Positions 1 through 64,000 of a stretch of DNA of 64,000 nucleotides are shown piece after piece (the stretch's first letter is position 1; each line of letters begins with the position of its first letter). Made by a program: the position numbers and the translations under genes. Source of the stretch: Pseudochryseolinea flava (GTDB lineage Bacteria; Bacteroidota; Bacteroidia; Cytophagales; Cyclobacteriaceae); the NCBI RefSeq assembly GCF_003286915.1, contig NZ_QMFY01000009.1:62001-126000 (forward strand). Reading direction: 5' to 3'. Under the pieces are notes generated by a model. The model was not told where the DNA came from and made no database searches. It saw only the letters and a list, made by a program, of their open reading frames with translations.

Positions 1-765
1 CTCCAACAAGTCATCGAAAGTGTTTTCAAAACAAAATTGACTTTCAGGCTTTACTTAGTCGATAATTCGCCAACGGATGCGCTACGCGTGCTGCAAACAG
101 ATGAGCGTATCGAATACATCTTTAATAATGCCAACCTGGGTTTTGGTAAAGCGCACAATGTAGCTATTCGAAAATCAATGGAGGTTTCTCCCTATCACCT
201 GGTGTTAAACCCCGATATATTTTTCGACGCTGGTGTGCTCGAAGAACTTTTTAAGTATATGGAAGCCAATCCGGACGTTGGACAAATGATGCCGAAAATT
301 ATGTATCCGGATGAAAGCATTCAAAAGTTATGTAAGCTCCTCCCTACACCAATGGATTTATTTCTACGAAGATTTTTCCCTTGGTTTCCAGGGGCCGAAG
401 CGAGAAACCGTGTTTATGAACTCGCTGATTCTGGATACGACAAGATTATGGATATACCTAACTTCTCGGGCTGTTTTATGTTTTTCAGAACATCAGCGCT
501 CAAGAAGGTTGGCCTCTTCGATGAGCGAATTTTTATGTACATCGAAGACACTGACCTCACGCGCCGTATGCACCAACAGTTTAGGACCGTTTTCTATCCG
601 CATGTGCATGTCTACCATCATCATGAGAAAGGATCATATAAGAATCTTAAATTAATGATGTATCACTTGCATGGCGCATTCATTTACTTTTCGAAATGGG
701 GATGGTTCTTCGATAAAGAGCGATCACAAATCAATAAAAAGATAATTACTTCTTATCTTCGATAG
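1..765 (+). CDS. Glycosyltransferase family 2, 5' end cut by window
   Basis: Transfers a sugar from a nucleotide-sugar donor during surface polysaccharide synthesis. The frame is open to the first base of the window, so the true start lies upstream; 254 residues are visible. The visible part has the GT2 pattern: VDNSPTD near the start, an NPDI segment (around residue 64) in the position of the donor/metal-binding DxD region, and the late-domain signature GCFMFFR followed by GLFDERIFMYIEDTDLTRR, with the ED acidic pair usual in rhamnosyl/galactosyl-type GT2 enzymes. No membrane segment is visible. The next two genes (sugar aminotransferase and WecA-like enzyme) lie 30 and about 1180 bases downstream on the same strand, which supports a polysaccharide role. 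The sugar specificity cannot be read from sequence. Confidence 0.88.
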   Translation, partial: LQQVIESVFKTKLTFRLYLVDNSPTDALRVLQTDERIEYIFNNANLGFGKAHNVAIRKSMEVSPYHLVLNPDIFFDAGVLEELFKYMEANPDVGQMMPKIMYPDESIQKLCKLLPTPMDLFLRRFFPWFPGAEARNRVYELADSGYDKIMDIPNFSGCFMFFRTSALKKVGLFDERIFMYIEDTDLTRRMHQQFRTVFYPHVHVYHHHEKGSYKNLKLMMYHLHGAFIYFSKWGWFFDKERSQINKKIITSYLR

Positions 766-795
766 CAACAACTATTGACAGATTGACCTGCCATC

Positions 796-1902
796 GTGAA
801 AGTTCCTTTTAATGATTTGCAAAAACAGTACGTGTCCAATAAACACAATTTAGACGCTGCTGTGTCTTCAGCAATCAACGAATTTAATTTCATTCGCGGT
901 GGTGCTGTTCAATCTTTTGAAGATGCGTTTGCGTCGATGTTAGGTCTTAAGCATTGCATTGCTACCGCGAACGGAACGGATTCGATATTCTTAATTCTTA
1001 AAGCTTTTGGTATTGCCGCTGGCGACGAGGTGATCACGCCAGCTTGGAGTTGGATCTCATCGGCTGAAACCATTTCACTCACCGGCGCAACGCCTGTGTT
1101 TGTGGATGCGGATCCTCACTACTACACAATCGATATCGAGCGCATTGAAGAACGGATTACGTCGAAAACAAAAGCGATCATCGTAGTTCATCTCTATGGG
1201 CAAGCTGCAGATGTATCAACGTTGAAAGATATTTGTGACAGAAGGCATCTCATTTTGATCGAAGATTGCGCGCAAGCACATCTCACAGCAATTGCCGGCA
1301 AGCCAGTAGGAACCTTTGGTCACGCTGCAGCTTTCAGTTTTTATCCTACAAAAAATTTGGGCGCGTATGGCGACGCCGGCGCGGTCGTCTCAAATGATGA
1401 CGCAGTTGCAGTTAAAATACGACGTCTTGCCAACCACGGCGCGCTGATAAAAGATGACCACTTGTTTGAAGGGATCAATAGTCGGATGGATACGCTTCAA
1501 GCTGCAATATTACTAGCTAAATTACCGAGCTTGGAGACATGGAATACCAAACGGTTTCTTAATGCCACACGCTACATAGAACAGTTGAGACAACTTGAGC
1601 ACGTAACATTGCCCAAAGTACGTGAGGCGACAACCCATACCTTTCATCTGTTCGTTATCAAGACGCGTTACCACTTACGTTTGCAGCAATGGCTTATGGA
1701 TCGTGGTGTTCAATCGATCATTCACTACCCGAAAGCTCTCCCGAATTTACACGCTTATCAACACTTGAAGTATCCACCAAATGCTTTCCCTGTTGCGAGT
1801 GCTTTGCAGGAAGAAGTTCTTTCATTACCCATTTATCCTGAGTTGACGACTGACCAAATCGACTACGTGTGCGAAAACATTAAGGAGTTTTTTGAAAAGT
1901 GA
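796..1902 (+). CDS. DegT/DnrJ/EryC1/StrS-family PLP sugar aminotransferase
   Basis: Predicted to transaminate a nucleotide-linked keto-sugar, giving an amino sugar for LPS, capsule or glycoprotein. It is 368 residues, normal for the family. Family features are GTDS (60-63) for PLP phosphate binding, the EDCAQAH motif (156-162), and the Schiff-base lysine K186 in SFYPTKNLGAYGDAGA. The start is GTG at 796, placed just before the conserved VPFNDL opening seen in many family members. The gene follows the GT2 gene by 30 bases and ends beside the WecA-like gene, consistent with one operon. The exact sugar substrate is not determinable. Confidence 0.92.
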   Translation: MKVPFNDLQKQYVSNKHNLDAAVSSAINEFNFIRGGAVQSFEDAFASMLGLKHCIATANGTDSIFLILKAFGIAAGDEVITPAWSWISSAETISLTGATPVFVDADPHYYTIDIERIEERITSKTKAIIVVHLYGQAADVSTLKDICDRRHLILIEDCAQAHLTAIAGKPVGTFGHAAAFSFYPTKNLGAYGDAGAVVSNDDAVAVKIRRLANHGALIKDDHLFEGINSRMDTLQAAILLAKLPSLETWNTKRFLNATRYIEQLRQLEHVTLPKVREATTHTFHLFVIKTRYHLRLQQWLMDRGVQSIIHYPKALPNLHAYQHLKYPPNAFPVASALQEEVLSLPIYPELTTDQIDYVCENIKEFFEK

Positions 1903-1945
1903 ACATTTTGCCCGGGAATCATTATTTTTGAACCTTAATCGATTT

Positions 1946-3022
1946 ATGGCATTAGAGCTCGCTGCAGCAACAACTTCATTTGTAATCGCCTTTTTGGTGG
2001 TTCCCGTTATTATTAAATACTCGTTGCTTAAAAACCTCGTAGATATTCCGGGAAGAAGAAAAATTCATAAGAAAGTAACGCCTTCTATGGGCGGTATTGC
2101 AATCTTCTTTGGTTTCTTCATTTCATCTTTGATTTGGATTGATTTGCAAAACTGGGGAGGAATCAAATTTATTATGGTCGCCCTTTTTGTGATTTTTTTT
2201 ATCGGCGTTCGCGACGACTTAGTTCCTTTGAAATGGATGCTAAAACTTGGTGGCCAGATCATGGCTGCCTCGCTCGTGATTTTTTTGATCGATCTACGAA
2301 TCAAATCTTTCTACGGACTTTTTGGCGTTTACGAATTGCCAGAGTTTGCAACATATGCCATCACTTACATGACGATCATCGTCATTACCAATTCGTTCAA
2401 TCTTATTGACGGGCTTGATGGACTAGCGGGTACGATTGCGATAATTTCATTGCTGGCATTTGGCGTGTGGTTCTATGTGGCCGACGATATTATTTTCTCG
2501 GTGCTTGCGTTTTCTATGCTTGGCGCAATTCTCGCATTCCTAATTTTCAATTGGGAACCTTCGGAAGTGTTTATGGGCGATACCGGTGCGTTGGTAATTG
2601 GAATGACTTTGGCGATCATGGCGATTCATTTTATGGATATGAATTTCAACTTGCCAGTAAGTCACCCTTACCGCTTTAGCGCTTCTATTGGAACCGTGAT
2701 CTGTATCATTATTATTCCATTGGTAGATACGCTACGCATTGTGATCCTGCGACTTTCAAAACGTCAATCACCATTCAAGCCAGACAAGAGCCACGTTCAC
2801 CATGCCTTGATGAGATTGGGGTTGAGCCACGGCCAAACAACCCTTTTCCTTGGCGGTATTCAACTGGTGTTCATTACCGGCGCTGTGATTTTCCATCACT
2901 ATAGCGAACGGTACATCCTAACGGGCGTAGTTGTCCTTTCGCTGAGCTTGAGTTTGCTATTGGATAAATTGATCCTGGGCAAACTTTCTGTGAAAGATGA
3001 TCTTGAAGAGGAGAATGCCTAA
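1946..3022 (+). CDS. MraY/WecA-family polyprenyl-phosphate sugar-1-phosphate transferase
   Basis: Integral membrane enzyme that starts a surface glycan by moving a HexNAc-1-phosphate from UDP-sugar to undecaprenyl phosphate. Family motifs (numbered from the chosen start): a cytoplasmic DIPGRRKIH...PSMGG loop near residues 33-50, DD at 90-91, NLIDGLDGLAG (152-162), FMGDTG (209-214) and the DKSHVHH histidine motif (280-286). About ten hydrophobic helices span the protein. The frame opens at a TTG (1892) overlapping the previous gene, but the ATG at 1946 immediately precedes the first membrane helix and is preferred. The DKSHVHH loop resembles WecA/TagO more than MraY, and no mur genes are nearby. 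It closes the polysaccharide cluster. Confidence 0.88.
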   Translation: MALELAAATTSFVIAFLVVPVIIKYSLLKNLVDIPGRRKIHKKVTPSMGGIAIFFGFFISSLIWIDLQNWGGIKFIMVALFVIFFIGVRDDLVPLKWMLKLGGQIMAASLVIFLIDLRIKSFYGLFGVYELPEFATYAITYMTIIVITNSFNLIDGLDGLAGTIAIISLLAFGVWFYVADDIIFSVLAFSMLGAILAFLIFNWEPSEVFMGDTGALVIGMTLAIMAIHFMDMNFNLPVSHPYRFSASIGTVICIIIIPLVDTLRIVILRLSKRQSPFKPDKSHVHHALMRLGLSHGQTTLFLGGIQLVFITGAVIFHHYSERYILTGVVVLSLSLSLLLDKLILGKLSVKDDLEEENA

Positions 3023-3069
3023 GGGTTTTCCTGACATTATCTTATTTTTGCCTTTATTTTCTCGTTTTT

Positions 3070-4110
3070 ATGGAAGAAAAGATTCTATCGCTGATTAAGG
3101 AAGTGTCCGAATTTCCCGTGTCCGACAAACAGACATTGGAGGCTTTCCGATTGAAATACATCAGCAAAAAGGGTGTGGTAGGAGAACTCTTCGATGAGTT
3201 GAAACAAGTGCCGAACGAACAAAAGAAGAGTGTCGGCAAAATTCTTAACCAACTTAAACAAACAGCTGAAGCTAGATTCACCGAACTCAATGAAAAATTA
3301 GAATCGTCGGATTCTTCATCGGTAGATATTGACCTTTCTCTTCCGCCAGTAGCCAATAAAACTGGAAACCTCCACCCACTAACATTAACGCGTTATCGCA
3401 TCATCGAGATTTTTGAACGTCTCGGGTTCAATGTGGCCGATGGACCAGAAATTGAAGATGATTGGCATAATTTCTCCGCGCTGAACTTTCCTGAAAATCA
3501 CCCCGCGCGTGAAATGCAGGACACGTTCTTCGTCGAGAAAAAACAATCTGCCGACTCTCAAGATGTCATTTTGCGTACCCACACATCGAACGTACAAATT
3601 CGAATGATGGAAAAACAAAAACCGCCGATTCGCGCGATTATGCCCGGACGGGTGTATCGTAATGAAGCCATCTCGGCGCGCGCTCATTGCTTTTTCCACC
3701 AAGTTGAGGGTTTATATATCGACAAGAATGTAAGCTTTGCTGACTTGAAGCAAACTATATTTCACTTCGCAAAAGAAATGTATGGTAAGGATGTTAAGCT
3801 TCGCCTTCGTCCTTCATTCTTTCCTTTTACAGAGCCAAGTGCAGAAATAGATGTGACGTGTTTGATTTGCAAGGGCGCAGGTTGCGTCGTTTGTAAACGT
3901 AGTGGCTGGGTAGAAATTGCTGGAGCAGGCATGGTGCATCCCAATGTTTTGAAAAACTGCGGCATCGATCCGGAAGAGTATACTGGTTTTGCGTTCGGTA
4001 TGGGCATCGAACGCGTAACGCAGCTCCGTTATCAAGTCGGTGACTTGAGATTGTATTCTGAAAATGATATTCGATTCTTACGACAATTCCATTCTAGTGA
4101 TGTAGCATGA
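3070..4110 (+). CDS. pheS: Phenylalanine--tRNA ligase alpha subunit
   Basis: Catalytic subunit of the alpha2-beta2 phenylalanyl-tRNA synthetase. At 346 residues it has family length. An N-terminal coiled-coil region (about 1-90) is followed by the class II core: [44 protein letters not shown], the motif 2 region [16 protein letters not shown], the cysteine insert [17 protein letters not shown], and motif 3 FGMGIERV. A TAnnTTTG hexamer-like -7 element (TATTTTTG, 3043-3050) lies 20 bases before the ATG. The stop overlaps the start of the next gene by four bases (ATGA), so the two are translationally coupled. pheT is not in the window. Confidence 0.97.
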
Positions 4111-4970
4111 CGATAGATGGTGTTAAACGCATTGCAGTGATTGGTGCCGGCACGATGGGGCAGGGCATAGCACAACTTTGCGCCACCACCGGATATCATG
4201 TAGCCCTTTACGATATTCAACCCGATTTGACCAAAACGGCAATCGCAGCGATTCGTAAACATTTGGAGTTAAGCATTGATAAGAAGAAGCTTACGGTAGA
4301 AGAAAAAGACAACGCGCTTTCGCGAATAGAGGTAGTTGGCGACTTCCGGTACCTTCAAGTAGATCTTGCCATAGAAGCGGTCATTGAGAAACTGGAAATC
4401 AAGCAAAAAATTTTTCAAGAGTTAGAAAAGATCAATGGTAAGGACTGCATTTTGGTAAGCAATACGTCGTCTATTCCGATCACACAAATAGCATCATCTC
4501 TCAAACATCAAGGCCGTTTTGCCGGGCTTCATTTCTTTAACCCCGCACCGTTAATGAAATTGGTTGAGGTTATTCGTGGTGCCGCAACCGATGCAGAGAC
4601 GATTGAATTACTTAACGCGTTTGTGAAGAAGATCAATAAACAAGGGGTATTAGCCAATGATTCACCTGGTTTTATCGTTAACCGTGTAGCACGTCATTTC
4701 TATGTGGAGTCATTGAAGTTGCTGGAAGAAAATGTTGCCTCGCATCAAGAGATTGATCAACTCATGAAAGCAACGGGATTTCGCATGGGACCGTTTGAAT
4801 TGATGGATATGATTGGCATGGACATTAACTTTTCGGTAACCGCTTCGATGTATCATGCGTTTCATGAAGATCCAAAATTTAGACCCAGTAGAATTCAACA
4901 ACAAAAAGTAGACGCCGGCTTCTTAGGTCGCAAAACAGGAAAAGGTTTTTATGATTATCCGAACGCTTAA
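4107..4970 (+). CDS. 3-hydroxyacyl-CoA (3-hydroxybutyryl-CoA) dehydrogenase
   Basis: NAD(P)-dependent oxidation of 3-hydroxyacyl-CoA in fatty-acid or butyrate/PHB-type metabolism, in the cytoplasm. The 287-residue length is that of single-function Hbd/PaaH enzymes. It has the Rossmann motif [10 protein letters not shown] near the N-terminus, the NTSSIPI segment, the catalytic [15 protein letters not shown] motif (His of the His-Glu dyad), NRVARHFY of the C-terminal domain, and the closing [11 protein letters not shown]. It overlaps pheS by four bases, and its last 20 bases overlap the lipoprotein gene downstream. A single-function enoyl-CoA hydratase that could act in the same pathway is encoded at 19657-20433, away from this gene. 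Confidence 0.93.
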
Positions 4971-5397
4971 TACGTTATTCGCAATTTCTATCATCGTCAC
5001 ATTGGCAGGCTGCTCACCAGATCTCAGCGACGACGTAATCCCTCAACAGCCATTTGATGATATCGTACTCGAACTCACTTTGCCATCTTATGCAGCATTG
5101 CAAACCAACGGTGGAACGCTATATCTTCAAGATGGTGGCGTTCGTGGAATTATCGTATATCGACAGAATGAGTCTACGTACATAGCTTTTGAAAGGAATT
5201 GTTCATATCGCCCAAATGAAGCATGCGCGACCGTGAATGTCGATGCTACGAAGTTATTTATGGTGGATCCATGCTGCCAGTCAAGATTTCGGTTTCCAGA
5301 TGGCGAACCCACTGACGGCCCTGCGATACGGCAACTCAACCGCTATGCGGCTGATCTCGATGGAACTACATTGACGATAAGAAGTTCTGTGTATTAA
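4951..5397 (+). CDS. Lipoprotein with degenerate Rieske-like domain
   Basis: 148 residues. Residues 1-20 form a signal peptide ending in the lipobox LAGC, with Cys21 as the lipidated residue, so the mature protein is membrane anchored. The rest resembles the Rieske [2Fe-2S] fold: a first box around C84 and C92, and a second box DPCCQSRF (106-113) followed by a G-x4-GPA...L..Y...L.G..L.I pattern typical after the CPCHGSxF box. The usual ligand histidines are absent (CC where CPCH would be), so a standard Rieske cluster is unlikely. The start overlaps the dehydrogenase by 20 bases; a strong hairpin follows. The function is unknown. Confidence 0.75.
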
Positions 5398-5420
5398 GTT
5401 AGAGCGCTAGCTTCTTTGTG

Positions 5421-5457
5421 AAAGCACTTACCCTGTTTGAATCAAGGTAAGTGCTTT
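5421..5457. terminator. Bidirectional intrinsic terminator
   Basis: A perfect 12-bp inverted repeat, AAAGCACTTACC (5421-5432) and GGTAAGTGCTTT (5446-5457), encloses a 13-nt loop. It lies between two convergent genes, the lipoprotein (ends 5397) and maeB (ends 5463), and is A/T-rich on both flanks, so it can serve both directions. Confidence 0.85.
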
Positions 5458-5462
5458 TGCAT

Positions 5463-7742
5463 TTATAAGTGATCGTTTTGTTCATGCAGTTGCGCATCTA
5501 CTACCGCGATGGCAGCCATATTCACAATCTCACGAATTGAACTTCCGAGCTGTAAGACGTGTACCGGTTTCTTCATACCCAGTAATATCGGTCCTATAGC
5601 TTCGGCACCACCGATCTCCATCAATAATTTATAGGCGATATTTCCCGCTGCTAGATTCGGGAAGATCAATGTATTCGCACCTTCTTGTGCAAGGGTGCTA
5701 AATGGAAATGTCTCTTGTTGCAGCTGTGTATTTAATGCGACGTTTGCTTGAATGTCACCTTCAACAACGAGCTCTGGATTTTTTGTCCGAGCAAGTCTAA
5801 CGGCCTCCCGTGTTTTGTCTGGAATATCGCCTTTGGATGATCCGAAGTTTGAGTAGGAAAGCACAGCAATGCGCGGATCGATATCAAAGAACTTCACGCC
5901 ACGTGCGGTGAGCTGAATTATTTCTGCTAGTTCCTGTGCATTCGGATCTACATTAACAGTTGTGTCGGCAAAGAAGAAGGTGCCACGCTTGTTGATAATG
6001 ATGTACATCCCAGCCACGCGGTTAACACCTTCTGCGGTACCAATAATCTGGAGTGATGGTAATATTGTTTTCGGATAATCTTTCGTGAGACCGCTCACCA
6101 ATGCATCAGCATCGCCGAACTCGACCATCATCGCGCCAAAATAATTTCGGTCACGCATCAATCGAACACAGTCTGGGCGAGTCAATCCTTTACGTTGGCG
6201 CTTTTTGTAAAACACATCAGCGTAACGCTCTACGATTTCATTTTCTTGCCGTGGATAAATCACCTTGCAATCTTGAAGGTCCAATCCATGTTCCTCAATC
6301 AATCTTTTTATTTCTGCAGGGTCACCCAAAAGAATTGGTTCTGCGATACCTTCGTCTTTTAATATTTGAGCTGCCTTTAGAATTTTGTGATGCGTTGCTT
6401 CTGAAAAGACAACGCGTTTCGGATTTTGTTTTGCGCGATCAATAATACGCGACATCAATTTCTGGTCAATACCGATACGTTTCTGTAGCTCGTGGTGGTA
6501 AGCGCCCCAGTCAGTGATGGGTTGGCTTGCCATGCCTGAATCCATCGCAGCCTTCGCAACAGCAGGAGAGACTGTGGTAATTAATCGAGGGTCGAGCGGC
6601 TTTGGAATTAAATACTCTCTTCCAAATTGCAACTTATCGGTGCCGTATGCTTTCACCACCATGTCTGGTACGGGTTCTTTCGTGAGGTCAGCGAGTGCAT
6701 GAACCGCTGCGAGCTTCATCTCTTCATTGATCTCACGCGCGCGCACATCTAACGCACCGCGAAAAATATAAGGAAAGCCTAATACATTATTCACTTGATT
6801 AGGATGGTCAGAGCGTCCTGTCGCAAGGATAGCGTCTTTCCTTGTTTTGCGAGCCAGGTGGTAATCAATCTCCGGGTTAGGATTGGCCAAGGCAAAGACG
6901 ATTGGATCGCTGGCCATATTATTCAAATCTTCCGGCGTGATTGCATCGGCAACAGAAAGTCCGACGAAAAAGTCCGCGCCTTTCATGGCTTCTTGTAGTG
7001 TCGAGATCGGTGTGTCGTTAACAAATTGTTGTTTGATCTCATCGAGGCCAGTGCGTTGCTTATTCAGGACACCTTTACTATCGCACATGATAATATTTTC
7101 TTTCTTCGCTCCGAGCGCGATGTACAGTTTTGTGCAACTTACCGCAGCTGCACCAGCGCCATTCACAACAATTTTAATTTGATCGATTTTCTTTCCAACA
7201 AGCTCCAGCGCGTTAAGCAATGCGGCAGATGATATGATTGCTGTGCCATGCTGATCATCGTGCATGATCGGAATATTCATCTTCTCGCGAAGTGAAGTTT
7301 CGATTTTGAAACATTCGGGTGCTTTGATGTCTTCAAGGTTAACACCACCAAAGGTTGGCTCAAGTGATTTTACAATCTTGATAAACGCATCTGGATCTTC
7401 TTCGTCAATTTCAATATCGAACACGTCGATGCCGGCGAATTTCTTGAATAAAACTCCTTTACCTTCCATTACGGGCTTCGATGCTTCAGGACCGATGTTG
7501 CCAAGCCCTAACACGGCCGTTCCGTTCGATATTACAGCAACCAAGTTGCCTTTACTTGTGTATTTGTAGACCTCTTCTTTGTTGGCAGCAATTTCCTTGC
7601 AGGGCTCTGCTACACCCGGAGAATACGCCAGCGCCAAGTCTAATTGAGAGCTAAGCACTTTGGTAGGAACGACTTCAATCTTGCCAGGCTGCCCTTGCAT
7701 GTGATAGTTCAAGGCATCCTGTTTTCGGATTTTTATAGACAT
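5463..7742 (-). CDS. maeB: NADP-dependent malic enzyme with C-terminal phosphotransacetylase-like domain
   Basis: Oxidative decarboxylation of malate to pyruvate with NADP reduction. At 759 residues it is the MaeB-type two-domain form. Residues 1 to about 420 are the malic enzyme part (AYSPGVAEPCKEIA, GNIGPEASKPVMEGKGVLFKKF with the catalytic lysine region, MHDDQHGTA, and NGAGAAAVSC for nucleotide binding). About 430-759 is a phosphate acetyl/butyryltransferase-like domain (VFSEATHHKILKAAQ ... GMKKPVHVLQLGSS), thought to be regulatory in this family. A -7-like element TATATTTG (minus strand, 7766-7773) sits about 25 bases upstream of the ATG, without a convincing -33 partner. The gene stands alone between two terminators. 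Confidence 0.97.
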   Translation of the reverse strand: MSIKIRKQDALNYHMQGQPGKIEVVPTKVLSSQLDLALAYSPGVAEPCKEIAANKEEVYKYTSKGNLVAVISNGTAVLGLGNIGPEASKPVMEGKGVLFKKFAGIDVFDIEIDEEDPDAFIKIVKSLEPTFGGVNLEDIKAPECFKIETSLREKMNIPIMHDDQHGTAIISSAALLNALELVGKKIDQIKIVVNGAGAAAVSCTKLYIALGAKKENIIMCDSKGVLNKQRTGLDEIKQQFVNDTPISTLQEAMKGADFFVGLSVADAITPEDLNNMASDPIVFALANPNPEIDYHLARKTRKDAILATGRSDHPNQVNNVLGFPYIFRGALDVRAREINEEMKLAAVHALADLTKEPVPDMVVKAYGTDKLQFGREYLIPKPLDPRLITTVSPAVAKAAMDSGMASQPITDWGAYHHELQKRIGIDQKLMSRIIDRAKQNPKRVVFSEATHHKILKAAQILKDEGIAEPILLGDPAEIKRLIEEHGLDLQDCKVIYPRQENEIVERYADVFYKKRQRKGLTRPDCVRLMRDRNYFGAMMVEFGDADALVSGLTKDYPKTILPSLQIIGTAEGVNRVAGMYIIINKRGTFFFADTTVNVDPNAQELAEIIQLTARGVKFFDIDPRIAVLSYSNFGSSKGDIPDKTREAVRLARTKNPELVVEGDIQANVALNTQLQQETFPFSTLAQEGANTLIFPNLAAGNIAYKLLMEIGGAEAIGPILLGMKKPVHVLQLGSSIREIVNMAAIAVVDAQLHEQNDHL

Positions 7743-7918
7743 GAATTGTCAGTTTAGTGAGTACCCAAATATAGAGGGAATAGCGCAAAAATAAAGCGTG
7801 CCGAAATACTGATGAACCTCGGTGGATTGATGAAACAATGTCTCTTGGAATGCCCTTGAAAAAGACAATCGGTTTAAAGCAGAGAGCAAGCGCTGCAATA
7901 GATTTATCTCGTTTATAA

Positions 7919-7952
7919 AAAGTAAAAGGCGCATTGACGCGCCTTTTACTTT
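7919..7952 (-). terminator. Intrinsic terminator after the mltD operon
   Basis: A perfect 14-bp inverted repeat, AAAGTAAAAGGCGC (7919-7932) and GCGCCTTTTACTTT (7939-7952), with a 6-nt loop. It lies 40 bases past the stop of the MltD-like gene on the minus strand and is followed there by TTTATAAAC, so it probably ends the tatA-gatA-mltD transcript. Confidence 0.8.
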
Positions 7953-7991
7953 GAATAGATACTATCGAAGTGTGATAGAAAACTACAAGGA

Positions 7992-9446
7992 TTAAATTCC
8001 TATAATTAGTTTTTGTCCTGGCTGAATTTTGTTGTTATTCAAATTATTCAAGCTCTTAATCTTATCGATAGACAAACCGTTCTTTTGTGAGATATCCCAC
8101 AAGGTGTCGCCGTTTTGAACCGTATATGTTTTCGATCCCGTGGCATCAACGGTAATTGGATTTGATTTTGTGTTAGACGCAAGCACCGTAGTCGGCGACG
8201 TGCGGCTGCCACTGGATTTCGTGTAGATATTTATTCTTTGTCCGACGCGAATCGTGTTGCCGCGTAAGTTGTTCCACTTTCGGAGATCCGTAACTTTTAC
8301 ACCGTGACGCATGGCGATTGAGCCTAACACATCGCCACTTCTAACCTTGTATACTGTGCGCTCACGACCGTAGGTATTACCAGGACTATTTTTAGCAAGA
8401 AGCTCCAATTGAACACGACCAACTTTAGAGGCTGAATCAAGAATTGCAGCGCGATTCATTTTTAGGTGAAACTTTGCAGCTTCGGGAACATTGATGATAT
8501 ATTTTTTTCCTGTTTCAGGTACGGCATTATGTTGAATTGCAGGATTTAATTTTTGCAGATCTTCAACACAAGTTCCGGTGAGTTTCGCGAACGTCTCAAA
8601 GTGAAGAAATTTATTGACGTGCAGGGTATCGTAAGTCACGAGCATCTCTTGCCCTTCATCAATGAAGTTGTGTTGATCGAGATAGTTCATCGTATAGATG
8701 ATTGCTACAAATTGCGGCACATACGAACGGGTTTCTCTAGGAAGATTTTGATAAATCTCCCAGAACGTTCTCTTGTATCCAGATTTACGAATGGCACGCT
8801 TCACGTTGCCAGGGCCTGTATTGTAAGCGGCTAATGCCATTTCCCAGTCGTTGAACATCCGGTGCAAATCACGGAGGTAACGGCAGGCAGCATCGGTAGA
8901 TTTTTCTGGATCCATCTTATCGTCTACGTACCAATCGTAATTGAGTCCATAGTATCGTCCGGTAGCCGGCATGAATTGCCAGAGCCCTACTGCGCGTACA
9001 CGAGACATCGCACGCGGGTTTAATCCGGATTCGATGATACTGAGATATTTTAATTCATCAGGGAGATTGTATTTCGCGAGATACTTCTCGAAAAGTGGAA
9101 AGTATAAATTCTTCCTACGCATCACCATTTTTGTATACTCACGATCTTTCACGGTGAAGTAGTTGATGAAAGCCTGAATGCGGTCATTATAGACCAAAGG
9201 AATACGGCCGCTAATACACTGCAAGCGGTCTGCGATCAACTCAGGATCGTCATTGCCCGGAATAAATTCTAGGTCGCTAGGCATCGCGTAATACACGTAA
9301 TCAAGCGTGTCTTCCTTGTAAAGCATTTCTTCTTCTGCTTCCGCTACTTCTAATGAATCGACAACAACCGAATCAGGTTGCAGCACTTGACTGTAAGCGA
9401 CAGTTGAAAAAATGATGAACACGGGCAGGAGAATTAATTTTCTCAT
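7992..9446 (-). CDS. mltD: MltD-like lytic transglycosylase with LysM repeats
   Basis: Exported murein hydrolase that cleaves the MurNAc-GlcNAc bond with 1,6-anhydro formation. It has 484 residues. Residues 1-19 are a signal peptide (MRKLILLPVFIIFSTVAYS). The SLT domain spans about 110-260, with the catalytic Glu139 in SIIESGLNPRA, then AVGLWQFMPATG and AAYNTGPGNV. Downstream there is a weak LysM-like stretch (FAKLTGTCVEDLQKLNP) and two clear C-terminal LysM domains (YKVRSGDVLGSIA..., YTVQNGDTLWDIS...), which bind peptidoglycan. The gene follows gatA by one base, so it is in the same operon. The substrate specificity is inferred from the family. Confidence 0.94.
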   Translation of the reverse strand: MRKLILLPVFIIFSTVAYSQVLQPDSVVVDSLEVAEAEEEMLYKEDTLDYVYYAMPSDLEFIPGNDDPELIADRLQCISGRIPLVYNDRIQAFINYFTVKDREYTKMVMRRKNLYFPLFEKYLAKYNLPDELKYLSIIESGLNPRAMSRVRAVGLWQFMPATGRYYGLNYDWYVDDKMDPEKSTDAACRYLRDLHRMFNDWEMALAAYNTGPGNVKRAIRKSGYKRTFWEIYQNLPRETRSYVPQFVAIIYTMNYLDQHNFIDEGQEMLVTYDTLHVNKFLHFETFAKLTGTCVEDLQKLNPAIQHNAVPETGKKYIINVPEAAKFHLKMNRAAILDSASKVGRVQLELLAKNSPGNTYGRERTVYKVRSGDVLGSIAMRHGVKVTDLRKWNNLRGNTIRVGQRINIYTKSSGSRTSPTTVLASNTKSNPITVDATGSKTYTVQNGDTLWDISQKNGLSIDKIKSLNNLNNNKIQPGQKLIIGI

Positions 9447-9447
9447 C

Positions 9448-10878
9448 TCAGTTCATTTTAGTGAGTGCGTCTGAAAAATGTAAAAGTTTTGATTCTTGAA
9501 AGTCATCCGCAATTACTTGCAGTCCGATAGGCAATCCTAGCTTGTCTTCTCCACAAGGCACCGCGATAGCAGGAACACCTGCCACATTAGCCTGAACGGA
9601 AAAAAGATCTGCTAAGTACATTTCTAATGGATTATCTGTATGTGTTCCAATTTTAAAAGCTGTTGTCGGTGTAATCGGCATAACGATAAAATCATATTGC
9701 TTCAATATATCTTTCGTCTTCTCACGAATGAGCCGTCTTACTTTTTGGGCTTTGGTATAGTATGCATCATAGTAACTAGCACTCAACACAAACGTGCCGA
9801 GTAAAATTCTCTTTTGCACTTCTTTTCCAAATCCCTCTGATCGACTTTTCTTATAAAGTGATTGTAAGTCCGTCGTCTGCGGACTTCTATACCCATAGCG
9901 CACACCGTCGTAGCGCGAAAGGTTCGAGCTTGCTTCCGCCGTGGCAAGGATGTAATACGTTGGTAGTACATATTCTTGCAAAGGGAAGTCGATTACATCA
10001 ACAGAATGACCTGCATTCTTAATGTGATCGAGTTTGCGCTGGATGGCATCACGAATTTCGGGCTGCAATCCTTCAGCGTCATCAATTTCGCGCACGTAAG
10101 CCACTTTGTATGACTTGCTCAATGTGCGCGATAATTCTTCAGCATATTGCGGCACGGGCAGTCGTGATACTGTACTGTCTTCATCATCTGCGCCAGCAAT
10201 CACTTCCAATACAACAGCAACATCTTCGACGCATTTTGCAAAGATTCCGATACAATCGAACGAAGATCCATAGGCGATTAAACCATATCTTGATATTCTC
10301 GAGTACGTTGGTTTAAGGCCGACTAATCCGCAAAAGGCTGCAGGTTGTCGTACGGAACCACCGGTATCTGATCCTAAAGAGATTTGACAAAGATCTGCTT
10401 GAACAGCAACTGCGGAGCCTCCGGAAGATCCACCCGGTACGCGTGTGTTGTCAGCATCGTTGAGTACTGGTCCGAAGGCGCTACTTTCATTGGACGATCC
10501 CATTGCGAATTCATCACAATTTTGTCTTCCAATAATGATCGCATCGGCGTCCAGCAGACGCTGTACGGCAGTGGCGTTAAACTGGGAAATAAATCCATTC
10601 AGTATTTTACTACTGGCTTGCAGAGGATGTCCGGTATAAGCAAGTACGTCTTTAATACCGACGACTAACCCGGCGAGCTTTCCCGCCGTACCGTTCTTAA
10701 TTTTTTGATCAATGAGTGACGCCCGTTCGAGTGCCTCCTCAGGAAACACGCTTAGAAATGCATTGAGATGCGATTTCTTTTCGATGTTACTAAGGTGATG
10801 TCGGACGAGATCCTGACAAGTTAAGGCGCCTCGCTGCAGATCGTGCTGTATTTCGCGAAATGTAGCGTACGTTCTCAA
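9448..10878 (-). CDS. gatA: Asp/Glu-tRNA amidotransferase subunit A
   Basis: Glutaminase subunit of GatCAB, which converts Glu-tRNA(Gln) and/or Asp-tRNA(Asn) to the amide form. It has 476 residues. The amidase-signature catalytic triad is visible: Lys76 in VVGIKDVL, cis-Ser151 in GGSSGGSAVAV and Ser175 in SDTGGSVRQPA. The C-terminal GVPAIAVPCG and GLPIGLQVI motifs are also typical of GatA. It sits two bases after tatA and one base before mltD. gatB and gatC are not in the window. Confidence 0.96.
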   Translation of the reverse strand: MRTYATFREIQHDLQRGALTCQDLVRHHLSNIEKKSHLNAFLSVFPEEALERASLIDQKIKNGTAGKLAGLVVGIKDVLAYTGHPLQASSKILNGFISQFNATAVQRLLDADAIIIGRQNCDEFAMGSSNESSAFGPVLNDADNTRVPGGSSGGSAVAVQADLCQISLGSDTGGSVRQPAAFCGLVGLKPTYSRISRYGLIAYGSSFDCIGIFAKCVEDVAVVLEVIAGADDEDSTVSRLPVPQYAEELSRTLSKSYKVAYVREIDDAEGLQPEIRDAIQRKLDHIKNAGHSVDVIDFPLQEYVLPTYYILATAEASSNLSRYDGVRYGYRSPQTTDLQSLYKKSRSEGFGKEVQKRILLGTFVLSASYYDAYYTKAQKVRRLIREKTKDILKQYDFIVMPITPTTAFKIGTHTDNPLEMYLADLFSVQANVAGVPAIAVPCGEDKLGLPIGLQVIADDFQESKLLHFSDALTKMN

Positions 10879-10880
10879 AC

Positions 10881-11078
10881 TTATTCTTCGATTTTGCCCG
10901 TTCCCTCAACGTCTTTCTTCACGTCTTTCACAGCGTCTTTGAACTCACGCACGCCTTTCCCCAATCCTTTCATGAATTCAGGAATTCTTTTCGCGCCGAA
11001 AAACACGAGAACAACAAGTCCGATGATGATGAGTTCCGTAGTTCCCATACCGCTGAGAAACAATAATGTAGCTTTCAT
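10881..11078 (-). CDS. tatA: Twin-arginine translocase TatA/TatE family subunit
   Basis: Small membrane protein (65 residues) that forms the pore-like component of the Tat export pathway for folded proteins. A short N-terminal membrane helix (about 12-28, [17 protein letters not shown]) is followed by the hallmark [21 protein letters not shown] amphipathic helix and a charged tail. It is the first gene of the tatA-gatA-mltD operon, and a consensus promoter lies 20 bases upstream. tatC is not in the window. The same arrangement of TatA upstream of gatA occurs elsewhere in Bacteroidota (recalled, not searched). Confidence 0.94.
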
Positions 11079-11100
11079 GGCTTAAATTTTAATCGAACAA

Positions 11101-11131
11101 CAAAAGTAGAGTAAAAAAAGGTAGTATCAAA
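11101..11131 (-). promoter_or_regulatory. Bacteroidota-type promoter for tatA-gatA-mltD
   Basis: On the minus strand TTTG (11128-11131) is followed by exactly 19 bases and TACTTTTG (11101-11108), an exact match to the Bacteroidota sigma factor consensus TTTG-N19-TAnnTTTG. The TatA start codon is about 22 bases further on. Confidence 0.65.
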
Positions 11132-11198
11132 CGCAGAAAAATCTGCCAAAAAGTACCGTTTTGCGCGTTTTTTCGTAAAAATGGGCTATCGTCACATT

Positions 11199-11234
11199 AA
11201 AAAAGTGGCCGAGGAGCGCGAAATCCATCGGCCA
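11199..11234 (-). terminator. Intrinsic terminator of the PrnB-like operon
   Basis: A 7-bp inverted repeat TGGCCGA (11206-11212) / TCGGCCA (11228-11234) is followed on the minus strand by CTTTTTT (11199-11205). It lies 75 bases past the stop of the helix-turn-helix gene. Two smaller hairpins sit between the stop and this site (TCGTGT/ACACGA at 11275-11291 and AGGGAT/ATCCCT at 11257-11274). Confidence 0.65.
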
Positions 11235-11309
11235 GGTGGACGATTCATTTAAAATGAGGGATTTTTTTATCCCTTCGTGTTTTCGACACGATAATTTCCT
11301 GAGTGATAA

Positions 11310-11555
11310 TTATTCCTCCGACGACAAAATCAACCTGTCGAGATTGAATTTCTGACTGTCGGAAGTGTAGACATAGCTGTGATGTTTGGCGCTCCATTCA
11401 ATCTTTAGCCCCATGTTTGCCTTTAACGTGCGCATCAAACGAAATACGGTAGATTCAGAAATTTGTAATTTTTGACTAAGCTCCTTTGGTGAGCCTGTAG
11501 CCTTTCGCCTGATCATCTTGTCGACGACCGCCAGGCGGGTAATATACTTTTCCAC
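11310..11555 (-). CDS. Small helix-turn-helix protein, probable regulator
   Basis: 81 residues, almost entirely one winged-helix DNA-binding domain: a first helix IT-RLAVVDKMIRRKATG, then SPKELSQKLQISESTVFRLMRTLK as the helix-turn-helix, then a short beta wing (LKIEWSAKHHSYVYTSD). It has no ligand-binding domain. It is the last gene of a three-gene minus-strand operon, 18 bases after the PrnB-like gene and just before a terminator, so it may regulate this operon. That role is inferred from position only. The similarity is to HTH_11/DeoR-type N-terminal domains. Confidence 0.72.
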   Translation of the reverse strand: MEKYITRLAVVDKMIRRKATGSPKELSQKLQISESTVFRLMRTLKANMGLKIEWSAKHHSYVYTSDSQKFNLDRLILSSEE

Positions 11556-11573
11556 GGATCAAATAAAATAATG

Positions 11574-12707
11574 TCAACGGGTTTGTACTTTCTCCATAAC
11601 GTACTTCTGACGTTCGACCACAAGTGCCGACATCATTGCCGCAGTATTCCTTTGTTGAAGATCGATAATGTGTTGAAGAATATCCGTCGCATACCCACCA
11701 CTTCCTTTTTGATGATGCTTATCGTCTTGATGTTGGTATGCACTCTCGGCTACCTTTTTGTGCGGCATTCTGAAACTCTTCAACACAGTGAAAAGATCAG
11801 CCAGTGCTAATGCATTATTGAAAACTTCCAACGAGGAATTTGTTGCTAATGCTTGCGCCATGCGTGCCGCCAATGACGGTTTGTTTTCGTAACGATCATA
11901 AATCTCGCGAACAACAGGAAGGTTATAACTTAAATAACCCTTTTTGAATTCAGTGTACACCTGGTCATCACAATCGCAGCTCCATAACAAGTGATCAATG
12001 AGGAACATCGGCATTTCTACTGCACCTGGTCCCATGTATTTATTGTTATAGTCGACTTTGATGGCGTCGTAATAAAAACGCAACTCGTTGGCGAAAACTT
12101 CCGGAGAAACCTTACGCTTCGCCAATACAATACCTCTTACCATGCCTTCCAACATTTCGCGGATCGTTGTGCAGTGATCTGCAAATGAAGGATCGTTCAA
12201 GGCAATGCTATGCGTTTTATCTAGTAGATTAATGGCATCCAACAACGAAGGATAGGCGATCTTAACACTTTCAATAAGCTGCTTTTCATCCTCTAATCCA
12301 GTGTAAGTTCTGATTCTTTCATTGGAAGGATTCCAAGCAGTATAATGAATGAGCGTGTCGCGCGGAGGCAATCCGGTTTTGACCATCAACACAAGCAAAA
12401 CGTATTCGAGTTCTGGTAAAACATCTACAGGCTCAATACCATGTTTTTTCAAAATGCCGATGAAAATTCCGAGGTCGCGCATGCTGGCGATTGCTTCTTC
12501 GTATCCAAAACCATCCAGCCTATCGGGAACCGGTAAGTGACGATACAAAAGCTGGATGATTTCGTGAGTATTTCCTTCGCGATTAAGGGCATGCAATACA
12601 GGCAGGGCGTTATCAAAATTCAACGGATCCAGCGACTGAATCATCTCCTGCTTCCCCAACCATGGATGCTCTATCAAATTTAATGTTGCCGTACGCTGCG
12701 TTTGCAT
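11574..12707 (-). CDS. PrnB-like protein of the IDO/TDO haem superfamily (DUF1864-like)
   Basis: 377 residues, with no signal peptide. I assign it to the monodechloroaminopyrrolnitrin synthase (PrnB) family by pattern: PRDTLIHYTAWNP (115-127), a central SP-FANELR-Y (201-212), the MGPGAVEMPMFLIDHLLW region (225-242) and a C-terminal block FRMPHKKVAE...KGSGGYATDIL. In IDO/TDO enzymes the proximal haem histidine lies in an R-x(2-3)-H-x2-V context about 20-40 residues before a GTGG substrate loop. Here His316 and GSGG (335-338) match that order and spacing. PrnB itself rearranges 7-chlorotryptophan, but no halogenase or other prn genes are present, so the substrate here is unknown. It is second in a three-gene operon (8 bases after the SpoIIAA-like gene). 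Confidence 0.7.
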   Translation of the reverse strand: MQTQRTATLNLIEHPWLGKQEMIQSLDPLNFDNALPVLHALNREGNTHEIIQLLYRHLPVPDRLDGFGYEEAIASMRDLGIFIGILKKHGIEPVDVLPELEYVLLVLMVKTGLPPRDTLIHYTAWNPSNERIRTYTGLEDEKQLIESVKIAYPSLLDAINLLDKTHSIALNDPSFADHCTTIREMLEGMVRGIVLAKRKVSPEVFANELRFYYDAIKVDYNNKYMGPGAVEMPMFLIDHLLWSCDCDDQVYTEFKKGYLSYNLPVVREIYDRYENKPSLAARMAQALATNSSLEVFNNALALADLFTVLKSFRMPHKKVAESAYQHQDDKHHQKGSGGYATDILQHIIDLQQRNTAAMMSALVVERQKYVMEKVQTR

Positions 12708-12715
12708 AATCTTAA

Positions 12716-13114
12716 TTAGTTAAGAAGCCATTTAGTACATTCTGTTTCTGAGTTGAACATGTTGATGGTAAGACGTCCAACCTTTGCTTCGGCGTTTACT
12801 TTATTTACGGTCGCTGCAGCAAACACGTCATCTGCTACCACGGCGCCGACTTTTGTAAGACCTACTTTCTCAACTTCTGGGAACCATTCCTTCGTGAGGA
12901 AGTCCTGCACTTCTTTAGACAATACTTTCAAGGAACGGTGATCACTCAAGTGACTCTTGATGTCTTTTTCTTTGATGTACTTTGTCATGAACGCGCATCC
13001 TTTTTTTACATCATCAGGTCTTAGGAACCCGATCCATTTTGCATAGATAACATTGGTGTCTTTGTCGAGTGTAATGTCGACATAAGGTTCTTTAAGAAGG
13101 GTCAGCTTACTCAT
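12716..13114 (-). CDS. SpoIIAA/STAS-like small protein
   Basis: 132 residues with no signal peptide. The alternation of short beta-strands and helices (YVDITLDKDTNVIYAKWIGFLRPDDVKKG ... HLSDHRSLKVLS ... VGAVVADDVFAAATVNK) resembles the SpoIIAA-like/STAS proteins found in many copies in Cytophagales. These are often of unknown function and may bind lipid or a partner protein. It is the first gene of the operon with the PrnB-like haem-superfamily gene. The catalytic or binding role is not known, and I assign the fold by general pattern only. Confidence 0.65.
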   Translation of the reverse strand: MSKLTLLKEPYVDITLDKDTNVIYAKWIGFLRPDDVKKGCAFMTKYIKEKDIKSHLSDHRSLKVLSKEVQDFLTKEWFPEVEKVGLTKVGAVVADDVFAAATVNKVNAEAKVGRLTINMFNSETECTKWLLN

Positions 13115-13421
13115 AGCATTTTTGTTTTATATGATGAGGCAAAGTTGAAAATATTCACTGTCATTTTATGAAAGTGATGAAGGATCCTTCCTTGTTAAAA
13201 CAAACTAAAGTTACATCCGTAAAGCAACCGGTAGACCATACGTTGTAATACGGATACCTGATTTTTAAAGGAGGATATTGCGTTTCTTAACTCGTTGTAT
13301 TTCTAACACTTGAAATAACAGAGGGTAAGTAGAACTACTTACTGTCAGAAAATGACGGCAGAATGAAAAATCAATTTACCGAGGTGAATGTTACATTAAG
13401 CCAATGTAAAATGTTACAAGC
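13115..13421. promoter_or_regulatory. Dyad-rich intergenic region upstream of the PrnB-like operon
   Basis: This 307-base gap has no gene but several perfect inverted repeats: GAAGGATCCTTC (12-bp palindrome, 13179-13190); ATCCGTA/TACGGAT (13215-13221 and 13249-13255); GTAAGTAG-AA-CTACTTAC (13325-13342); and TTACATT/AATGTAA (13391-13397 and 13403-13409). The last lies directly after the LytM gene stop and may belong to its 3' end. The others are plausible operators for the operon starting at 13114. I see no consensus -33/-7 pair; CAACTTTG (minus, 13140-13147) is a one-mismatch -7 candidate. Confidence 0.45.
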
Positions 13422-14612
13422 TTACATGTTTCGTAACCAGATTTGAGGATCTAGTGGCGTGCTGTTTCTGAAAATTTGAAACCGTAATTCGGAGACGCCA
13501 TCACTGTTTGCGAATACTTTTCCGATCTCTTGGTTGGTGGAAACTTTTTGACCTGTGCGAACAGAAACTTCTTTCAATCCGCCGTAAACGGTGAGGTATT
13601 CCCCATGTTTTACAATCACGATATTACCCATGGCTTGGATAAATGCGACGCGGCTAACTTCACCATCGAAGATGCATTTCACTTTTTCATCTTCACGTGT
13701 TTGAATGTTAACGCCGTTGTTGTTAACGACAATATTTTTCAGAGCCGGATGTGGTTGCTTGCCGAATTTTTGAGAAACAAACCCAGCGGAAGGCCAAGGG
13801 AACTTGTTTTTATTTTGTTCGAAAGACGACGAAAGCGCAACATCGCGATCGCTACTTTTTCCACTGGCGCGTGCAACACGTTCGCGCTCTTCGCGGATGA
13901 TGTCTTCAATAAGTCGGTCGAGCGCAGCAACCGCCTTCTTTGTCGTTTCTAGATCTTTCCGAAGCTTCTTCTCTTCCTTTTGCAACGATTTAACAACCGT
14001 GTTCTGTTTCTTTTTTAACGACGACAGGTTGTCGTTCTCTTTTAACTCTTCATCCAAAAGCTTGTTTTTTGCTACACGACGACCTTCGATTTCACGAACC
14101 TGACCGCCCAACGCTTCTTGTACTTTTACAATCTGTTCCGCTTGTAGCTTTCGCGCGTTTGAATACTGTTCCATGTATTTCATGCGCATCACCAATTGGT
14201 CGAATGACTTTGCTGAGAAAAGGAAGGTAAGGCGTGTGGTGCTGTTATTCGCTTTTTGGGCTGCTACAAGCATCGCCGCGAACTCTTTCTTTAGTTTTCG
14301 TAAATCATTCTCGAGCGCCAAAATAATATCCTTGTTCTCACCGATCTCCGAATCAAGAATCGTAACCTCGCCTTTGATAGATGATATGAGCTTTTCTTGG
14401 TCGTCGATGCGTTGATTTAATGCGTTGAGCTCGCCAAGCGTGTTTTTCTTTTTCGCGCTCGTTTCGGTGAGAATCTTCTCTGTTTCTTTGATTCGCTCCA
14501 GGTTCTGTTGTTTTTCTTTCTGCAATTGAGATTTCGTCCGGTGGCGTTGTGCAGAAACCGAAAAAGCAATCAGCGTAAAAAATATGAGCACCAGTGTTCT
14601 ACCTGCGAACAT
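13422..14612 (-). CDS. EnvC-like murein hydrolase activator with degenerate LytM/M23 domain
   Basis: From the ATG at 14612 the protein has 396 residues: a signal peptide (MFAGRTLVLIFFTLIAFSVSAQ), a long coiled coil (about 25-250, K/E/L-rich) and a C-terminal LytM fold. The frame stays open 22 codons further up, inside the DUF4292 gene, but the signal peptide argues for 14612. The M23 zinc ligands look lost: NNGVNIQT replaces the H-x3-D site, YGGL replaces the Y-x-H site and LRFQIF replaces LHFEI. Loss of these ligands is the hallmark of EnvC-type factors that activate N-acetylmuramoyl-L-alanine amidases at the septum without cutting peptidoglycan. The start overlaps the DUF4292 gene by 14 bases. 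Confidence 0.88.
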   Translation of the reverse strand: MFAGRTLVLIFFTLIAFSVSAQRHRTKSQLQKEKQQNLERIKETEKILTETSAKKKNTLGELNALNQRIDDQEKLISSIKGEVTILDSEIGENKDIILALENDLRKLKKEFAAMLVAAQKANNSTTRLTFLFSAKSFDQLVMRMKYMEQYSNARKLQAEQIVKVQEALGGQVREIEGRRVAKNKLLDEELKENDNLSSLKKKQNTVVKSLQKEEKKLRKDLETTKKAVAALDRLIEDIIREERERVARASGKSSDRDVALSSSFEQNKNKFPWPSAGFVSQKFGKQPHPALKNIVVNNNGVNIQTREDEKVKCIFDGEVSRVAFIQAMGNIVIVKHGEYLTVYGGLKEVSVRTGQKVSTNQEIGKVFANSDGVSELRFQIFRNSTPLDPQIWLRNM

Positions 14613-15363
14613 ATCTCTTCGGAATATTAAAAGGGAACTTAAGTTCTTTATCACCCAACTCTGCTTTGTTGTACTCAAAAATAACCGTCGTATTTAACAA
14701 ACCTCCAATCGCTTTATAGAAGAGGTTGATTGTTCCGTTGTATGGGAAAAGCTTATGGGCAATAGGCTGAAAATTAGAATAGTGTAGTGTCAGCGAATTA
14801 CTTGTATTGCTTTCTTTTAGTTCAACTTTTTCAATTTTCATGCTCGCCGCATTCACAAAATTTGAAACGTTCACTGTTCCAGTTTGTTGTTTGAGGATAA
14901 AAAGAGAAGACTCTTGAAGGATCTCATCCTCTTCTTTCCTTTCCATAATCAGATTACCGAGCATCGCCGACTGAATTATTCCGTAATTGATATTAAAGTT
15001 ATAACGTCTGGAAAGTTCCTCGTAGTCGAACACATAGTACTCATCTTTCAAGTTACTTACGATGGTGATCGAATCTTTGTTAATCAACGCTTTCCCCCCT
15101 TGAACGCCAATAACAGAGAATGTCATCCAAATGACACTATCCTTTCTAATTCTGATGTTCGCTTTTACCTCAAGCTCTTTCTTAGCATCACGCAACGTCA
15201 TCCTCGCTTTCCCTTGCAAATATTCAAAGTCGATCTCATCTACGTTAAGCGTAGGCTTCGGGACTGCTGGTGTTTGATTGGTAAGAGAGGCTGTTTTTTT
15301 ACTACATCCCGTTAAAACGACTATGCTTAATGCGATGAGTAAAAATTGGTGGATTCTATTCAT
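14599..15363 (-). CDS. DUF4292 family lipoprotein
   Basis: About 254 residues from the ATG at 15363. The N-terminus MNRIHQFLLIALSIVVLTGCSKK is a signal peptide with a lipobox (LTGC), so the protein is probably anchored to a membrane. The remainder is a beta-rich LolA/LolB-like sequence with the DUF4292 features (IRKDSVIWMTFSVIGVQGGKALINKDSI, VFDYEELSRRYNF). Members commonly sit between a TPR protein and an EnvC-like gene in Bacteroidota, as here, suggesting an envelope role. Its biochemical activity is unknown. It overlaps both neighbours by a few bases. Confidence 0.85.
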   Translation of the reverse strand: MNRIHQFLLIALSIVVLTGCSKKTASLTNQTPAVPKPTLNVDEIDFEYLQGKARMTLRDAKKELEVKANIRIRKDSVIWMTFSVIGVQGGKALINKDSITIVSNLKDEYYVFDYEELSRRYNFNINYGIIQSAMLGNLIMERKEEDEILQESSLFILKQQTGTVNVSNFVNAASMKIEKVELKESNTSNSLTLHYSNFQPIAHKLFPYNGTINLFYKAIGGLLNTTVIFEYNKAELGDKELKFPFNIPKRYVRR

Positions 15364-17131
15364 AGATCTTTCTATTCGCAATTTTTTTATTTAGGATTTC
15401 GCTGTTTGCATTGAGGCCTCGTGCCCGTTCCCACTGCTTAACAGCATTATCGACCTCTCCGAGTTTATATAAGATGTCACCGTAATGTTCTAAGTGTGTA
15501 GCATTTGCATTTCCTGAATTCACAGCGCGTTCAATCGCTTTCCGGGCATCTTTATATTTTTCGCGCATATAAAGAACCCATGCGTACGTGTCTAAAAAAG
15601 TAGCGTTGTCAGGGTTGTTCTTTACCAGGGTGGATGACATTTTTTCGGCCTTCTCTAAATTCTGTTTTCGTAGGGCTAAGAAGTAACTGTATTGATTGAG
15701 AACGACACTGTTGTTTGCGTTAAACGCCAATGCTTCCTCATAGGCTTTATCTGATAATTCGTAGTTTTTCGTTGCATTGTATGCATCGCCCAACAATGCG
15801 TTAAGGTCACTAACGAAAGCAGGCGCACTGTTGGATAACTTCTTTGCTTGCTCGAGTGATGAAATTGCTTCTTTGTAATGTCTCTTTCTAAGGTTCGCGT
15901 ATCCACTGAAGTAATGAATCATGCGTTGATTAGGATACAATTCCAAAGCTTGATCGGCGTGCACGATGGCCTGATCATATTGTTCCAATTGCATGTCGAT
16001 GTAAAGAAGGTTTTCCCATACCTCATAGTTTACTTCGCCGAGCTCTATTGCTTGGAGGTATTCGCGTTGGGCTTCTCGTGGCCGTTCAGATGATAAATAA
16101 AGATCGCCGCCGAGGATATGGATGTTGGCATCTGTCGGATTGGTCTGCTCAAGTTTGTTGAATAATGAGAATGCAAAAGCTTCTTGATCTTCGTCGGCAT
16201 TTTTTTTCGACCGATTCATGCTAATCTGAGCGCTATACGTTCCGAGGATCAGCATTTTGCGAGAGAACTCTACATCGGGATTGTCAAACAATTTTAGTAG
16301 GAGTGGGCGTGCTTTTTCTTCTTGGTTGTTATCGCGATAAATTCCGGCCAGCAGCATCATTGCATTGGGTGAATCTTCATTTTGCTGGAGAAACTTCTCG
16401 AGATAGCTGATGGCCTCATTGCGCATTCCTTTCTCGGAAAGTACCTCAGCAAATCCCATCACAAATCTTTCTTCACCAGGATACGCCTCGATTAATCGTT
16501 CTCCTTCAGCCAATGCTTCCTTCGTTTTGCCTTGATCCATGAGAATCCGTTGCTTCTGCGCAGAAGATATTTCGTTTACACCCATGATGCTTTCAGCACG
16601 GTTGTATACTTTCAGCGCTTCATCAGGTTTGTTCGCGTATTGATAGATAGAGGCGAGCTCGTAGAGGTACTCTTCCGTTCCTTTAATTTCTGAGATAAGC
16701 GCTTCATAAGTTTGAGCAGCTTTATCGAAACGGCCCAGGCTACTGTAGATGTTCGCCGCGAGAAGATAAAAGTATTTGTTTTTCCGTTCGAGCTTCAATG
16801 CTTGCTCGATACTGAGTGATGCTTTGAGGAGGTCATCTTGCTTGCTACTGCGGGCGAGAATTTCTGCAATCTTGTAGTGCACCGTGCCATTCTCTGGTGT
16901 GAGTTCAAGCGTACGCTGATAGTACAGTATCGCTTTTGCGTAGTCTTCGAGGATAAAGAATTTCTCCCCTTCGGTAAAATAGAACTCGGCCTCGCGAAGT
17001 TTTACTCCCGAGGCCTGTGTTCCTTCGTCATTTTTCTTTTTTCGTTGGGCATAAGTCGACAAGGAGAGGATAAGTGCGAAGAGCAGAACAATCCCTGTTG
17101 GCTTATATCTATGGAATTTCGTCAAAATCAA
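15356..17131 (-). CDS. Exported tetratricopeptide repeat protein
   Basis: 591 residues. A signal peptide (residues 1-28, ending LSLSTYAQ) is followed by some 14-16 TPR-type helical pairs, e.g. AEFYFTEGEKFFILEDYAKAILYYQRTLELTPENGTVHYKIAE and the last GDILYKLGEVDNAVKQWERARGLNANS. It is likely a periplasmic or outer-membrane-associated scaffold. It lies in a minus-strand run with the nucleotidyltransferase (4-base overlap upstream) and the DUF4292 and EnvC-like genes downstream; the arrangement suggests cell-envelope assembly, but no partner can be read from sequence. Confidence 0.88.
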   Translation of the reverse strand: MILTKFHRYKPTGIVLLFALILSLSTYAQRKKKNDEGTQASGVKLREAEFYFTEGEKFFILEDYAKAILYYQRTLELTPENGTVHYKIAEILARSSKQDDLLKASLSIEQALKLERKNKYFYLLAANIYSSLGRFDKAAQTYEALISEIKGTEEYLYELASIYQYANKPDEALKVYNRAESIMGVNEISSAQKQRILMDQGKTKEALAEGERLIEAYPGEERFVMGFAEVLSEKGMRNEAISYLEKFLQQNEDSPNAMMLLAGIYRDNNQEEKARPLLLKLFDNPDVEFSRKMLILGTYSAQISMNRSKKNADEDQEAFAFSLFNKLEQTNPTDANIHILGGDLYLSSERPREAQREYLQAIELGEVNYEVWENLLYIDMQLEQYDQAIVHADQALELYPNQRMIHYFSGYANLRKRHYKEAISSLEQAKKLSNSAPAFVSDLNALLGDAYNATKNYELSDKAYEEALAFNANNSVVLNQYSYFLALRKQNLEKAEKMSSTLVKNNPDNATFLDTYAWVLYMREKYKDARKAIERAVNSGNANATHLEHYGDILYKLGEVDNAVKQWERARGLNANSEILNKKIANRKIYE

Positions 17132-18132
17132 GCTATTGAATTGAAGTCACCAACACTCAGGTCGAGTGCCGATCCTTCAAAATTAGCGAAATTCCCTAAC
17201 ATGCTGTTCTCCAATACAGCCTTTGATACTTTTGTTTCCTTTTGAATAATCGAATTTTGAATCCGACTATTCGAAATTTTGGAATTTTCGCCTATTGAAA
17301 CATGCGGGCCGACAACGGAATTTTCAATAACAACGCCAGCACCAATAAAGCTAGGCTGGATTACGACGCTATTAATAAGCTTTGCCTGATCGGACACAAG
17401 TTTTTGATCTTTGATAAACTCAAGATATCGTTGATTGGTTTGAACGGTCACATTTTTGTTTCCGCAGTCTAACCATTCCGTTACCTGACCAGGTACTAGC
17501 TTTGCTCCCTTTTTATTAAGTCCTTGAAGCGCCGACGTGAATTGATACTCGCCTTTGTCTTTGATGTCGTTGTCGATAAGGTATTGCATCTCTTTTGCCA
17601 AGCCCGCACCATCTTTGAAAAAATAGATCCCGATAATGGCGAGGTCAGAAACAAAGCTTGATGGTTTCTCGACCAAGTCGGTGATTTCATTCTTGTCATT
17701 CAATTTAACGACGCCAAACTGTGAAGGGTCATCAACTTTCTGAACCCAAATGATACCATCTTGATTCGTATCTAATTTAAAATTCGCTTTGAACAGTGTA
17801 TCAGCGAAAGCCACGATCACTTTCCCGGTAAACAATTCTTTTGCGAATAGCAGCGCATGTGAAATTCCCATGGCTTGTTCTTGATAGAATATTTTTCCTG
17901 TCGCGCCAACGTCTTTTGCAATTTGTTTTAAGCTCTCTTCAACGTCTTTTCCAAAACTTGGGTGAATGATAAAACCTATGGTGTCGATTTTTTCGGGACA
18001 AACTTTAGCGATGTCTTCAACCAAACGGTGCACGATGGGTTTGCCCGCGATTGGAAGAAGTGGTTTAGGAACTGTAAGCGTATGCGGACGCATGCGTTTA
18101 CCTAAGCCCGCCATAGGAATAATGATGTTCAT
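17128..18132 (-). CDS. Sugar-phosphate nucleotidyltransferase with left-handed beta-helix tail
   Basis: 334 residues. The N-terminal Rossmann domain starts MNIIIPMAGLGKRMRPHTLTVPKPLLPIAGKPIV, the NTP-binding G-x-G-x-R...PKP signature of RmlA/GlmU-type enzymes. Further motifs are VIVAFADTLF (metal-binding region) and LVEKPSS. The C-terminal part (about 270-334) is a hexapeptide-like beta-helix (SVVGPHVSIGENSKISNSRIQNSII). It probably activates a hexose-1-phosphate for surface glycans. Whether dTTP, UTP or GTP is used is not clear. It shares four bases with the TPR gene and lies 66 bases downstream of the flippase gene. Confidence 0.88.
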   Translation of the reverse strand: MNIIIPMAGLGKRMRPHTLTVPKPLLPIAGKPIVHRLVEDIAKVCPEKIDTIGFIIHPSFGKDVEESLKQIAKDVGATGKIFYQEQAMGISHALLFAKELFTGKVIVAFADTLFKANFKLDTNQDGIIWVQKVDDPSQFGVVKLNDKNEITDLVEKPSSFVSDLAIIGIYFFKDGAGLAKEMQYLIDNDIKDKGEYQFTSALQGLNKKGAKLVPGQVTEWLDCGNKNVTVQTNQRYLEFIKDQKLVSDQAKLINSVVIQPSFIGAGVVIENSVVGPHVSIGENSKISNSRIQNSIIQKETKVSKAVLENSMLGNFANFEGSALDLSVGDFNSIA

Positions 18133-18198
18133 GATTAAAGGATTTTTTTTCGGTTATTAGAAAAGTTGCAGATAAAACTGATTCAAGGTAAAAAAAAA

Positions 18199-19641
18199 TT
18201 AGCGTCGGCTAGCTTTCAAATCTTTTCTTTCAAGGAAATAAATTATCAGCAGATACGCGACGAACACCAGCATGTGAAAACTTGATGCCAGCCAGATATT
18301 TTCGATAACGATTGAATTGATTGCATACACCAAAGCTAAAGTAAGGGTGATGTAGCTTATCCCTTGCACTACCTTGTAGGGTATCGGATAGTATTTCCTT
18401 CCCAGCAGATAACATACAACGGTCATCGTAAAATAGCAGATAAAAGTTGCCCAGCTACTACCGTCTATTCCCGCTATCGGAACCAAAAAGTAGTTTCCAA
18501 CGATTGTAATAATAGCGCCACCAAGTGTAATGTATGTCCCGTAGTAAGTTTTGTCGGTAAGCTTAAACCACACCGACAAGTTGTAGTAGATTCCCAGAAA
18601 TAAGTAGCCTAACAAAAGCACAGGAACAATTCGTAGTCCATCGTAATATTGGCTATTCCCCAAAAAAAGTTTAAGGATGTCCAAATTGATACTCACGCCC
18701 AATAAAATGACGCAGCAAAGCAGCGTGAAATAATGGTTGACGCGCGCAAAAAGTTCGGGTGAGTTTTTGTCGGCAGCGTTCGAGAAAAAGAAAGGCTCTG
18801 CCGCGTAGCGAAAAGCCAAAATAGCTAAGTTCATCACCACGGCAAACTTGTAAGTGGCACCGAAGATCCCAAGAATCTCGTTCTCGGTTTTTCCGGGATA
18901 GTAACCTTCAGGAAGCCAATAACGCAAGGTTTTTCGCGAGAACATTTCGTTGATCATGGCAGGTAATCCCGTAAGCATTACAGGATAAGCATATCGAAAC
19001 ATTTCACGCGTAATTCTGCGATCGTATGTGGGCCTCCAAGAGAGTAAAGTGCGAGAAAAGAAAAGAAGGAAGAAAGCGTTACCAATAAGCGTTGCCAACA
19101 GCACGTAGGCGAATCCAACTTCTGGATCGTAAATTACTTTGAGGAAATAAATGTTGAGTGCGATAACGATCAAGACATTAATCACCTTTCCAAGTGCGAA
19201 TGTCAAGCCTTTCTTTTGTAATCGTAAACGCGCGAAAGGAACGATCACCAAAGCATCGATGAACATGATGCCGATAGTCCAATACAAATAATCAACGTTA
19301 CCCGCGAAACCCATGTCATTAGCGATGGGCCGTGCAAAGATGATCAACACGAGCGAGGTTACTACGCTTACCGCGATAACGGTAGTCTGTGCCAGATTGA
19401 AAATGTGCTTTTCATCATTTTCACTTTTGGTAGCAAATCGAAAGTAGGCAGTCTCCATTCCAAATGCGTAGATCACATTCAAGAACGCGACAAAAGCTAA
19501 AATATCAGTAATGATTCCATATTCGCCTGCAGGAAGTACGCGTGTGTGAAGCGATACCAATAAAAAATTTAGGAATCGCGGAACGATGCTGCCAAGACCG
19601 TACAATACCGTTTCACCGGCGAGCTTTTTAATTTTACTCAT
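18199..19641 (-). CDS. Polysaccharide flippase (Wzx/MOP superfamily)
   Basis: 480 residues with about 12-14 hydrophobic helices. The N-terminus KKLAGETVLYGLGSIVPRFLNFLLVSLHTRVLPAGEYGIITDILAF is typical of Wzx-type oligosaccharide flippases of the MOP exporter superfamily. It would move lipid-linked glycan repeat units across the inner membrane. A sugar nucleotidyltransferase follows and an enoyl-CoA hydratase precedes it by 15 bases. MurJ-like lipid II flipping is the main alternative. Confidence 0.9.
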   Translation of the reverse strand: MSKIKKLAGETVLYGLGSIVPRFLNFLLVSLHTRVLPAGEYGIITDILAFVAFLNVIYAFGMETAYFRFATKSENDEKHIFNLAQTTVIAVSVVTSLVLIIFARPIANDMGFAGNVDYLYWTIGIMFIDALVIVPFARLRLQKKGLTFALGKVINVLIVIALNIYFLKVIYDPEVGFAYVLLATLIGNAFFLLFFSRTLLSWRPTYDRRITREMFRYAYPVMLTGLPAMINEMFSRKTLRYWLPEGYYPGKTENEILGIFGATYKFAVVMNLAILAFRYAAEPFFFSNAADKNSPELFARVNHYFTLLCCVILLGVSINLDILKLFLGNSQYYDGLRIVPVLLLGYLFLGIYYNLSVWFKLTDKTYYGTYITLGGAIITIVGNYFLVPIAGIDGSSWATFICYFTMTVVCYLLGRKYYPIPYKVVQGISYITLTLALVYAINSIVIENIWLASSFHMLVFVAYLLIIYFLERKDLKASRR

Positions 19642-19656
19642 GCTACTGCGAGAAGC

Positions 19657-20433
19657 TTATTTCCCTGTGAATGTTGGCTTGCGCTTTTCCATAAACGCAC
19701 TAGTTCCTTCTTTAAAATCAGCAGTTCCAGCGCAGTCGCCAAACAATTTTGCTTCTGTTTGATAACCTACTTTTTCAAAATCAAAACCAGCGTTCACGGC
19801 TTGAATAACATGTCGGACAGCGATGGATCCTTTCGCGAGAATCTTCGTCATGATCGATGTGGCTAAAACGGTTAAAGCTTGGCGATCAGCAACAACATGA
19901 TTTACTAAACCGAGACTTAAGGCTTGTTGTGCGGAAATCACATCGCCTGTCAACAGAAGTTCTAATGCTTTGCCACGGCCGACCAATTGTGTTAGTCGTT
20001 GCGTTCCACCGTATCCTGGGATAATACCAAGATTTACTTCAGGCTGGCCAAACTTTGCGTTCTCGGTAGCAACTCTAAAATGACAGGCCATTGCTAGCTC
20101 ACACCCACCGCCCAATGCAAAACCGTTTACAGCAGCAATGATAGGCTTCGGACTATCTTCAATAGCTTTAAAAATTCGCTGTCCTTTTTCGGCTAGCGTA
20201 AGTGCTTCGGTTGGCGAGAGCACAGAAAGTTCTTTAATGTCTGCTCCCGCGACAAAAGCCTTTTCGCCTTCACCGATAAGTATGATGCCTCCAATTTCTG
20301 CGTCGGTATAGGCTCGAGAAATGACTTCACTAAGTTGTGATAGTACATCTGCGTTGAGCGCATTCATAGCCTCTGGCCGTGCGATCGTTACAGTCAAAAT
20401 ATGGTTTGTAAGATCTGTCTTGATTACTGTCAT
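19657..20433 (-). CDS. Enoyl-CoA hydratase/isomerase family protein
   Basis: 258 residues from the ATG at 20433; a longer frame reaches 20472, but MTVIKTDLTNHI is the usual beginning of a crotonase fold protein. The oxyanion-hole segment GEGEKAFVAGADIKEL, the GFALGGGCELAMACHFRVA motif and PEVNLGIIPGYGGTQRLTQLVG carry the two glutamates used in hydration by crotonase (in GGGCE and QPE). Its likely role is hydration of 2-enoyl-CoA in fatty-acid or butyrate metabolism. It lies 15 bases upstream of the flippase, an unusual neighbour. The minus-strand -7-like TAAATTTG lies 180 bases upstream (20612-20619). Confidence 0.93.
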   Translation of the reverse strand: MTVIKTDLTNHILTVTIARPEAMNALNADVLSQLSEVISRAYTDAEIGGIILIGEGEKAFVAGADIKELSVLSPTEALTLAEKGQRIFKAIEDSPKPIIAAVNGFALGGGCELAMACHFRVATENAKFGQPEVNLGIIPGYGGTQRLTQLVGRGKALELLLTGDVISAQQALSLGLVNHVVADRQALTVLATSIMTKILAKGSIAVRHVIQAVNAGFDFEKVGYQTEAKLFGDCAGTADFKEGTSAFMEKRKPTFTGK

Positions 20434-20817
20434 ACATCTGGAGCGTTTAGTTTGCAACTTATCATTTTTCATCGAATTCAGCTCAATTCCTCATTTCCCA
20501 CGGTAATCCGTTTTCCCAAAATGAGTAATCAAATCTTGAAATGATGAATTTTAATCACCTTGGGAGTGCATGATTTCCGACTGGAATAGATTTTTTTCAT
20601 AATAATGCGGGCAAATTTAATTCGGATTTTTCTAACGGGTACCAGTGAACATATCGTTCCTGAAAGGGCTACCGGCGTTTTTTTGCGAAATTGTGAAGGT
20701 TATTCCTCCCTATTTCTTCACTCCCTAATGATTGTTAGTCTTTGTCCTAATGCGTGTTAGCGGATCAGGTGGCGGGGTTGTTGCCAAAAGACAATCAACC
20801 ACCTAGAAACTTTGGCT
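20434..20817. promoter_or_regulatory. Divergent intergenic region with two 22-bp-spaced dyads
   Basis: No gene is seen in this 384-base gap. Two near-identical 14-bp imperfect palindromes of the form CTAATG-N2-TGTTAG occur at 20725-20738 and 20747-20760, with starts 22 bp apart (two helical turns). They lie 58-93 bases before the ATG of the repeat-rich secreted protein, where a transcription factor site would be expected. A minus-strand -7-like element (TAAATTTG, 20612-20619) may serve the hydratase gene. The rest shows nothing recognisable. Confidence 0.45.
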
Positions 20818-22638
20818 ATGAAAACAGCACAAATGATGAAACCGGCAGGCTTGACTTTAAGCATAATGATAATACTCATGTTATCATCGCTTAACCTGGT
20901 TGCCCAAACATACACTACAAACGCGGCGGGCCCATGGGCTACCGGCGCGACATGGGGAGGCACCGCGCCTTCGGATTGGCAGGGGTACTCGGCCATCATT
21001 AATCACAACGTGACCGTGCCATCTTCGATTAATGGCTTTAACCAAATCAGGATCAACAGCGGAAGATCATTCACTTCCGGATCAGCAGGCACGCCACAAA
21101 ACTTGTCGATGCAGAACGTCACCAACTTCAACGTGAACAATGGAAACGTAACGGTATACGGCGACTTGACTTTGAACGCAACAACGATGACGATAACAAC
21201 CGGTAGCCTCACCGTTACAGGTACGCTTACTTTGACAGGCGATGCCGTGCTTACCAATAACGGCACGGGTTTAATATCAGTCGGCGCATTCAATACAAGT
21301 GGTTCTGGTGGAACGCTGAATATAAATGCAGGATCACTTTCAGTGACTAACGCAATGTCTATTAATTCATCTTCGAATGTTACGGTGGCAGCAGGAAGAG
21401 CGGTAACCGTTGGAAGTCTCGCCATCAGCAATAACAATGATGCCGTTCTCGATAACAGCGGAAATTTCACAGTTACAGGAAGTGTGTCGCAAGGGGGTAC
21501 ATTGAACAACTTAAGTGGAGGGACGCTTCAGATAAATGGTAACCTCACTGGAAGCGGATCTGGGTCGTCGGTTACAACAAATTCCGGAACGATAAATGTT
21601 TCAGGTAATGCATCGATGCCGAGCTCAAGCAGAATGCAAATCAATCCGGGCGGAACGACTTCTGTAAATGGAAACTTTACGGTTGGTGATAATGAAAACT
21701 TGGTGGTAGGAACAAACGTTGCGCCACCCGCATACGCAGATCTAATTATTAGAGGTAATCTCAATCAGACGGGAAGTGGCGATGTACGCATCAGAAGAAA
21801 TGGACGCTTCGCCGTGTTTGGTAATGTAACGGACAGTGGTGGTGGTGATTCACGTCTCACAGTGGAAAGTGGTGGGCAAGCTTATGTTCATGGTAACATT
21901 TCCTACACAGGAGGAGGAAGCCAAATTACTAACGGCAATGCGGGAAGTGCAGTAACACCTTACGGCCTTTACGTAAACGGAACAACTTCAAACACGGGAG
22001 GCGGTTCGACAACGACTGCCAACAAAGGAAACTTGGTCGTGCTTCAAACGACAAACGTACCGTTTTATAATTGGGTGAATTCAATTCCCAATACACCGAT
22101 GCCTGTGAGTTTGATCTACTTCAAGGTAACTTCATACGAACAAGAAATCGTCTCTTTGGCATGGGCAACGGCGACAGAAAAAAATACTGAGCGCTTTTCG
22201 ATTGAGCGTTCTGTGAACGGAAGCGATTTCGTTGAGATTGGATCGGTACCAGCTCACGGCAACAGCACGGAAAAACATACTTATGGCTTTCAAGATTCAA
22301 ATCTCGTTAGCGGTCGGATCTACTATCGCTTGACTTCGATCGACTACGATGGCTACACAGAATCGTTTAAAGTAGTGTTTGTCGATGCAACATTTGGCAA
22401 TCGCGTGGAGCTCTATCCTAACTCATCGACAGGAGCATATTTGAATATAAAGGCAACTTTCGAATACACATCTGATGCACGTTTCGAGATTTATGATAGC
22501 CGAGGTTTTGTGATCGAAAAGGGATCAATTACGACGGATTTGAATTTGACTTTTAGCCGTCCACTAGTTCCTGGTTCATATCTATTCCATTACGTGTCAT
22601 CGGCTCATAAACAGATAATACGCTTCGTTGTAAAGTAG
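20818..22638 (+). CDS. Repeat-rich secreted protein with T9SS-type C-terminal sorting domain
   Basis: 606 residues from the ATG at 20818 (the frame opens two codons earlier at a TTG). The first ~35 residues are a signal peptide (MKTAQMMKPAGLTLSIMIILMLSSLNLVAQ). Residues about 35-410 are a Gly/Ser/Asn/Thr-rich series of short beta-strand repeats (TVYGDLTLNATTMTITTGSLTVTGTLTLTGD...), consistent with a right-handed beta-helix. A fibronectin-type segment follows (PVSLIYFKVTSYEQEIVSLAWATATEKNTERFSIERS...), then a C-terminal ~80-residue domain resembling the T9SS type A sorting domain (ELYPNSSTGAYLNIKATFEYTSDARFEIYDSRGF). It is therefore probably exported across the outer membrane and surface-bound or released. 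A shorter relative follows. Confidence 0.82.
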   Translation: MKTAQMMKPAGLTLSIMIILMLSSLNLVAQTYTTNAAGPWATGATWGGTAPSDWQGYSAIINHNVTVPSSINGFNQIRINSGRSFTSGSAGTPQNLSMQNVTNFNVNNGNVTVYGDLTLNATTMTITTGSLTVTGTLTLTGDAVLTNNGTGLISVGAFNTSGSGGTLNINAGSLSVTNAMSINSSSNVTVAAGRAVTVGSLAISNNNDAVLDNSGNFTVTGSVSQGGTLNNLSGGTLQINGNLTGSGSGSSVTTNSGTINVSGNASMPSSSRMQINPGGTTSVNGNFTVGDNENLVVGTNVAPPAYADLIIRGNLNQTGSGDVRIRRNGRFAVFGNVTDSGGGDSRLTVESGGQAYVHGNISYTGGGSQITNGNAGSAVTPYGLYVNGTTSNTGGGSTTTANKGNLVVLQTTNVPFYNWVNSIPNTPMPVSLIYFKVTSYEQEIVSLAWATATEKNTERFSIERSVNGSDFVEIGSVPAHGNSTEKHTYGFQDSNLVSGRIYYRLTSIDYDGYTESFKVVFVDATFGNRVELYPNSSTGAYLNIKATFEYTSDARFEIYDSRGFVIEKGSITTDLNLTFSRPLVPGSYLFHYVSSAHKQIIRFVVK

Positions 22639-22717
22639 GTATTTATACGGATGCCGAGAACTATCATCCGGTTTGCCTTTGCCATAACGTCTGGGGTGCA
22701 GTGCAAGGGGCTGTCTG

Positions 22718-22748
22718 TTGGTTGTTTAACCAATCTTCTCTACATTTG
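22718..22748 (+). promoter_or_regulatory. Candidate promoter for the second T9SS-type protein
   Basis: TACATTTG (22741-22748) matches the -7 consensus TAnnTTTG, and TTGG (22718-22721) lies 19 bases upstream, one change from TTTG. The start codon is 170 bases downstream, leaving a long leader in which I see only weak hairpins. Confidence 0.4.
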
Positions 22749-22918
22749 CGCCATATCTGATTGATTTTCAGATTCGTGTATTGACGATCAGCTGGAGATC
22801 GAAAGTAAATAGAGGTTCGTTAAGAACAGTTTATTTTCCTTTTGAAAATCTGCTTACCAATAGATTCACGTAAGTATTTATACATAGTAAATTTTAGGAG
22901 CCCACCTAAAGTAAAAAA

Positions 22919-24091
22919 ATGAGTAACAAGATTTTTGCGATAACAATAGTTATCACGCTTCTCGCTTTGCCTAAATTAACCGCTCAGACGGCAACAATGA
23001 ACAACTCCGGTGATTGGGGAACTGATGGCAACTGGTCGGGAAATAACATAGGTAATACAGTCGCTGAAACGATTACGATCAGCAACAACGTAAGCCCTAC
23101 TGTTGCAAACGGTAACAGCTTTACGGTAGGAAGTATTACGCTTGCCAACAACAACACGCTTACCGTCAATGGAACACTCAACATCGGAGATGCTTCCAAT
23201 TCACGATCGCTCACGACCAACAACAATGCAAACGTGAACGTGGCCGGAACGCTTATCATCTGGGGTAATGTAACGGTGAATAACAATATCAACTGGTCAA
23301 TCTCGGGGACTGTGATCATTAAGGGAAACCTAGTGATGGTGAACAACGCGAACGTCGCGGTGTCAGGAAATTTGCGCGTCGACGGAAACCTCACAGGTGG
23401 TAACAACACCAACGTTGCCGTGAGTGGACTTGTATCTGTTGGTGGAAGCACGAACGTCGGAAACGGTTCTAACCTTAACGGGTGTGCAGGATGCTATCAG
23501 AGTGGAGGATCATGTACTGGGCCGGCATCGTTCTGCGGTAGCGGTGCATTGCCAGTTACGCTCGTTTCTTTCAAAGCAAAACCTGCTGGCGACGTTGTCA
23601 CACTGAATTGGGTAACGGCTACGGAAGAGAATGCTGAAAAATTTGTCATCGAACGTTCTGCTGACGGAATATCATTCGAAACAATCAGTGAAGTTGCAGC
23701 CGCAGGTAACAGTACATCGCGCATCGAATATAACGCAACCGACAACTTGCCACTGCTAGGACGAAATTACTATCGCTTAAGGATTGTTGACCTCGATGGT
23801 TATACGGAATATTCAAACGTCATCACCTTAACCCATGAAGGAAAAAAGACAGTGTTGATTTACCCAAATCCGTTACGCGGATCATCTTTCAACCTTGTCA
23901 AAAATTTTCAGTTCGAAAGCGACGCGACGTTGGAGATTATCGACAATTTGGGCGTGAAAATTAGAAGCATGAAGATTACTGATCTTGAGCAAGAAATTCA
24001 ATTTGGTGAGCCACTCAATGGAGGCGCTTATCTGCTGAAAGTTTTTGCTGGGGATTTTTCAACTACCATCAGATTTTCTGTAAGCCAATAA
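22919..24091 (+). CDS. Asn-rich beta-repeat secreted protein with T9SS-type C-terminal domain
   Basis: 390 residues; a shorter relative of the preceding gene. The signal peptide is MSNKIFAITIVITLLALPKLTAQ. The repeats (about 25-190) are rich in Asn, Val, Gly and Thr (TLTVNGTLNIGD..., NVNVAGTLIIWGNVTVNNNINWSISG). A five-cysteine segment (NGCAGCYQSGGSCTGPASFC, about 189-208) has no counterpart in the first protein. The segment from ALPVTLVSFKAKPAGDVVTLNWVTATEENAEKFVIERS and the end with IYPNPLRGSS... match the first protein and the T9SS type A domain (YPNP motif). Surface exposure or secretion is likely. The role may be adhesion or matrix; this is an inference from architecture. Confidence 0.82.
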   Translation: MSNKIFAITIVITLLALPKLTAQTATMNNSGDWGTDGNWSGNNIGNTVAETITISNNVSPTVANGNSFTVGSITLANNNTLTVNGTLNIGDASNSRSLTTNNNANVNVAGTLIIWGNVTVNNNINWSISGTVIIKGNLVMVNNANVAVSGNLRVDGNLTGGNNTNVAVSGLVSVGGSTNVGNGSNLNGCAGCYQSGGSCTGPASFCGSGALPVTLVSFKAKPAGDVVTLNWVTATEENAEKFVIERSADGISFETISEVAAAGNSTSRIEYNATDNLPLLGRNYYRLRIVDLDGYTEYSNVITLTHEGKKTVLIYPNPLRGSSFNLVKNFQFESDATLEIIDNLGVKIRSMKITDLEQEIQFGEPLNGGAYLLKVFAGDFSTTIRFSVSQ

Positions 24092-24112
24092 CCTAACGGA
24101 TTTGAAATAATG

Positions 24113-24143
24113 AAACAGTCACTTCATCAAGAGGTGACTGTTT
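24113..24143. terminator. Intrinsic terminator between convergent genes
   Basis: A 10-bp perfect inverted repeat, AAACAGTCAC (24113-24122) and GTGACTGTTT (24134-24143), is followed by TTCATTT on the plus strand. It lies between the T9SS-type gene (ends 24091) and the threonine dehydrogenase gene (ends 24158). Confidence 0.75.
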
Positions 24144-24157
24144 TCATTTATGCTCTT

Positions 24158-25099
24158 TTACAGCTTAAGGTTGCTAAGTATTTCCTGCGTCATTTCATCG
24201 AGATCGAACGCATGATTCCATCCCCAATCAATCCGTGCTGCTGAATCATTGATGGACTTTGGCCACGAGTCGGCAATCGCTTGTCGAAAATCAGGCTTAT
24301 AGGTGATCTCGAATTCTGGGATATGTTTCTGTATAGACGCTGCTATTTCAGATGGGCAAAAGCTCATCGCAGCAATATTGTAACTCGACCGAATCTTGAC
24401 ATGCTCAGAAGGTGCACTCATCAGATCTAACGTTGCCTTTACCGCGTCGCTCATGTACATCATGGGAAGGTAGGTGTCAGGCTTTAGAAAGCATTCAAAC
24501 TTTTTGTCGCTTAATGCTTTAAAATAAATGTCAACAGCGTAATCAGTGGTGCCTCCGCCAGGCTTTGTTTTATAGCCTATCAACCCAGGATAACGAAGAC
24601 TTCGTACATCCAGACCTTTGTTTTTGAAATACCACTCACACCATCTTTCACCAGCTTGTTTACTAATTCCGTAGATCGTAGTCGGATCCATAATGGTGTC
24701 TTGTGGCGTCTTGATCTTCGGTGTTGTTGGCCCGAATGCAGCAATGGAACTTGGCCAGTAAACTTTCTCTACTTTGTATTCGACTGCAGCATCGAGCACT
24801 TCGATCAGTCCATCCATGTTTAGCTTCCATGCGAGCCGAGGATTCTTTTCGCCAGTTGCCGACAGCACAGCGGCCAAATGATAGATCTGCGTGAACTTGT
24901 TCTTACTAATGAGCGAAATCAATTGAGGCGTGTTGAGCACGTCAAGGATCTCAAAGTTTCCTGTCGCCAATACACCTTCTGCTCCCTTGATGTCTGTTGC
25001 GATCACATTCTCTTTCCCGTACCGTTCCCACAGTCCTTGGGTTAATTCAGCACCCAACTGTCCGCCGGCGCCAATCACTAAAATCTTGTCTCTTTTCAT
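24158..25099 (-). CDS. SDR-type L-threonine 3-dehydrogenase (UDP-galactose-epimerase-like)
   Basis: 313 residues from the ATG at 25099. The Rossmann motif GAGGQLGAEL starts the protein. The SDR catalytic pair is Tyr and Lys in YGISKQAGE, with PSSIAAFG carrying the upstream Ser/Thr, and the acceptor region is TPQDTIMDPTTIY. The pattern is that of the epimerase-like threonine dehydrogenases of Bacteroidota rather than the zinc-dependent MDR form. The divergently placed kbl gene encodes the next enzyme in the pathway, L-threonine to 2-amino-3-ketobutyrate to glycine plus acetyl-CoA, which supports the assignment. The gene ends against a terminator shared with the T9SS-type gene. Confidence 0.85.
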   Translation of the reverse strand: MKRDKILVIGAGGQLGAELTQGLWERYGKENVIATDIKGAEGVLATGNFEILDVLNTPQLISLISKNKFTQIYHLAAVLSATGEKNPRLAWKLNMDGLIEVLDAAVEYKVEKVYWPSSIAAFGPTTPKIKTPQDTIMDPTTIYGISKQAGERWCEWYFKNKGLDVRSLRYPGLIGYKTKPGGGTTDYAVDIYFKALSDKKFECFLKPDTYLPMMYMSDAVKATLDLMSAPSEHVKIRSSYNIAAMSFCPSEIAASIQKHIPEFEITYKPDFRQAIADSWPKSINDSAARIDWGWNHAFDLDEMTQEILSNLKL

Positions 25100-25183
25100 T
25101 GCGTCTGAATGCGGGGCAATATTACCAAAAATTACCATTCACCTATCATGTGTTAGGAAAGGTTTTCGATTAACTTAGCGCCC

Positions 25184-25510
25184 GTGAATTTTGAAGAATA
25201 TTTAATTTCTAAAAGGATTGACTCCGATGCTTTCAAGAAAGCAGAAGAATCAATGTGGCTTACTTGGAAAGACGAGTTCGAGCAAATACATCCTAATAGC
25301 TTTACGCTGCAAAAGCTAAATCTTATCAATCCTGTAAGAAGGAAATACCAATTGAAAGTTGTTCCCGCACCGAAAGTGGTCGCCGAGAAACCAGTCGCAA
25401 CGCATGCGACGAATGTTGAACCTGCGCCTTCGAACACGTCATCAGCAACTACACCTTTGCCGAAGCCTGCAGTGCCACGGCCCGTTTTTAAACCAAAGCC
25501 AAAAATTTAA
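25184..25510 (+). CDS. Small conserved-looking hypothetical protein upstream of kbl
   Basis: 108 residues, with a GTG start. The N-terminal two-thirds (residues 1-60) is a charged helical stretch (FEEYLISKRIDSDAFKKAEESMWLTWKDEFEQIHPNSFTLQKLN); the tail (65-108) is Pro/Ala/Lys-rich (KPAVPRPVFKPKPKI). It has no signal peptide. It begins 84 bases from the divergent threonine dehydrogenase start and ends 14 bases before kbl, so it is probably co-transcribed with kbl. The function is unknown. Confidence 0.7.
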   Translation: MNFEEYLISKRIDSDAFKKAEESMWLTWKDEFEQIHPNSFTLQKLNLINPVRRKYQLKVVPAPKVVAEKPVATHATNVEPAPSNTSSATTPLPKPAVPRPVFKPKPKI

Positions 25511-25524
25511 TTTGATCTAGATCT

Positions 25525-26721
25525 ATGTATCGTAAACTACAACCTGTTCTCCAGAAAGAGCTCGAGAATATTCGTGAAGCTGGTCTATTTAAGAAAGAAC
25601 GAATTATTACGACGCCGCAAGCCGCCGACATCAAGACGCAAGACGGAAAGGAAGTGATCAACTTTTGTGCGAACAATTACTTAGGATTGTCGTCACATCC
25701 TCGTGTGCTGGAAGCTGCCAAGAATGCAATTGATAGTCACGGTTTCGGAATGTCTTCTGTCCGTTTTATTTGCGGTACTCAGGATATCCACAAAACACTC
25801 GAGAAAAAAATATCTGAATTCCTCGGCACTGAAGACACGATTCTCTATGCCGCCGCTTTCGATGCCAATGGTGGTGTGTTCGAACCTTTGTTTGGCGCGG
25901 AAGATGCTATCATATCCGATGAGCTCAATCATGCCTCTATCATTGACGGCGTGAGGTTATGTAAGGCGATGCGCTATCGCTACAAGCATAACAATATGGA
26001 CGATCTGCGTAAGCAACTTGCAGACGCAAAGGCTGCTGGCGCAAAACAAATCATCATTGTAACAGATGGTGCATTTTCAATGGACGGAACCATCGCGCAG
26101 ATGGATAAAATCTGTGACCTCGCCGATGAGTTCGAAGCATTGGTGATGACAGATGAGTGCCACTCAACGGGATTTATTGGCAAGACCGGTCGTGGTGTTC
26201 CCGAATATAGAGGCGTTACTGGTCGCGTTGATATTATCACCGGAACGTTGGGTAAAGCTCTTGGTGGCGCATCCGGTGGATTTACATCTGGTCGTAAGGA
26301 AATCATTGAAATGCTTCGTCAACGCTCGCGTCCTTACCTCTTTTCCAATACATTGGCACCGTCTATTACCGGCGCGTCAATTGCAATCTTTGATCTGTTG
26401 TCTCAGACCACTACGCTGCGCGATAAGCTGGAAGCAAATACGAAGTATTTCAGAGCGGAAATGACAAAGGCGGGATTCGACATTAAGCCAGGTGAGCACC
26501 CTATCGTTCCCATCATGCTTTACGAAGCGCCGCTAGCACAGCAATTCGCTGAGCAACTTCTTGAGAAAGGAATTTATGTGATTGGATTTTTCTATCCAGT
26601 TGTAGCGAAAGGTCAAGCGCGAATTCGAGTCCAAATTTCTGCTGCGCACGAACGCCATCATCTCGACAAAGCTATTCAAGCATTTACCGAGGTTGGGAAA
26701 GCGCTTGGTGTGCTAAAGTGA
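25525..26721 (+). CDS. kbl: Glycine C-acetyltransferase (2-amino-3-ketobutyrate CoA ligase)
   Basis: PLP enzyme of the alpha-oxoamine synthase family, which cleaves 2-amino-3-ketobutyrate to glycine and acetyl-CoA in threonine degradation. 398 residues, the family's length. [49 protein letters not shown] and the PLP-lysine K244 in [14 protein letters not shown] are all as in KBL. Related 8-amino-7-oxononanoate synthases share the fold, but the [10 protein letters not shown] segment and the threonine dehydrogenase neighbour favour KBL. Confidence 0.96.
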
Positions 26722-27174
26722 TTATTTGATACCAAATTCCTTTTTGCGCTTCGCCACAATGTCCCCCATCTTAGAGGTGTCTTTGGCGATCAGGCCGAAA
26801 GCAGGATCGATATTGGTAGAAGGGAAGAAGTAAATACTTCCCTTCTTACCTCTGATCTTCAACCGATAAAGGTTGAGGTAGGGGATAATCTTCAGTGACT
26901 TCACTTCGGGCCAGTTAAATCTAACATTGCGCTGCCCCTCGATGATGATAATCTTATTCTTGCCCACGGCAACTCTTCTGATCTTGTCGCTAATGATTGC
27001 ATACAGATACAAAAAGATGAGCCCGAACGTGAGGAAGATAAGTGACGTAAAAAAGTTTCGCGCACCAAATGGTTGGTTAATCAACAGCGTTCCTCCAACG
27101 ATCCATTGAATACACGCAAAGACCAGGAAGAAATACTTGGCAACGTAGAATTTTGTGGGATTCGCTTCTATCAT
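26722..27174 (-). CDS. Small membrane protein, PH-like domain possible
   Basis: 150 residues. Two hydrophobic helices at about 13-32 and 40-60 are followed by a basic, beta-rich region (RRVAVGKNKIIIIEGQRNVRFNWPEVKSLKIIPYLNLYRLKIRGKKGSIYFFP), reminiscent of bacterial PH domain proteins. It lies tail to tail with kbl with no gap. The role is unknown. Confidence 0.65.
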   Translation of the reverse strand: MIEANPTKFYVAKYFFLVFACIQWIVGGTLLINQPFGARNFFTSLIFLTFGLIFLYLYAIISDKIRRVAVGKNKIIIIEGQRNVRFNWPEVKSLKIIPYLNLYRLKIRGKKGSIYFFPSTNIDPAFGLIAKDTSKMGDIVAKRKKEFGIK

Positions 27175-27242
27175 GGCTGTAACGAGGTTAAAAAATGGTA
27201 AACTAATTTACGTTTTTTTTAATTCACTGTTTCACTCTCGTG

Positions 27243-30200
27243 CTACTGTTCTTGAAAAGTCACGGGAAAATCCTGACCTCGACTAAATGTATACGGATAT
27301 TGCGGCTTCCCTTTTAACTTCCTCGTCATCTCCGGCACTTGATCGTCGATGTATGACTTTAGTTCATAAATAGTAACCTTGCCATCTTTGGGCGCGCCGT
27401 CAGCTTCTCCTCGCAGTGCCTGTATCAATACGTAAGTAAATAGCCCGTGACCCAACTCGGTGAATTCGGTGGCGAATTGCTCACTACCAGCAGATGCCAT
27501 CACATGTATTCCTGCACTACGGGACAACTGTGCAATCGCTTTTTCTTCACTAGCACCTCGGGTGGCAAGTAATTCTACCGAGCCTCCAGATTGACACGCA
27601 TCCATCACAATAAGTTGTTTCAGCGCCTGGATGTGCTTTAACTTTTCTTGGAAAACACTGGCCTCAATCGCCTCTTTTTGTAACGACCCCTCGTCATACA
27701 ATCTCAGGCTTTCTGTCGGAATGAAATAGAACTTGTCGTCGACCATACTGCCGTGGCCAGCATAATAGAAAATGAACACATCTTCCTGATGTATCTTCTT
27801 CCCGAGTTCATCCATCTTCGCTAATATTTTGGCACGCGTTGCATCTTTGTCGTACAGCGTGTGAAGCTCGATGTCTTTAAAAAGCTGTGGCGACTTTTCA
27901 TCGAGCAATGTTGTAAATGACTCCGCATCGGGCTTCGCGTAGTTCAAATTCATTTTTGAATTCTTGTACTCATTAATGCCCACGGCCAGAATATAACAAA
28001 CGCTACTTTTTGAAGCATGGTGCGAGAATACTTCGGTGCTGTGCGGATCAGACTCTAGATTTTCTTCGTTGCGGGCAACAGCGGTAAACGTGTTCGTGCC
28101 GCCGATCAAGTCAATACTTTGCTTATAGGTTGTTGACTGCCCTTTCGTTGACGGAAACTTTAACGCTTCACGATTCAATGGAATGCTTTTTCCATTGTGT
28201 AGAACACGTAGATCTTGCACACCAGCACCGTTGTTGGTAAGCCTGACAAATAGATCGGCCTTACCTTCTTGCCCAGCGACAACAGCAACCTTAACCGTGG
28301 GCGGAGGTGAATTCCTTAGTTTTCCTTGAATGTCATTCTTGTCTTCTGATCCTCCACGATTTTGGAAAATTTTCGGCAGCAGATCGGGACGGAAGAAGTC
28401 TTCGAAGAATTGATCTACCGAATACGTCTTTAAGCCATTTACGAAATGAATGTATCTACGTGCATTGTCTGTTCCATTGAAATAACCACCCGGATTTTTT
28501 ACCATCCAATCGTTTTCGCCAATATGAATATGCTCGAAGAACTCACGTCCAGATGAAAGATCCCAAAACTTCGTAACGCCATCCAAGCTGTGACTGATCA
28601 TCATCTTGTTGTCGGGACTAAACAGTAATGACGTAACCTCTGCGTTATGTCCTTCGAAAGTGCGGATCACCTTGCCGGTTGCGATATCCCAAACACGAAT
28701 TGTGCGATCAGCGCCACCAGAGTAAATCGTTTTTTCATCTTTTCCGAAAATACTGATGTGTACGGCGCCGCGATGATCTTTAAGTTTTTTGGTCATCAGG
28801 CCTGTTGCGATATCCCACAGTCTAATGGTTCCGTCTACGCTCGCGCTCATCAATGTTCTTTGATCAGAACTCAACCGAATTGACGAGATGATATCAGTAT
28901 GTCCGACAAAAGTGCGCACTACTGTTTTCGTGTCAATTTCCCAAAGCTGAAGTGAATTATCGAGTCGTGCTGTAAAGAGATAAAGATCGTTGGGATGATA
29001 CAGAATGCTGTATGCGGAATAATTTTGGAAATCAATATATGTTTCGCGTTCTCCTGTCGTAAGATCATGAACCTTCATCGTTCCATCCCAGCTTGACGTC
29101 GCTACTTTGGTTTCATCACTATTAAAATGGATGTCGAAGATTGGTTCCTGATAGCTGTCGATTACTTGAATAGAATCTCCCGTTTCGAAATTCCATAATA
29201 CGATCTTGCCATCACCGCCTCCCGTCAAGAGACGTTTGCCGTCACGTGAAAGGTCATAACAGAGCACTGCTTTTTTGTGTCCGACATATTCCATCACCGC
29301 TTTCCCGCTCGCGATGTCCCAACGTTTAACTTTTGTTCCGAACTTTCCTTTTATTAGTGTCTTACCGTCATTGCTGATCAGCAGGTTGTTCTTCATCCTC
29401 ACATATCGGGCAATGTTGGATTGCCAATAGAAATTCGGATCGTAGTTCAATCCTCCCTTGTCACGCTGGTTTAAAAATCCTGTCAGTGTGAGTTGTTTTG
29501 ATTTCTTCGCAATGTCCCATGTAAAGGCAGTGTTATTATCAGAAGAGATCAAAACTTTTTTTGAGTCGATCGTGAAATCAATTTCATGGAACTCACTTTT
29601 TTCTTCTGCCGCTATTTTGGCAACCACTTCTCCCGTTGATTCATTCCACAGTGTCAGATCTTTTTCTGTTGCGCGTGCCAACAACTTCCCATCTTTGCTT
29701 AGCGCGAATCCCTCAAGGTTTTCATCCGTCGCTTTATCGTATTCTTTTACAATGTTAAAATTCGAAAGGTCATACTTCCGAACAGGGCCATGATATGACA
29801 CAATGTAAATTGATTTGCTATCAGGGCTGAATGCTAGCCGAGCTCCACATCCGCCACACCAGCCTTCTTCAAAGGTGATTTTTTTTGCCAACGTCCAATC
29901 TGTCGACAGATAGAGATCAACCAAGCGATTATCTTGACCGAACCCAACCCATTTTCCATCCGGGCTTATGGCAATGTCGACCCCACTGCCAAGTCCCTGT
30001 TCAGCGTCGACTGGAAATTTTTTTATTGGCTTGCGCGATTTGAAATCGTATACGACAGCAGAATCTTGTGTGCCGCGTTTTGCCAAGCCGGCATGAATAA
30101 AAAACTTTTGCTGTGGATCAATCGCGATGTCGGTAATCAGATCGATCGTTGTAATTGTTTGTATTGCTTTCCCCGTCGTGACATCCCAGATGCGAATGGT

Positions 30201-30488
30201 TTTGTCGTAGCTGGCGGTAAACAATGTTTTTCCGTCGGGCGTGAATGCGGCGCTCGTCACCGTCATTTCGTGGCCGAGAAAACTTCTCACTTCTCTTCCA
30301 GTATTCATTTCCCAAAGCTTAACGGCTTTGTCTTTACTGGTGGTTACAACGTAATTGCTATCTGGACTGACGGCGATTGACATCACAGCAAGTTCGTGAC
30401 CTTTCTGGATGATGGTTTCTAAGGATTGACCAGAAGATAAAAATGAAAGCGATAAAAATAAAAGGATGAATAGGAGAGCGTGTCTCAT
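27243..30488 (-). CDS. Exported WD40-propeller caspase-family protein (C14 peptidase-like)
   Basis: 1081 residues. The signal peptide (1-21, MRHALLFILLFLSLSFLSSGQ) is followed by two WD40 propeller sets over about residues 30-650, with at least ten W-D/W-E/W-N type blade endings (LWEM, IWDV, RWDI, LWNF, LWDI, VWDI, FWDL), then a beta-sandwich linker (730-830) and a caspase-like p20 domain (about 840-1075). The catalytic dyad is visible: His912 in FYYAGHGS and Cys965 in MDACQSGG. Metacaspase-type enzymes cut after basic residues and often need calcium; the propeller would bind substrate or partners. Its start is 36 bases from the end of the upstream cdaA gene. The role is unknown; its location is probably the periplasm or cell surface. 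Confidence 0.88.
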   Translation of the reverse strand: MRHALLFILLFLSLSFLSSGQSLETIIQKGHELAVMSIAVSPDSNYVVTTSKDKAVKLWEMNTGREVRSFLGHEMTVTSAAFTPDGKTLFTASYDKTIRIWDVTTGKAIQTITTIDLITDIAIDPQQKFFIHAGLAKRGTQDSAVVYDFKSRKPIKKFPVDAEQGLGSGVDIAISPDGKWVGFGQDNRLVDLYLSTDWTLAKKITFEEGWCGGCGARLAFSPDSKSIYIVSYHGPVRKYDLSNFNIVKEYDKATDENLEGFALSKDGKLLARATEKDLTLWNESTGEVVAKIAAEEKSEFHEIDFTIDSKKVLISSDNNTAFTWDIAKKSKQLTLTGFLNQRDKGGLNYDPNFYWQSNIARYVRMKNNLLISNDGKTLIKGKFGTKVKRWDIASGKAVMEYVGHKKAVLCYDLSRDGKRLLTGGGDGKIVLWNFETGDSIQVIDSYQEPIFDIHFNSDETKVATSSWDGTMKVHDLTTGERETYIDFQNYSAYSILYHPNDLYLFTARLDNSLQLWEIDTKTVVRTFVGHTDIISSIRLSSDQRTLMSASVDGTIRLWDIATGLMTKKLKDHRGAVHISIFGKDEKTIYSGGADRTIRVWDIATGKVIRTFEGHNAEVTSLLFSPDNKMMISHSLDGVTKFWDLSSGREFFEHIHIGENDWMVKNPGGYFNGTDNARRYIHFVNGLKTYSVDQFFEDFFRPDLLPKIFQNRGGSEDKNDIQGKLRNSPPPTVKVAVVAGQEGKADLFVRLTNNGAGVQDLRVLHNGKSIPLNREALKFPSTKGQSTTYKQSIDLIGGTNTFTAVARNEENLESDPHSTEVFSHHASKSSVCYILAVGINEYKNSKMNLNYAKPDAESFTTLLDEKSPQLFKDIELHTLYDKDATRAKILAKMDELGKKIHQEDVFIFYYAGHGSMVDDKFYFIPTESLRLYDEGSLQKEAIEASVFQEKLKHIQALKQLIVMDACQSGGSVELLATRGASEEKAIAQLSRSAGIHVMASAGSEQFATEFTELGHGLFTYVLIQALRGEADGAPKDGKVTIYELKSYIDDQVPEMTRKLKGKPQYPYTFSRGQDFPVTFQEQ

Positions 30489-30524
30489 GGTGTAATGGGA
30501 ATTAAACCATGAAATTAATAAAGA

Positions 30525-31385
30525 TTAGGAATTGCTAGTAGGGGACTCGGCTTCTGTTTCACCCACATGTAATTCCTCCCAGTTCGCAGGCTCGTCGTTG
30601 TGTAAGTACTCAAGGATTTTTTGTTCGACTTGTTTTAGCTTGAGCGCTTTCAGAAACTTTCCGTTGCGCGCCAGAATAAGTCGTCCTGTCTCTTCAGAAA
30701 TCGCCATAACCAGCGTATCGGTGTTTTCACTCATGCCTAGCGCCGACCGATGGCGCAGCCCAAATGTTGCTGGCAGGTGATCATTTTCACTTACGGGAAG
30801 GACACAACGTGCTGCTTTGATTCGCCCTTTGTGAATGATAACCGCACCATCATGTAGGGGAGAATTTTTATTAAAAATCGAGAGTAAGAGTCGTTTGTTG
30901 ACTTCGGCGTTGAGTGCGTCACCCGTTTCTGCATAAAACTTCAGCTCTGTGTCGCGTGAGAAAACAACGAGAGCGCCGGTCCGGGTTGCCTTCAGCGTTT
31001 TTGCTGCTTCCATAATTTGCTGAATATCGAAGTCGTCGTGATATTGACTACGCCAGTTTGTGATGGTTTTGAAAATGTTCTCACGGAATTCCGTTCCACG
31101 ACCAATCACCAGGAGGAACTTTCTGATTTCTGGCTGAAATAAAATGATCATGGCCAACACACCAACGCCCATAAACTGCCCAAGGATGGTGGCCAATAAT
31201 TCCATTTGCGCCGCTTGCACAATGAGGTAGATGAGGTAGAGCGCGAGAATACCTAAAAAGATATTGACGGCAATACTACCACGAATGAGTTTGTAGATCT
31301 GATAAAGGAGAATGCTGACCAGAAAGACATCAATGAAGTCTACCCAACCCACTTCCAGGAATCCGATCTTAAAAAGTAAAGTCAT
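30525..31385 (-). CDS. cdaA: Diadenylate cyclase, CdaA type
   Basis: Makes cyclic di-AMP from two ATP molecules. 286 residues. The N-terminal membrane region (about 10-85) has three hydrophobic helices. The DAC domain (about 90-260) has the catalytic LHDGAVIIHKGRI and RHRSALGMSE motifs, which bind ATP and magnesium. The order folP-cdaA is common in Bacteroidota. No c-di-AMP phosphodiesterase or receptor gene is in the window. Confidence 0.95.
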   Translation of the reverse strand: MTLLFKIGFLEVGWVDFIDVFLVSILLYQIYKLIRGSIAVNIFLGILALYLIYLIVQAAQMELLATILGQFMGVGVLAMIILFQPEIRKFLLVIGRGTEFRENIFKTITNWRSQYHDDFDIQQIMEAAKTLKATRTGALVVFSRDTELKFYAETGDALNAEVNKRLLLSIFNKNSPLHDGAVIIHKGRIKAARCVLPVSENDHLPATFGLRHRSALGMSENTDTLVMAISEETGRLILARNGKFLKALKLKQVEQKILEYLHNDEPANWEELHVGETEAESPTSNS

Positions 31386-31444
31386 GCTTTACAAATGTAT
31401 CAACTTTCGGCAATGCATGAATCTTTGTTGCTAGAAAACGTCGG

Positions 31445-32311
31445 TCAACGATTCACTAATGCTTGCGTTAATTTTACGACTTGCACAGCTTCAGCAACGT
31501 CGTGCACGCGCAAGATGCCAGCGCCTTTCATGACGGCAATAGTGTTTAATGCAGTGGTACCGTTCATCGCGTCGTCGGCCGTGATACCCAACGTGCGCCA
31601 GATCATCGATTTCCTCGAAAGACCGATCATCATCGGTTTGCCGAGCATATTCAGATATTCCATGCCATTCAGAAGTTCAAAATTTTGCGTCACTGTTTTG
31701 GCAAAACCAAATCCGGGATCGATGATAACGTCCTTTACAGCATGCTGTTCGAGTTGATGAATATTCTGATGAAAAAAATCGACAAGATCCTTCATCAAGT
31801 TTGTGTAGTTTGTTTGACTCGCCATCGTTTGTGGCGTGCCTCGCATATGCATGAGAACATAGGGCACTTGTAGGTCGCCGACAGTTTTAAACATCGCATC
31901 GTCGAGCGTCCCACCCGAAACGTCGTTAATCATAGATGCTCCCGCTTGCACAGCAGCCCGCGCGACAGCACTGCGAAATGTATCGACACTTAGCAAAGCT
32001 TCAGGAAACGCTTTATGAATAATCGTCAGCGCATGTGTTACACGGTGAATTTCTTCATCCATCGAGATTTCGTCGGCCCCGGGGCGCGTTGAATATCCGC
32101 CAACGTCTAAAAAGGTCGCGCCTTGTCGCAGCATTTCTTCCGCTTTTCCCAGAATCGATTTCTCGTCGCGAACGCGACTACCGCCATAAAAGCTATCCGG
32201 TGTGATGTTTAAAATGCCCATTACCGCAGGTGTGGAAAGATCGACTAACCGCCCCTGGAAGTTTAATGTTTTGTTTGTTGAAAATAATTTACTTTCGGAT
32301 GCAGATTTCAT
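31445..32311 (-). CDS. folP: Dihydropteroate synthase
   Basis: Folate synthesis: joins p-aminobenzoate to dihydropterin pyrophosphate. About 288 residues from the ATG at 32311 (a longer frame reaches 32413 but overlaps the divergent DUF1599 start). Signatures are MGILNITPDSFYGGSR, LDVGGYSTRPGA, SVDTFRSAVARAAV, MINDVSGG, MHMRGTPQTM, DPGFGFAKT and GLSRKS. It is the leading gene of the folP-cdaA-caspase minus-strand run. Confidence 0.96.
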   Translation of the reverse strand: MKSASESKLFSTNKTLNFQGRLVDLSTPAVMGILNITPDSFYGGSRVRDEKSILGKAEEMLRQGATFLDVGGYSTRPGADEISMDEEIHRVTHALTIIHKAFPEALLSVDTFRSAVARAAVQAGASMINDVSGGTLDDAMFKTVGDLQVPYVLMHMRGTPQTMASQTNYTNLMKDLVDFFHQNIHQLEQHAVKDVIIDPGFGFAKTVTQNFELLNGMEYLNMLGKPMMIGLSRKSMIWRTLGITADDAMNGTTALNTIAVMKGAGILRVHDVAEAVQVVKLTQALVNR

Positions 32312-32371
32312 GATCGGTTCGATGGAAATACGATTCAAATTAAGAAGTTTGCGCGTTAAAATTTTATTCCC

Positions 32372-32911
32372 TTGATCGAAAGAACAGCGCAAGAATATCA
32401 ACTGGTGATTCAAAACTGCAAATCGCTTTTTGAAAAGAAAACCCGCGACTATGGAACCGCCTGGCGAATCTTAAGATTACCATCCATTACGGATCAAATC
32501 TTCATCAAGGCACAACGTATTCGCAGCATCCAGGAAAAAGGCGTTCAGAAAGTGGACGACCCTATTCGTGATGAGTTTGTCGGTATCATCAATTACTGCC
32601 TGATAGCATTGGTGCAAATTCGATTGGCCGAGAGTACAGATATGGATTTGCCTTTTGAAACCTTGGAACCATTGTACGATCAAGCTGCTAAAGAGACGTT
32701 CGACCTTCTTCAACAAAAGAATCATGACTACGGTGAAGCGTGGCGAGAAATGCGTGTAACGTCGATCACCGATATCATTCTCATGAAGCTGTTGCGCGTA
32801 AAGCAGATCGAAGACAATCAAGGTAAGACGCTCGTAAGCGAGGGGGTGAAAGCAAACTATCAAGATATGATTAACTATTCAGTTTTTGCGCTGATCAAAT
32901 TGCAAGACTGA
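32372..32911 (+). CDS. DUF1599 family protein (duplicated domain)
   Basis: 179 residues built from two similar halves: residues 20-60 (KKTRDYGTAWRILRLPSITDQIFIKAQRIRSIQ) and 113-150 (QKNHDYGEAWREMRVTSITDIILMKLLRVKQIE). The repeated pattern is K-x2-DYG-x-AWR...R..SITD.I..K..R...I. The start is TTG at 32372; the next candidate start codons are well inside the first domain. In Bacteroidota this gene is typically followed by the DoxX-like gene, as here. The family has been linked to nucleotide modification on a comparative basis; no biochemistry is apparent from sequence. Confidence 0.85.
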   Translation: MIERTAQEYQLVIQNCKSLFEKKTRDYGTAWRILRLPSITDQIFIKAQRIRSIQEKGVQKVDDPIRDEFVGIINYCLIALVQIRLAESTDMDLPFETLEPLYDQAAKETFDLLQQKNHDYGEAWREMRVTSITDIILMKLLRVKQIEDNQGKTLVSEGVKANYQDMINYSVFALIKLQD

Positions 32912-32933
32912 TTTAAATACAAGTATTGAACGC

Positions 32934-34058
32934 ATGGAGTTTCGTAAAATAATTGACCAATTCTCGCGATTTTTTGTCGGCGGGCTATTCATTTTCTCTG
33001 GGTTGATAAAGTTGAACGATCCGGTAGGTACTGAAATCAAGCTTGAAGAATACTTTCATGTGTTCTCGACGGAATTCACTTCGCTTTTTTCGTACCTCCA
33101 ACCGATCGCACTCGAAATTGGACTCATCCTGGTCGTGCTTGAAGTGGTATTGGGCTTTGCGCTACTGCTGAATTATCAGATGAAGATCACTACGACCGTC
33201 GTGTTATTGCTAATGATCTTCTTTACATTTCTCACGGGCTATTCGTGGATCACCAACGCTGTTACCGATTGCGGCTGTTTCGGCGACGCCATCAAATTAA
33301 CGCCGAAAGAATCATTCTTCAAAGATTTGATCTTAATGGTGTTTGTGCTTCACCTGTGGTGGTTCAGAAAAAAATATCAACCAGTGCTCTACACCAAAGA
33401 AGGGCACATTACCATAGGCGTGATTACGCTTATCTGTTTTGTGTTGGGAGTCTATGCGATCCGACATTTACCTTTCATCGATTTCAGAGCGTATAAAATC
33501 GGGAATCACATTCCAGATCAAATGATCGCGAAAGAACCTATTCGATACGAATACATCTTCTTGGAGAAAAGCTCTGGAAAAGAAATCAAGTCGGAGAAAT
33601 ACTTGATGGACACAACAACCTATAAATACAAAGCGCTCATTCAGTTAAACGAGGATGATCCGGATACAAAACCGAAGATCACCGACTATCGTGTCTTTAC
33701 ACCCGATGGCGAAGATATGACACAACACACTTTTGACGGAGCGAAACTATTATTCATCATCAATGATACCGACAAAGCATCTACACAAAATATTCAGACC
33801 ATTCGTGACTTGGTGAAGGGTATTGATGGCAAATTAGAAGCGATGGTACTAACGTCAACTAACGCGGCACAATTTGAAGCTTTCCGTCATGAGCATCAAC
33901 TTGCCGTTCCATACTATTTCGTCGATGCTACCGTTCTAAAAACAATTGTGCGTTCGAACCCAGGAATTACGTTGTGGGTTAATGGAACCGTAAAAGGAAT
34001 GTGGCATCACAACGATACACCAACGGCCAATGAAGTTTTAACGTTGGTTGGTCAATAG
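32934..34058 (+). CDS. BT_3928-type DoxX membrane protein with periplasmic thioredoxin-like tail
   Basis: 374 residues. Residues 1-170 contain about four to five hydrophobic helices with the DoxX signature FSRFFVGGLFIFSGLIKLNDPVG and a short CGCFGDAI motif (TDCGCFGD). The C-terminal part (190-374) looks like a TlpA/thioredoxin-type fold without CxxC. The proteins have been linked to redox or sulfur handling in other bacteria, but the role is unclear here. It starts 22 bases after DUF1599. Confidence 0.85.
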   Translation: MEFRKIIDQFSRFFVGGLFIFSGLIKLNDPVGTEIKLEEYFHVFSTEFTSLFSYLQPIALEIGLILVVLEVVLGFALLLNYQMKITTTVVLLLMIFFTFLTGYSWITNAVTDCGCFGDAIKLTPKESFFKDLILMVFVLHLWWFRKKYQPVLYTKEGHITIGVITLICFVLGVYAIRHLPFIDFRAYKIGNHIPDQMIAKEPIRYEYIFLEKSSGKEIKSEKYLMDTTTYKYKALIQLNEDDPDTKPKITDYRVFTPDGEDMTQHTFDGAKLLFIINDTDKASTQNIQTIRDLVKGIDGKLEAMVLTSTNAAQFEAFRHEHQLAVPYYFVDATVLKTIVRSNPGITLWVNGTVKGMWHHNDTPTANEVLTLVGQ

Positions 34059-34061
34059 GCG

Positions 34062-34128
34062 GGAAGGCTTGGAAATTGGATGATTGAAATTAATGATCTT
34101 TTCTGTGATCGAATTATCCAAGCCTTCC
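34062..34128. repeat. 12-bp inverted repeat forming a long hairpin, possible terminator or attenuator
   Basis: GGAAGGCTTGGA (34062-34073) and TCCAAGCCTTCC (34117-34128) are perfect complements, with a 43-base loop. Allowing a bulged A at 34116, AATT (34074-34077) pairs with AATT (34112-34115), lengthening the stem to 16 bp. It fills most of the 96-base gap between the DoxX-like and aroK genes. No run of T follows, so simple intrinsic termination is uncertain. Confidence 0.6.
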
Positions 34129-34154
34129 GGTCTTAAAGCTCTCATTACAACGCT

Positions 34155-34655
34155 ATGAAAATTTTCCTCATTGGTATGCCTGGCTCTGGAAAAAGTACGC
34201 TAGGCAGACCGTTAGCACAAGCGCTTAACTTGCCTTTTGTAGACCTCGATAAGGAGATCGAGCGTCAAGAACAGCAGACCATCCCTGATATCTTTGCGTC
34301 ACATGGAGAAGATCATTTTAGAAATGTCGAATCCTCTGCGTTGAAGCAATGGGCATTTTCCAGTAAGGATTTTGTGTTAGCGACAGGAGGCGGCGCTCCA
34401 TGCTTTCATAGCGGAATTGATATCATCAATCAACATGGACTTAGTATTTTTTTAGACGTTACCGTTGACGAGTTACTTCGTCGCATTGGTGTTCAATCGG
34501 GAAGACCCTTGCTCGGAACCGATGATTTAAAACAGAAGGAAGAAAAGCTTGCGCAGTTATACGCAAAACGCCGTGATATCTATTTACAAGCAAAGATCAC
34601 GCTTGTTGAACCGACCTTAGCGCAACTGATGGAAGCGATCTATCTCAAAAAGTAA
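34155..34655 (+). CDS. aroK: Shikimate kinase
   Basis: Phosphorylates shikimate at O-3 in aromatic amino-acid synthesis. 166 residues, the normal length. The Walker A motif is GMPGSGKST; DLDKEIE binds shikimate; ATGGGAPC is the conserved GGG loop; and the RPLLG lid arginine is present. It overlaps the convergent porin gene by 11 bases at the 3' end. Confidence 0.95.
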   Translation: MKIFLIGMPGSGKSTLGRPLAQALNLPFVDLDKEIERQEQQTIPDIFASHGEDHFRNVESSALKQWAFSSKDFVLATGGGAPCFHSGIDIINQHGLSIFLDVTVDELLRRIGVQSGRPLLGTDDLKQKEEKLAQLYAKRRDIYLQAKITLVEPTLAQLMEAIYLKK

Positions 34656-36189
34656 AACCGACAGTTACGACGAAGTTCGTGTTTGTGAATTTTAAGTTGG
34701 CAACTGGCGTGTCAACATCGAAGGCGGTATATGGAATACGAAGTCCTTCCGTTTTTGTCGTGATCACCGTGAAATCTGTGAAGAATTTTTTCTGGCGAAT
34801 TCCCACGCCACCCGACAATGTTGTAATCTTTCTGTCAATGTTATCCGTATCGACGTACGGATCACCCATAATGCCATAGCCGCCACGGATTCGGAACTGC
34901 TCATAACGGAATTCTGCACCGAAACGGAAATTGGTAGTGCTGCGGTATGCTTTGCTGATATCTTCGTTTTCAAGATCATAATCGATGCCTGCAATATCAG
35001 ACGAATATCTTGCGCGACGATAGTTTACCCGTTCTACGGTTCCAGTGAGGAAACCATATTTTGATATAAACGTGATCCCACCGCTTAACCTCGAAGGCGT
35101 ATTGAAATTGTATTCCGACAACAAGGCTTCAGGGAATTTTTCACCTGTGTCGGTTTGCGTGTTCCACTCGCTAGTAATTCCAGCTGTGTAATTGTCTGTA
35201 ATTTGATGAATAGTCGGTGTTACGAAAGACGCGCCTAGTTGAACGAAATCAATCGGTCTGTAGATGAGCCCGAGTGTCAGGTTAACGCCTGTGCCTTGGA
35301 TGTCTAAATCCTCGCCGATCGTAAACTCGCGCAAGTCAGGGTAATAATCATCGTTCGCATCAAAATCTACGAGACGTTCGGTATAAGTCTGCGATAGTTT
35401 GTAACGAAGCGTTGTAATGCCTACACCAGCACCCATGAACAAACGATCTGAAAAGTTGACGCCGGCTGCAAATGTCCACTGATATTGCGCACCACGCCGC
35501 TTAATGGATTCCCGTTGTTCGATACTCCTACTTTCGCCGCTATACAGATCCCATGGTGATTGATAATATCCCGCATAAGATCCATTCTCTTGAACTGTGT
35601 CAATAAGATAATTATTGTAGGCTAGTGCGTAAAGATTATAGTAGTTGTTGTTGCCCTGAATCATCGATTCAAAATCCTCCCCAGCAAATTCTGCGGCAAG
35701 ATCTTCAAACGAATAGAGGATTGTACTTTCATCGTTTAGTCCGTTATAGCTGTACTGGCGATTAATATCGTTTGTGCGGGTAAGCGTTATTCCGAAGTTC
35801 CATCCTAAGAACCCTGAACTCGTAGGCTCATCTCGTTTGTAGTTAAGAACAACACTTAGGCCAGGCAGATTCAACTTAGAACCACTCGTCTCGGATTTTG
35901 TTCTCAAGTAGTTTGCCGACGTGTTATAATTATTAAATCCAAGTGTAAGTGTTGCCTCTGATCGGTTATACATTCCTAGCCCGGCTGGGTTCGACAATGC
36001 TGCGCTGTAGTCTCCTCCAATGGATGAATGCGCGCCACCCAATGCTTGCATCCGCGCACTGCCTGTGGTGCTAGCAGAACGACTGAATAACAGTGCGTCA
36101 CTTACGAAATTCTGAGCAACGGCGCCGCTGAAGGATAACAATACTATTCCAGTGATGAGGGTTAACCTCATTGACATAGACACATTCAT
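34645..36189 (-). CDS. FadL/OmpP1-type outer membrane transporter
   Basis: About 514 residues from the ATG at 36189 (an upstream TTG would add four residues). A signal peptide (MNVSMSMRLTLITGIVLLSFSGAVAQ) precedes the conserved SARMQALGGAHSSIGGDYSAALSNPAGLGMYNRSE block, typical of the FadL/OmpP1 N-terminal hatch. The rest alternates aromatic and polar residues in beta-strands, and the protein ends in a hydrophobic residue (VVTVGFTF), as expected for a barrel. It probably carries hydrophobic compounds; the ligand is unknown. Confidence 0.85.
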   Translation of the reverse strand: MNVSMSMRLTLITGIVLLSFSGAVAQNFVSDALLFSRSASTTGSARMQALGGAHSSIGGDYSAALSNPAGLGMYNRSEATLTLGFNNYNTSANYLRTKSETSGSKLNLPGLSVVLNYKRDEPTSSGFLGWNFGITLTRTNDINRQYSYNGLNDESTILYSFEDLAAEFAGEDFESMIQGNNNYYNLYALAYNNYLIDTVQENGSYAGYYQSPWDLYSGESRSIEQRESIKRRGAQYQWTFAAGVNFSDRLFMGAGVGITTLRYKLSQTYTERLVDFDANDDYYPDLREFTIGEDLDIQGTGVNLTLGLIYRPIDFVQLGASFVTPTIHQITDNYTAGITSEWNTQTDTGEKFPEALLSEYNFNTPSRLSGGITFISKYGFLTGTVERVNYRRARYSSDIAGIDYDLENEDISKAYRSTTNFRFGAEFRYEQFRIRGGYGIMGDPYVDTDNIDRKITTLSGGVGIRQKKFFTDFTVITTKTEGLRIPYTAFDVDTPVANLKFTNTNFVVTVGFTF

Positions 36190-36203
36190 GTTTGTAAGCA
36201 AAA

Positions 36204-37463
36204 TTAATTACCGCGACTGCGACCTCCTCGTGATCCACCGCCACCTGACGACGAGCCTCCGCCACCACTTGATGAACCACTGCTTCTGGATGGCGGTGTG
36301 TACGTAGATCCTCCAGATGACTCTGACCGTGATGAGCTACGTGATGGTGGTGTCCATGTTTCAGATGATCGTGTCGGTGCAGATTGTTGCTGCTCTCTAG
36401 CGCGTGTTGGCTGCGATGACTGCTGAGTATTATTGTCACGACTAAAATTCGACTGTCGAGAAGGCTGGTTGGTATTCGTGCGTGCGGGCGCACTGTTATT
36501 ATCATCGCCTGTAGAATTTGTCGTGTTGGCGCGCCATGTTCTTCTATAATATTCGCCTTGTCTGTTACTGTTGTTCGTATTCATTAGAGGGCGCGATGTC
36601 GTTTGTAAATTAGGTGACGTACGTGTTCTTCCATTGACATCACCGGCGTCTGAAGCACTGCTTCGCTGCGGATTCCTTGAGGTTCTGTATTGTGCATTTC
36701 TATTAGGAGCCTCCCTCATTACATCAGCGCTTCTTGAAGATCGCTTACCATAATTCGGCGTATAGCGGTATCCATCATTAATAATCACGACAGTTCTCGG
36801 ATAGTAGTATCCGCCGCCATAATACCCGCCGAAGCCGCCACCATAGTACGGATCATAATAAGATGGGTAGCCACCATAGTTGTAGTAACCATACGGGTTG
36901 TAATAGTGTGAATATGGATTATAGCAGTACGGATTATTCCAATAGCCGTAATTGTTACCATAAGAGTAACTAAATGACGCTGACCATCCGGAGTAACTCC
37001 AGTACGGGTCGGCCCATGGGCTTGAATATGGGTTGTTATATCCATAGTAAGGACTGTTCCAGCGGTTGATCTGCGGACCGTAATAATTAGAACTATACCA
37101 TGGACTGTTGTTCCACGCGCTATAGTTGTCATTAAAATTTCTAAACTTCGTTTGGTTGTTGAATTTGTAGTCACTCACGTAGTAGTTAGCATCGTCTTCC
37201 GACGCCACTTCTGAATTGGAACGGGCCGCAAACTCAGGGTTAATGTCACGTGAGGAATAACTATCCGTTGGGTTGCTGTAGCTTTCTTCGTCGGTTACTT
37301 CCGTCGCGTTTTCAACCGGCGCTACGGTTTTTGTCAACGAGGCTTGTTCGGCCGCGAGTTTGGCGCGGTCTTTCGAGTTGAAGTAAAGATCATCGTTCTC
37401 CTGTGCGGCTACTGTCAACACTGACAGGGAGAACACCGTGCTAAGCAACATTTTGATTTTCAT
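36204..37463 (-). CDS. Exported Tyr/Asn/Ser-rich low-complexity protein
   Basis: 419 residues. The signal peptide (MKIKMLLSTVFSLSVLTVAAQ) is followed by an acidic/Ser segment, then a Tyr/Asn/Pro/Gly-rich region (about 100-230: YYGPQINRWNSPYYGYNNPYSSPW..., YYGGGFGGYYGGGYYYPRTVV), then a Ser/Thr/Arg-rich tail ending GSSSGGGGSSSGGGGSRGGRSRGN. The composition suggests a disordered, self-associating surface or matrix protein. I recognise no domain. It lies only 15 bases upstream of the FadL-like gene on the same strand, so it could share its transcript. Confidence 0.75.
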   Translation of the reverse strand: MKIKMLLSTVFSLSVLTVAAQENDDLYFNSKDRAKLAAEQASLTKTVAPVENATEVTDEESYSNPTDSYSSRDINPEFAARSNSEVASEDDANYYVSDYKFNNQTKFRNFNDNYSAWNNSPWYSSNYYGPQINRWNSPYYGYNNPYSSPWADPYWSYSGWSASFSYSYGNNYGYWNNPYCYNPYSHYYNPYGYYNYGGYPSYYDPYYGGGFGGYYGGGYYYPRTVVIINDGYRYTPNYGKRSSRSADVMREAPNRNAQYRTSRNPQRSSASDAGDVNGRTRTSPNLQTTSRPLMNTNNSNRQGEYYRRTWRANTTNSTGDDNNSAPARTNTNQPSRQSNFSRDNNTQQSSQPTRAREQQQSAPTRSSETWTPPSRSSSRSESSGGSTYTPPSRSSGSSSGGGGSSSGGGGSRGGRSRGN

Positions 37464-37536
37464 AACCTTAGTTTTATTGACCTTTTGCCCTTAAAACGGT
37501 AAAACTTTTTTAAAAGTGCTGATAAAGCTACAAAAT

Positions 37537-37569
37537 TTGGAAGGAATTCTTCCCGTAAAATTATATTTG
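37537..37569 (+). promoter_or_regulatory. Candidate promoter for proS
   Basis: TTTG (37537-37540) is followed by 21 bases and TATATTTG (37562-37569). The -7 element matches exactly and the spacer is two bases longer than the 19-base optimum. The proposed ATG of proS is 40 bases downstream. Confidence 0.4.
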
Positions 37570-37608
37570 CCGTTCGATCAAGAAAAAGTAACAATAATTA
37601 TACCAACC

Positions 37609-39087
37609 ATGGGTAAAGAAATACCAAGTCGCAGCGAAGATTACTCTTTATGGTACAATGAGCTCGTTAAAAAAGCCGACCTCGCCGAACATTCTGACGT
37701 GCGAGGATGTATGGTCATCAAACCGTATGGCTATAGCATATGGGAAAAAATGCAACAGGCATTGGACGCCATGTTTAAAGAGACAGGTCACTTAAATGCA
37801 TACTTCCCGCTATTTGTACCCAAAAGTTTGTTCGAAGCAGAGGAGAAGAACGCGGAAGGATTTGCGAAGGAATGCGCCATTGTTACGCACTATCGACTTA
37901 AAAATGACCCGCAAAACAAGGGTAAACTCATGGTTGATCCGGATGCCCAACTGGAGGAGGAACTTGTTGTTCGCCCTACCAGCGAAGCCATCATCTGGAG
38001 CACCTATAAAAAATGGATTCAGTCTTATCGCGATTTGCCAATATTGGTTAACCAATGGGCAAACGTTGTACGCTGGGAAATGAGGACACGTCTTTTCCTT
38101 CGCACGGCAGAATTCCTATGGCAAGAAGGTCATACGGCACACGCCACCGCCGATGAAGCCGTGAAAGAAACCGTACAGATGCTTGAAGTGTATGCCGAGT
38201 TTGCCGAAAAATTCATGGCCCTCCCAATCATCAAAGGCCGTAAGTCAGAAGGCGAACGTTTTCCTGGCGCTGTAGACACGTACTGCATCGAAGCGATGAT
38301 GCAAGATGGTAAAGCTTTGCAAGCCGGAACATCACATTTCCTTGGTCAAAATTTCGCGAACGCTTTCGACGTGCAGTTCACCAATAAAGAAGGTAAACTC
38401 GACTACGTTTGGGGAACTTCATGGGGTGTGAGTACCCGTTTGATGGGCGCCCTCGTGATGGCTCACTCTGATGATGATGGTTTGGTTCTCCCGCCAAAGC
38501 TCGCACCAATTCACGTGGTGATCGTGCCGATTTTCAAGCACGAAGAGGAGCTCAATAAAATCGCCGAAAAAGCGAAAGAGATTACCGCATCGTTGAAAAA
38601 GCAGGGCTATACCGTTAAGTTCGATAGCCGCGATACACATAAGCCAGGTTTCAAGTTCGCCGAGTGGGAGCTTAAAGGCGTTCCGGTTCGCTTAGCGATT
38701 GGTCCGCGCGATATGGAAAATGGCACAGTCGAAGTTGCTCGCCGCGATACAAAGGAAAAACAGGTGATGAAAATCGATGAGGTTGCTACGAAAATTCCAG
38801 CGCTCCTCGACGAAATTCAAGAGAATATTTACAATAGAGCGCTAACATTCCGTACAAACCTGACAACCAAAGTGGAAACGTACGACGAGTTTAAGAAAGT
38901 GCTTGATGAAAAATCAGGTTTCGTACTCGCCCACTGGGATGGAACGCCCGAAACAGAAGCGGCCATCAAGGAAGAAACAAAAGCTACCATCCGCTGTATC
39001 CCGTTGGATGCGGTTGAGGAAGCCGGAAAATGCATTTATTCTGGAAAACCTTCCAACAAGCGCGTTATCTTCGCTAGAGCTTATTGA
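37609..39087 (+). CDS. proS: Prolyl-tRNA synthetase, archaeal/eukaryote-like short form
   Basis: 492 residues from the ATG at 37609. The frame extends back to 37516 but that part overlaps the promoter-like sequence, so it is not taken as coding. It carries class II motifs: motif 2 [24 protein letters not shown] and motif 3 ([21 protein letters not shown]), and no INS editing domain. The anticodon-binding domain (about 300-400) and a C-terminal zinc-type domain ending in RAY follow, as in the archaeal/eukaryotic-type ProRS common in Bacteroidota. Confidence 0.95.
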
Positions 39088-39154
39088 TTTTAACTGTACA
39101 GGTGCACATGGATTATCGTAAATTTATGTGCACATTCGTACTCCCCAGAAAGCT

Positions 39155-39625
39155 ATGGTGATGTGGACAATCATATTGACATTATTACTGATCGGTCTAG
39201 CGCTGATCATCGTTGAACTGGTATTTATACCGGGAACCACCGTTGTTGGACTACTCGGCCTTACCTTCTCCATTGCGGCAATCGTCATCAGCTACAATCA
39301 TTTTGGTAAACAAGTTGGCGTATACATTCTTTTAGGTTCTTTGCTCGTATCCGGCGTTGCATTGTTCTTTAGCTTTCGAAGCAATGCCTGGTCTGCGTTT
39401 GCCTTAACTTCGGCAATTAAAAGCAGGGTAAATGAAGGCGCATTAGATTTTTTGAAAGTAGGCGATATAGGAGTGACCATTTCAGCGCTCCGACCTATGG
39501 GAAAAGTTTCGTTCAATGATCAGATCATCGAGGTAAAAACAACCGGTAATTATCTCGACCAAGGCACTAAAGTAAAAGTGACTGGACTGGTACAGAACCA
39601 AGTAATTGTAGAACCCTTTATTTAA
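39155..39625 (+). CDS. NfeD-like membrane protein
   Basis: 156 residues from the ATG at 39155 (a GTG at 39128 would add nine). Three to four hydrophobic helices lie in residues 1-85 (MVMWTIILTLLLIGLALIIVELVFIPGTTVVGLLGL...) and a C-terminal beta-barrel NfeD domain (GDIGVTISALRPMGKVSFNDQIIEVKTTGNYLDQGTKVKVTG) follows. These proteins partner flotillins in membrane organisation; the flotillin-like FloA is the next gene, 12 bases downstream. Confidence 0.9.
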   Translation: MVMWTIILTLLLIGLALIIVELVFIPGTTVVGLLGLTFSIAAIVISYNHFGKQVGVYILLGSLLVSGVALFFSFRSNAWSAFALTSAIKSRVNEGALDFLKVGDIGVTISALRPMGKVSFNDQIIEVKTTGNYLDQGTKVKVTGLVQNQVIVEPFI

Positions 39626-39637
39626 TTTATATTATCT

Positions 39638-40630
39638 ATGGTATCATCGTCGTTACTGATTCTCGTTTTAGGCGGGATAATTTTATTCTTCATCTTCCTT
39701 TATTTCGTTCCCGTCAACCTCTGGATTACAGCGTTGTTCTCGAACGTAAAAGTTGGACTCATCGAACTCGTCGTGATGCGTATTCGGAAAGTGCCACCCC
39801 GGATTGTTGTTGACTCGTTGATCACGGCCACGAAAGCAGGGCTTAATCTTACAACGGGCGAATTAGAAACTCACTACCTTGCGGGTGGTAATGTTCCCAA
39901 TGTAATTCGCGCATTGATTTCAGCCGATAAAGCCAACATCAGTCTCGGCTTTAAACAAGCTACAGCCATTGACTTGGCAGGTCGCGACGTGTTTCAAGCG
40001 GTGCAGATTTCCGTAAATCCTAAAGTTATTACAACACCGAAAGTAGCAGCTGTTGCAGCAGATGGTATTCAGTTGATTGCTGTGGCGCGTGTTACTGTTC
40101 GCGCGAGTATTTCTCAATTGGTCGGTGGTGCCGGTGAAGATACTATTCTTGCCCGTGTCGGTGAAGGTATCGTATCGTCTATCGGCTCTGCGAAATCACA
40201 CAAAGAAGTACTCGAAAGCCCTGATAAGATTTCTAAACTTGTACTGTCAAGAGGGTTGGATGCTGGTACAGCGTTCGAAATCCTTTCTATCGATATCGCC
40301 GACGTAGACGTTGGAGCAAACATCGGCGCTAAGCTTCAGATTGATCAGGCAACAGCCGACCTCAAGGTTGCTGAAGCAAAAGCGGAAGAAAGAAGAGCGA
40401 TGGCCGTTGCGTTAGAACAGGAGATGAAAGCGAAAGCACAAGAAGCGCGTGCAAAGGTAATCGAAGCGGAAGCTGAAATTCCTAAAGGAATTGCCGATGC
40501 TTTCGTGAAAGGAAACCTTGGTGTGATGGATTATTACAAAATGCAAAATGTACAATCTGACACTGACATGCGTCAAGCTATTTCAGGTTCAGGAAAATCT
40601 TCTTCCGGCTCTACGGGTGAAAAGAAGTAA
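39638..40630 (+). CDS. floA: Flotillin-like protein FloA
   Basis: 330 residues. An N-terminal membrane hairpin ([29 protein letters not shown], 1-30) is followed by the SPFH/PHB domain with the UPF0365 sequence ([22 protein letters not shown]...) and a coiled coil from about residue 225 ([45 protein letters not shown]). It oligomerises to form membrane microdomains. It is paired with an NfeD-like gene. A Ser/Gly-rich tail ends the protein. Confidence 0.95.
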
Positions 40631-40655
40631 TATCGTAGCACGAATGCTATTAAGA

Positions 40656-40688
40656 AATCCCTTGCCTCACGGTGAGGGATTTTTTTTA
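40656..40688 (+). terminator. Intrinsic terminator after floA
   Basis: AATCCCT (40656-40662) pairs with AGGGATT (40675-40681), with additional inner pairing in TGCCTCACGGTG, and a run of eight T residues follows the stem (40680-40687). It lies 25 bases after the floA stop. Confidence 0.85.
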
Positions 40689-40820
40689 CGGAGACATCGC
40701 ATAAAGTACAATTGTTGAGTGATCCGGATTCGGGCCAGCATTCTCCAACGGCCTAGCACTTATTGACGTTATAGATTTCCGTCTAGCGTTAAAAATGGGT
40801 AATGGTTGTCGTGCAGATTT

Positions 40821-42950
40821 CTACGGTTTAAAAACCTCTACCCAACTCGATTTCTTCATCGCAAGAAATACATTATTGTAAGGATCGAAAATAATCAAGT
40901 CGTAGAGCATGGGAATGGTACTGATCGATTGATAGGTAACAACGCCATATTTTCCGTCGCGCATAGCAACAGCAAAACCATTCCCTGCATCTTCTAGATA
41001 GTGATAGCGCGGATGAATTAACGTCTTGCCTTTCGCATCAGCAAGTCCAAATGACTTGTCTTGCTTGATCAACAAATTTTTATGTGGTGTTACAGAAATC
41101 GATTCATAACGAACGGGAAGAACTTGAACGCCTTGTTTGTTGATGAGACCATACAAACCTTTCTGTTTAACCTGTGCGTAACCGTCTTTAAAATTAGCAA
41201 CATCTTCGTAGATGGGTTGAATAGCAATGTTGTCGTAATGATTAATGTACCCCCACTTGCCACGAATCATGATCGGAGCAAGCTCTTCACTAAAAGGCTT
41301 GATGTTTTCGTATCGGTTAGCAATACGCAATCGTCCACGTGAATCAATAAAACCAAACTTGCCGTTCTTCTGAATGCCGCGAAGGCCCTCACTTTCTTCA
41401 AATATCTTTTCGATGGGTTCGTCAGGATGAACTTTACGGTCAGTGATGCGTCCGTCCATATCGATCTTCCAAACAGTTCCCGACGGTAACGTCTCAAGCA
41501 GGTGATCTTCTTTCCATACCACTTGGTTGTCGGTGAAGTAGATCACTTGATTGTCCATCGATTTCAAGAAAATTGTCTTCGGTGAAAATTCCACGTAGCG
41601 CGTTTCAGATACCAAACGCAGCATGTTACTCCTCGGCGTTACGATCCACTCGTCATTTAAATTCATGATGCCATATTGACCTCTGAATTTCACTACGATA
41701 AATTGGCCTTTAGCCTGTAGCAATGAGTCGTAGGTACAATTCAATACTTCTTTTCCTGCGAAACTGATTGCGCCCCAATGGCCTCTTTGCTTTACCGCGA
41801 AATATTCGCCGTTGAAGGGCGTAATGAAATCATACGACTTTGTGGATATTTTTTTTCCGAGAGAGTCTAATAAACTCCAACGATCGGCTCCCATTTGTCT
41901 AACATTAGCGAGAAGAAATTGCCGATCTTGTACAAGCTTATCGAAGAGCGGCTCAATAATCGTATTGCCTCTTCGATCAATAAGTCCTTGCTTACCATCA
42001 TAAGTGAATACCGCACGGTCACGGTAGAATCCTCCCAGCGCGTTCATCGTTGTCTTTGATGTGGTGTTGAACTGTACGTCTGCTAGTGTAACCTTACCCG
42101 ATTGCAAAATGCGCAGCTGATCTTTACCAGTTGGCTCGATCATATCCGCAAAAGTTTTTCGGATCAACTGATTTTTTCCATCGAGAACGATCCATTCATC
42201 GGCAGCGCGTGCGTTAACTGTTCCTTCGTTGGTCACTTGTATCTCGCGATACGTCGGTTCAATTTTAATTTGTCCTTCACGATCGATGAGTCCCTGAAGA
42301 TTGCCTTGGTAAATGATGGCGAAATTTTTCTTGAAGACAGATATACTGTCAATCGAAAAACTTGTGATTTGCTTTCCGTTATCTGCGAACAAAGCTGTCT
42401 TGCGATCGAAGTTTTCTACAGCGTAACGCAAACTTCCGATAGAACGAATGTCTTTGTATTGCTGCGATATAATTGTTTTGTTGCTGAGGTCAATGAGTCC
42501 GTAGCGATATTGATTGTCAATCTTCGTATACACGATCGCACGGAGAGACGAGATTTTAATTCCATCATATTGAAACGGTATTACTTCTTTGCCATCAACA
42601 GTAATACATCCTTGTACATTGCGCAGCGATAGCGTAGACTTCTTTCGCGCCAGAAGCATGTTACCTTCTGCCGGAACTAATTCCGAGTAAGTCGGTTGAG
42701 TTAATCGATGATTCTTAATGCTGATGAGACCCCACAGTTCATTCTGCTTGTAGCCCGTAATATTGTTAATGACCGACATCTTCCCGTCGCTCCATCCAAT
42801 CGATTGATATTGCGCAGGAATAACGATCTGACCATCGGTATCTTTCAATCCGACTTTTCCATTCTCCTGAAATATTTCATATTGTGCGGAGGTGGCTGCT
42901 GAAAAAAATGAGATCAGCAAAAAGAAGAAAAAACAACTCAGGGCCTTCAT
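40821..42950 (-). CDS. WG-repeat exported protein
   Basis: 709 residues. The signal peptide is MKALSCFFFFLLISFFSAATSAQ. Then follow repeated WG-type beta-rich units (consensus G-x-x-GLID--G---I--P-Y-----F, e.g. GLIDRRGNTIIEPLFDKL and GFIDSRGRLRIANRYENIKPFSE), typical of WG-repeat proteins. The repeats run through nearly the whole protein. Proteins of this type are thought to bind peptide or other partners. Its function is unknown. A -7-like TAACTTTG lies eight bases before the start codon on the minus strand. Confidence 0.9.
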   Translation of the reverse strand: MKALSCFFFFLLISFFSAATSAQYEIFQENGKVGLKDTDGQIVIPAQYQSIGWSDGKMSVINNITGYKQNELWGLISIKNHRLTQPTYSELVPAEGNMLLARKKSTLSLRNVQGCITVDGKEVIPFQYDGIKISSLRAIVYTKIDNQYRYGLIDLSNKTIISQQYKDIRSIGSLRYAVENFDRKTALFADNGKQITSFSIDSISVFKKNFAIIYQGNLQGLIDREGQIKIEPTYREIQVTNEGTVNARAADEWIVLDGKNQLIRKTFADMIEPTGKDQLRILQSGKVTLADVQFNTTSKTTMNALGGFYRDRAVFTYDGKQGLIDRRGNTIIEPLFDKLVQDRQFLLANVRQMGADRWSLLDSLGKKISTKSYDFITPFNGEYFAVKQRGHWGAISFAGKEVLNCTYDSLLQAKGQFIVVKFRGQYGIMNLNDEWIVTPRSNMLRLVSETRYVEFSPKTIFLKSMDNQVIYFTDNQVVWKEDHLLETLPSGTVWKIDMDGRITDRKVHPDEPIEKIFEESEGLRGIQKNGKFGFIDSRGRLRIANRYENIKPFSEELAPIMIRGKWGYINHYDNIAIQPIYEDVANFKDGYAQVKQKGLYGLINKQGVQVLPVRYESISVTPHKNLLIKQDKSFGLADAKGKTLIHPRYHYLEDAGNGFAVAMRDGKYGVVTYQSISTIPMLYDLIIFDPYNNVFLAMKKSSWVEVFKP

Positions 42951-43037
42951 TTCACCCCAAAGTTACGTCGATGACTTCAATTACCGGGAATTTTTAAGAG
43001 ATTTGTAAGGTTTTGTTGTTTTTAGAATCAAATCACT

Positions 43038-44414
43038 ATGTACATCGAGCAGTTATACACGAATTGTTTGGCAGAGGCGGCTTATTATATAGAGTCGGAT
43101 GGCGAAGCAGCTATTATTGACCCTCTTCGCGAAACAGAACCTTATCTCGCATTGGCCAACAAGCGGGGAGCCAAGATCAAGTATGTTTTCGAAACACATT
43201 TTCATGCTGACTTCGTTTCAGGACACATTGACCTTGCCAACAAAGTAAACGCACCCATTGTATATGGGCCGCTCGCCGAAACTTCTTACAAAGTTTATAA
43301 TGCAAAAGACGGCGAAGAATTCACGCTGGGCAAATTGAAAATTCGCGTGCTGCACACGCCGGGACATACACCTGAGTCGTCTTGTTTTCTCTTGTTGAAT
43401 GAACAAGGAAACCCACACGCAATATTTACTGGCGATACTTTATTCGTCGGTGACGTTGGTCGTCCTGATCTGCTTGACGGTGTAATGACGCCGCAAGATC
43501 TTGCTGGTATGTTATACGATTCACTCACATCAAAAATAAAAACACTTCCTGACGCAGTGATTGTTTATCCAGCACATGGTCCTGGTTCAGCGTGTGGAAA
43601 AAATATTGGCAAAGAAACTTTCTCGACAATTGGAGAACAGCGTAAGTTCAACTACGCGCTTCAGCCCATGTCGCGTGAAGAATTTATTCAGAAGGTAACG
43701 GACGGAATACTCCCTCCGCCACAATATTTTTTCGAGGACGCACGCATCAACAAAATGGGCTATGATCCACTCGAAAAAGTGATCGCTAAAAATACGAAGC
43801 CACTTTCACCTGAAGAGATTAAGATCGCAGTAGCAAACGGTGCAACAATTCTCGATACACGCAAAGCTGATGATTTTGAAAAGGGGTTTGTTCCTGGAGC
43901 CATTAATATCGGATTGAATGGACAATTTGCAGTGTGGGTTGGTACGCTGATCGACATCGCGAAACCATTGGTGTTGATAGCGGAAGAAGGAAAAGAAGAG
44001 GAGTCTGTTTTGCGTTTAGCGCGTGTTGGATATGAAAATGTGTTGGGCTATCTCCAGAATGGCATTCGCGGATGGACCGATACACTTTCAACGGTGAGAT
44101 CGATTCATGCAGAGGATATGAAATCTGAAATGAAAGCAGGTGCTGTTGTCGCAGATGTTCGCAAACCTGGTGAATGGAGTACTGCGCATGTTAAGGATGC
44201 AACCTTCCTTCCATTGGCCGACTTTCCGAACATCACCGAATCACTCGACAAAAATAAATCATACCTTGTTCACTGCGGTGGAGGTTATCGTTCGATGACG
44301 GCTGTTTCTATTATGGCGAAGCAAGGCTTCAAAAATCTTACGAATATTTATGGTGGTTTCGGCGCCATGCAGCAGGCAGGTCTCGAAGTAGAGACAGATC
44401 AAGTGCTTGCTTAA
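43038..44414 (+). CDS. CstB-like persulfide dioxygenase with two rhodanese domains
   Basis: 458 residues. Residues 1-250 are a metallo-beta-lactamase fold with the ETHE1/persulfide dioxygenase features: the motif HFHADF (near residue 54), HTPGHTPES, TGDTLFVGDVGRPDL and PAHGPGSACG. A first rhodanese domain (about 265-355) has no Cys at the active loop (LIAEEGKEEES). The second (about 360-455) has Cys413 in VHCGGGYRS. This MBL-pseudorhodanese-rhodanese order is that of CstB, which oxidises persulfide and forms thiosulfate. The gene stands alone, between a divergent WG-repeat gene and a terminator. Confidence 0.9.
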   Translation: MYIEQLYTNCLAEAAYYIESDGEAAIIDPLRETEPYLALANKRGAKIKYVFETHFHADFVSGHIDLANKVNAPIVYGPLAETSYKVYNAKDGEEFTLGKLKIRVLHTPGHTPESSCFLLLNEQGNPHAIFTGDTLFVGDVGRPDLLDGVMTPQDLAGMLYDSLTSKIKTLPDAVIVYPAHGPGSACGKNIGKETFSTIGEQRKFNYALQPMSREEFIQKVTDGILPPPQYFFEDARINKMGYDPLEKVIAKNTKPLSPEEIKIAVANGATILDTRKADDFEKGFVPGAINIGLNGQFAVWVGTLIDIAKPLVLIAEEGKEEESVLRLARVGYENVLGYLQNGIRGWTDTLSTVRSIHAEDMKSEMKAGAVVADVRKPGEWSTAHVKDATFLPLADFPNITESLDKNKSYLVHCGGGYRSMTAVSIMAKQGFKNLTNIYGGFGAMQQAGLEVETDQVLA

Positions 44415-44421
44415 TTATTTG

Positions 44422-44457
44422 CCTCGTTGAAGAAGGCATGTTGTTTCTTCAACGAGG
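44422..44457. terminator. Bidirectional intrinsic terminator
   Basis: A 13-bp perfect inverted repeat, CCTCGTTGAAGAA (44422-44434) and TTCTTCAACGAGG (44445-44457), with A/T-rich flanks on both sides, lies between the persulfide dioxygenase gene (ends 44414) and the convergent BtuF-like gene (ends 44479). Confidence 0.85.
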
Positions 44458-44478
44458 ATTTTAAATTTTTTTTAGGGT

Positions 44479-45615
44479 CTATTCTAAACGCTTGTGAAAA
44501 TATAGCGTGTCGTTGGGGAGTAAGTCAGGATGGGCAATCGCGACAAGATCACTTAAAATAATATCGGGCCTTAAGTAACCGAGCTCAAGAAATTCACTCC
44601 CGCCTTTTGCGCCTTTCTTTCCGTCATATGTATACACTTGCTTCGCTCCAAACGGATTGAATTTCTTATAGCGATGATCCGCTTGTTCGAGTTCTTGTAA
44701 TGACTTGATGTTTCCAACACCAATCCAAAGATTTGCATTGTGTGCTTTGTCATACACAGATTCAAAGCTCAGTTCAAGGTATCCATGCGACGAGTCGCTT
44801 TCCCATAGATAATGACAACCAGCGTCGTCGAGAATTTTTGAGGCGTAATTTTGTCCGCCAGGAAGAAACCAGGTATCGCCATATACAATTCCACTCAATA
44901 CAGAAGGACGTGTTTGCACTTGCGCCGCTTGTTTTTGTATACGTCTGTAGTTTGATTCTACAATTTGAAAAACGGAATCCGCAGTTTTCTCTTTGTTGAA
45001 GAACAGCGCCATGAATTTAATCCATTCGGCACGACCTAAAGGATGTTTCTCCAAGTATTCAGCATTGATGACAACAGGAATGCCGAGGGCTTCAATTTTT
45101 TTGAATTGCCCATAGTCGCTGCTCATGGTGTACGCCATCACAGCGTCTGGCTTTAATACCGTGAGCAGTTCTATGTTGATGCCACTGTCTTTGCCGAGTT
45201 CTTGAACCTTTCCGGCATCCACACGAGCGCGCATCTTCTCAGAACTAATGTAGTCCGTTGTCGTGAATCCAGTAAGCTTATCAGTTTCGTTGAGATAGTC
45301 GAGCAACGGAATATGTGTGGTCGATGTACATGCGATTGACGTAAGTGGCGTGTAGATGATTTTATAATCAGCGGGATGTTCCGGCACCGTTGCGCCTCTC
45401 GGAATAAGTAAGTACTTGTACCCTGACGTAGCACCTTGATAGGGATATACAACGTCTACAAGCTTGAAGCCCTTGTATTCTGAAACGCGAAATCCATCAG
45501 CGTAATTAATATTGGTGCGCGTTGTATCGGTGACAGGCGTAGACGTGTTCTCAATTTTTGATGTGCAGCTGAATAGCCCGAGCGAAATGATTACGATGTA
45601 AAAAACATTTTTCAT
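44479..45615 (-). CDS. BtuF-like ABC transporter substrate-binding lipoprotein
   Basis: 378 residues from the ATG at 45615; the signal is MKNVFYIVIISLGLFSCTS, giving lipidated Cys17. The class III fold for siderophore/B12-type solute-binding proteins is indicated by SIACTSTTHIPLLDYLNETDKLTGFT and by the segment ELLTVLKPDAVMAYTMSSDYGQFKKIEALGIPVV. Divergent to a cobalamin-riboswitch-controlled btuB, it is probably the periplasmic B12-binding component. The ABC permease and ATPase are not in the window. Confidence 0.85.
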   Translation of the reverse strand: MKNVFYIVIISLGLFSCTSKIENTSTPVTDTTRTNINYADGFRVSEYKGFKLVDVVYPYQGATSGYKYLLIPRGATVPEHPADYKIIYTPLTSIACTSTTHIPLLDYLNETDKLTGFTTTDYISSEKMRARVDAGKVQELGKDSGINIELLTVLKPDAVMAYTMSSDYGQFKKIEALGIPVVINAEYLEKHPLGRAEWIKFMALFFNKEKTADSVFQIVESNYRRIQKQAAQVQTRPSVLSGIVYGDTWFLPGGQNYASKILDDAGCHYLWESDSSHGYLELSFESVYDKAHNANLWIGVGNIKSLQELEQADHRYKKFNPFGAKQVYTYDGKKGAKGGSEFLELGYLRPDIILSDLVAIAHPDLLPNDTLYFHKRLE

Positions 45616-45658
45616 AGCACGCAATAATAGAAGGTTTGTGCGAATTAATCTGGAAGAC

Positions 45659-45691
45659 ATTGCAGTTTTATAAAAATGCTCGTTAAGTTTG
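45659..45691 (+). promoter_or_regulatory. Candidate promoter of the cobalamin riboswitch transcript
   Basis: The -7 element TAAGTTTG (45684-45691) matches TAnnTTTG exactly. ATTG (45659-45662), 21 bases upstream, is a weak -33 candidate. A start of transcription around 45698 would lie right at the 5' edge of the riboswitch. Confidence 0.45.
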
Positions 45692-45694
45692 CAC

Positions 45695-45880
45695 CGGATT
45701 CGCGGTTCTCAAGCCCGATACAAGGGCGTTGAGATTAAATGGGAATACCGGTGAAATGCCGGAGCTGTCCCCGCAACTGTAAGTTCACATCTTGTTGCTA
45801 ACCATCATTGCCACTGTGCCGATTGTTCGGGATGGGAAGGCGTTAGCGACGTGAAAAGCCAGGAGACCTGCCGATGTAAT
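45695..45880 (+). ncRNA. Cobalamin riboswitch (B12 element)
   Basis: The conserved core is present: GGGAA (45741-45745), GGTGAAA, GAGCTGTCCCCGCAACTGTA and GCCACTG with GGGATGGGAAGGCG, ending with the B12 box AGCCAGGAGACCTGCC (45857-45872). It lies upstream of btuB on the same strand. Adenosylcobalamin binding would repress expression of the downstream B12 uptake genes. The expression platform probably lies at 45890-45915, where TGACTTTC and GAAAGGTCA can pair. Confidence 0.93.
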
Positions 45881-45978
45881 TCCAAAATGTTTTGACTTTC
45901 GGGTGAAAGGTCAGAAGTGTACTAAGCGACGTAGTTACTTATTACCATCTGGTTTTACATCTTGACTGATACTATTGT

Positions 45979-47855
45979 ATGCGGTTAGGTATTTTATTTG
46001 CATTGTTCATTATCAACAGCGCGTTGTGTTGTGCGCAACAGCGTGATTCTATTGTATTGTCGCAGGTCACCGTCTATGGTATTCCTGAAGATAGATTTTT
46101 AGTAGGCTCTTCCTATCAATCACTCGATTCAACAATTCAACAGAATAGAGCATCTCAACATCTTGGCGAAATTCTCTCGATAGACTTCCCTATTTATTTC
46201 AGAAATTATGGCAATGGAATGAGTAGTGGAATCAACCTCCGTGGTACTTCGCCCGCACATACCGCCGTGCTTTGGAATGGATTAAACATCAATAGCTTTT
46301 CATTGGGGCAAGCAGATTTTTCTATCCTTCCTGTCACAGCTACCGACGAGGTGAGTGTTCATAGCGGTGGCGGTAGTGCACGTTTCGGAAGTGGCGCGAT
46401 CGGAGGAACAGTACTCCTTAACTCAACATTCGACGATGATCCTGTGCTCGATTTGACTTTAGAATCAGGGAGCTTCGGCAAATATTTTAGTTCCATTCAA
46501 GGCGCATGGCAACGGAAGAAATGGAGTTTCATATCGCGTGCCTATCATCAACAGTGTGATAATGATTTTAGAAAGCTTTCCAATGGAGAACGTCAGCAAC
46601 ATGCGGCTTATCAGCAAGGCGGCTTTCTACAAGACATCAGATTTCAAATCGATAATGCCAAGCAAATAGAATGGCATTACTGGTATCATAAAAGTGATCG
46701 TGAGATTCAGCAAAACTCCACTGGCGTGAATGCGAGTGATGAACAACAAGATGAAAACCATCGCCTAAGCATGCAATATAAAAGCAATGGTCGATATGGA
46801 AGTCTACAGGCTTCGTTGGGATATGTGCATGACGATTTGGTGTTTAATGGCGAGCATGGTGTTGTGGAGCGTTTCAGTGGTGATATCCGATATCAGCGGG
46901 AATTACCTTATGATGTTTTTATGGAGGTGGGCACTTCCTTGACACGCGTGGTGGGAAAGCTAGATGCCTACGAGGATAATATTACGGAAGACAGATATGA
47001 TGTTTACGCTTCTTTCCTCAAAGATTTTAGTGATCGTCTTTCAATTTCAATCAACTTGAGGCAACCCGCTGTGAAAGGATTCGATGCGCCATTTCTTCCC
47101 TATGTCGGTGCGTCTTATAGGGTGATCGACAAAACAAGGATGCAACTTTCACTATTGGCAAACGCTTCACGTAATTATCGTATTCCAACTTTGAACGATC
47201 GTTACTGGCCACGCGTCGGCAACGTGAATCTGCTTCCTGAAAAGAGTAACGCTGCGGAGTTTGGTTTTAAGTGGCAGCGGAATTTTCTCTCATTTCAACA
47301 AACAGCTTTTGCACAAGTCGTAGACCAGTTAGTAAAATGGAGGCCGCGACAGGTGCAAGGCGGTCGTGAAGAGTGGTATCCGGAAAACGTTATGCAGGTT
47401 GAGATTAAAGGGCTCGAGTCGAGAATAGCATGGAGTCAAAAAATGGGCTCGTCAAAAATCAGTGTGATGGGAAACTATCAATTTGTTAAATCAATAACAT
47501 CCAAAGCACCGCTCGACAATGCTTACGTGATCGGCAAACAACTTATGTATACACCGAAACATATTGCGGGGCTTAATGTACAGCTTACATACAAAAAATA
47601 TTTCCTCACACAATCTCTTCAGTACAACAGCAGACGCGCTACCGATACAGCGGATACGGAAATGTATGCACTTGATCCATTCGCAGTTCATAATATTTCG
47701 GTTGGCGGCGCATTTGACCTCGGAAGACATGTGCTTGGCGTGACGTTCTCAGTTCTTAACGTACACAACCAAGAATATACATTGTATGAACGACGAGCTT
47801 TGCCCGGACGTCATTATAATTTTCAACTCAACTATAAATTAAATCACAAAGCAGA

Positions 47856-47859
<4 letters not shown>
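45979..47859 (+). CDS. btuB: TonB-dependent cobalamin receptor (BtuB-like)
   Basis: 626 residues. Signal peptide: MRLGILFALFIINSALCCAQQ. After a TonB-box-like DSIVLSQVTVYG, the plug domain has LRGTSPAHTAVLWNGLNINS and SVHSGGGSARFGSGAIGGTVLLNS, followed by a 22-stranded beta-barrel ending in an aromatic-rich strand (YNFQLNYKL). Control by the cobalamin riboswitch upstream identifies B12 or a corrinoid as the likely substrate. The stop overlaps the start of the next gene by four bases. Confidence 0.92.
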
Positions 47860-49787
<1,928 letters not shown>

Positions 49788-50827
49788 TAGTGTTGAAGGA
49801 TCGCTTTCGCTGCGGAAAAAGGTGTGACGCGGTTTTCCATCACAGCACGTTCATGATTTAATTTTTGCTCGACAAGGTTTGCTTGTTCAATATCCTGAGC
49901 AAGCAGTTGTTGAAAATATTCATTCATCCATTGGACCCGTTGTCGCTTTCTGGTTTCTTCGAATCGGCCAGATAATTTCGATCCGCGTTCGAATTCTTGG
50001 ATCATCAGCCAAATCTCATCAAGACCTTTCCCAGATACCGAAGACGCTGCCAATGCGCGGGGCGTCCATGATGTGTCGCTCGACGAGAGAAGATGTAGAG
50101 CATGCTTAAATTCGGATAGGGCTAGCGTTGCGCGCGCGACATTATCACCATCGGCCTTTGTGACGACAATGGCGTCGGCGGCTTCCATAATTCCTTTCTT
50201 GATACCTTGCAATTCATCGCCTGCACCCGGTAGCGCGAGTAACAGGAAGAAGTCGATCATATCTTTAATGGCAGTCTCCGATTGACCAACACCGACAGTC
50301 TCAATTAAAATTATTTTATATCCAGCAGCTTCGCAGAGTAACATTGATTCGCGCGTCTTCTGCGCAACACCTCCCAAAACATTTCCGGATGCCGAAGGTC
50401 TGATGTATGCGAGTGGATCTTTGGAAAGATCGTGCATGCGCGTTTTATCGCCCAATATACTTCCTTGTGAACGATTGCTACTGGGATCGATCGTGAGCAC
50501 GGCAATCGGAATTCTCTGTTCCGTGAGGTGTTTGCCGAATGCTTCAATGAATGTACTTTTTCCGACACCGGGAGGTCCGGTAATGCCAATGCGAAGTGAT
50601 TGTCCGGTATGTTTGATGAGGCTTTCAAGCAATTCGCGCGCGGCGCGTTGATCTTCTTCATGTGCACTCTCCATCAGCGTTATCGCCTGACTAAGGATGA
50701 TGCGATCGCCTTCCAGAATTCCCTGTCGATACGCGTCGGTACTTTTCCTGAATCTGGATCCTTGCATGATTATGGAGTGTGATTAAGTCGGTTAAATTTC
50801 TAAATTTACTGAATTACATCTCTTGGT

Positions 50828-52162
50828 ATGAAGAAATTTTGGATCGATTCATTGATCGCAACCCTTTTTGTGTTCGGTGTCTTGTGGTCTCTAAAGCAGG
50901 TGGCACAGTTTAATGTGTTTAACGTCTTCGATCCAATCGGAAAAGCACTGGGTGACATGGAGATCACAGATATTGCATTTTCGAAACTCAGGTTGGAGCA
51001 ACCCCCCGTAGACAATGATATCACGATCATTAATATGAGTACACTCACGCGCGGGGAATTTGCTCAGCAATTAGCCTATATCGCGTCGCTTAAACCTAGG
51101 GTAATTGGTATTGACAGTTTTTTTGATTGCGCGGGCTGCGCAGGGGGAGCTATTGATTCCTTATGCTGCCCAATGGCGTATGATACGCTAGCAAATATGT
51201 CACTAGGATTTGCAATATCGAACGCCGGGAACGTCGTCATGGTGACAAAGCTACTTCAGTCCGATTCGTTATTGGAAGCGGCGGGTGACATTGATCTTTA
51301 TGATTCGCTTGAACACACCGACGAAATGATCCGAGGAAATGTGTTTGAAGGTTTTGCAAATTTAGATACCGACGCAAACGATCAAGAAGATCTGAAAATA
51401 TGCAGGCGATTCAATCCCTCCATAATGATGGTGGACGGTACCCGTGAGTTAGCATTCTCCGTTAAAATTGCCATGCTCTACGATTCCGCAAAAACTAAGC
51501 GATTCCTAGAACGAAATAAATCTTCTGAGGTGATTAATTATCGTGGTAACGTGCCAGATGTATTCCATGCTTCGGATCCGCAATTCGCTAATCGATATGC
51601 TTATCTTGATTGGGATCAAGCGATGGATTCCTCTACGTTCTTAACCGAGCTCATCAAGGACAGAATTGTTCTATTTGGATTTATGGGCCAAACCATGGAA
51701 GATACCTCATGGGATGATAAATTCATTACCCCACTTAATAAAGACTATGCGGGTAAGACCAGGCCAGATATGTACGGCGTAGTGGTGCATGCTAATATCA
51801 TATCAATGATTTTAGGAGAAGATTACATCAATGAGCTTAGTCCGTGGCAAGAATATGTTATTGCCTTTCTGGTTTGCCTCCTGAACGTTGCACTGTTTAT
51901 CATGATCACGCGAAAGATCCCGCTCTGGTTTGATGGGCTAAGTATTATTTTGCAGTTGGTTCAAATCTTAATTTGTACAGTCTTAATGCTGTATTTTTTG
52001 AAGTGGTTCAACTTTAAGCTAAATCTCACGTTAACGCTGGCTGCGCTGGCTTTGGTGGGAACCTGTTTTGAGCTTTACAACGGCTTCATCAGGGAAATTT
52101 TGAAGAGAATTAAGAATTCTCGACTGTTTACCAAAAAGAAAAAAGAAGTATTAAACTCTTAG
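50828..52162 (+). CDS. CHASE2 domain membrane protein without an output domain
   Basis: 444 residues. One N-terminal membrane segment (about 7-24), an extracytoplasmic CHASE2 domain (about 25-335, with DMEITDIAFSKLR, DNDITIINMSTLTRGEFAQQLAYI, PRVIGIDSFF, RIVLFGFMGQ and YGVVVHANIISMIL) and then three membrane helices (about 345-430). CHASE2 usually feeds a histidine kinase, cyclase or protein kinase, but here only about 20 residues of basic tail follow the last helix. The next two genes encode FecR-like exported proteins on the same strand. Confidence 0.88.
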   Translation: MKKFWIDSLIATLFVFGVLWSLKQVAQFNVFNVFDPIGKALGDMEITDIAFSKLRLEQPPVDNDITIINMSTLTRGEFAQQLAYIASLKPRVIGIDSFFDCAGCAGGAIDSLCCPMAYDTLANMSLGFAISNAGNVVMVTKLLQSDSLLEAAGDIDLYDSLEHTDEMIRGNVFEGFANLDTDANDQEDLKICRRFNPSIMMVDGTRELAFSVKIAMLYDSAKTKRFLERNKSSEVINYRGNVPDVFHASDPQFANRYAYLDWDQAMDSSTFLTELIKDRIVLFGFMGQTMEDTSWDDKFITPLNKDYAGKTRPDMYGVVVHANIISMILGEDYINELSPWQEYVIAFLVCLLNVALFIMITRKIPLWFDGLSIILQLVQILICTVLMLYFLKWFNFKLNLTLTLAALALVGTCFELYNGFIREILKRIKNSRLFTKKKKEVLNS

Positions 52163-52207
52163 ATTATAGTCCGTAACTTTGGCACACTCCTGTAGAATTT
52201 CAAAATC

Positions 52208-53125
52208 ATGAAAATCAATAAATTAACGCTCCTATCAGCATTATTATTTGTTACCCTAGGCCTTTTCGCGCAAGACCAGAAGTATGCCTTCAAAGTTTTG
52301 GCCAACAAAGGTGGTAGCGAAGTTAAGACGGGCGATGCTTGGCAGCCCATTAAAACGGGAACGACCATCAATAAGAACGATGAGTTGAAAGTAAGCGAGA
52401 ACTCATATGTGGGTCTGGTACACGTTACAGGTAAGCCAATTGAATTGAAACAAGCTGGAAGTTACACCGTGTCGGACCTGGAGAAGAAAATTGGAACGGG
52501 CTCTAGCGTTATTAATAAATACACAGACTTTATCCTGAGTAGCAACTCTGCTGAGGCAAAGAAAAATAGGTTGAGTGCAACAGGAGCCATTCACCGTGGT
52601 ACAGATGGAACAGGAGCTGCTCCCGCTATTCAAATCATGCTTCCGGAGAATCAACATTCAGGAATCTATAATTCAGCAGCGATCATCTCTTGGGAAGGTT
52701 CAGTCGTTCCTGGCCCTTATGTGGTTGTGTTGAACAACATGTTTGGGGAGGAGCTAGCAAGAGTTGAAACACCTGAGTCCGTTTTGAGACTGGACTTAAC
52801 TGATCCAAAATTTGTAAAAGAAAACGCTGTGCTCGTGCAAGTTTCATCGAAGGCCGATCCTTCAAAGAAGTCTGCAGAGAAGTTGATTAAAAAGCTATCA
52901 CCGGCAGATCAAGACAAGATTAAAGTTTCACTTGGCGAAATCATGGGGGAAGTTGCAGAGCAAACCGCATTGAATAAATTCATCTTAGCAGGTTTCTATG
53001 AAACGAATTTTCTTTTCATCGATGCGGTAGCAGCTTATGAAGAAGCGATCCGCCTCGCGCCTGAGGTTCAGGAATATAAAGAAGCTTACGACGACTTTTT
53101 GATCAGACATGGCATGAAGCGTTAA
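52208..53125 (+). CDS. FecR-like exported protein, first of a tandem pair
   Basis: 305 residues. The signal peptide is MKINKLTLLSALLFVTLGLFAQ. Residues 25-110 resemble a FecR-type beta domain (FKVLANKGGSEVKTGDAWQPIKTGTTINKNDELKVSENSYVGLVH). The middle is beta-rich and the C-terminus (about 245-305) is helical (TALNKFILAGFYETNFLFIDAVAAYEEAIRLAPE), possibly one TPR. A close paralogue follows at 53236. A -7-like TAACTTTG (52174-52181) precedes the start. Confidence 0.78.
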   Translation: MKINKLTLLSALLFVTLGLFAQDQKYAFKVLANKGGSEVKTGDAWQPIKTGTTINKNDELKVSENSYVGLVHVTGKPIELKQAGSYTVSDLEKKIGTGSSVINKYTDFILSSNSAEAKKNRLSATGAIHRGTDGTGAAPAIQIMLPENQHSGIYNSAAIISWEGSVVPGPYVVVLNNMFGEELARVETPESVLRLDLTDPKFVKENAVLVQVSSKADPSKKSAEKLIKKLSPADQDKIKVSLGEIMGEVAEQTALNKFILAGFYETNFLFIDAVAAYEEAIRLAPEVQEYKEAYDDFLIRHGMKR

Positions 53126-53152
53126 AAATTTTGGAACGAAAGTTGAAATAAG

Positions 53153-53175
53153 AGCCGCCATAAAGCGGCTTTTTC
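53153..53175 (+). terminator. Intrinsic terminator after the first FecR-like gene
   Basis: AGCCGC (53153-53158) and GCGGCT (53165-53170) form a short G/C-rich stem followed by a run of T. It separates the two tandem paralogues, so they may be transcribed as separate units. Confidence 0.75.
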
Positions 53176-53235
53176 CGTTTTAATGAAAACATTTTTAAAC
53201 CTAATTTTACAGGTATCATTCAAATTACGCTCAGT

Positions 53236-54132
53236 ATGAAAACGATTAAGTTGGCATTCTTCGCATCACTCCTGGCAACGACTGTGTCTACTGTTGTTGC
53301 GCAAGATTTTGCTTTCAAGGTATTGGTGAACAAAGGGAAAAGTGAAATAAAATCAGGTGCAAAAGTTCAGGCGGTAAAAGTCGGGGCAACCCTCAAGCCA
53401 GAAGATGAATTAAACGTGACGGCAAACTCCTACGTTGGCTTGGTTCACGCGAATGGTAAGCCGCTTGAAATAAAGGAAGCTGGTAAGTATAAAGTAGAAA
53501 ATCTTGCCGCTAAAGTTTCTGGCAGCTCGAGCGTTCTAAATAAGTACACCGACTTTATTTTAAGTTCTAACGAATCAAAACAAAAGCGCCTAGCCGCAAC
53601 GGGAGCTGTACACCGTGGTGTAGATTTTCCTGTGTTCCTTCCGGTGCCTGATAAAAATCCAGTAGTATTTGGTAATGAAGTTACCATTGCATGGGACGCT
53701 AAAAAAGTTGCCGGCCCTTTCGTGGTAGAGTTGTCGTCTGTTTTTGGCGACGAGTTGGCGAAAATTGAAACAAAAGAATCAAAGGTGACTATCGATCTTT
53801 CTGAATCTACTTTAAAAGATGAAGACAATATTTCGGTGATCGTTTATCAAAAGGCAAACCGCAATGCAAAATCGGAGATCTATACATTGAAGCGTTTATC
53901 TTCTGCTGATAAACAACGCATTAAGTCGGAGTTTAATCAGGTATCAGGAGAACTCGGCGCCGCAACCGCACTTGATAAGTATTTTGAAGCCGCATTCTTT
54001 GAAGAGAATGGTTTGCTCATTGACGCGACCACAGCCTTTATCAAAGCAGTTGAACTCGAACCGAGCTTCAAGGGCGACTATGAAGATTATTTGAAGCGCA
54101 CAGGGTTTAAGACAGTTCCTAAAGAAAACTAA
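53236..54132 (+). CDS. FecR-like exported protein, second of a tandem pair
   Basis: 298 residues. It has a signal peptide (MKTIKLAFFASLLATTVSTVVAQ) and the same layout as the previous gene: KVLVNKGKSEIKSGAKVQAVKVG, NSYVGLVHANGKPLEIKEAG, SSVLNKYTDFILSSN and a helical C-terminal end (ATALDKYFEAAFFEENGLLIDATTAFIKAVELEPS). The two are clearly duplicates. They may be extracytoplasmic partners of the CHASE2 protein encoded immediately upstream. This is inferred from adjacency and the known CHASE2-FecR association. Confidence 0.78.
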   Translation: MKTIKLAFFASLLATTVSTVVAQDFAFKVLVNKGKSEIKSGAKVQAVKVGATLKPEDELNVTANSYVGLVHANGKPLEIKEAGKYKVENLAAKVSGSSSVLNKYTDFILSSNESKQKRLAATGAVHRGVDFPVFLPVPDKNPVVFGNEVTIAWDAKKVAGPFVVELSSVFGDELAKIETKESKVTIDLSESTLKDEDNISVIVYQKANRNAKSEIYTLKRLSSADKQRIKSEFNQVSGELGAATALDKYFEAAFFEENGLLIDATTAFIKAVELEPSFKGDYEDYLKRTGFKTVPKEN

Positions 54133-54153
54133 TGTCTACGTAGATATTTAATG

Positions 54154-54180
54154 AGAAAGCTGCTGGTAAAGCAGCTTTCT
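54154..54180 (+). terminator. Intrinsic terminator after the second FecR-like gene
   Basis: AGAAAGCTGCT (54154-54164) and AGCAGCTTTCT (54170-54180) form an 11-bp perfect stem with a 5-nt loop, followed by TTGTTTTC. Confidence 0.8.
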
Positions 54181-54194
54181 TTGTTTTCAGACGG

Positions 54195-54225
54195 TTTGGC
54201 CAAGAGCCATATTCTCCTATTTTTG
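54195..54225 (+). promoter_or_regulatory. Bacteroidota-type promoter for sucD
   Basis: TTTG (54195-54198), exactly 19 bases, then TATTTTTG (54218-54225): an exact match to the Bacteroidota consensus. The sucD ATG is 21 bases further on. Confidence 0.7.
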
Positions 54226-54245
54226 TGCTCACAAAATTTATTTCC

Positions 54246-55121
54246 ATGAGCGTTCTCGTCAATAAAAATTCAAGAGTAATCGTACAAGGTTTTACCGGTA
54301 CGGAAGGTACATTCCACGCAGGTCAAATGATCGAGTATGGAACGAACGTAGTTGGTGGAGTAACGCCTGGCAAAGGTGGCTCGGAACATTTGGGACGCCC
54401 AGTATTCAACACCGTTAGCGAAGCTGTACAAAAGACTGGTGCCGATGTGTCAATCATTTTTGTGCCCCCAGCATTTGCGGCTGATTCGATCATGGAATCT
54501 GCTGATGCGGGTATCAAGGTAATTATCGCCATCACCGAAGGTATTCCTGTAAAGGATATGATGGTTGCCAAGAAATATATCCAAAACAAAGGCGTGACTT
54601 TAATCGGACCGAACTGCCCAGGTGTCATCACGCCGGGTGAAGCGAAGGTAGGGATCATGCCTGGTTTCGTATTCAAAAAGGGTAGAATCGGTATCGTTTC
54701 AAAATCAGGAACGCTTACTTATGAAGCCGCTGACCAAATCGTGAAGGCTGGCCTTGGCGTTTCTACAGCGATCGGTATCGGTGGTGATCCAATCATTGGA
54801 ACGCCTACAAAGAATGCCGTTGAGTTATTGATGAATGATCCTGAAACGGATGCGATTGTCATGATCGGCGAGATCGGTGGAAATTATGAGCCCGTTGCTG
54901 CACGTTGGATCAAAGAAACTGGAAATAAAAAACCTGTCGTTGGTTTCATTGCAGGGCAGACTGCACCTCCAGGTAGAAGAATGGGACACGCCGGTGCGAT
55001 CATCGGTGGCGCAGAAGATACGGCCGCTGCTAAAATGGCTATTATGCGTGAGTGTGGTATCCATGTCGTAGAATCTCCTGCAGAGATCGGCGATACCATG
55101 TTGAAAGTCCTCGGAAAATAA
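54246..55121 (+). CDS. sucD: Succinate-CoA ligase, ADP/GDP-forming, alpha subunit
   Basis: 291 residues from the ATG at 54246 (the frame extends back to 54225 but overlaps the promoter). It has the CoA-binding domain ([20 protein letters not shown]), the GPNCPGVI motif and the phosphohistidine His248 in [12 protein letters not shown]. It interconverts succinyl-CoA and succinate in the TCA cycle with synthesis of ATP or GTP. sucC is not adjacent and must lie elsewhere. Confidence 0.96.
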
Positions 55122-55132
55122 AGAACAGTAAA

Positions 55133-55160
55133 AAGCCAGTCCACGATTGCAGACTGGCTT
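55133..55160 (-). terminator. Intrinsic terminator after the 83-residue gene
   Basis: AAGCCAGTC (55133-55141) pairs with GACTGGCTT (55152-55160). Reading the minus strand, the stem is followed by TTTACTG, so it suits the minus-strand gene ending at 55174. It may also help to end sucD transcription. Confidence 0.6.
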
Positions 55161-55173
55161 GGCGTGACTGGGC

Positions 55174-55425
55174 TTAAAAACTCGCTTTAAATTCTCTCTC
55201 TAGATATTCGTTCAAGTTGTGGAGGCCTTCCAGCATGTTGAGCCTTTCGGCATGTTCGTTCACATTATCATTCTTAAAGAGCACCTCAATAAAGAGGTCA
55301 CGCAACATGTAGATGTAAATTCTACGTCCGTCTTTCAGCCTTGTTCCGAGCATAATTCCACGCTTCTTTAAAAAATTAGCTTGTCGTTGCAGGGACATCT
55401 GTTTAAAGAAAAACTTCAGTATCAT
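55174..55425 (-). CDS. Small conserved-looking hypothetical protein
   Basis: 83 residues, basic at the N-terminus (MILKFFFKQMSLQRQANFLKKRGIMLGTRLKDGRRIYIYMLRDLFIEVLF) and acidic/helical at the C-terminus (LNMLEGLHNLNEYLEREFKASF). There is no signal peptide. The pattern resembles a Bacteroidota-specific short protein I have seen before, but I cannot name a family. It lies between two terminators as a single-gene unit. The function is unknown. Confidence 0.65.
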   Translation of the reverse strand: MILKFFFKQMSLQRQANFLKKRGIMLGTRLKDGRRIYIYMLRDLFIEVLFKNDNVNEHAERLNMLEGLHNLNEYLEREFKASF

Positions 55426-55479
55426 AAATCCTCCTTCTTATTTGACGAGTGTAAGGCCAATCTCGCGCCAAAAACAAGA

Positions 55480-55508
55480 AACCCTCAAATCGTTAAAATT
55501 TGAGGGTT
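55480..55508 (-). terminator. Intrinsic terminator after the CBS-type gene
   Basis: AACCCTCAAAT (55480-55490) and ATTTGAGGGTT (55498-55508) make an 11-bp perfect stem, followed on the minus strand by TCTTGTTTTTGG. It lies about 45 bases after the stop of the gene ending at 55554. Confidence 0.75.
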
Positions 55509-55553
55509 TTATGATAAAAAGTTCTCCTTTTGAGAAACGTATTCTCTGATTTC

Positions 55554-56924
55554 TTAGCCGGCAATAGCCTGCAACACGTCGTGCTGCGTGATAATATGCA
55601 CCTGCTCCTGATCATCGCGAATTAAAACGGCCTTGTTGTCTCTATTCAATAGTGAGGAAAGAACGTCCAGCGTGCTATCGGGTGCAATGAACAACATGGG
55701 TTTGTCCATCACCTCGCCCACGAGCTTCGACTGCAACTGTGGGTCTTGAATGATTTTATCCAACAATCCAGAAGCAGATACGCTGCCGATGAACTGACCA
55801 TTTTCCGTGACGGGAATCTGATCTACGCCTTCGCGGTTCATCACCGATATTGCTTCCATTACTTTCGAATTTTTCGAAACCGTGAACAAGCTATTCTTAC
55901 CATTTCGTTTTGCAATAATGTCGCGTGCCGACCCGAATGAACGCGCCTCTAAAAAGCCATGGTCTTTCATCCACTGATCGTTATATACTTTGGCGAGATA
56001 ACGCGTGCCGTGGTCGGGTAGCAAAATCACCATGACGTCGTCTTCTTTAAGATTCTCTTTTGCATATTCAAGCGCGCCATGCAAAGCAGATCCACTAGAC
56101 CATCCCACGAATAATCCTTCTTCTTTTGAAAGACGTCTAGCTGCAATTGCACCATCCTTATCAGTCACCTTAATGAACTGATCGATCACGTTGAAGTCTA
56201 CATTTTTTGGTAAGATGTCTTCACCAAATCCCTCAGTTAAATAAGGATAGATTTCATTCTCGTCGAAGATGCCGGTCTCTTTGTATTTTTTGAAAACAGA
56301 TCCATAGGTGTCGATACCCACAGCAACGATCGATGGATTTTGTTCCTTCAAATACCGCGCAGTACCACACATTGATCCGCCCGTACCAACCGTGGCAACA
56401 TAGTGTGTAATCTTACCGTCGGTTTGTTTCCAAATCTCGGGGCCGGTTGTTAAGTAATGCGCTGTAGCGTTGCTCGGATTATCGTATTGATTCGGATAAA
56501 TCGAGTTTGGAATTTCTTTATTCAATTTCCGGGCGACAGAGTAATAGGAGCGGGGATCATCCGGCGCCACGTTGGTAGGACAAACAATAACTTCTGCGCC
56601 GACAGCTTTGAGGATATTGATTTTTTCCTGCGATTGTTTGTCGGCCATTGTAAAAATGCAGCGATATCCTTTGGCGATAGCAGCGAGTGCAAGTCCCATT
56701 CCAGTATTGCCGGAAGTACCTTCAATGATTGTTCCACCGGGTTTAAGAATACCAGCCTTCTCAGCATCTTCAACCATTTTCAGCGCCATGCGGTCTTTAG
56801 TACTGTTGCCAGGGTTGAAGTATTCTACCTTTGCAAGAATCGTCCCTTTAATGCCTTTGCTAACGGTGTTCAGCTTCACCATTGGGGTATTGCCGATTGT
56901 TTCAATAATTGAATTGTAAATCAT
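55554..56924 (-). CDS. Cystathionine beta-synthase-type PLP enzyme with CBS domain pair
   Basis: 456 residues. The N-terminal fold is that of cysteine synthase/cystathionine beta-synthase (MIYNSIIETIGNTPMVKL). The PLP lysine is K43 (NPGNSTKDRMALKMV), the substrate loop is EGTSGNTGMGLA and the phosphate-binding loop is TVGTGGSMCGTARYLKE. The C-terminus (about 335-456) has two CBS domains (SKVMEAISVMNREGVDQIPVTENG..., PMLFIAPDSTLDVLSSLLNRDNKAVLIRDDQEQVHIITQHDVL), which usually sense an adenosyl ligand. The substrate (serine plus homocysteine, or O-acetylserine) is not certain. Confidence 0.92.
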   Translation of the reverse strand: MIYNSIIETIGNTPMVKLNTVSKGIKGTILAKVEYFNPGNSTKDRMALKMVEDAEKAGILKPGGTIIEGTSGNTGMGLALAAIAKGYRCIFTMADKQSQEKINILKAVGAEVIVCPTNVAPDDPRSYYSVARKLNKEIPNSIYPNQYDNPSNATAHYLTTGPEIWKQTDGKITHYVATVGTGGSMCGTARYLKEQNPSIVAVGIDTYGSVFKKYKETGIFDENEIYPYLTEGFGEDILPKNVDFNVIDQFIKVTDKDGAIAARRLSKEEGLFVGWSSGSALHGALEYAKENLKEDDVMVILLPDHGTRYLAKVYNDQWMKDHGFLEARSFGSARDIIAKRNGKNSLFTVSKNSKVMEAISVMNREGVDQIPVTENGQFIGSVSASGLLDKIIQDPQLQSKLVGEVMDKPMLFIAPDSTLDVLSSLLNRDNKAVLIRDDQEQVHIITQHDVLQAIAG

Positions 56925-57288
56925 AATCTTGGATCTCGATGTAAAATTAAGAAAATTGGTTGTCGGGTTATCAGCGTATCAATCATCAGTTCGTCATCTT
57001 TTGTCGGGCGGTTTTTTCAAAAAAAGGCAATTATTTAGACCTGACATTTTTTCAGGCGCTCGATCCGAACCTGACTCTGGATACGGTGTAGCTTCGGTCT
57101 GGTTACGGTGTCAGTATAGTCTGCTATACTCTGGGTCGTGTATTGACGAGCGAACCGGAGCTTTTACGGCAATGCAAATGTTCCACAAAGTTTCGCAAAG
57201 AAATGCTAGAGGTTCTCAAAGAAGTCCGGAAGACCGCAGAGAATGCATAAAGGCTAGTAGCTTGCAGCCTGAAGCCGATGATCAAATA
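56925..57288. other. Intergenic region with 22-bp-spaced direct repeats and a hairpin
   Basis: This 364-base gap between the CBS-type gene and pyrB has no convincing gene. TCTGGATACGGTGT (57076-57089) and TCTGGTTACGGTGT (57098-57111) differ in one base and start 22 bases apart. Directly after them is AGTATAG-TCTG-CTATACT (57113-57130), a 7-bp stem. TCGTGTATTGACGA (57136-57149) recurs exactly at 22774-22787. A 187-codon plus-strand frame crosses the gap but overlaps pyrB and starts with TTG; I do not call it. I see no SAM or other riboswitch. Confidence 0.4.
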
Positions 57289-58215
57289 TTACGACGTTCT
57301 TCCAGCCAGAAGATAAAGTACTGCCATTCTCACGGCTACACCATTTTCTACCTGATCGAGAATAATGGAATGTTCAGAGTCTGCTGCATCACTGCTAAGC
57401 TCGACACCTCTATTGATTGGTCCGGGGTGCATGATGACGATTTGCTTCTTGAGATTATCAAGCGTCTTTTTTGTGATGCCGTAGTAGAGTGAGTATTCTC
57501 GCAGCGATGGGAAGTACTTGATTTGTTGGCGTTCAAGTTGAATGCGTAGCACGTTAGCAACATCGCACCATTGTAAAGCCTTTTGTACGTCGAGTTCTAC
57601 TTCTACGCCAAGGTGCTTGATAAACTTTGGCAACAACGTAGGAGGTCCGCAAACCATCACCTTCGCGCCAAGCTTTTGCAGTGCAAAAATGTTGGATAGC
57701 GCTACACGAGAATGTAAGATGTCGCCGATGATAGCGATCTTCTTACCAACGAGGCTTCCGAGTTTTTCACGAATAGAAAAGGCATCTAAGAGCGCTTGTG
57801 TTGGGTGTTCATGTGTGCCGTCACCCGCGTTTACAATATTGGCATTAATGTGTTTGGCAAGGTAATGCGGTGCGCCTGGGCTGGCATGTCGCATCACAAT
57901 CATGTCGACTTTCATCGCCAAGATGTTGTTGACCGTATCGAGTAGGGTTTCGCCTTTCTTTACAGAACTGTTTGATGCAGAAAAATTAATGACATCAGCA
58001 GATAATCTTTTTTGCGCAAGTTCGAAGGAGAGACGTGTACGTGTCGAATTTTCGAAGAACACATTCGCGATCGTAACATCTCGTAGAGATGGCACTTTTT
58101 TGATCGGGCGATTGATTACTTCTTTAAAATTATCGGCGGTTTCGAAAATTAATTCTATGTCTTCGCGAGAGATGTCCTTGATACCTAAAAGGTGTTTTTG
58201 ACTGAGTTTCGACAT
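57289..58215 (-). CDS. pyrB: Aspartate carbamoyltransferase catalytic subunit
   Basis: 308 residues, the normal length. The carbamoyl-phosphate motif STRTRLSFELA, HPTQALLDAFSIREK and the aspartate-binding HPGPINRGVEL motif are intact. It catalyses the first committed step of pyrimidine synthesis. It starts four bases after pyrR, so the two form an operon. Confidence 0.96.
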   Translation of the reverse strand: MSKLSQKHLLGIKDISREDIELIFETADNFKEVINRPIKKVPSLRDVTIANVFFENSTRTRLSFELAQKRLSADVINFSASNSSVKKGETLLDTVNNILAMKVDMIVMRHASPGAPHYLAKHINANIVNAGDGTHEHPTQALLDAFSIREKLGSLVGKKIAIIGDILHSRVALSNIFALQKLGAKVMVCGPPTLLPKFIKHLGVEVELDVQKALQWCDVANVLRIQLERQQIKYFPSLREYSLYYGITKKTLDNLKKQIVIMHPGPINRGVELSSDAADSEHSIILDQVENGVAVRMAVLYLLAGRTS

Positions 58216-58219
58216 AGGA

Positions 58220-58762
58220 TTAATCCTTATTTACCAACCAGATTTTGTTTTGTTTATGGCCTTGTGCTTCGAGTTCCACCAGCACGCGCTGTGATGTTAA
58301 CGTATTGACAGCTTTTCCAACATAGTCGGCGGCGACCGGTAGCTCACGTGTATATTTTCGATCGATCAGCACGAGCAGTTCGACTTTTGCCGGGCGACCA
58401 AATGCGATCATAGCATCCATGGCGGCCCGGATTGTACGACCCGTAAAGAGTACATCGTCAACCAGCACTACGCGCTTTCCTTCGATGATAAAGTCAATGC
58501 GTGTTTCATTTGCTTTTGCAGGAATTTCCCGACGACGGAAGTCATCGCGATAGAAGGTAGCATCCAGGTAGCCTAGCGGAATTTCTTTTTTGGTGTCTTT
58601 CTGCAATCGCGCATGGATGATTTCAGCCAGGTGTATTCCACGGGGCTGCATACCAATGATAACTGTTTCAGAGAAATTGCCGTGACGCTCAATCAATTGC
58701 TGGCAAAGACGGCTGATAGTGATGTCGAGAAGGTCGCTATCGAGAATGAGCTTTTTTTGCAT
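58220..58762 (-). CDS. pyrR: Bifunctional PyrR regulator/uracil phosphoribosyltransferase
   Basis: 180 residues from the ATG at 58762 (a TTG at 58774 would add four residues). The PRPP-binding motif is VVLVDDVLFTGRTIRAAMDAM, and RRREIPAKANETRIDF with GMQPRGIHLAEII is typical of PyrR. In other bacteria it binds leader RNA to control pyr genes. A -7-like TATATTTG (minus, 58772-58779) lies nine bases upstream, implying a very short leader, so any RNA-attenuation role would have to act elsewhere. Confidence 0.93.
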   Translation of the reverse strand: MQKKLILDSDLLDITISRLCQQLIERHGNFSETVIIGMQPRGIHLAEIIHARLQKDTKKEIPLGYLDATFYRDDFRRREIPAKANETRIDFIIEGKRVVLVDDVLFTGRTIRAAMDAMIAFGRPAKVELLVLIDRKYTRELPVAADYVGKAVNTLTSQRVLVELEAQGHKQNKIWLVNKD

Positions 58763-58844
58763 ACAGACGTGCAAATATAGACATATCGCGGTTAGTTTTT
58801 GGATACTCGGTAAAAATTGTGTGGTGCAGGAACGCCCAAAAACA

Positions 58845-60350
58845 CTAAAAATCGTAGCTGATCTTGTTTACATAAAAAACGCGTCGACGGCCCAGCTTCG
58901 GGTTGTTTATTTCTTGGATACCGGCAGCATAAAAAAATGATTGATACCAGTAATTCAGATCGCCTTTTTCATGATCTTCTTTCAGAATTTCATCCATTTC
59001 TGACGACGTTGTAAGCGGCTCAATCGTTTTTCCTTCAACCACGTTGTTCCCTTCGATAATTTTTGTTCGAAGTTCGTTTTCGTAAAGGTAGAGCAATACA
59101 ATTTTATCGTCTTGAATTTCAAGTCGCACAAATTGCTCAAGGGTATAGGTCTTCACGTCGTTGATTTCAAAACTGTTGTCCCAAATGATGTCACCATTTA
59201 CATCGAACCCCATTACCACGGCATGGGTATAGTAGTAGCCGTCGAAGATGCGCCCGTCTCGAAGCTGTTGAGCACCGCTGTACGCATAGGGTGAAAAAAA
59301 TCCGAAGCCAGACCGATCAGCCGTGATGTAGTGTGGATAAAAAGCTTCCCCCAGAAGAATGAACTGTCCGTTATGCGGTACCAACTCGTGTACTAAAAAA
59401 CGATAATTGAACTTAATCCTCTTGCCCTTAATTTTTCTTCGCTCTATTCTTTTCTTAACCCGGATTTCTCGCTTGGCTTTCATGTACTTGAAAAAATTTT
59501 GAAGCTCATGAAAGTTGTAATAACGAATCTGCTGCATCCCTGATGAAGGATCGATGCTTGCCATAAAGAAACCGCGCGAATAGTCCGACCGTTGCGCTCC
59601 GAACACACCGGCAACAATCTGTACATTATTTTCCATCTTTAGCGATCGCGCAAAAATCAAAGTCTTATTGTCTTCCGATTCCAGTGGTATGTTGCTCAAG
59701 AGTTTTCCGCTGGGGTCATATGTTTTTATCCATATCGTTTTCTGGCCGGCGTAATTCCTTGCTGCAATGAGTACATTAAAACTACCATCATCATTTGTTT
59801 TTACTTGCGTGAGTTCCCCGATCTCGTTGAGTAGTCCGGGAAGAATTTTTGATCTGTTACTCCTGAAATCGAAATGTGTCACCACGGGAACGCGGTTGAA
59901 ATAGCCAGCCATGAGCGCTGCCGAATCGGTAACTTGAAATTCCAAAGGCGTGAAAGTGATGTAGTTTTTAATATCATGCCGAATGAAGTTTCCTGTTCTT
60001 CCTTCAATAGCATACAATGAAAAATTATTTCGCCCCTGATTTTCTCTACGGAACAGAACGTAAAAATTATCCCTTGCAACTTTCAGACTCAAAAATTTGA
60101 GATGTTGGTCGAGCGGAAGAAAGCCTCTCCAAATCACGCTGAACGCAGTGTCAAGTTTGATGAGCTCTAATGCATCGGCTTGATCGGTCGAAATCCAACG
60201 ATATAGGTATAACCCACGATTGCTAGATGGAACAATTTCAAATTTGGACTCACCCTGATACAACGGAAGCTCTAGACGCGCCGATTGTTTAACTTGTCCG
60301 CTGAGTGACAAACTTGTAATGAGTGCAAAGCAAAAGAATATGCAACGCAT
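58845..60350 (-). CDS. Exported hypothetical protein, paralogue of the next gene
   Basis: 501 residues from the ATG at 60350. The signal peptide is MRCIFFCFALITSLSLSGQ. The rest alternates beta-strands with polar turns, suggesting a propeller or beta-sandwich (RLELPLYQGESKFEIVPSSNRGLYLYRW ...). The C-terminus RRRVFYVNKISYDF matches VRDVFYINKVTVK of the neighbouring gene. I recognise no catalytic motif. The location is probably periplasmic or at the surface. It ends 83 bases from pyrR, on the same strand. Confidence 0.75.
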   Translation of the reverse strand: MRCIFFCFALITSLSLSGQVKQSARLELPLYQGESKFEIVPSSNRGLYLYRWISTDQADALELIKLDTAFSVIWRGFLPLDQHLKFLSLKVARDNFYVLFRRENQGRNNFSLYAIEGRTGNFIRHDIKNYITFTPLEFQVTDSAALMAGYFNRVPVVTHFDFRSNRSKILPGLLNEIGELTQVKTNDDGSFNVLIAARNYAGQKTIWIKTYDPSGKLLSNIPLESEDNKTLIFARSLKMENNVQIVAGVFGAQRSDYSRGFFMASIDPSSGMQQIRYYNFHELQNFFKYMKAKREIRVKKRIERRKIKGKRIKFNYRFLVHELVPHNGQFILLGEAFYPHYITADRSGFGFFSPYAYSGAQQLRDGRIFDGYYYTHAVVMGFDVNGDIIWDNSFEINDVKTYTLEQFVRLEIQDDKIVLLYLYENELRTKIIEGNNVVEGKTIEPLTTSSEMDEILKEDHEKGDLNYWYQSFFYAAGIQEINNPKLGRRRVFYVNKISYDF

Positions 60351-60415
60351 GTTATTAGCGCACATGAAGTGCGTCTACCGAATATAATGAATTGATAGTC
60401 GCGTTGCCAGCGACA

Positions 60416-62008
60416 TTATTTCACGGTCACTTTATTGATGTAAAATACATCGCGGACGCGATCTTCTTTACTCAAATTCCGGATGGTTTGAAGTCCCCAA
60501 ACATAAAGGTTGTTGCCGTACCAGAATCGTACACCTCCCTCGTTTTCTTCTTCGTCACGAATCTCATCGCCATTTTCGGAAGGCTTTATTTTTTCCGTGA
60601 TTTCTTCTGTGTTATCGTCGGGCAAGTCGATTGCTTTTACCTTGATATCGAATTCTTTCTTGTAAACTAAGAACACCGAATTTTTAGTGACTAAAAAATC
60701 AGAAGCTTGTTCTGTGCTGGGTAGATCGATGTCTTCAAGCTTGTAACTCTGATCCCATCGTACTTCTCCACTGTTATTGAATGAAATAACAGCGGATTGA
60801 TTTGTGCGAATACTTGTATTGGTGCGATTATCATTTGGACCTGGTGCATACGGACGTGACCGAAAGTATGGTCCGTAACCCATGGCCGGACCATAGTAAT
60901 ATGGGCTATAGTAGTACGGCCCCGTATAGTATGGATTAATATTGCTATTGGGCGTGTATACTTCAGCTAATAGTAGGTATCCTTCTGGCTTTTCCACAAG
61001 GCGGTACGGCATTACATAAGCAGAAAACGATGGGATTTTACCATCTGATTTATCTTCTTTTGAGATTTCTTTCAGACGAGCAACACGTTTAGGATTTAGG
61101 TATTCTAAAAAATGTTGGAATTGGCCAAAGTCTACATACTTAATTTTCTGATCGTTGAACGGATCAATTTTTAGCGAGTAAAATCCTTTCGATTGTTTAG
61201 AATTTTTTTCTCCCCAATTTCCGAAAACCAACAGGTCTTCGTTTTCTAATGTACTGGTAAGTCCGTTTTGAACGGAAATATTTTCGTCAATAGGCACAAC
61301 ATCTTCAATTAATATTTTGCCATTGCTGTCGAATGTTTTAAAAGTCAGCTTCCGATCACCCCGTGTTCCTCGATCAATAGTAACCGTGTTGAATGTACTG
61401 TTTTGATTTACGCGCAGATCAACAAGCTCGGTATCCTTTTGGAAAAAACCAGGGACAACTTTTAAGAGTGCTGAACTTACATCGAACAACAGTATGGCAG
61501 GTTCGTTGTTTATATATCCACCCAAGATTAAACTTCGGTCCACCTGACTGAAATGTGAAAGTCTAAATTCAAAATCAGGTTTGATGTTGAATTTTGCAAC
61601 GTTACCATTCGATAGCGTCACTTCCACGCATTCAAACTCCCCCTTTGTCGATTCTCCATAACGGAATAGAAAATAAAGTTGAGTGGACGTCACTTCATAG
61701 CCAACGAGTCTATATCGCTCTTTTACTTCTAGCTCGACAGACTTTTTCTCTTGTAAGGTCGTGTCGAGAAGAATGAGCTCGTATAGTTTATTGTTGTTTT
61801 TATACTTGTCACGTTCACGAAATAGTGCAATGCCATCTTCTTTCAGTGAGATGACATGAAAATTATCGTCGGAATTTTTGTGGAGTCGCTCATAGCGATG
61901 AGGCTGAGATACCTGTGCGCTTAGACCGAACGTTAATAAACTACAGATCAGCAGACAGACACACGAAATGCTCGTATCTGTTCTTCGCACAAGGTAACGC
62001 AAATTCAT
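60416..62008 (-). CDS. Exported hypothetical protein, paralogue of the previous gene
   Basis: 530 residues. The signal/anchor is at about 12-33 (DTSISCVCLLICSLLTFGLSAQ). The body is similar in layout to the protein at 58845-60350, and a Tyr/Pro/Gly-rich insert (about 370-400) lies in its C-terminal third (NPYYTGPYYYSPYYYGPAMG). The paralogous pair is co-oriented, with a 65-base gap. Its start overlaps the stop of the EVE-domain gene by four bases. The function is unknown. Confidence 0.75.
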   Translation of the reverse strand: MNLRYLVRRTDTSISCVCLLICSLLTFGLSAQVSQPHRYERLHKNSDDNFHVISLKEDGIALFRERDKYKNNNKLYELILLDTTLQEKKSVELEVKERYRLVGYEVTSTQLYFLFRYGESTKGEFECVEVTLSNGNVAKFNIKPDFEFRLSHFSQVDRSLILGGYINNEPAILLFDVSSALLKVVPGFFQKDTELVDLRVNQNSTFNTVTIDRGTRGDRKLTFKTFDSNGKILIEDVVPIDENISVQNGLTSTLENEDLLVFGNWGEKNSKQSKGFYSLKIDPFNDQKIKYVDFGQFQHFLEYLNPKRVARLKEISKEDKSDGKIPSFSAYVMPYRLVEKPEGYLLLAEVYTPNSNINPYYTGPYYYSPYYYGPAMGYGPYFRSRPYAPGPNDNRTNTSIRTNQSAVISFNNSGEVRWDQSYKLEDIDLPSTEQASDFLVTKNSVFLVYKKEFDIKVKAIDLPDDNTEEITEKIKPSENGDEIRDEEENEGGVRFWYGNNLYVWGLQTIRNLSKEDRVRDVFYINKVTVK

Positions 62009-62409
62009 TTTTCTTCGCTTAAGGATAATACGATTGAATACTCGGCTTCTTTTACGGGTTGTACAGACAATCGAGACGACTTAACCAACACCATATCAAC
62101 TAAACGCTTGTCGGCTTTTATTTGTGCGAGTGTAACAGGTTTTTTTAATTTTTTGCCAGCAGCAATTTCTACTGCCGCCCAATCTTTATCCTTTGGATCG
62201 GGAAAATGCTCTTTTGAAATGGTGGCGGTAGCAACCACGGCTTTGTCATCCATGCTGTGATAAAAAAGAACGAGGTCTCCTTTTTTCATGGACTTCAAAT
62301 TATTTCGTGCTTGGAAGTTTCTCACGCCATCCCATGTTGTTTTTTTGTCTCGAACAAGGTCATCCCAAGAATAGGTACTCGGCTCAGACTTCACCAACCA
62401 ATAGTTCAT
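62005..62409 (-). CDS. EVE domain-containing protein
   Basis: 134 residues from the ATG at 62409; a longer frame to 62466 is less likely because the EVE start MNYWLVKSEPSTYSWDDL is at this point. The YTH/PUA-like fold is marked by TTWDGVRNFQARNNLKSMKKGDLVLFYHS. EVE proteins are thought to read modified bases in DNA or RNA. It overlaps the 530-residue gene by four bases. Confidence 0.92.
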   Translation of the reverse strand: MNYWLVKSEPSTYSWDDLVRDKKTTWDGVRNFQARNNLKSMKKGDLVLFYHSMDDKAVVATATISKEHFPDPKDKDWAAVEIAAGKKLKKPVTLAQIKADKRLVDMVLVKSSRLSVQPVKEAEYSIVLSLSEEK

Positions 62410-62482
62410 ATGATCAACAATTATTAAGTGTTTTGAAAATAGTAAAATGACTTGGCTTTTCAGCAAAATTTTGGCTGAACGG

Positions 62483-63286
62483 TTAGCATAATCCGGTCCA
62501 GACCGTGTGCTGAGAAAATTGACTGACGTCTATCGGGCTGTCAAAAATCCCGAACACAGTTGCACCAGAGCCACTCATACTCGCATAGTGTGCGCCGAAT
62601 TCATAAAGTTGGGCTTTAATGGAACCTATGGCCGGATATTGAGCAAACACTGTACGTTCAAAGTCGTTGCAAAGCAATTCTTTCCAATGTCCTATCGGCA
62701 TATTCAATATCTTTTCAAGTTCATGCTGTGGCGTCGCAGGTTTAATATTCGAATAGGCGGCTGCGGTGCTCACATGAATGTCTGGCTTTACCAGCACAAG
62801 ATATTTTCCTTTGAGATTTACTTCAACTGGTGTTAGTACTTCTCCTCGTCCTCGCCCTATCATCGGGTTGTCTTGTACGAAGAAAGCGCAGTCACTGCCC
62901 AGTGTGGCGGCATGATTCATCAAATCCTCCGTCGAAAGGTTAAGGTTGAAAATCGTGTTCAAGAGGCGAAGTGTGTGTGCTGCATCGGAAGATCCACCAC
63001 CGAGACCAGCTCCCGTTGGAATCACTTTATGAAGATGAATACTGACGGGTGGAATATTGTGCGACGTGGCCAGGAGTTGATAGGCGCGCAGACATAAATT
63101 GTCAGCGTCGTTTCCCGGTATGGTCGTTCCGGTACGCGTGAAGGACGTTTGCGTGGCAGGAATAATTTCTAAAATATCGGTCCACGGTACGGGTAAGAAA
63201 CACGTTTCCAAATCGTGAAACCCATCGGATCTTTTCGAAACGACATGAAGACCTAGATTGATTTTACAAGGCGGAAATGCAATCAT
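62483..63286 (-). CDS. ispE: 4-diphosphocytidyl-2-C-methyl-D-erythritol kinase
   Basis: 267 residues. A GHMP kinase of the MEP isoprenoid pathway: the N-terminal PCKINLGLHVVSKRSDGFHDLE motif and the ATP loop PTGAGLGGGSSDAAH are exact, and the C-terminal MSGSGATVFGIF is typical. It lies between the terminator after fabI and the EVE gene. It indicates that isoprenoids come from the non-mevalonate route. Confidence 0.96.
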   Translation of the reverse strand: MIAFPPCKINLGLHVVSKRSDGFHDLETCFLPVPWTDILEIIPATQTSFTRTGTTIPGNDADNLCLRAYQLLATSHNIPPVSIHLHKVIPTGAGLGGGSSDAAHTLRLLNTIFNLNLSTEDLMNHAATLGSDCAFFVQDNPMIGRGRGEVLTPVEVNLKGKYLVLVKPDIHVSTAAAYSNIKPATPQHELEKILNMPIGHWKELLCNDFERTVFAQYPAIGSIKAQLYEFGAHYASMSGSGATVFGIFDSPIDVSQFSQHTVWTGLC

Positions 63287-63294
63287 AAAAAATA

Positions 63295-63320
63295 ACGACT
63301 GGCGTGTTATGGCCAGTCGT
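63295..63320 (-). terminator. Intrinsic terminator after fabI
   Basis: ACGACTGGC (63295-63303) and GCCAGTCGT (63312-63320) make a 9-bp perfect stem with an 8-nt loop; the minus-strand flank is TATTTTTTA. It lies between the fabI stop and the ispE start. Confidence 0.75.
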
Positions 63321-63342
63321 AATTAAAGGGATGTAAAAGATA

Positions 63343-64000
63343 TTACTTTGAAAGTCTGTCGATCAGATCTTGCGTGATACCAGTCGATGAGAAACCGCCA
63401 TCGTGCATCAAGTTCTGCATGGTTACCATTCTTGTAAAGTCAGAGAACATCATGGTGATGTAATTCGCGCAATCTTCACCAGACGCATTTCCCAATGGCG
63501 ACATCATTTGAGCGTAGTCAAAGAATACATCGAAGCCAGAGATGCCCGCACCAGCAGTTGTTTTGGTCGGCGATTGTGAAATTGTATTAACCCTAACTTT
63601 CTTAAGTTTCGCGAAGCGATAACCATAGCTGCGCGCGATGGATTCGAGAACAGCTTTCGCTTGCGCCATGTCGGAATAATCTGGGAATGTACGCTGAGCG
63701 GCAATGTAGGTAAGGGCAAGGATTGATCCCCATTCATTCATGGCGTCAGTTTTCTCGGCAGTCTGAAGTACTTTATGGAAGCTGATACCTGAAATATCGA
63801 GTGTTTTAAGAAACCATTCGTAGTTCAAATCGCCATAGGTACGATCTTTTCTAACGTTAGGGCTCATGCCAATCGAGTGCAGAACGAAGTCAAGTTTCCC
63901 GCCTAGAACCTCAGTTGATTTTGTGAAAAGGTTCGTCAGATCTTGCTCAGAGGTAGCATCTGCAGGGATAACCTCTGCGTTACATGCTTTCGCCAATTCA
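63343..64000 (-). CDS. fabI: Enoyl-ACP reductase (NADH), 5' end cut by window
   Basis: About 219 residues of the C-terminal part are visible; the reading frame is open to the window edge, so the N-terminal nucleotide-binding region is missing. The FabI signature HSIGMSPN, the catalytic tyrosine/lysine in DYSDMAQAKAVLES (Y-x2-M-x2-A-K) and the C-terminal MHDGGFSSTG are all present. It reduces the enoyl-ACP at the last step of fatty-acid chain elongation. Confidence 0.94.
   Translation of the reverse strand, partial: ELAKACNAEVIPADATSEQDLTNLFTKSTEVLGGKLDFVLHSIGMSPNVRKDRTYGDLNYEWFLKTLDISGISFHKVLQTAEKTDAMNEWGSILALTYIAAQRTFPDYSDMAQAKAVLESIARSYGYRFAKLKKVRVNTISQSPTKTTAGAGISGFDVFFDYAQMMSPLGNASGEDCANYITMMFSDFTRMVTMQNLMHDGGFSSTGITQDLIDRLSK

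Follow-up and report, generated by a model that had tools for sequence, protein, structure and literature searches.

A PrnB-family haem-superfamily protein encoded beside a predicted STAS-fold partner in Bacteroidota loci free of pyrrolnitrin genes

Introduction

PrnB carries out an unusual rearrangement of the tryptophan ring and helps to make the antifungal compound pyrrolnitrin. In the 64-kb window of the Pseudochryseolinea flava genome considered here (the whole stretch of DNA that was analysed), a gene for a PrnB-like protein lies between the genes of a small SpoIIAA-like protein and of a helix-turn-helix protein. What does a protein of this family do in such company?

The first-pass annotation presented the three genes as an operon and as the best candidate in the window for an undescribed enzymatic system. 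The second claim stands in part: the enzyme family is already described, but the STAS partner, the halogen-free setting and a substitution in the substrate pocket are new. Among the matches listed from the open-licence PMC literature, none combines a STAS domain with PrnB, tryptophan dioxygenase or heme-dependent aromatic oxygenase, and no open-licence PMC paper was found which joins PrnB, or the term SpoIIAA-like, with 'Bacteroidetes'.

Organization of the locus

The following features of the window are referred to throughout the text.

12716-13114, minus strand: first gene, predicted STAS-fold (SpoIIAA/RsbS/RsbV-like) protein, 132 aa, ATG start (ORF, AF2 model, Foldseek)
11574-12707, minus strand: second gene, PrnB-family (PF08933) haem-superfamily protein, 377 aa, ATG start (Pfam, phmmer, alignments)
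11310-11555, minus strand: third gene, helix-turn-helix protein, 81 aa, GTG start (PF09339, 9.8e-5)
11195-11245, minus strand: likely intrinsic terminator 3′ of the helix-turn-helix gene (hairpin of -15.9 kcal/mol, z -2.72, U run)
13325-13342, no strand assigned: perfect dyad with 8-bp arms upstream of the operon, possible operator (one of three this strong in 64 kb)
11079-13421, no strand assigned: envC-tatA interval of 2343 bp with the cassette inside (congener comparison)

The three open reading frames which the first-pass annotation placed at 11310-13114 are borne out by the ORF list. All are on the minus strand, with gaps of 8 bp and then 18 bp. The genes of the proposed three-gene operon are present, but the unit that is conserved elsewhere comprises only the STAS and PrnB genes. 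The helix-turn-helix gene occurs in 2 of 24 Bacteroidota loci, namely the window and a Chryseosolibacter locus (L021) whose copy matches at 56% over 73 aa (tblastn). Weaker copies, away from PrnB, were detected in 15 of 58 other relatives. Most of the Pfam helix-turn-helix names proposed for the 81-aa protein were dropped because their scores were below cut-off.

A terminator after the operon is plausible, as judged by the fold energy, the z-score and the U run; the hairpin is not among the calls of a simple terminator scanner. The dyad reported before the operon is real. It reads GTAAGTAG-TT-CTACTTAC at 13325-13342, 5′ of the first gene, and could possibly act as an operator. This sequence was not seen upstream in L021, the sole other locus with the helix-turn-helix gene.

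The PrnB-family protein

The only Pfam match of the 377-aa protein is PrnB (PF08933). With 184.7 bits it lies far above the cut-off of 27, so that the motifs recognized in the first-pass annotation are not a matter of chance. By phmmer, the nearest relative in the PDB is PrnB itself (2v7i, E 1.6e-77), followed by FbPrnB (9dfg, E 7.7e-43) and SO4414 (E 8e-5). The motifs are located as described and align with PrnB: HYTAWNP occupies residues 121-127, His316 sits in FRMPHKKVAE and GSGG (335-338) begins 19 residues further on. An additional segment, GPGAVEMP, spans residues 226-233. In the alignment to 2v7i, Tyr122 corresponds to Val117, GSGG 335-338 to the GSGG loop and His316 to PrnB position 313, which we take to be the haem ligand.

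In all 29 aligned homologues (23 from Bacteroidota, one cyanobacterial and five of the pyrrolnitrin type, a fused relative being left out), His316, the GPGAVEMP segment and the GSGG loop are unchanged, the invariance of GPGAVEMP being partly due to selection since it is one of the two motifs used to find most loci. No homologue without His316 or the GSGG loop is found in this set. The fused relative, from Reichenbachiella, carries the same histidine, GPGAVEMP and GSGG segments. More distant are two Streptomyces homologues, which retain the histidine and differ in the GPGAVEMP segment; one of them reads GSSG for GSGG.

The window protein is assigned the PrnB fold because of its homology to a crystal structure, and this fold would be of the IDO type. 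The C-terminal part of the modelled fusion was compared with known structures in Foldseek. It matches PrnB (3.9e-17), SO4414 (7.5e-6), IDO2 (1.0e-4) and IDO1 (2.8e-3), with low TM values of about 0.4 of the query. Hence the placement in a PrnB/IDO-like haem superfamily is right according to PF08933, the PDB sequence matches and the model of the fused relative. The structural likeness to PrnB, IDO2 and IDO1 is found as expected, but no TDO is among the 50 structural matches listed for this relative.

The window protein shares with PrnB (monodechloroaminopyrrolnitrin synthase, 2v7i/2x67) the family, the proximal histidine and the GSGG and GPGAVEMP segments. In contrast to PrnB, its system comprises no PrnA, PrnC or PrnD, carries Tyr122 in place of Val117 and includes a STAS partner gene. 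FbPrnB, from a Flavobacteriales bacterium, resembles the window protein in having a tyrosine at the 117 position, but the match reaches only E 7.7e-43 and FbPrnB reads GAGGGQIP where the window protein has GPGAVEMP. According to its authors, both Trp and 7-Cl-Trp bind to the haem of FbPrnB by way of their amine, Tyr104 (Val117 in PrnB) narrows the pocket, and a role is given for the loop serine that matches GSGG (PMC11791213). PdnC of the paenidepsin clusters, compared here by its description, is likewise a PrnB homologue outside pyrrolnitrin synthesis, which its authors propose to hydroxylate indole. Unlike the window gene, it occurs in Paenibacillus and lies directly upstream of an NRPS gene in about half of the clusters (PMC13036774).

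Absence of halogenases and the pocket residue

Neither the 64-kb window nor any of the other 23 Bacteroidota loci contains a match to PrnA, PrnC or PrnD. The statement that no halogenase or other pyrrolnitrin gene is present in the window is upheld, and the whole genome is devoid of a halogenase of PrnA strength: its best Trp_halogenase score is 48.2 bits, compared with 585.5 in the Pseudomonas and 554.7 in the Citreicoccus producer. Of the 19 genomes searched, the 17 other than these two producers have no Trp_halogenase score above 53.2.

In the tree, PrnA, PrnC and PrnD are found beside all 22 pyrrolnitrin-type genes and beside none of the 25 others. At the 117 position, valine is present in 22 of 22 PrnA/C/D-linked PrnBs and tyrosine in 25 of 25 others (Tyr122 in the window). 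In our reading of these sequences, Val117 may be the defining mark of the pyrrolnitrin PrnB proper. Two Streptomyces plasmid homologues also have tyrosine at this position, and no STAS gene was found in the stretch examined.

Two loci outside Bacteroidota deserve mention. The record of Pseudomonas protegens FD6 (L051:1167-2243) starts near a prn cluster, and its PrnB reads only in pieces; this locus was excluded, and its PrnA, PrnC and PrnD matches share 50-62% identity with another Pseudomonas cluster. A Cylindrospermum locus (L027:5735-14701) encodes a PrnB homologue with tyrosine at the 117 position and no PrnA, PrnC or PrnD nearby, flanked by a flavin oxidoreductase and a 1796-aa Ser/Thr kinase-AAA-GAF-histidine kinase protein.

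Linkage of the STAS and PrnB genes

Scanning for loci with a profile built from seven homologues yielded 44, 20 from Bacteroidota and 24 from other groups. As the scan used two short motifs, relatives without GPGAVEMP or the PPRDTL-type motif were missed. With the window and G018, G019 and G044, 24 Bacteroidota loci were available for comparison. A profile built from the small protein next to PrnB detected a STAS gene no more than one gene away from PrnB in 22 of these 24 loci, and beside PrnB in 0 of the 24 non-Bacteroidota loci. It lies directly upstream of PrnB on the same strand in 18 loci (gaps of -23 to 84 bp). A methyltransferase gene is placed between the two in L020 and L054, and a divergent STAS-like gene in L049. 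The conserved system is a two-gene STAS-PrnB module: the survey for the same three genes, suggested in the first-pass annotation, finds that the pair recurs (22 of 24) but the helix-turn-helix gene does not (2 of 24).

In Reichenbachiella versicolor, the STAS domain is fused N-terminally to the PrnB-like enzyme in a 509-aa ORF (L017:7524-9053), and a normal, unfused STAS gene follows just downstream. The fused STAS domain is divergent, scoring 75 bits versus 147 for its unfused neighbour. The model of the fusion reaches a pLDDT of 79.9 and a pTM of 0.53, with a low-confidence linker, a PrnB half that rests on 5 relatives and a domain contact that is not readable. Among the fusion alignments with all 24 STAS rows, only those with the first 0-5 PrnB rows were proper, and none of the random sets was. 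A mixed fusion alignment of STAS and PrnB rows was rejected since the STAS rows were placed on the wrong half.

The linkage was also examined independently of the motifs. Searching 390 genomes of the order with PF08933 alone gave 15 matches, the window's own included. All 13 intact PrnB genes above 140 bits in this sample have STAS within one gene, the STAS gene of G526 being visible in L020, which belongs to the same contig. Judged by sequence and contig position, 5 of these loci are new, and the other 8 had been counted before. The remaining two matches are G734, described below, and G626, whose partial PrnB relative of 224 aa has no STAS gene beside it. The class sample contributed 2 further genomes, both with STAS and sequence-identical to L014 and L048, and the phylum sample a single distant PrnB match (G220, 28.2 bits) with no STAS.

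Among 59 relatives, seven carry PrnB-like genes and eight have STAS above 150 bits, these being the seven with PrnB and G036 (157 bits). The high scores in the seven are partly a matter of construction because the profile contains their rows. The informative part of the co-occurrence is the remainder: 51 of 52 relatives without PrnB are also without STAS above 150 bits. Lower-scoring STAS matches are common (36 of 59 relatives at E 1e-6). The STAS copy of G036 lies, by eye, between aroE and uvrB, and since the same place holds the STAS-PrnB pair in G019, it looks like a remnant. Finally, the pairwise identities of STAS and PrnB correlate (r 0.75 over 21 loci, a value reached in none of 2000 permutations), a relation in which the permutation and tree controls leave shared ancestry.

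A second type of STAS gene is located downstream of PrnB in Cesiribacter (L022:9303-9755). A near relative of it stands alone beside an aroE-like gene in G036 (L070:1492-1905).

Proposed function of the pair

We favour the view, with a probability of about 0.5, that the 377-aa protein is a PrnB-family, His-ligated haem enzyme for unchlorinated L-tryptophan or a close relative, which works with the co-encoded STAS protein. Haem binding and the use of tryptophan as substrate are predicted here from the sequence. In the proposed mechanism, His316 would hold the haem iron, on which the tryptophan amine would be placed, while the carboxylate would be held by the two loops, GSGG and GPGA, in the manner described for FbPrnB. 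With Tyr122 at the place of Val117 in PrnB, the pocket would be narrower. The STAS protein would bind the enzyme and supply or gate something that catalysis needs, or a productive state. Both the physical contact and the activation by STAS are what we infer from the pairing. The product can be guessed at, either an aryl-pyrrole as with PrnB or a hydroxylated indole. The system suggests that Bacteroidota make a halogen-free tryptophan product that is still uncharacterised.

How could a STAS protein matter for such an enzyme? Purified PrnB binds ligands and oxygen with no turnover, and the authors of this work suspect a missing component, for example partner proteins (PMC11791213). A STAS protein which travels with, and is once fused to, a PrnB-like enzyme is a concrete candidate for this component, and the two-gene system makes the PrnB question directly testable. 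The stronger proposal, which we regard as doubtful, is that STAS is a dedicated haem-oxygenase subunit and the missing component through which the resting, amine-ligated complex of haem and tryptophan could turn over. If this were true, the STAS fold would be used as an enzyme activator and the inactivity of purified PrnB relatives would be explained. A general need for STAS is argued against by Dyadobacter (see the next section), by the Streptomyces homologues and by the four-gene pyrrolnitrin pathway, prnA-D alone being sufficient to yield pyrrolnitrin in E. coli (PMC11791213).

Loci without STAS and history of the site

In two Dyadobacter loci the enzyme looks intact, but STAS is found neither within 8 kb nor, at 40 bits or more, anywhere else in the genome. 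The best STAS match is 39.4 bits in one of these genomes, and none was obtained at E 1e-5 in the other. The partner is therefore not needed in every branch. In a tree of 47 PrnB rows, made by a quick method and with several long branches flagged, the 24 Bacteroidota rows are set apart from the 22 pyrrolnitrin rows and Cylindrospermum (SH-aLRT 97). As Dyadobacter falls inside the Bacteroidota side, STAS loss is the simplest reading. The PrnB-like gene of G734 (L131:5459-6636), which has no STAS neighbour, consists of two overlapping frames and is either broken or misread; if it is not misread, the branch without STAS may be losing its PrnB gene. By eye, the G734 and Dyadobacter loci share a neighbouring helix-turn-helix gene.

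At the site of the window, the order DUF4292 gene, envC-like, tatA and amidase is kept in 6 of 6 congeners. The gap between envC and tatA measures about 119-361 bp in these genomes, the three genes being unmatched there in all six, compared with 2343 bp in the window. The cassette is read as a gain at this site because the site is empty in every congener. Two of the six carry the STAS-PrnB pair elsewhere, without the helix-turn-helix gene. A search for repeats flanking the cassette, as expected of a mobile element, found none.

Could the enzyme work alone, the STAS gene being a passenger or an expression aid that stays near by co-inheritance? The Dyadobacter loci would fit, as would the fact that gene order may persist among related bacteria without any contact of the products, and FbPrnB obtained from E. 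coli is soluble, haem-loaded and tryptophan-binding (PMC11791213). However, STAS and PrnB stay together in different genomic settings, the two occupy as a unit a site which congeners leave empty, and one fusion of them is seen, all of which makes a solitary enzyme unlikely. An enzyme that works with its STAS partner is the preferred reading.

The STAS-fold protein

The 132-aa protein is predicted to adopt the α/β STAS fold of SpoIIAA. The AF2 model has a pLDDT of 89.1; its best Foldseek match in the PDB is SpoIIAA (1tid, E 1.7e-4), followed by 2q3l, RsbV and RsbS, and stressosome proteins are matched as well. Query TM values to SpoIIAA, RsbV, RsbS and the DUF3478 protein 2q3l are 0.52-0.65 (best row each), but identities amount to only 10-16%. 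Thus 'SpoIIAA-like' is right by fold but weak by sequence: the protein scores 14.3 bits with PF11964 (E 0.07), below the cut-off of 25, and 7 of 24 members of the STAS alignment match PF11964 at E 1 or better (best E 0.0016). A profile search for relatives of solved structure returned nothing (best E 0.7). An AprA winged helix assigned to this gene was dropped on account of a Pfam score below cut-off.

Ser66 at the start of a helix is found in 20 of 24 STAS rows and is not invariant; the phosphoserine of SpoIIAA is presumably located at the start of this same helix. The DSSG phosphosite motif, in which the protein differs from its structural relatives, was not seen in the window protein or in its aligned relatives. 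Scanning five genes on the flanks of the operon in the window revealed no kinase, phosphatase or sigma factor. Elsewhere than the operon, the window genome encodes two HATPase_c_2 candidate kinases (frames of 139 and 143 aa) and four further STAS copies. One of these copies is a STAS-like domain of the same family that ends a sensor histidine kinase (L061:1435-3393; HisKA and HATPase_c by Pfam), and another lies, by eye, between two sensor-like genes. Twenty other STAS copies, considered by gene layout only, revealed no common partner.

A haem-based tryptophan or oxygen sensor, signalling via STAS partner-switching as in RsbR/RsbS or LOV-STAS, would make use of several of these traits: the fold itself with its SpoIIAA, RsbV, RsbS and stressosome matches, the two copies in sensor surroundings, the HATPase_c_2 proteins and the widespread Ser66. 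We nevertheless consider this function of the PrnB-like protein quite improbable, given that Ser66 varies, that DSSG is not seen, that the scanned flanking genes include no regulatory gene of the kinds listed above and that the twenty other copies share no partner by layout. In addition, the neighbours found at other loci point to chemistry.

Neighbouring genes and the reaction

In three lineages (G018, G504 and L020) the STAS and PrnB genes are separated by a COMT-type methyltransferase gene, and in L019 such a gene stands divergently beside the pair. The nearest PDB relative of the enzyme is RedM (E 4.8e-87), which methylates a tryptophan-derived bisindole. It has a histidine where RedM has Ser253, a residue whose role in RedM has been described (PMC10784701). 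Pyrroline N-methylation was not assumed because of this replacement, which makes O-methylation as likely. The methyltransferase is absent from the window genome at E 1e-20, and unlinked copies occur in other genomes.

Acyl transfer is hinted at by a second kind of neighbour.

L010:5686-6666 and L146:5041-5958: GNAT-type genes after PrnB, in two phyla

These genes, from a Pedobacter bin and a Streptomyces plasmid, directly follow PrnB and are homologous (37% over 307 aa), which suggests that the PrnB product is acylated where a GNAT gene follows. The methyltransferase and GNAT neighbours favour an enzyme over a sensor and leave its product unnamed. An ordinary IDO-type catabolic dioxygenase making N-formylkynurenine from tryptophan is very improbable, for although IDO1 and IDO2 turn up when the fold of the fused relative is compared, the matches to PrnB are far stronger (3.9e-17 versus 1e-4 and weaker; 1.6e-77 by sequence). 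A PrnB match is present in 6 plasmid records, of which the two from Streptomyces were examined; in the Streptomyces plasmid other than the one with the GNAT-type gene, a flavin oxidoreductase follows PrnB.
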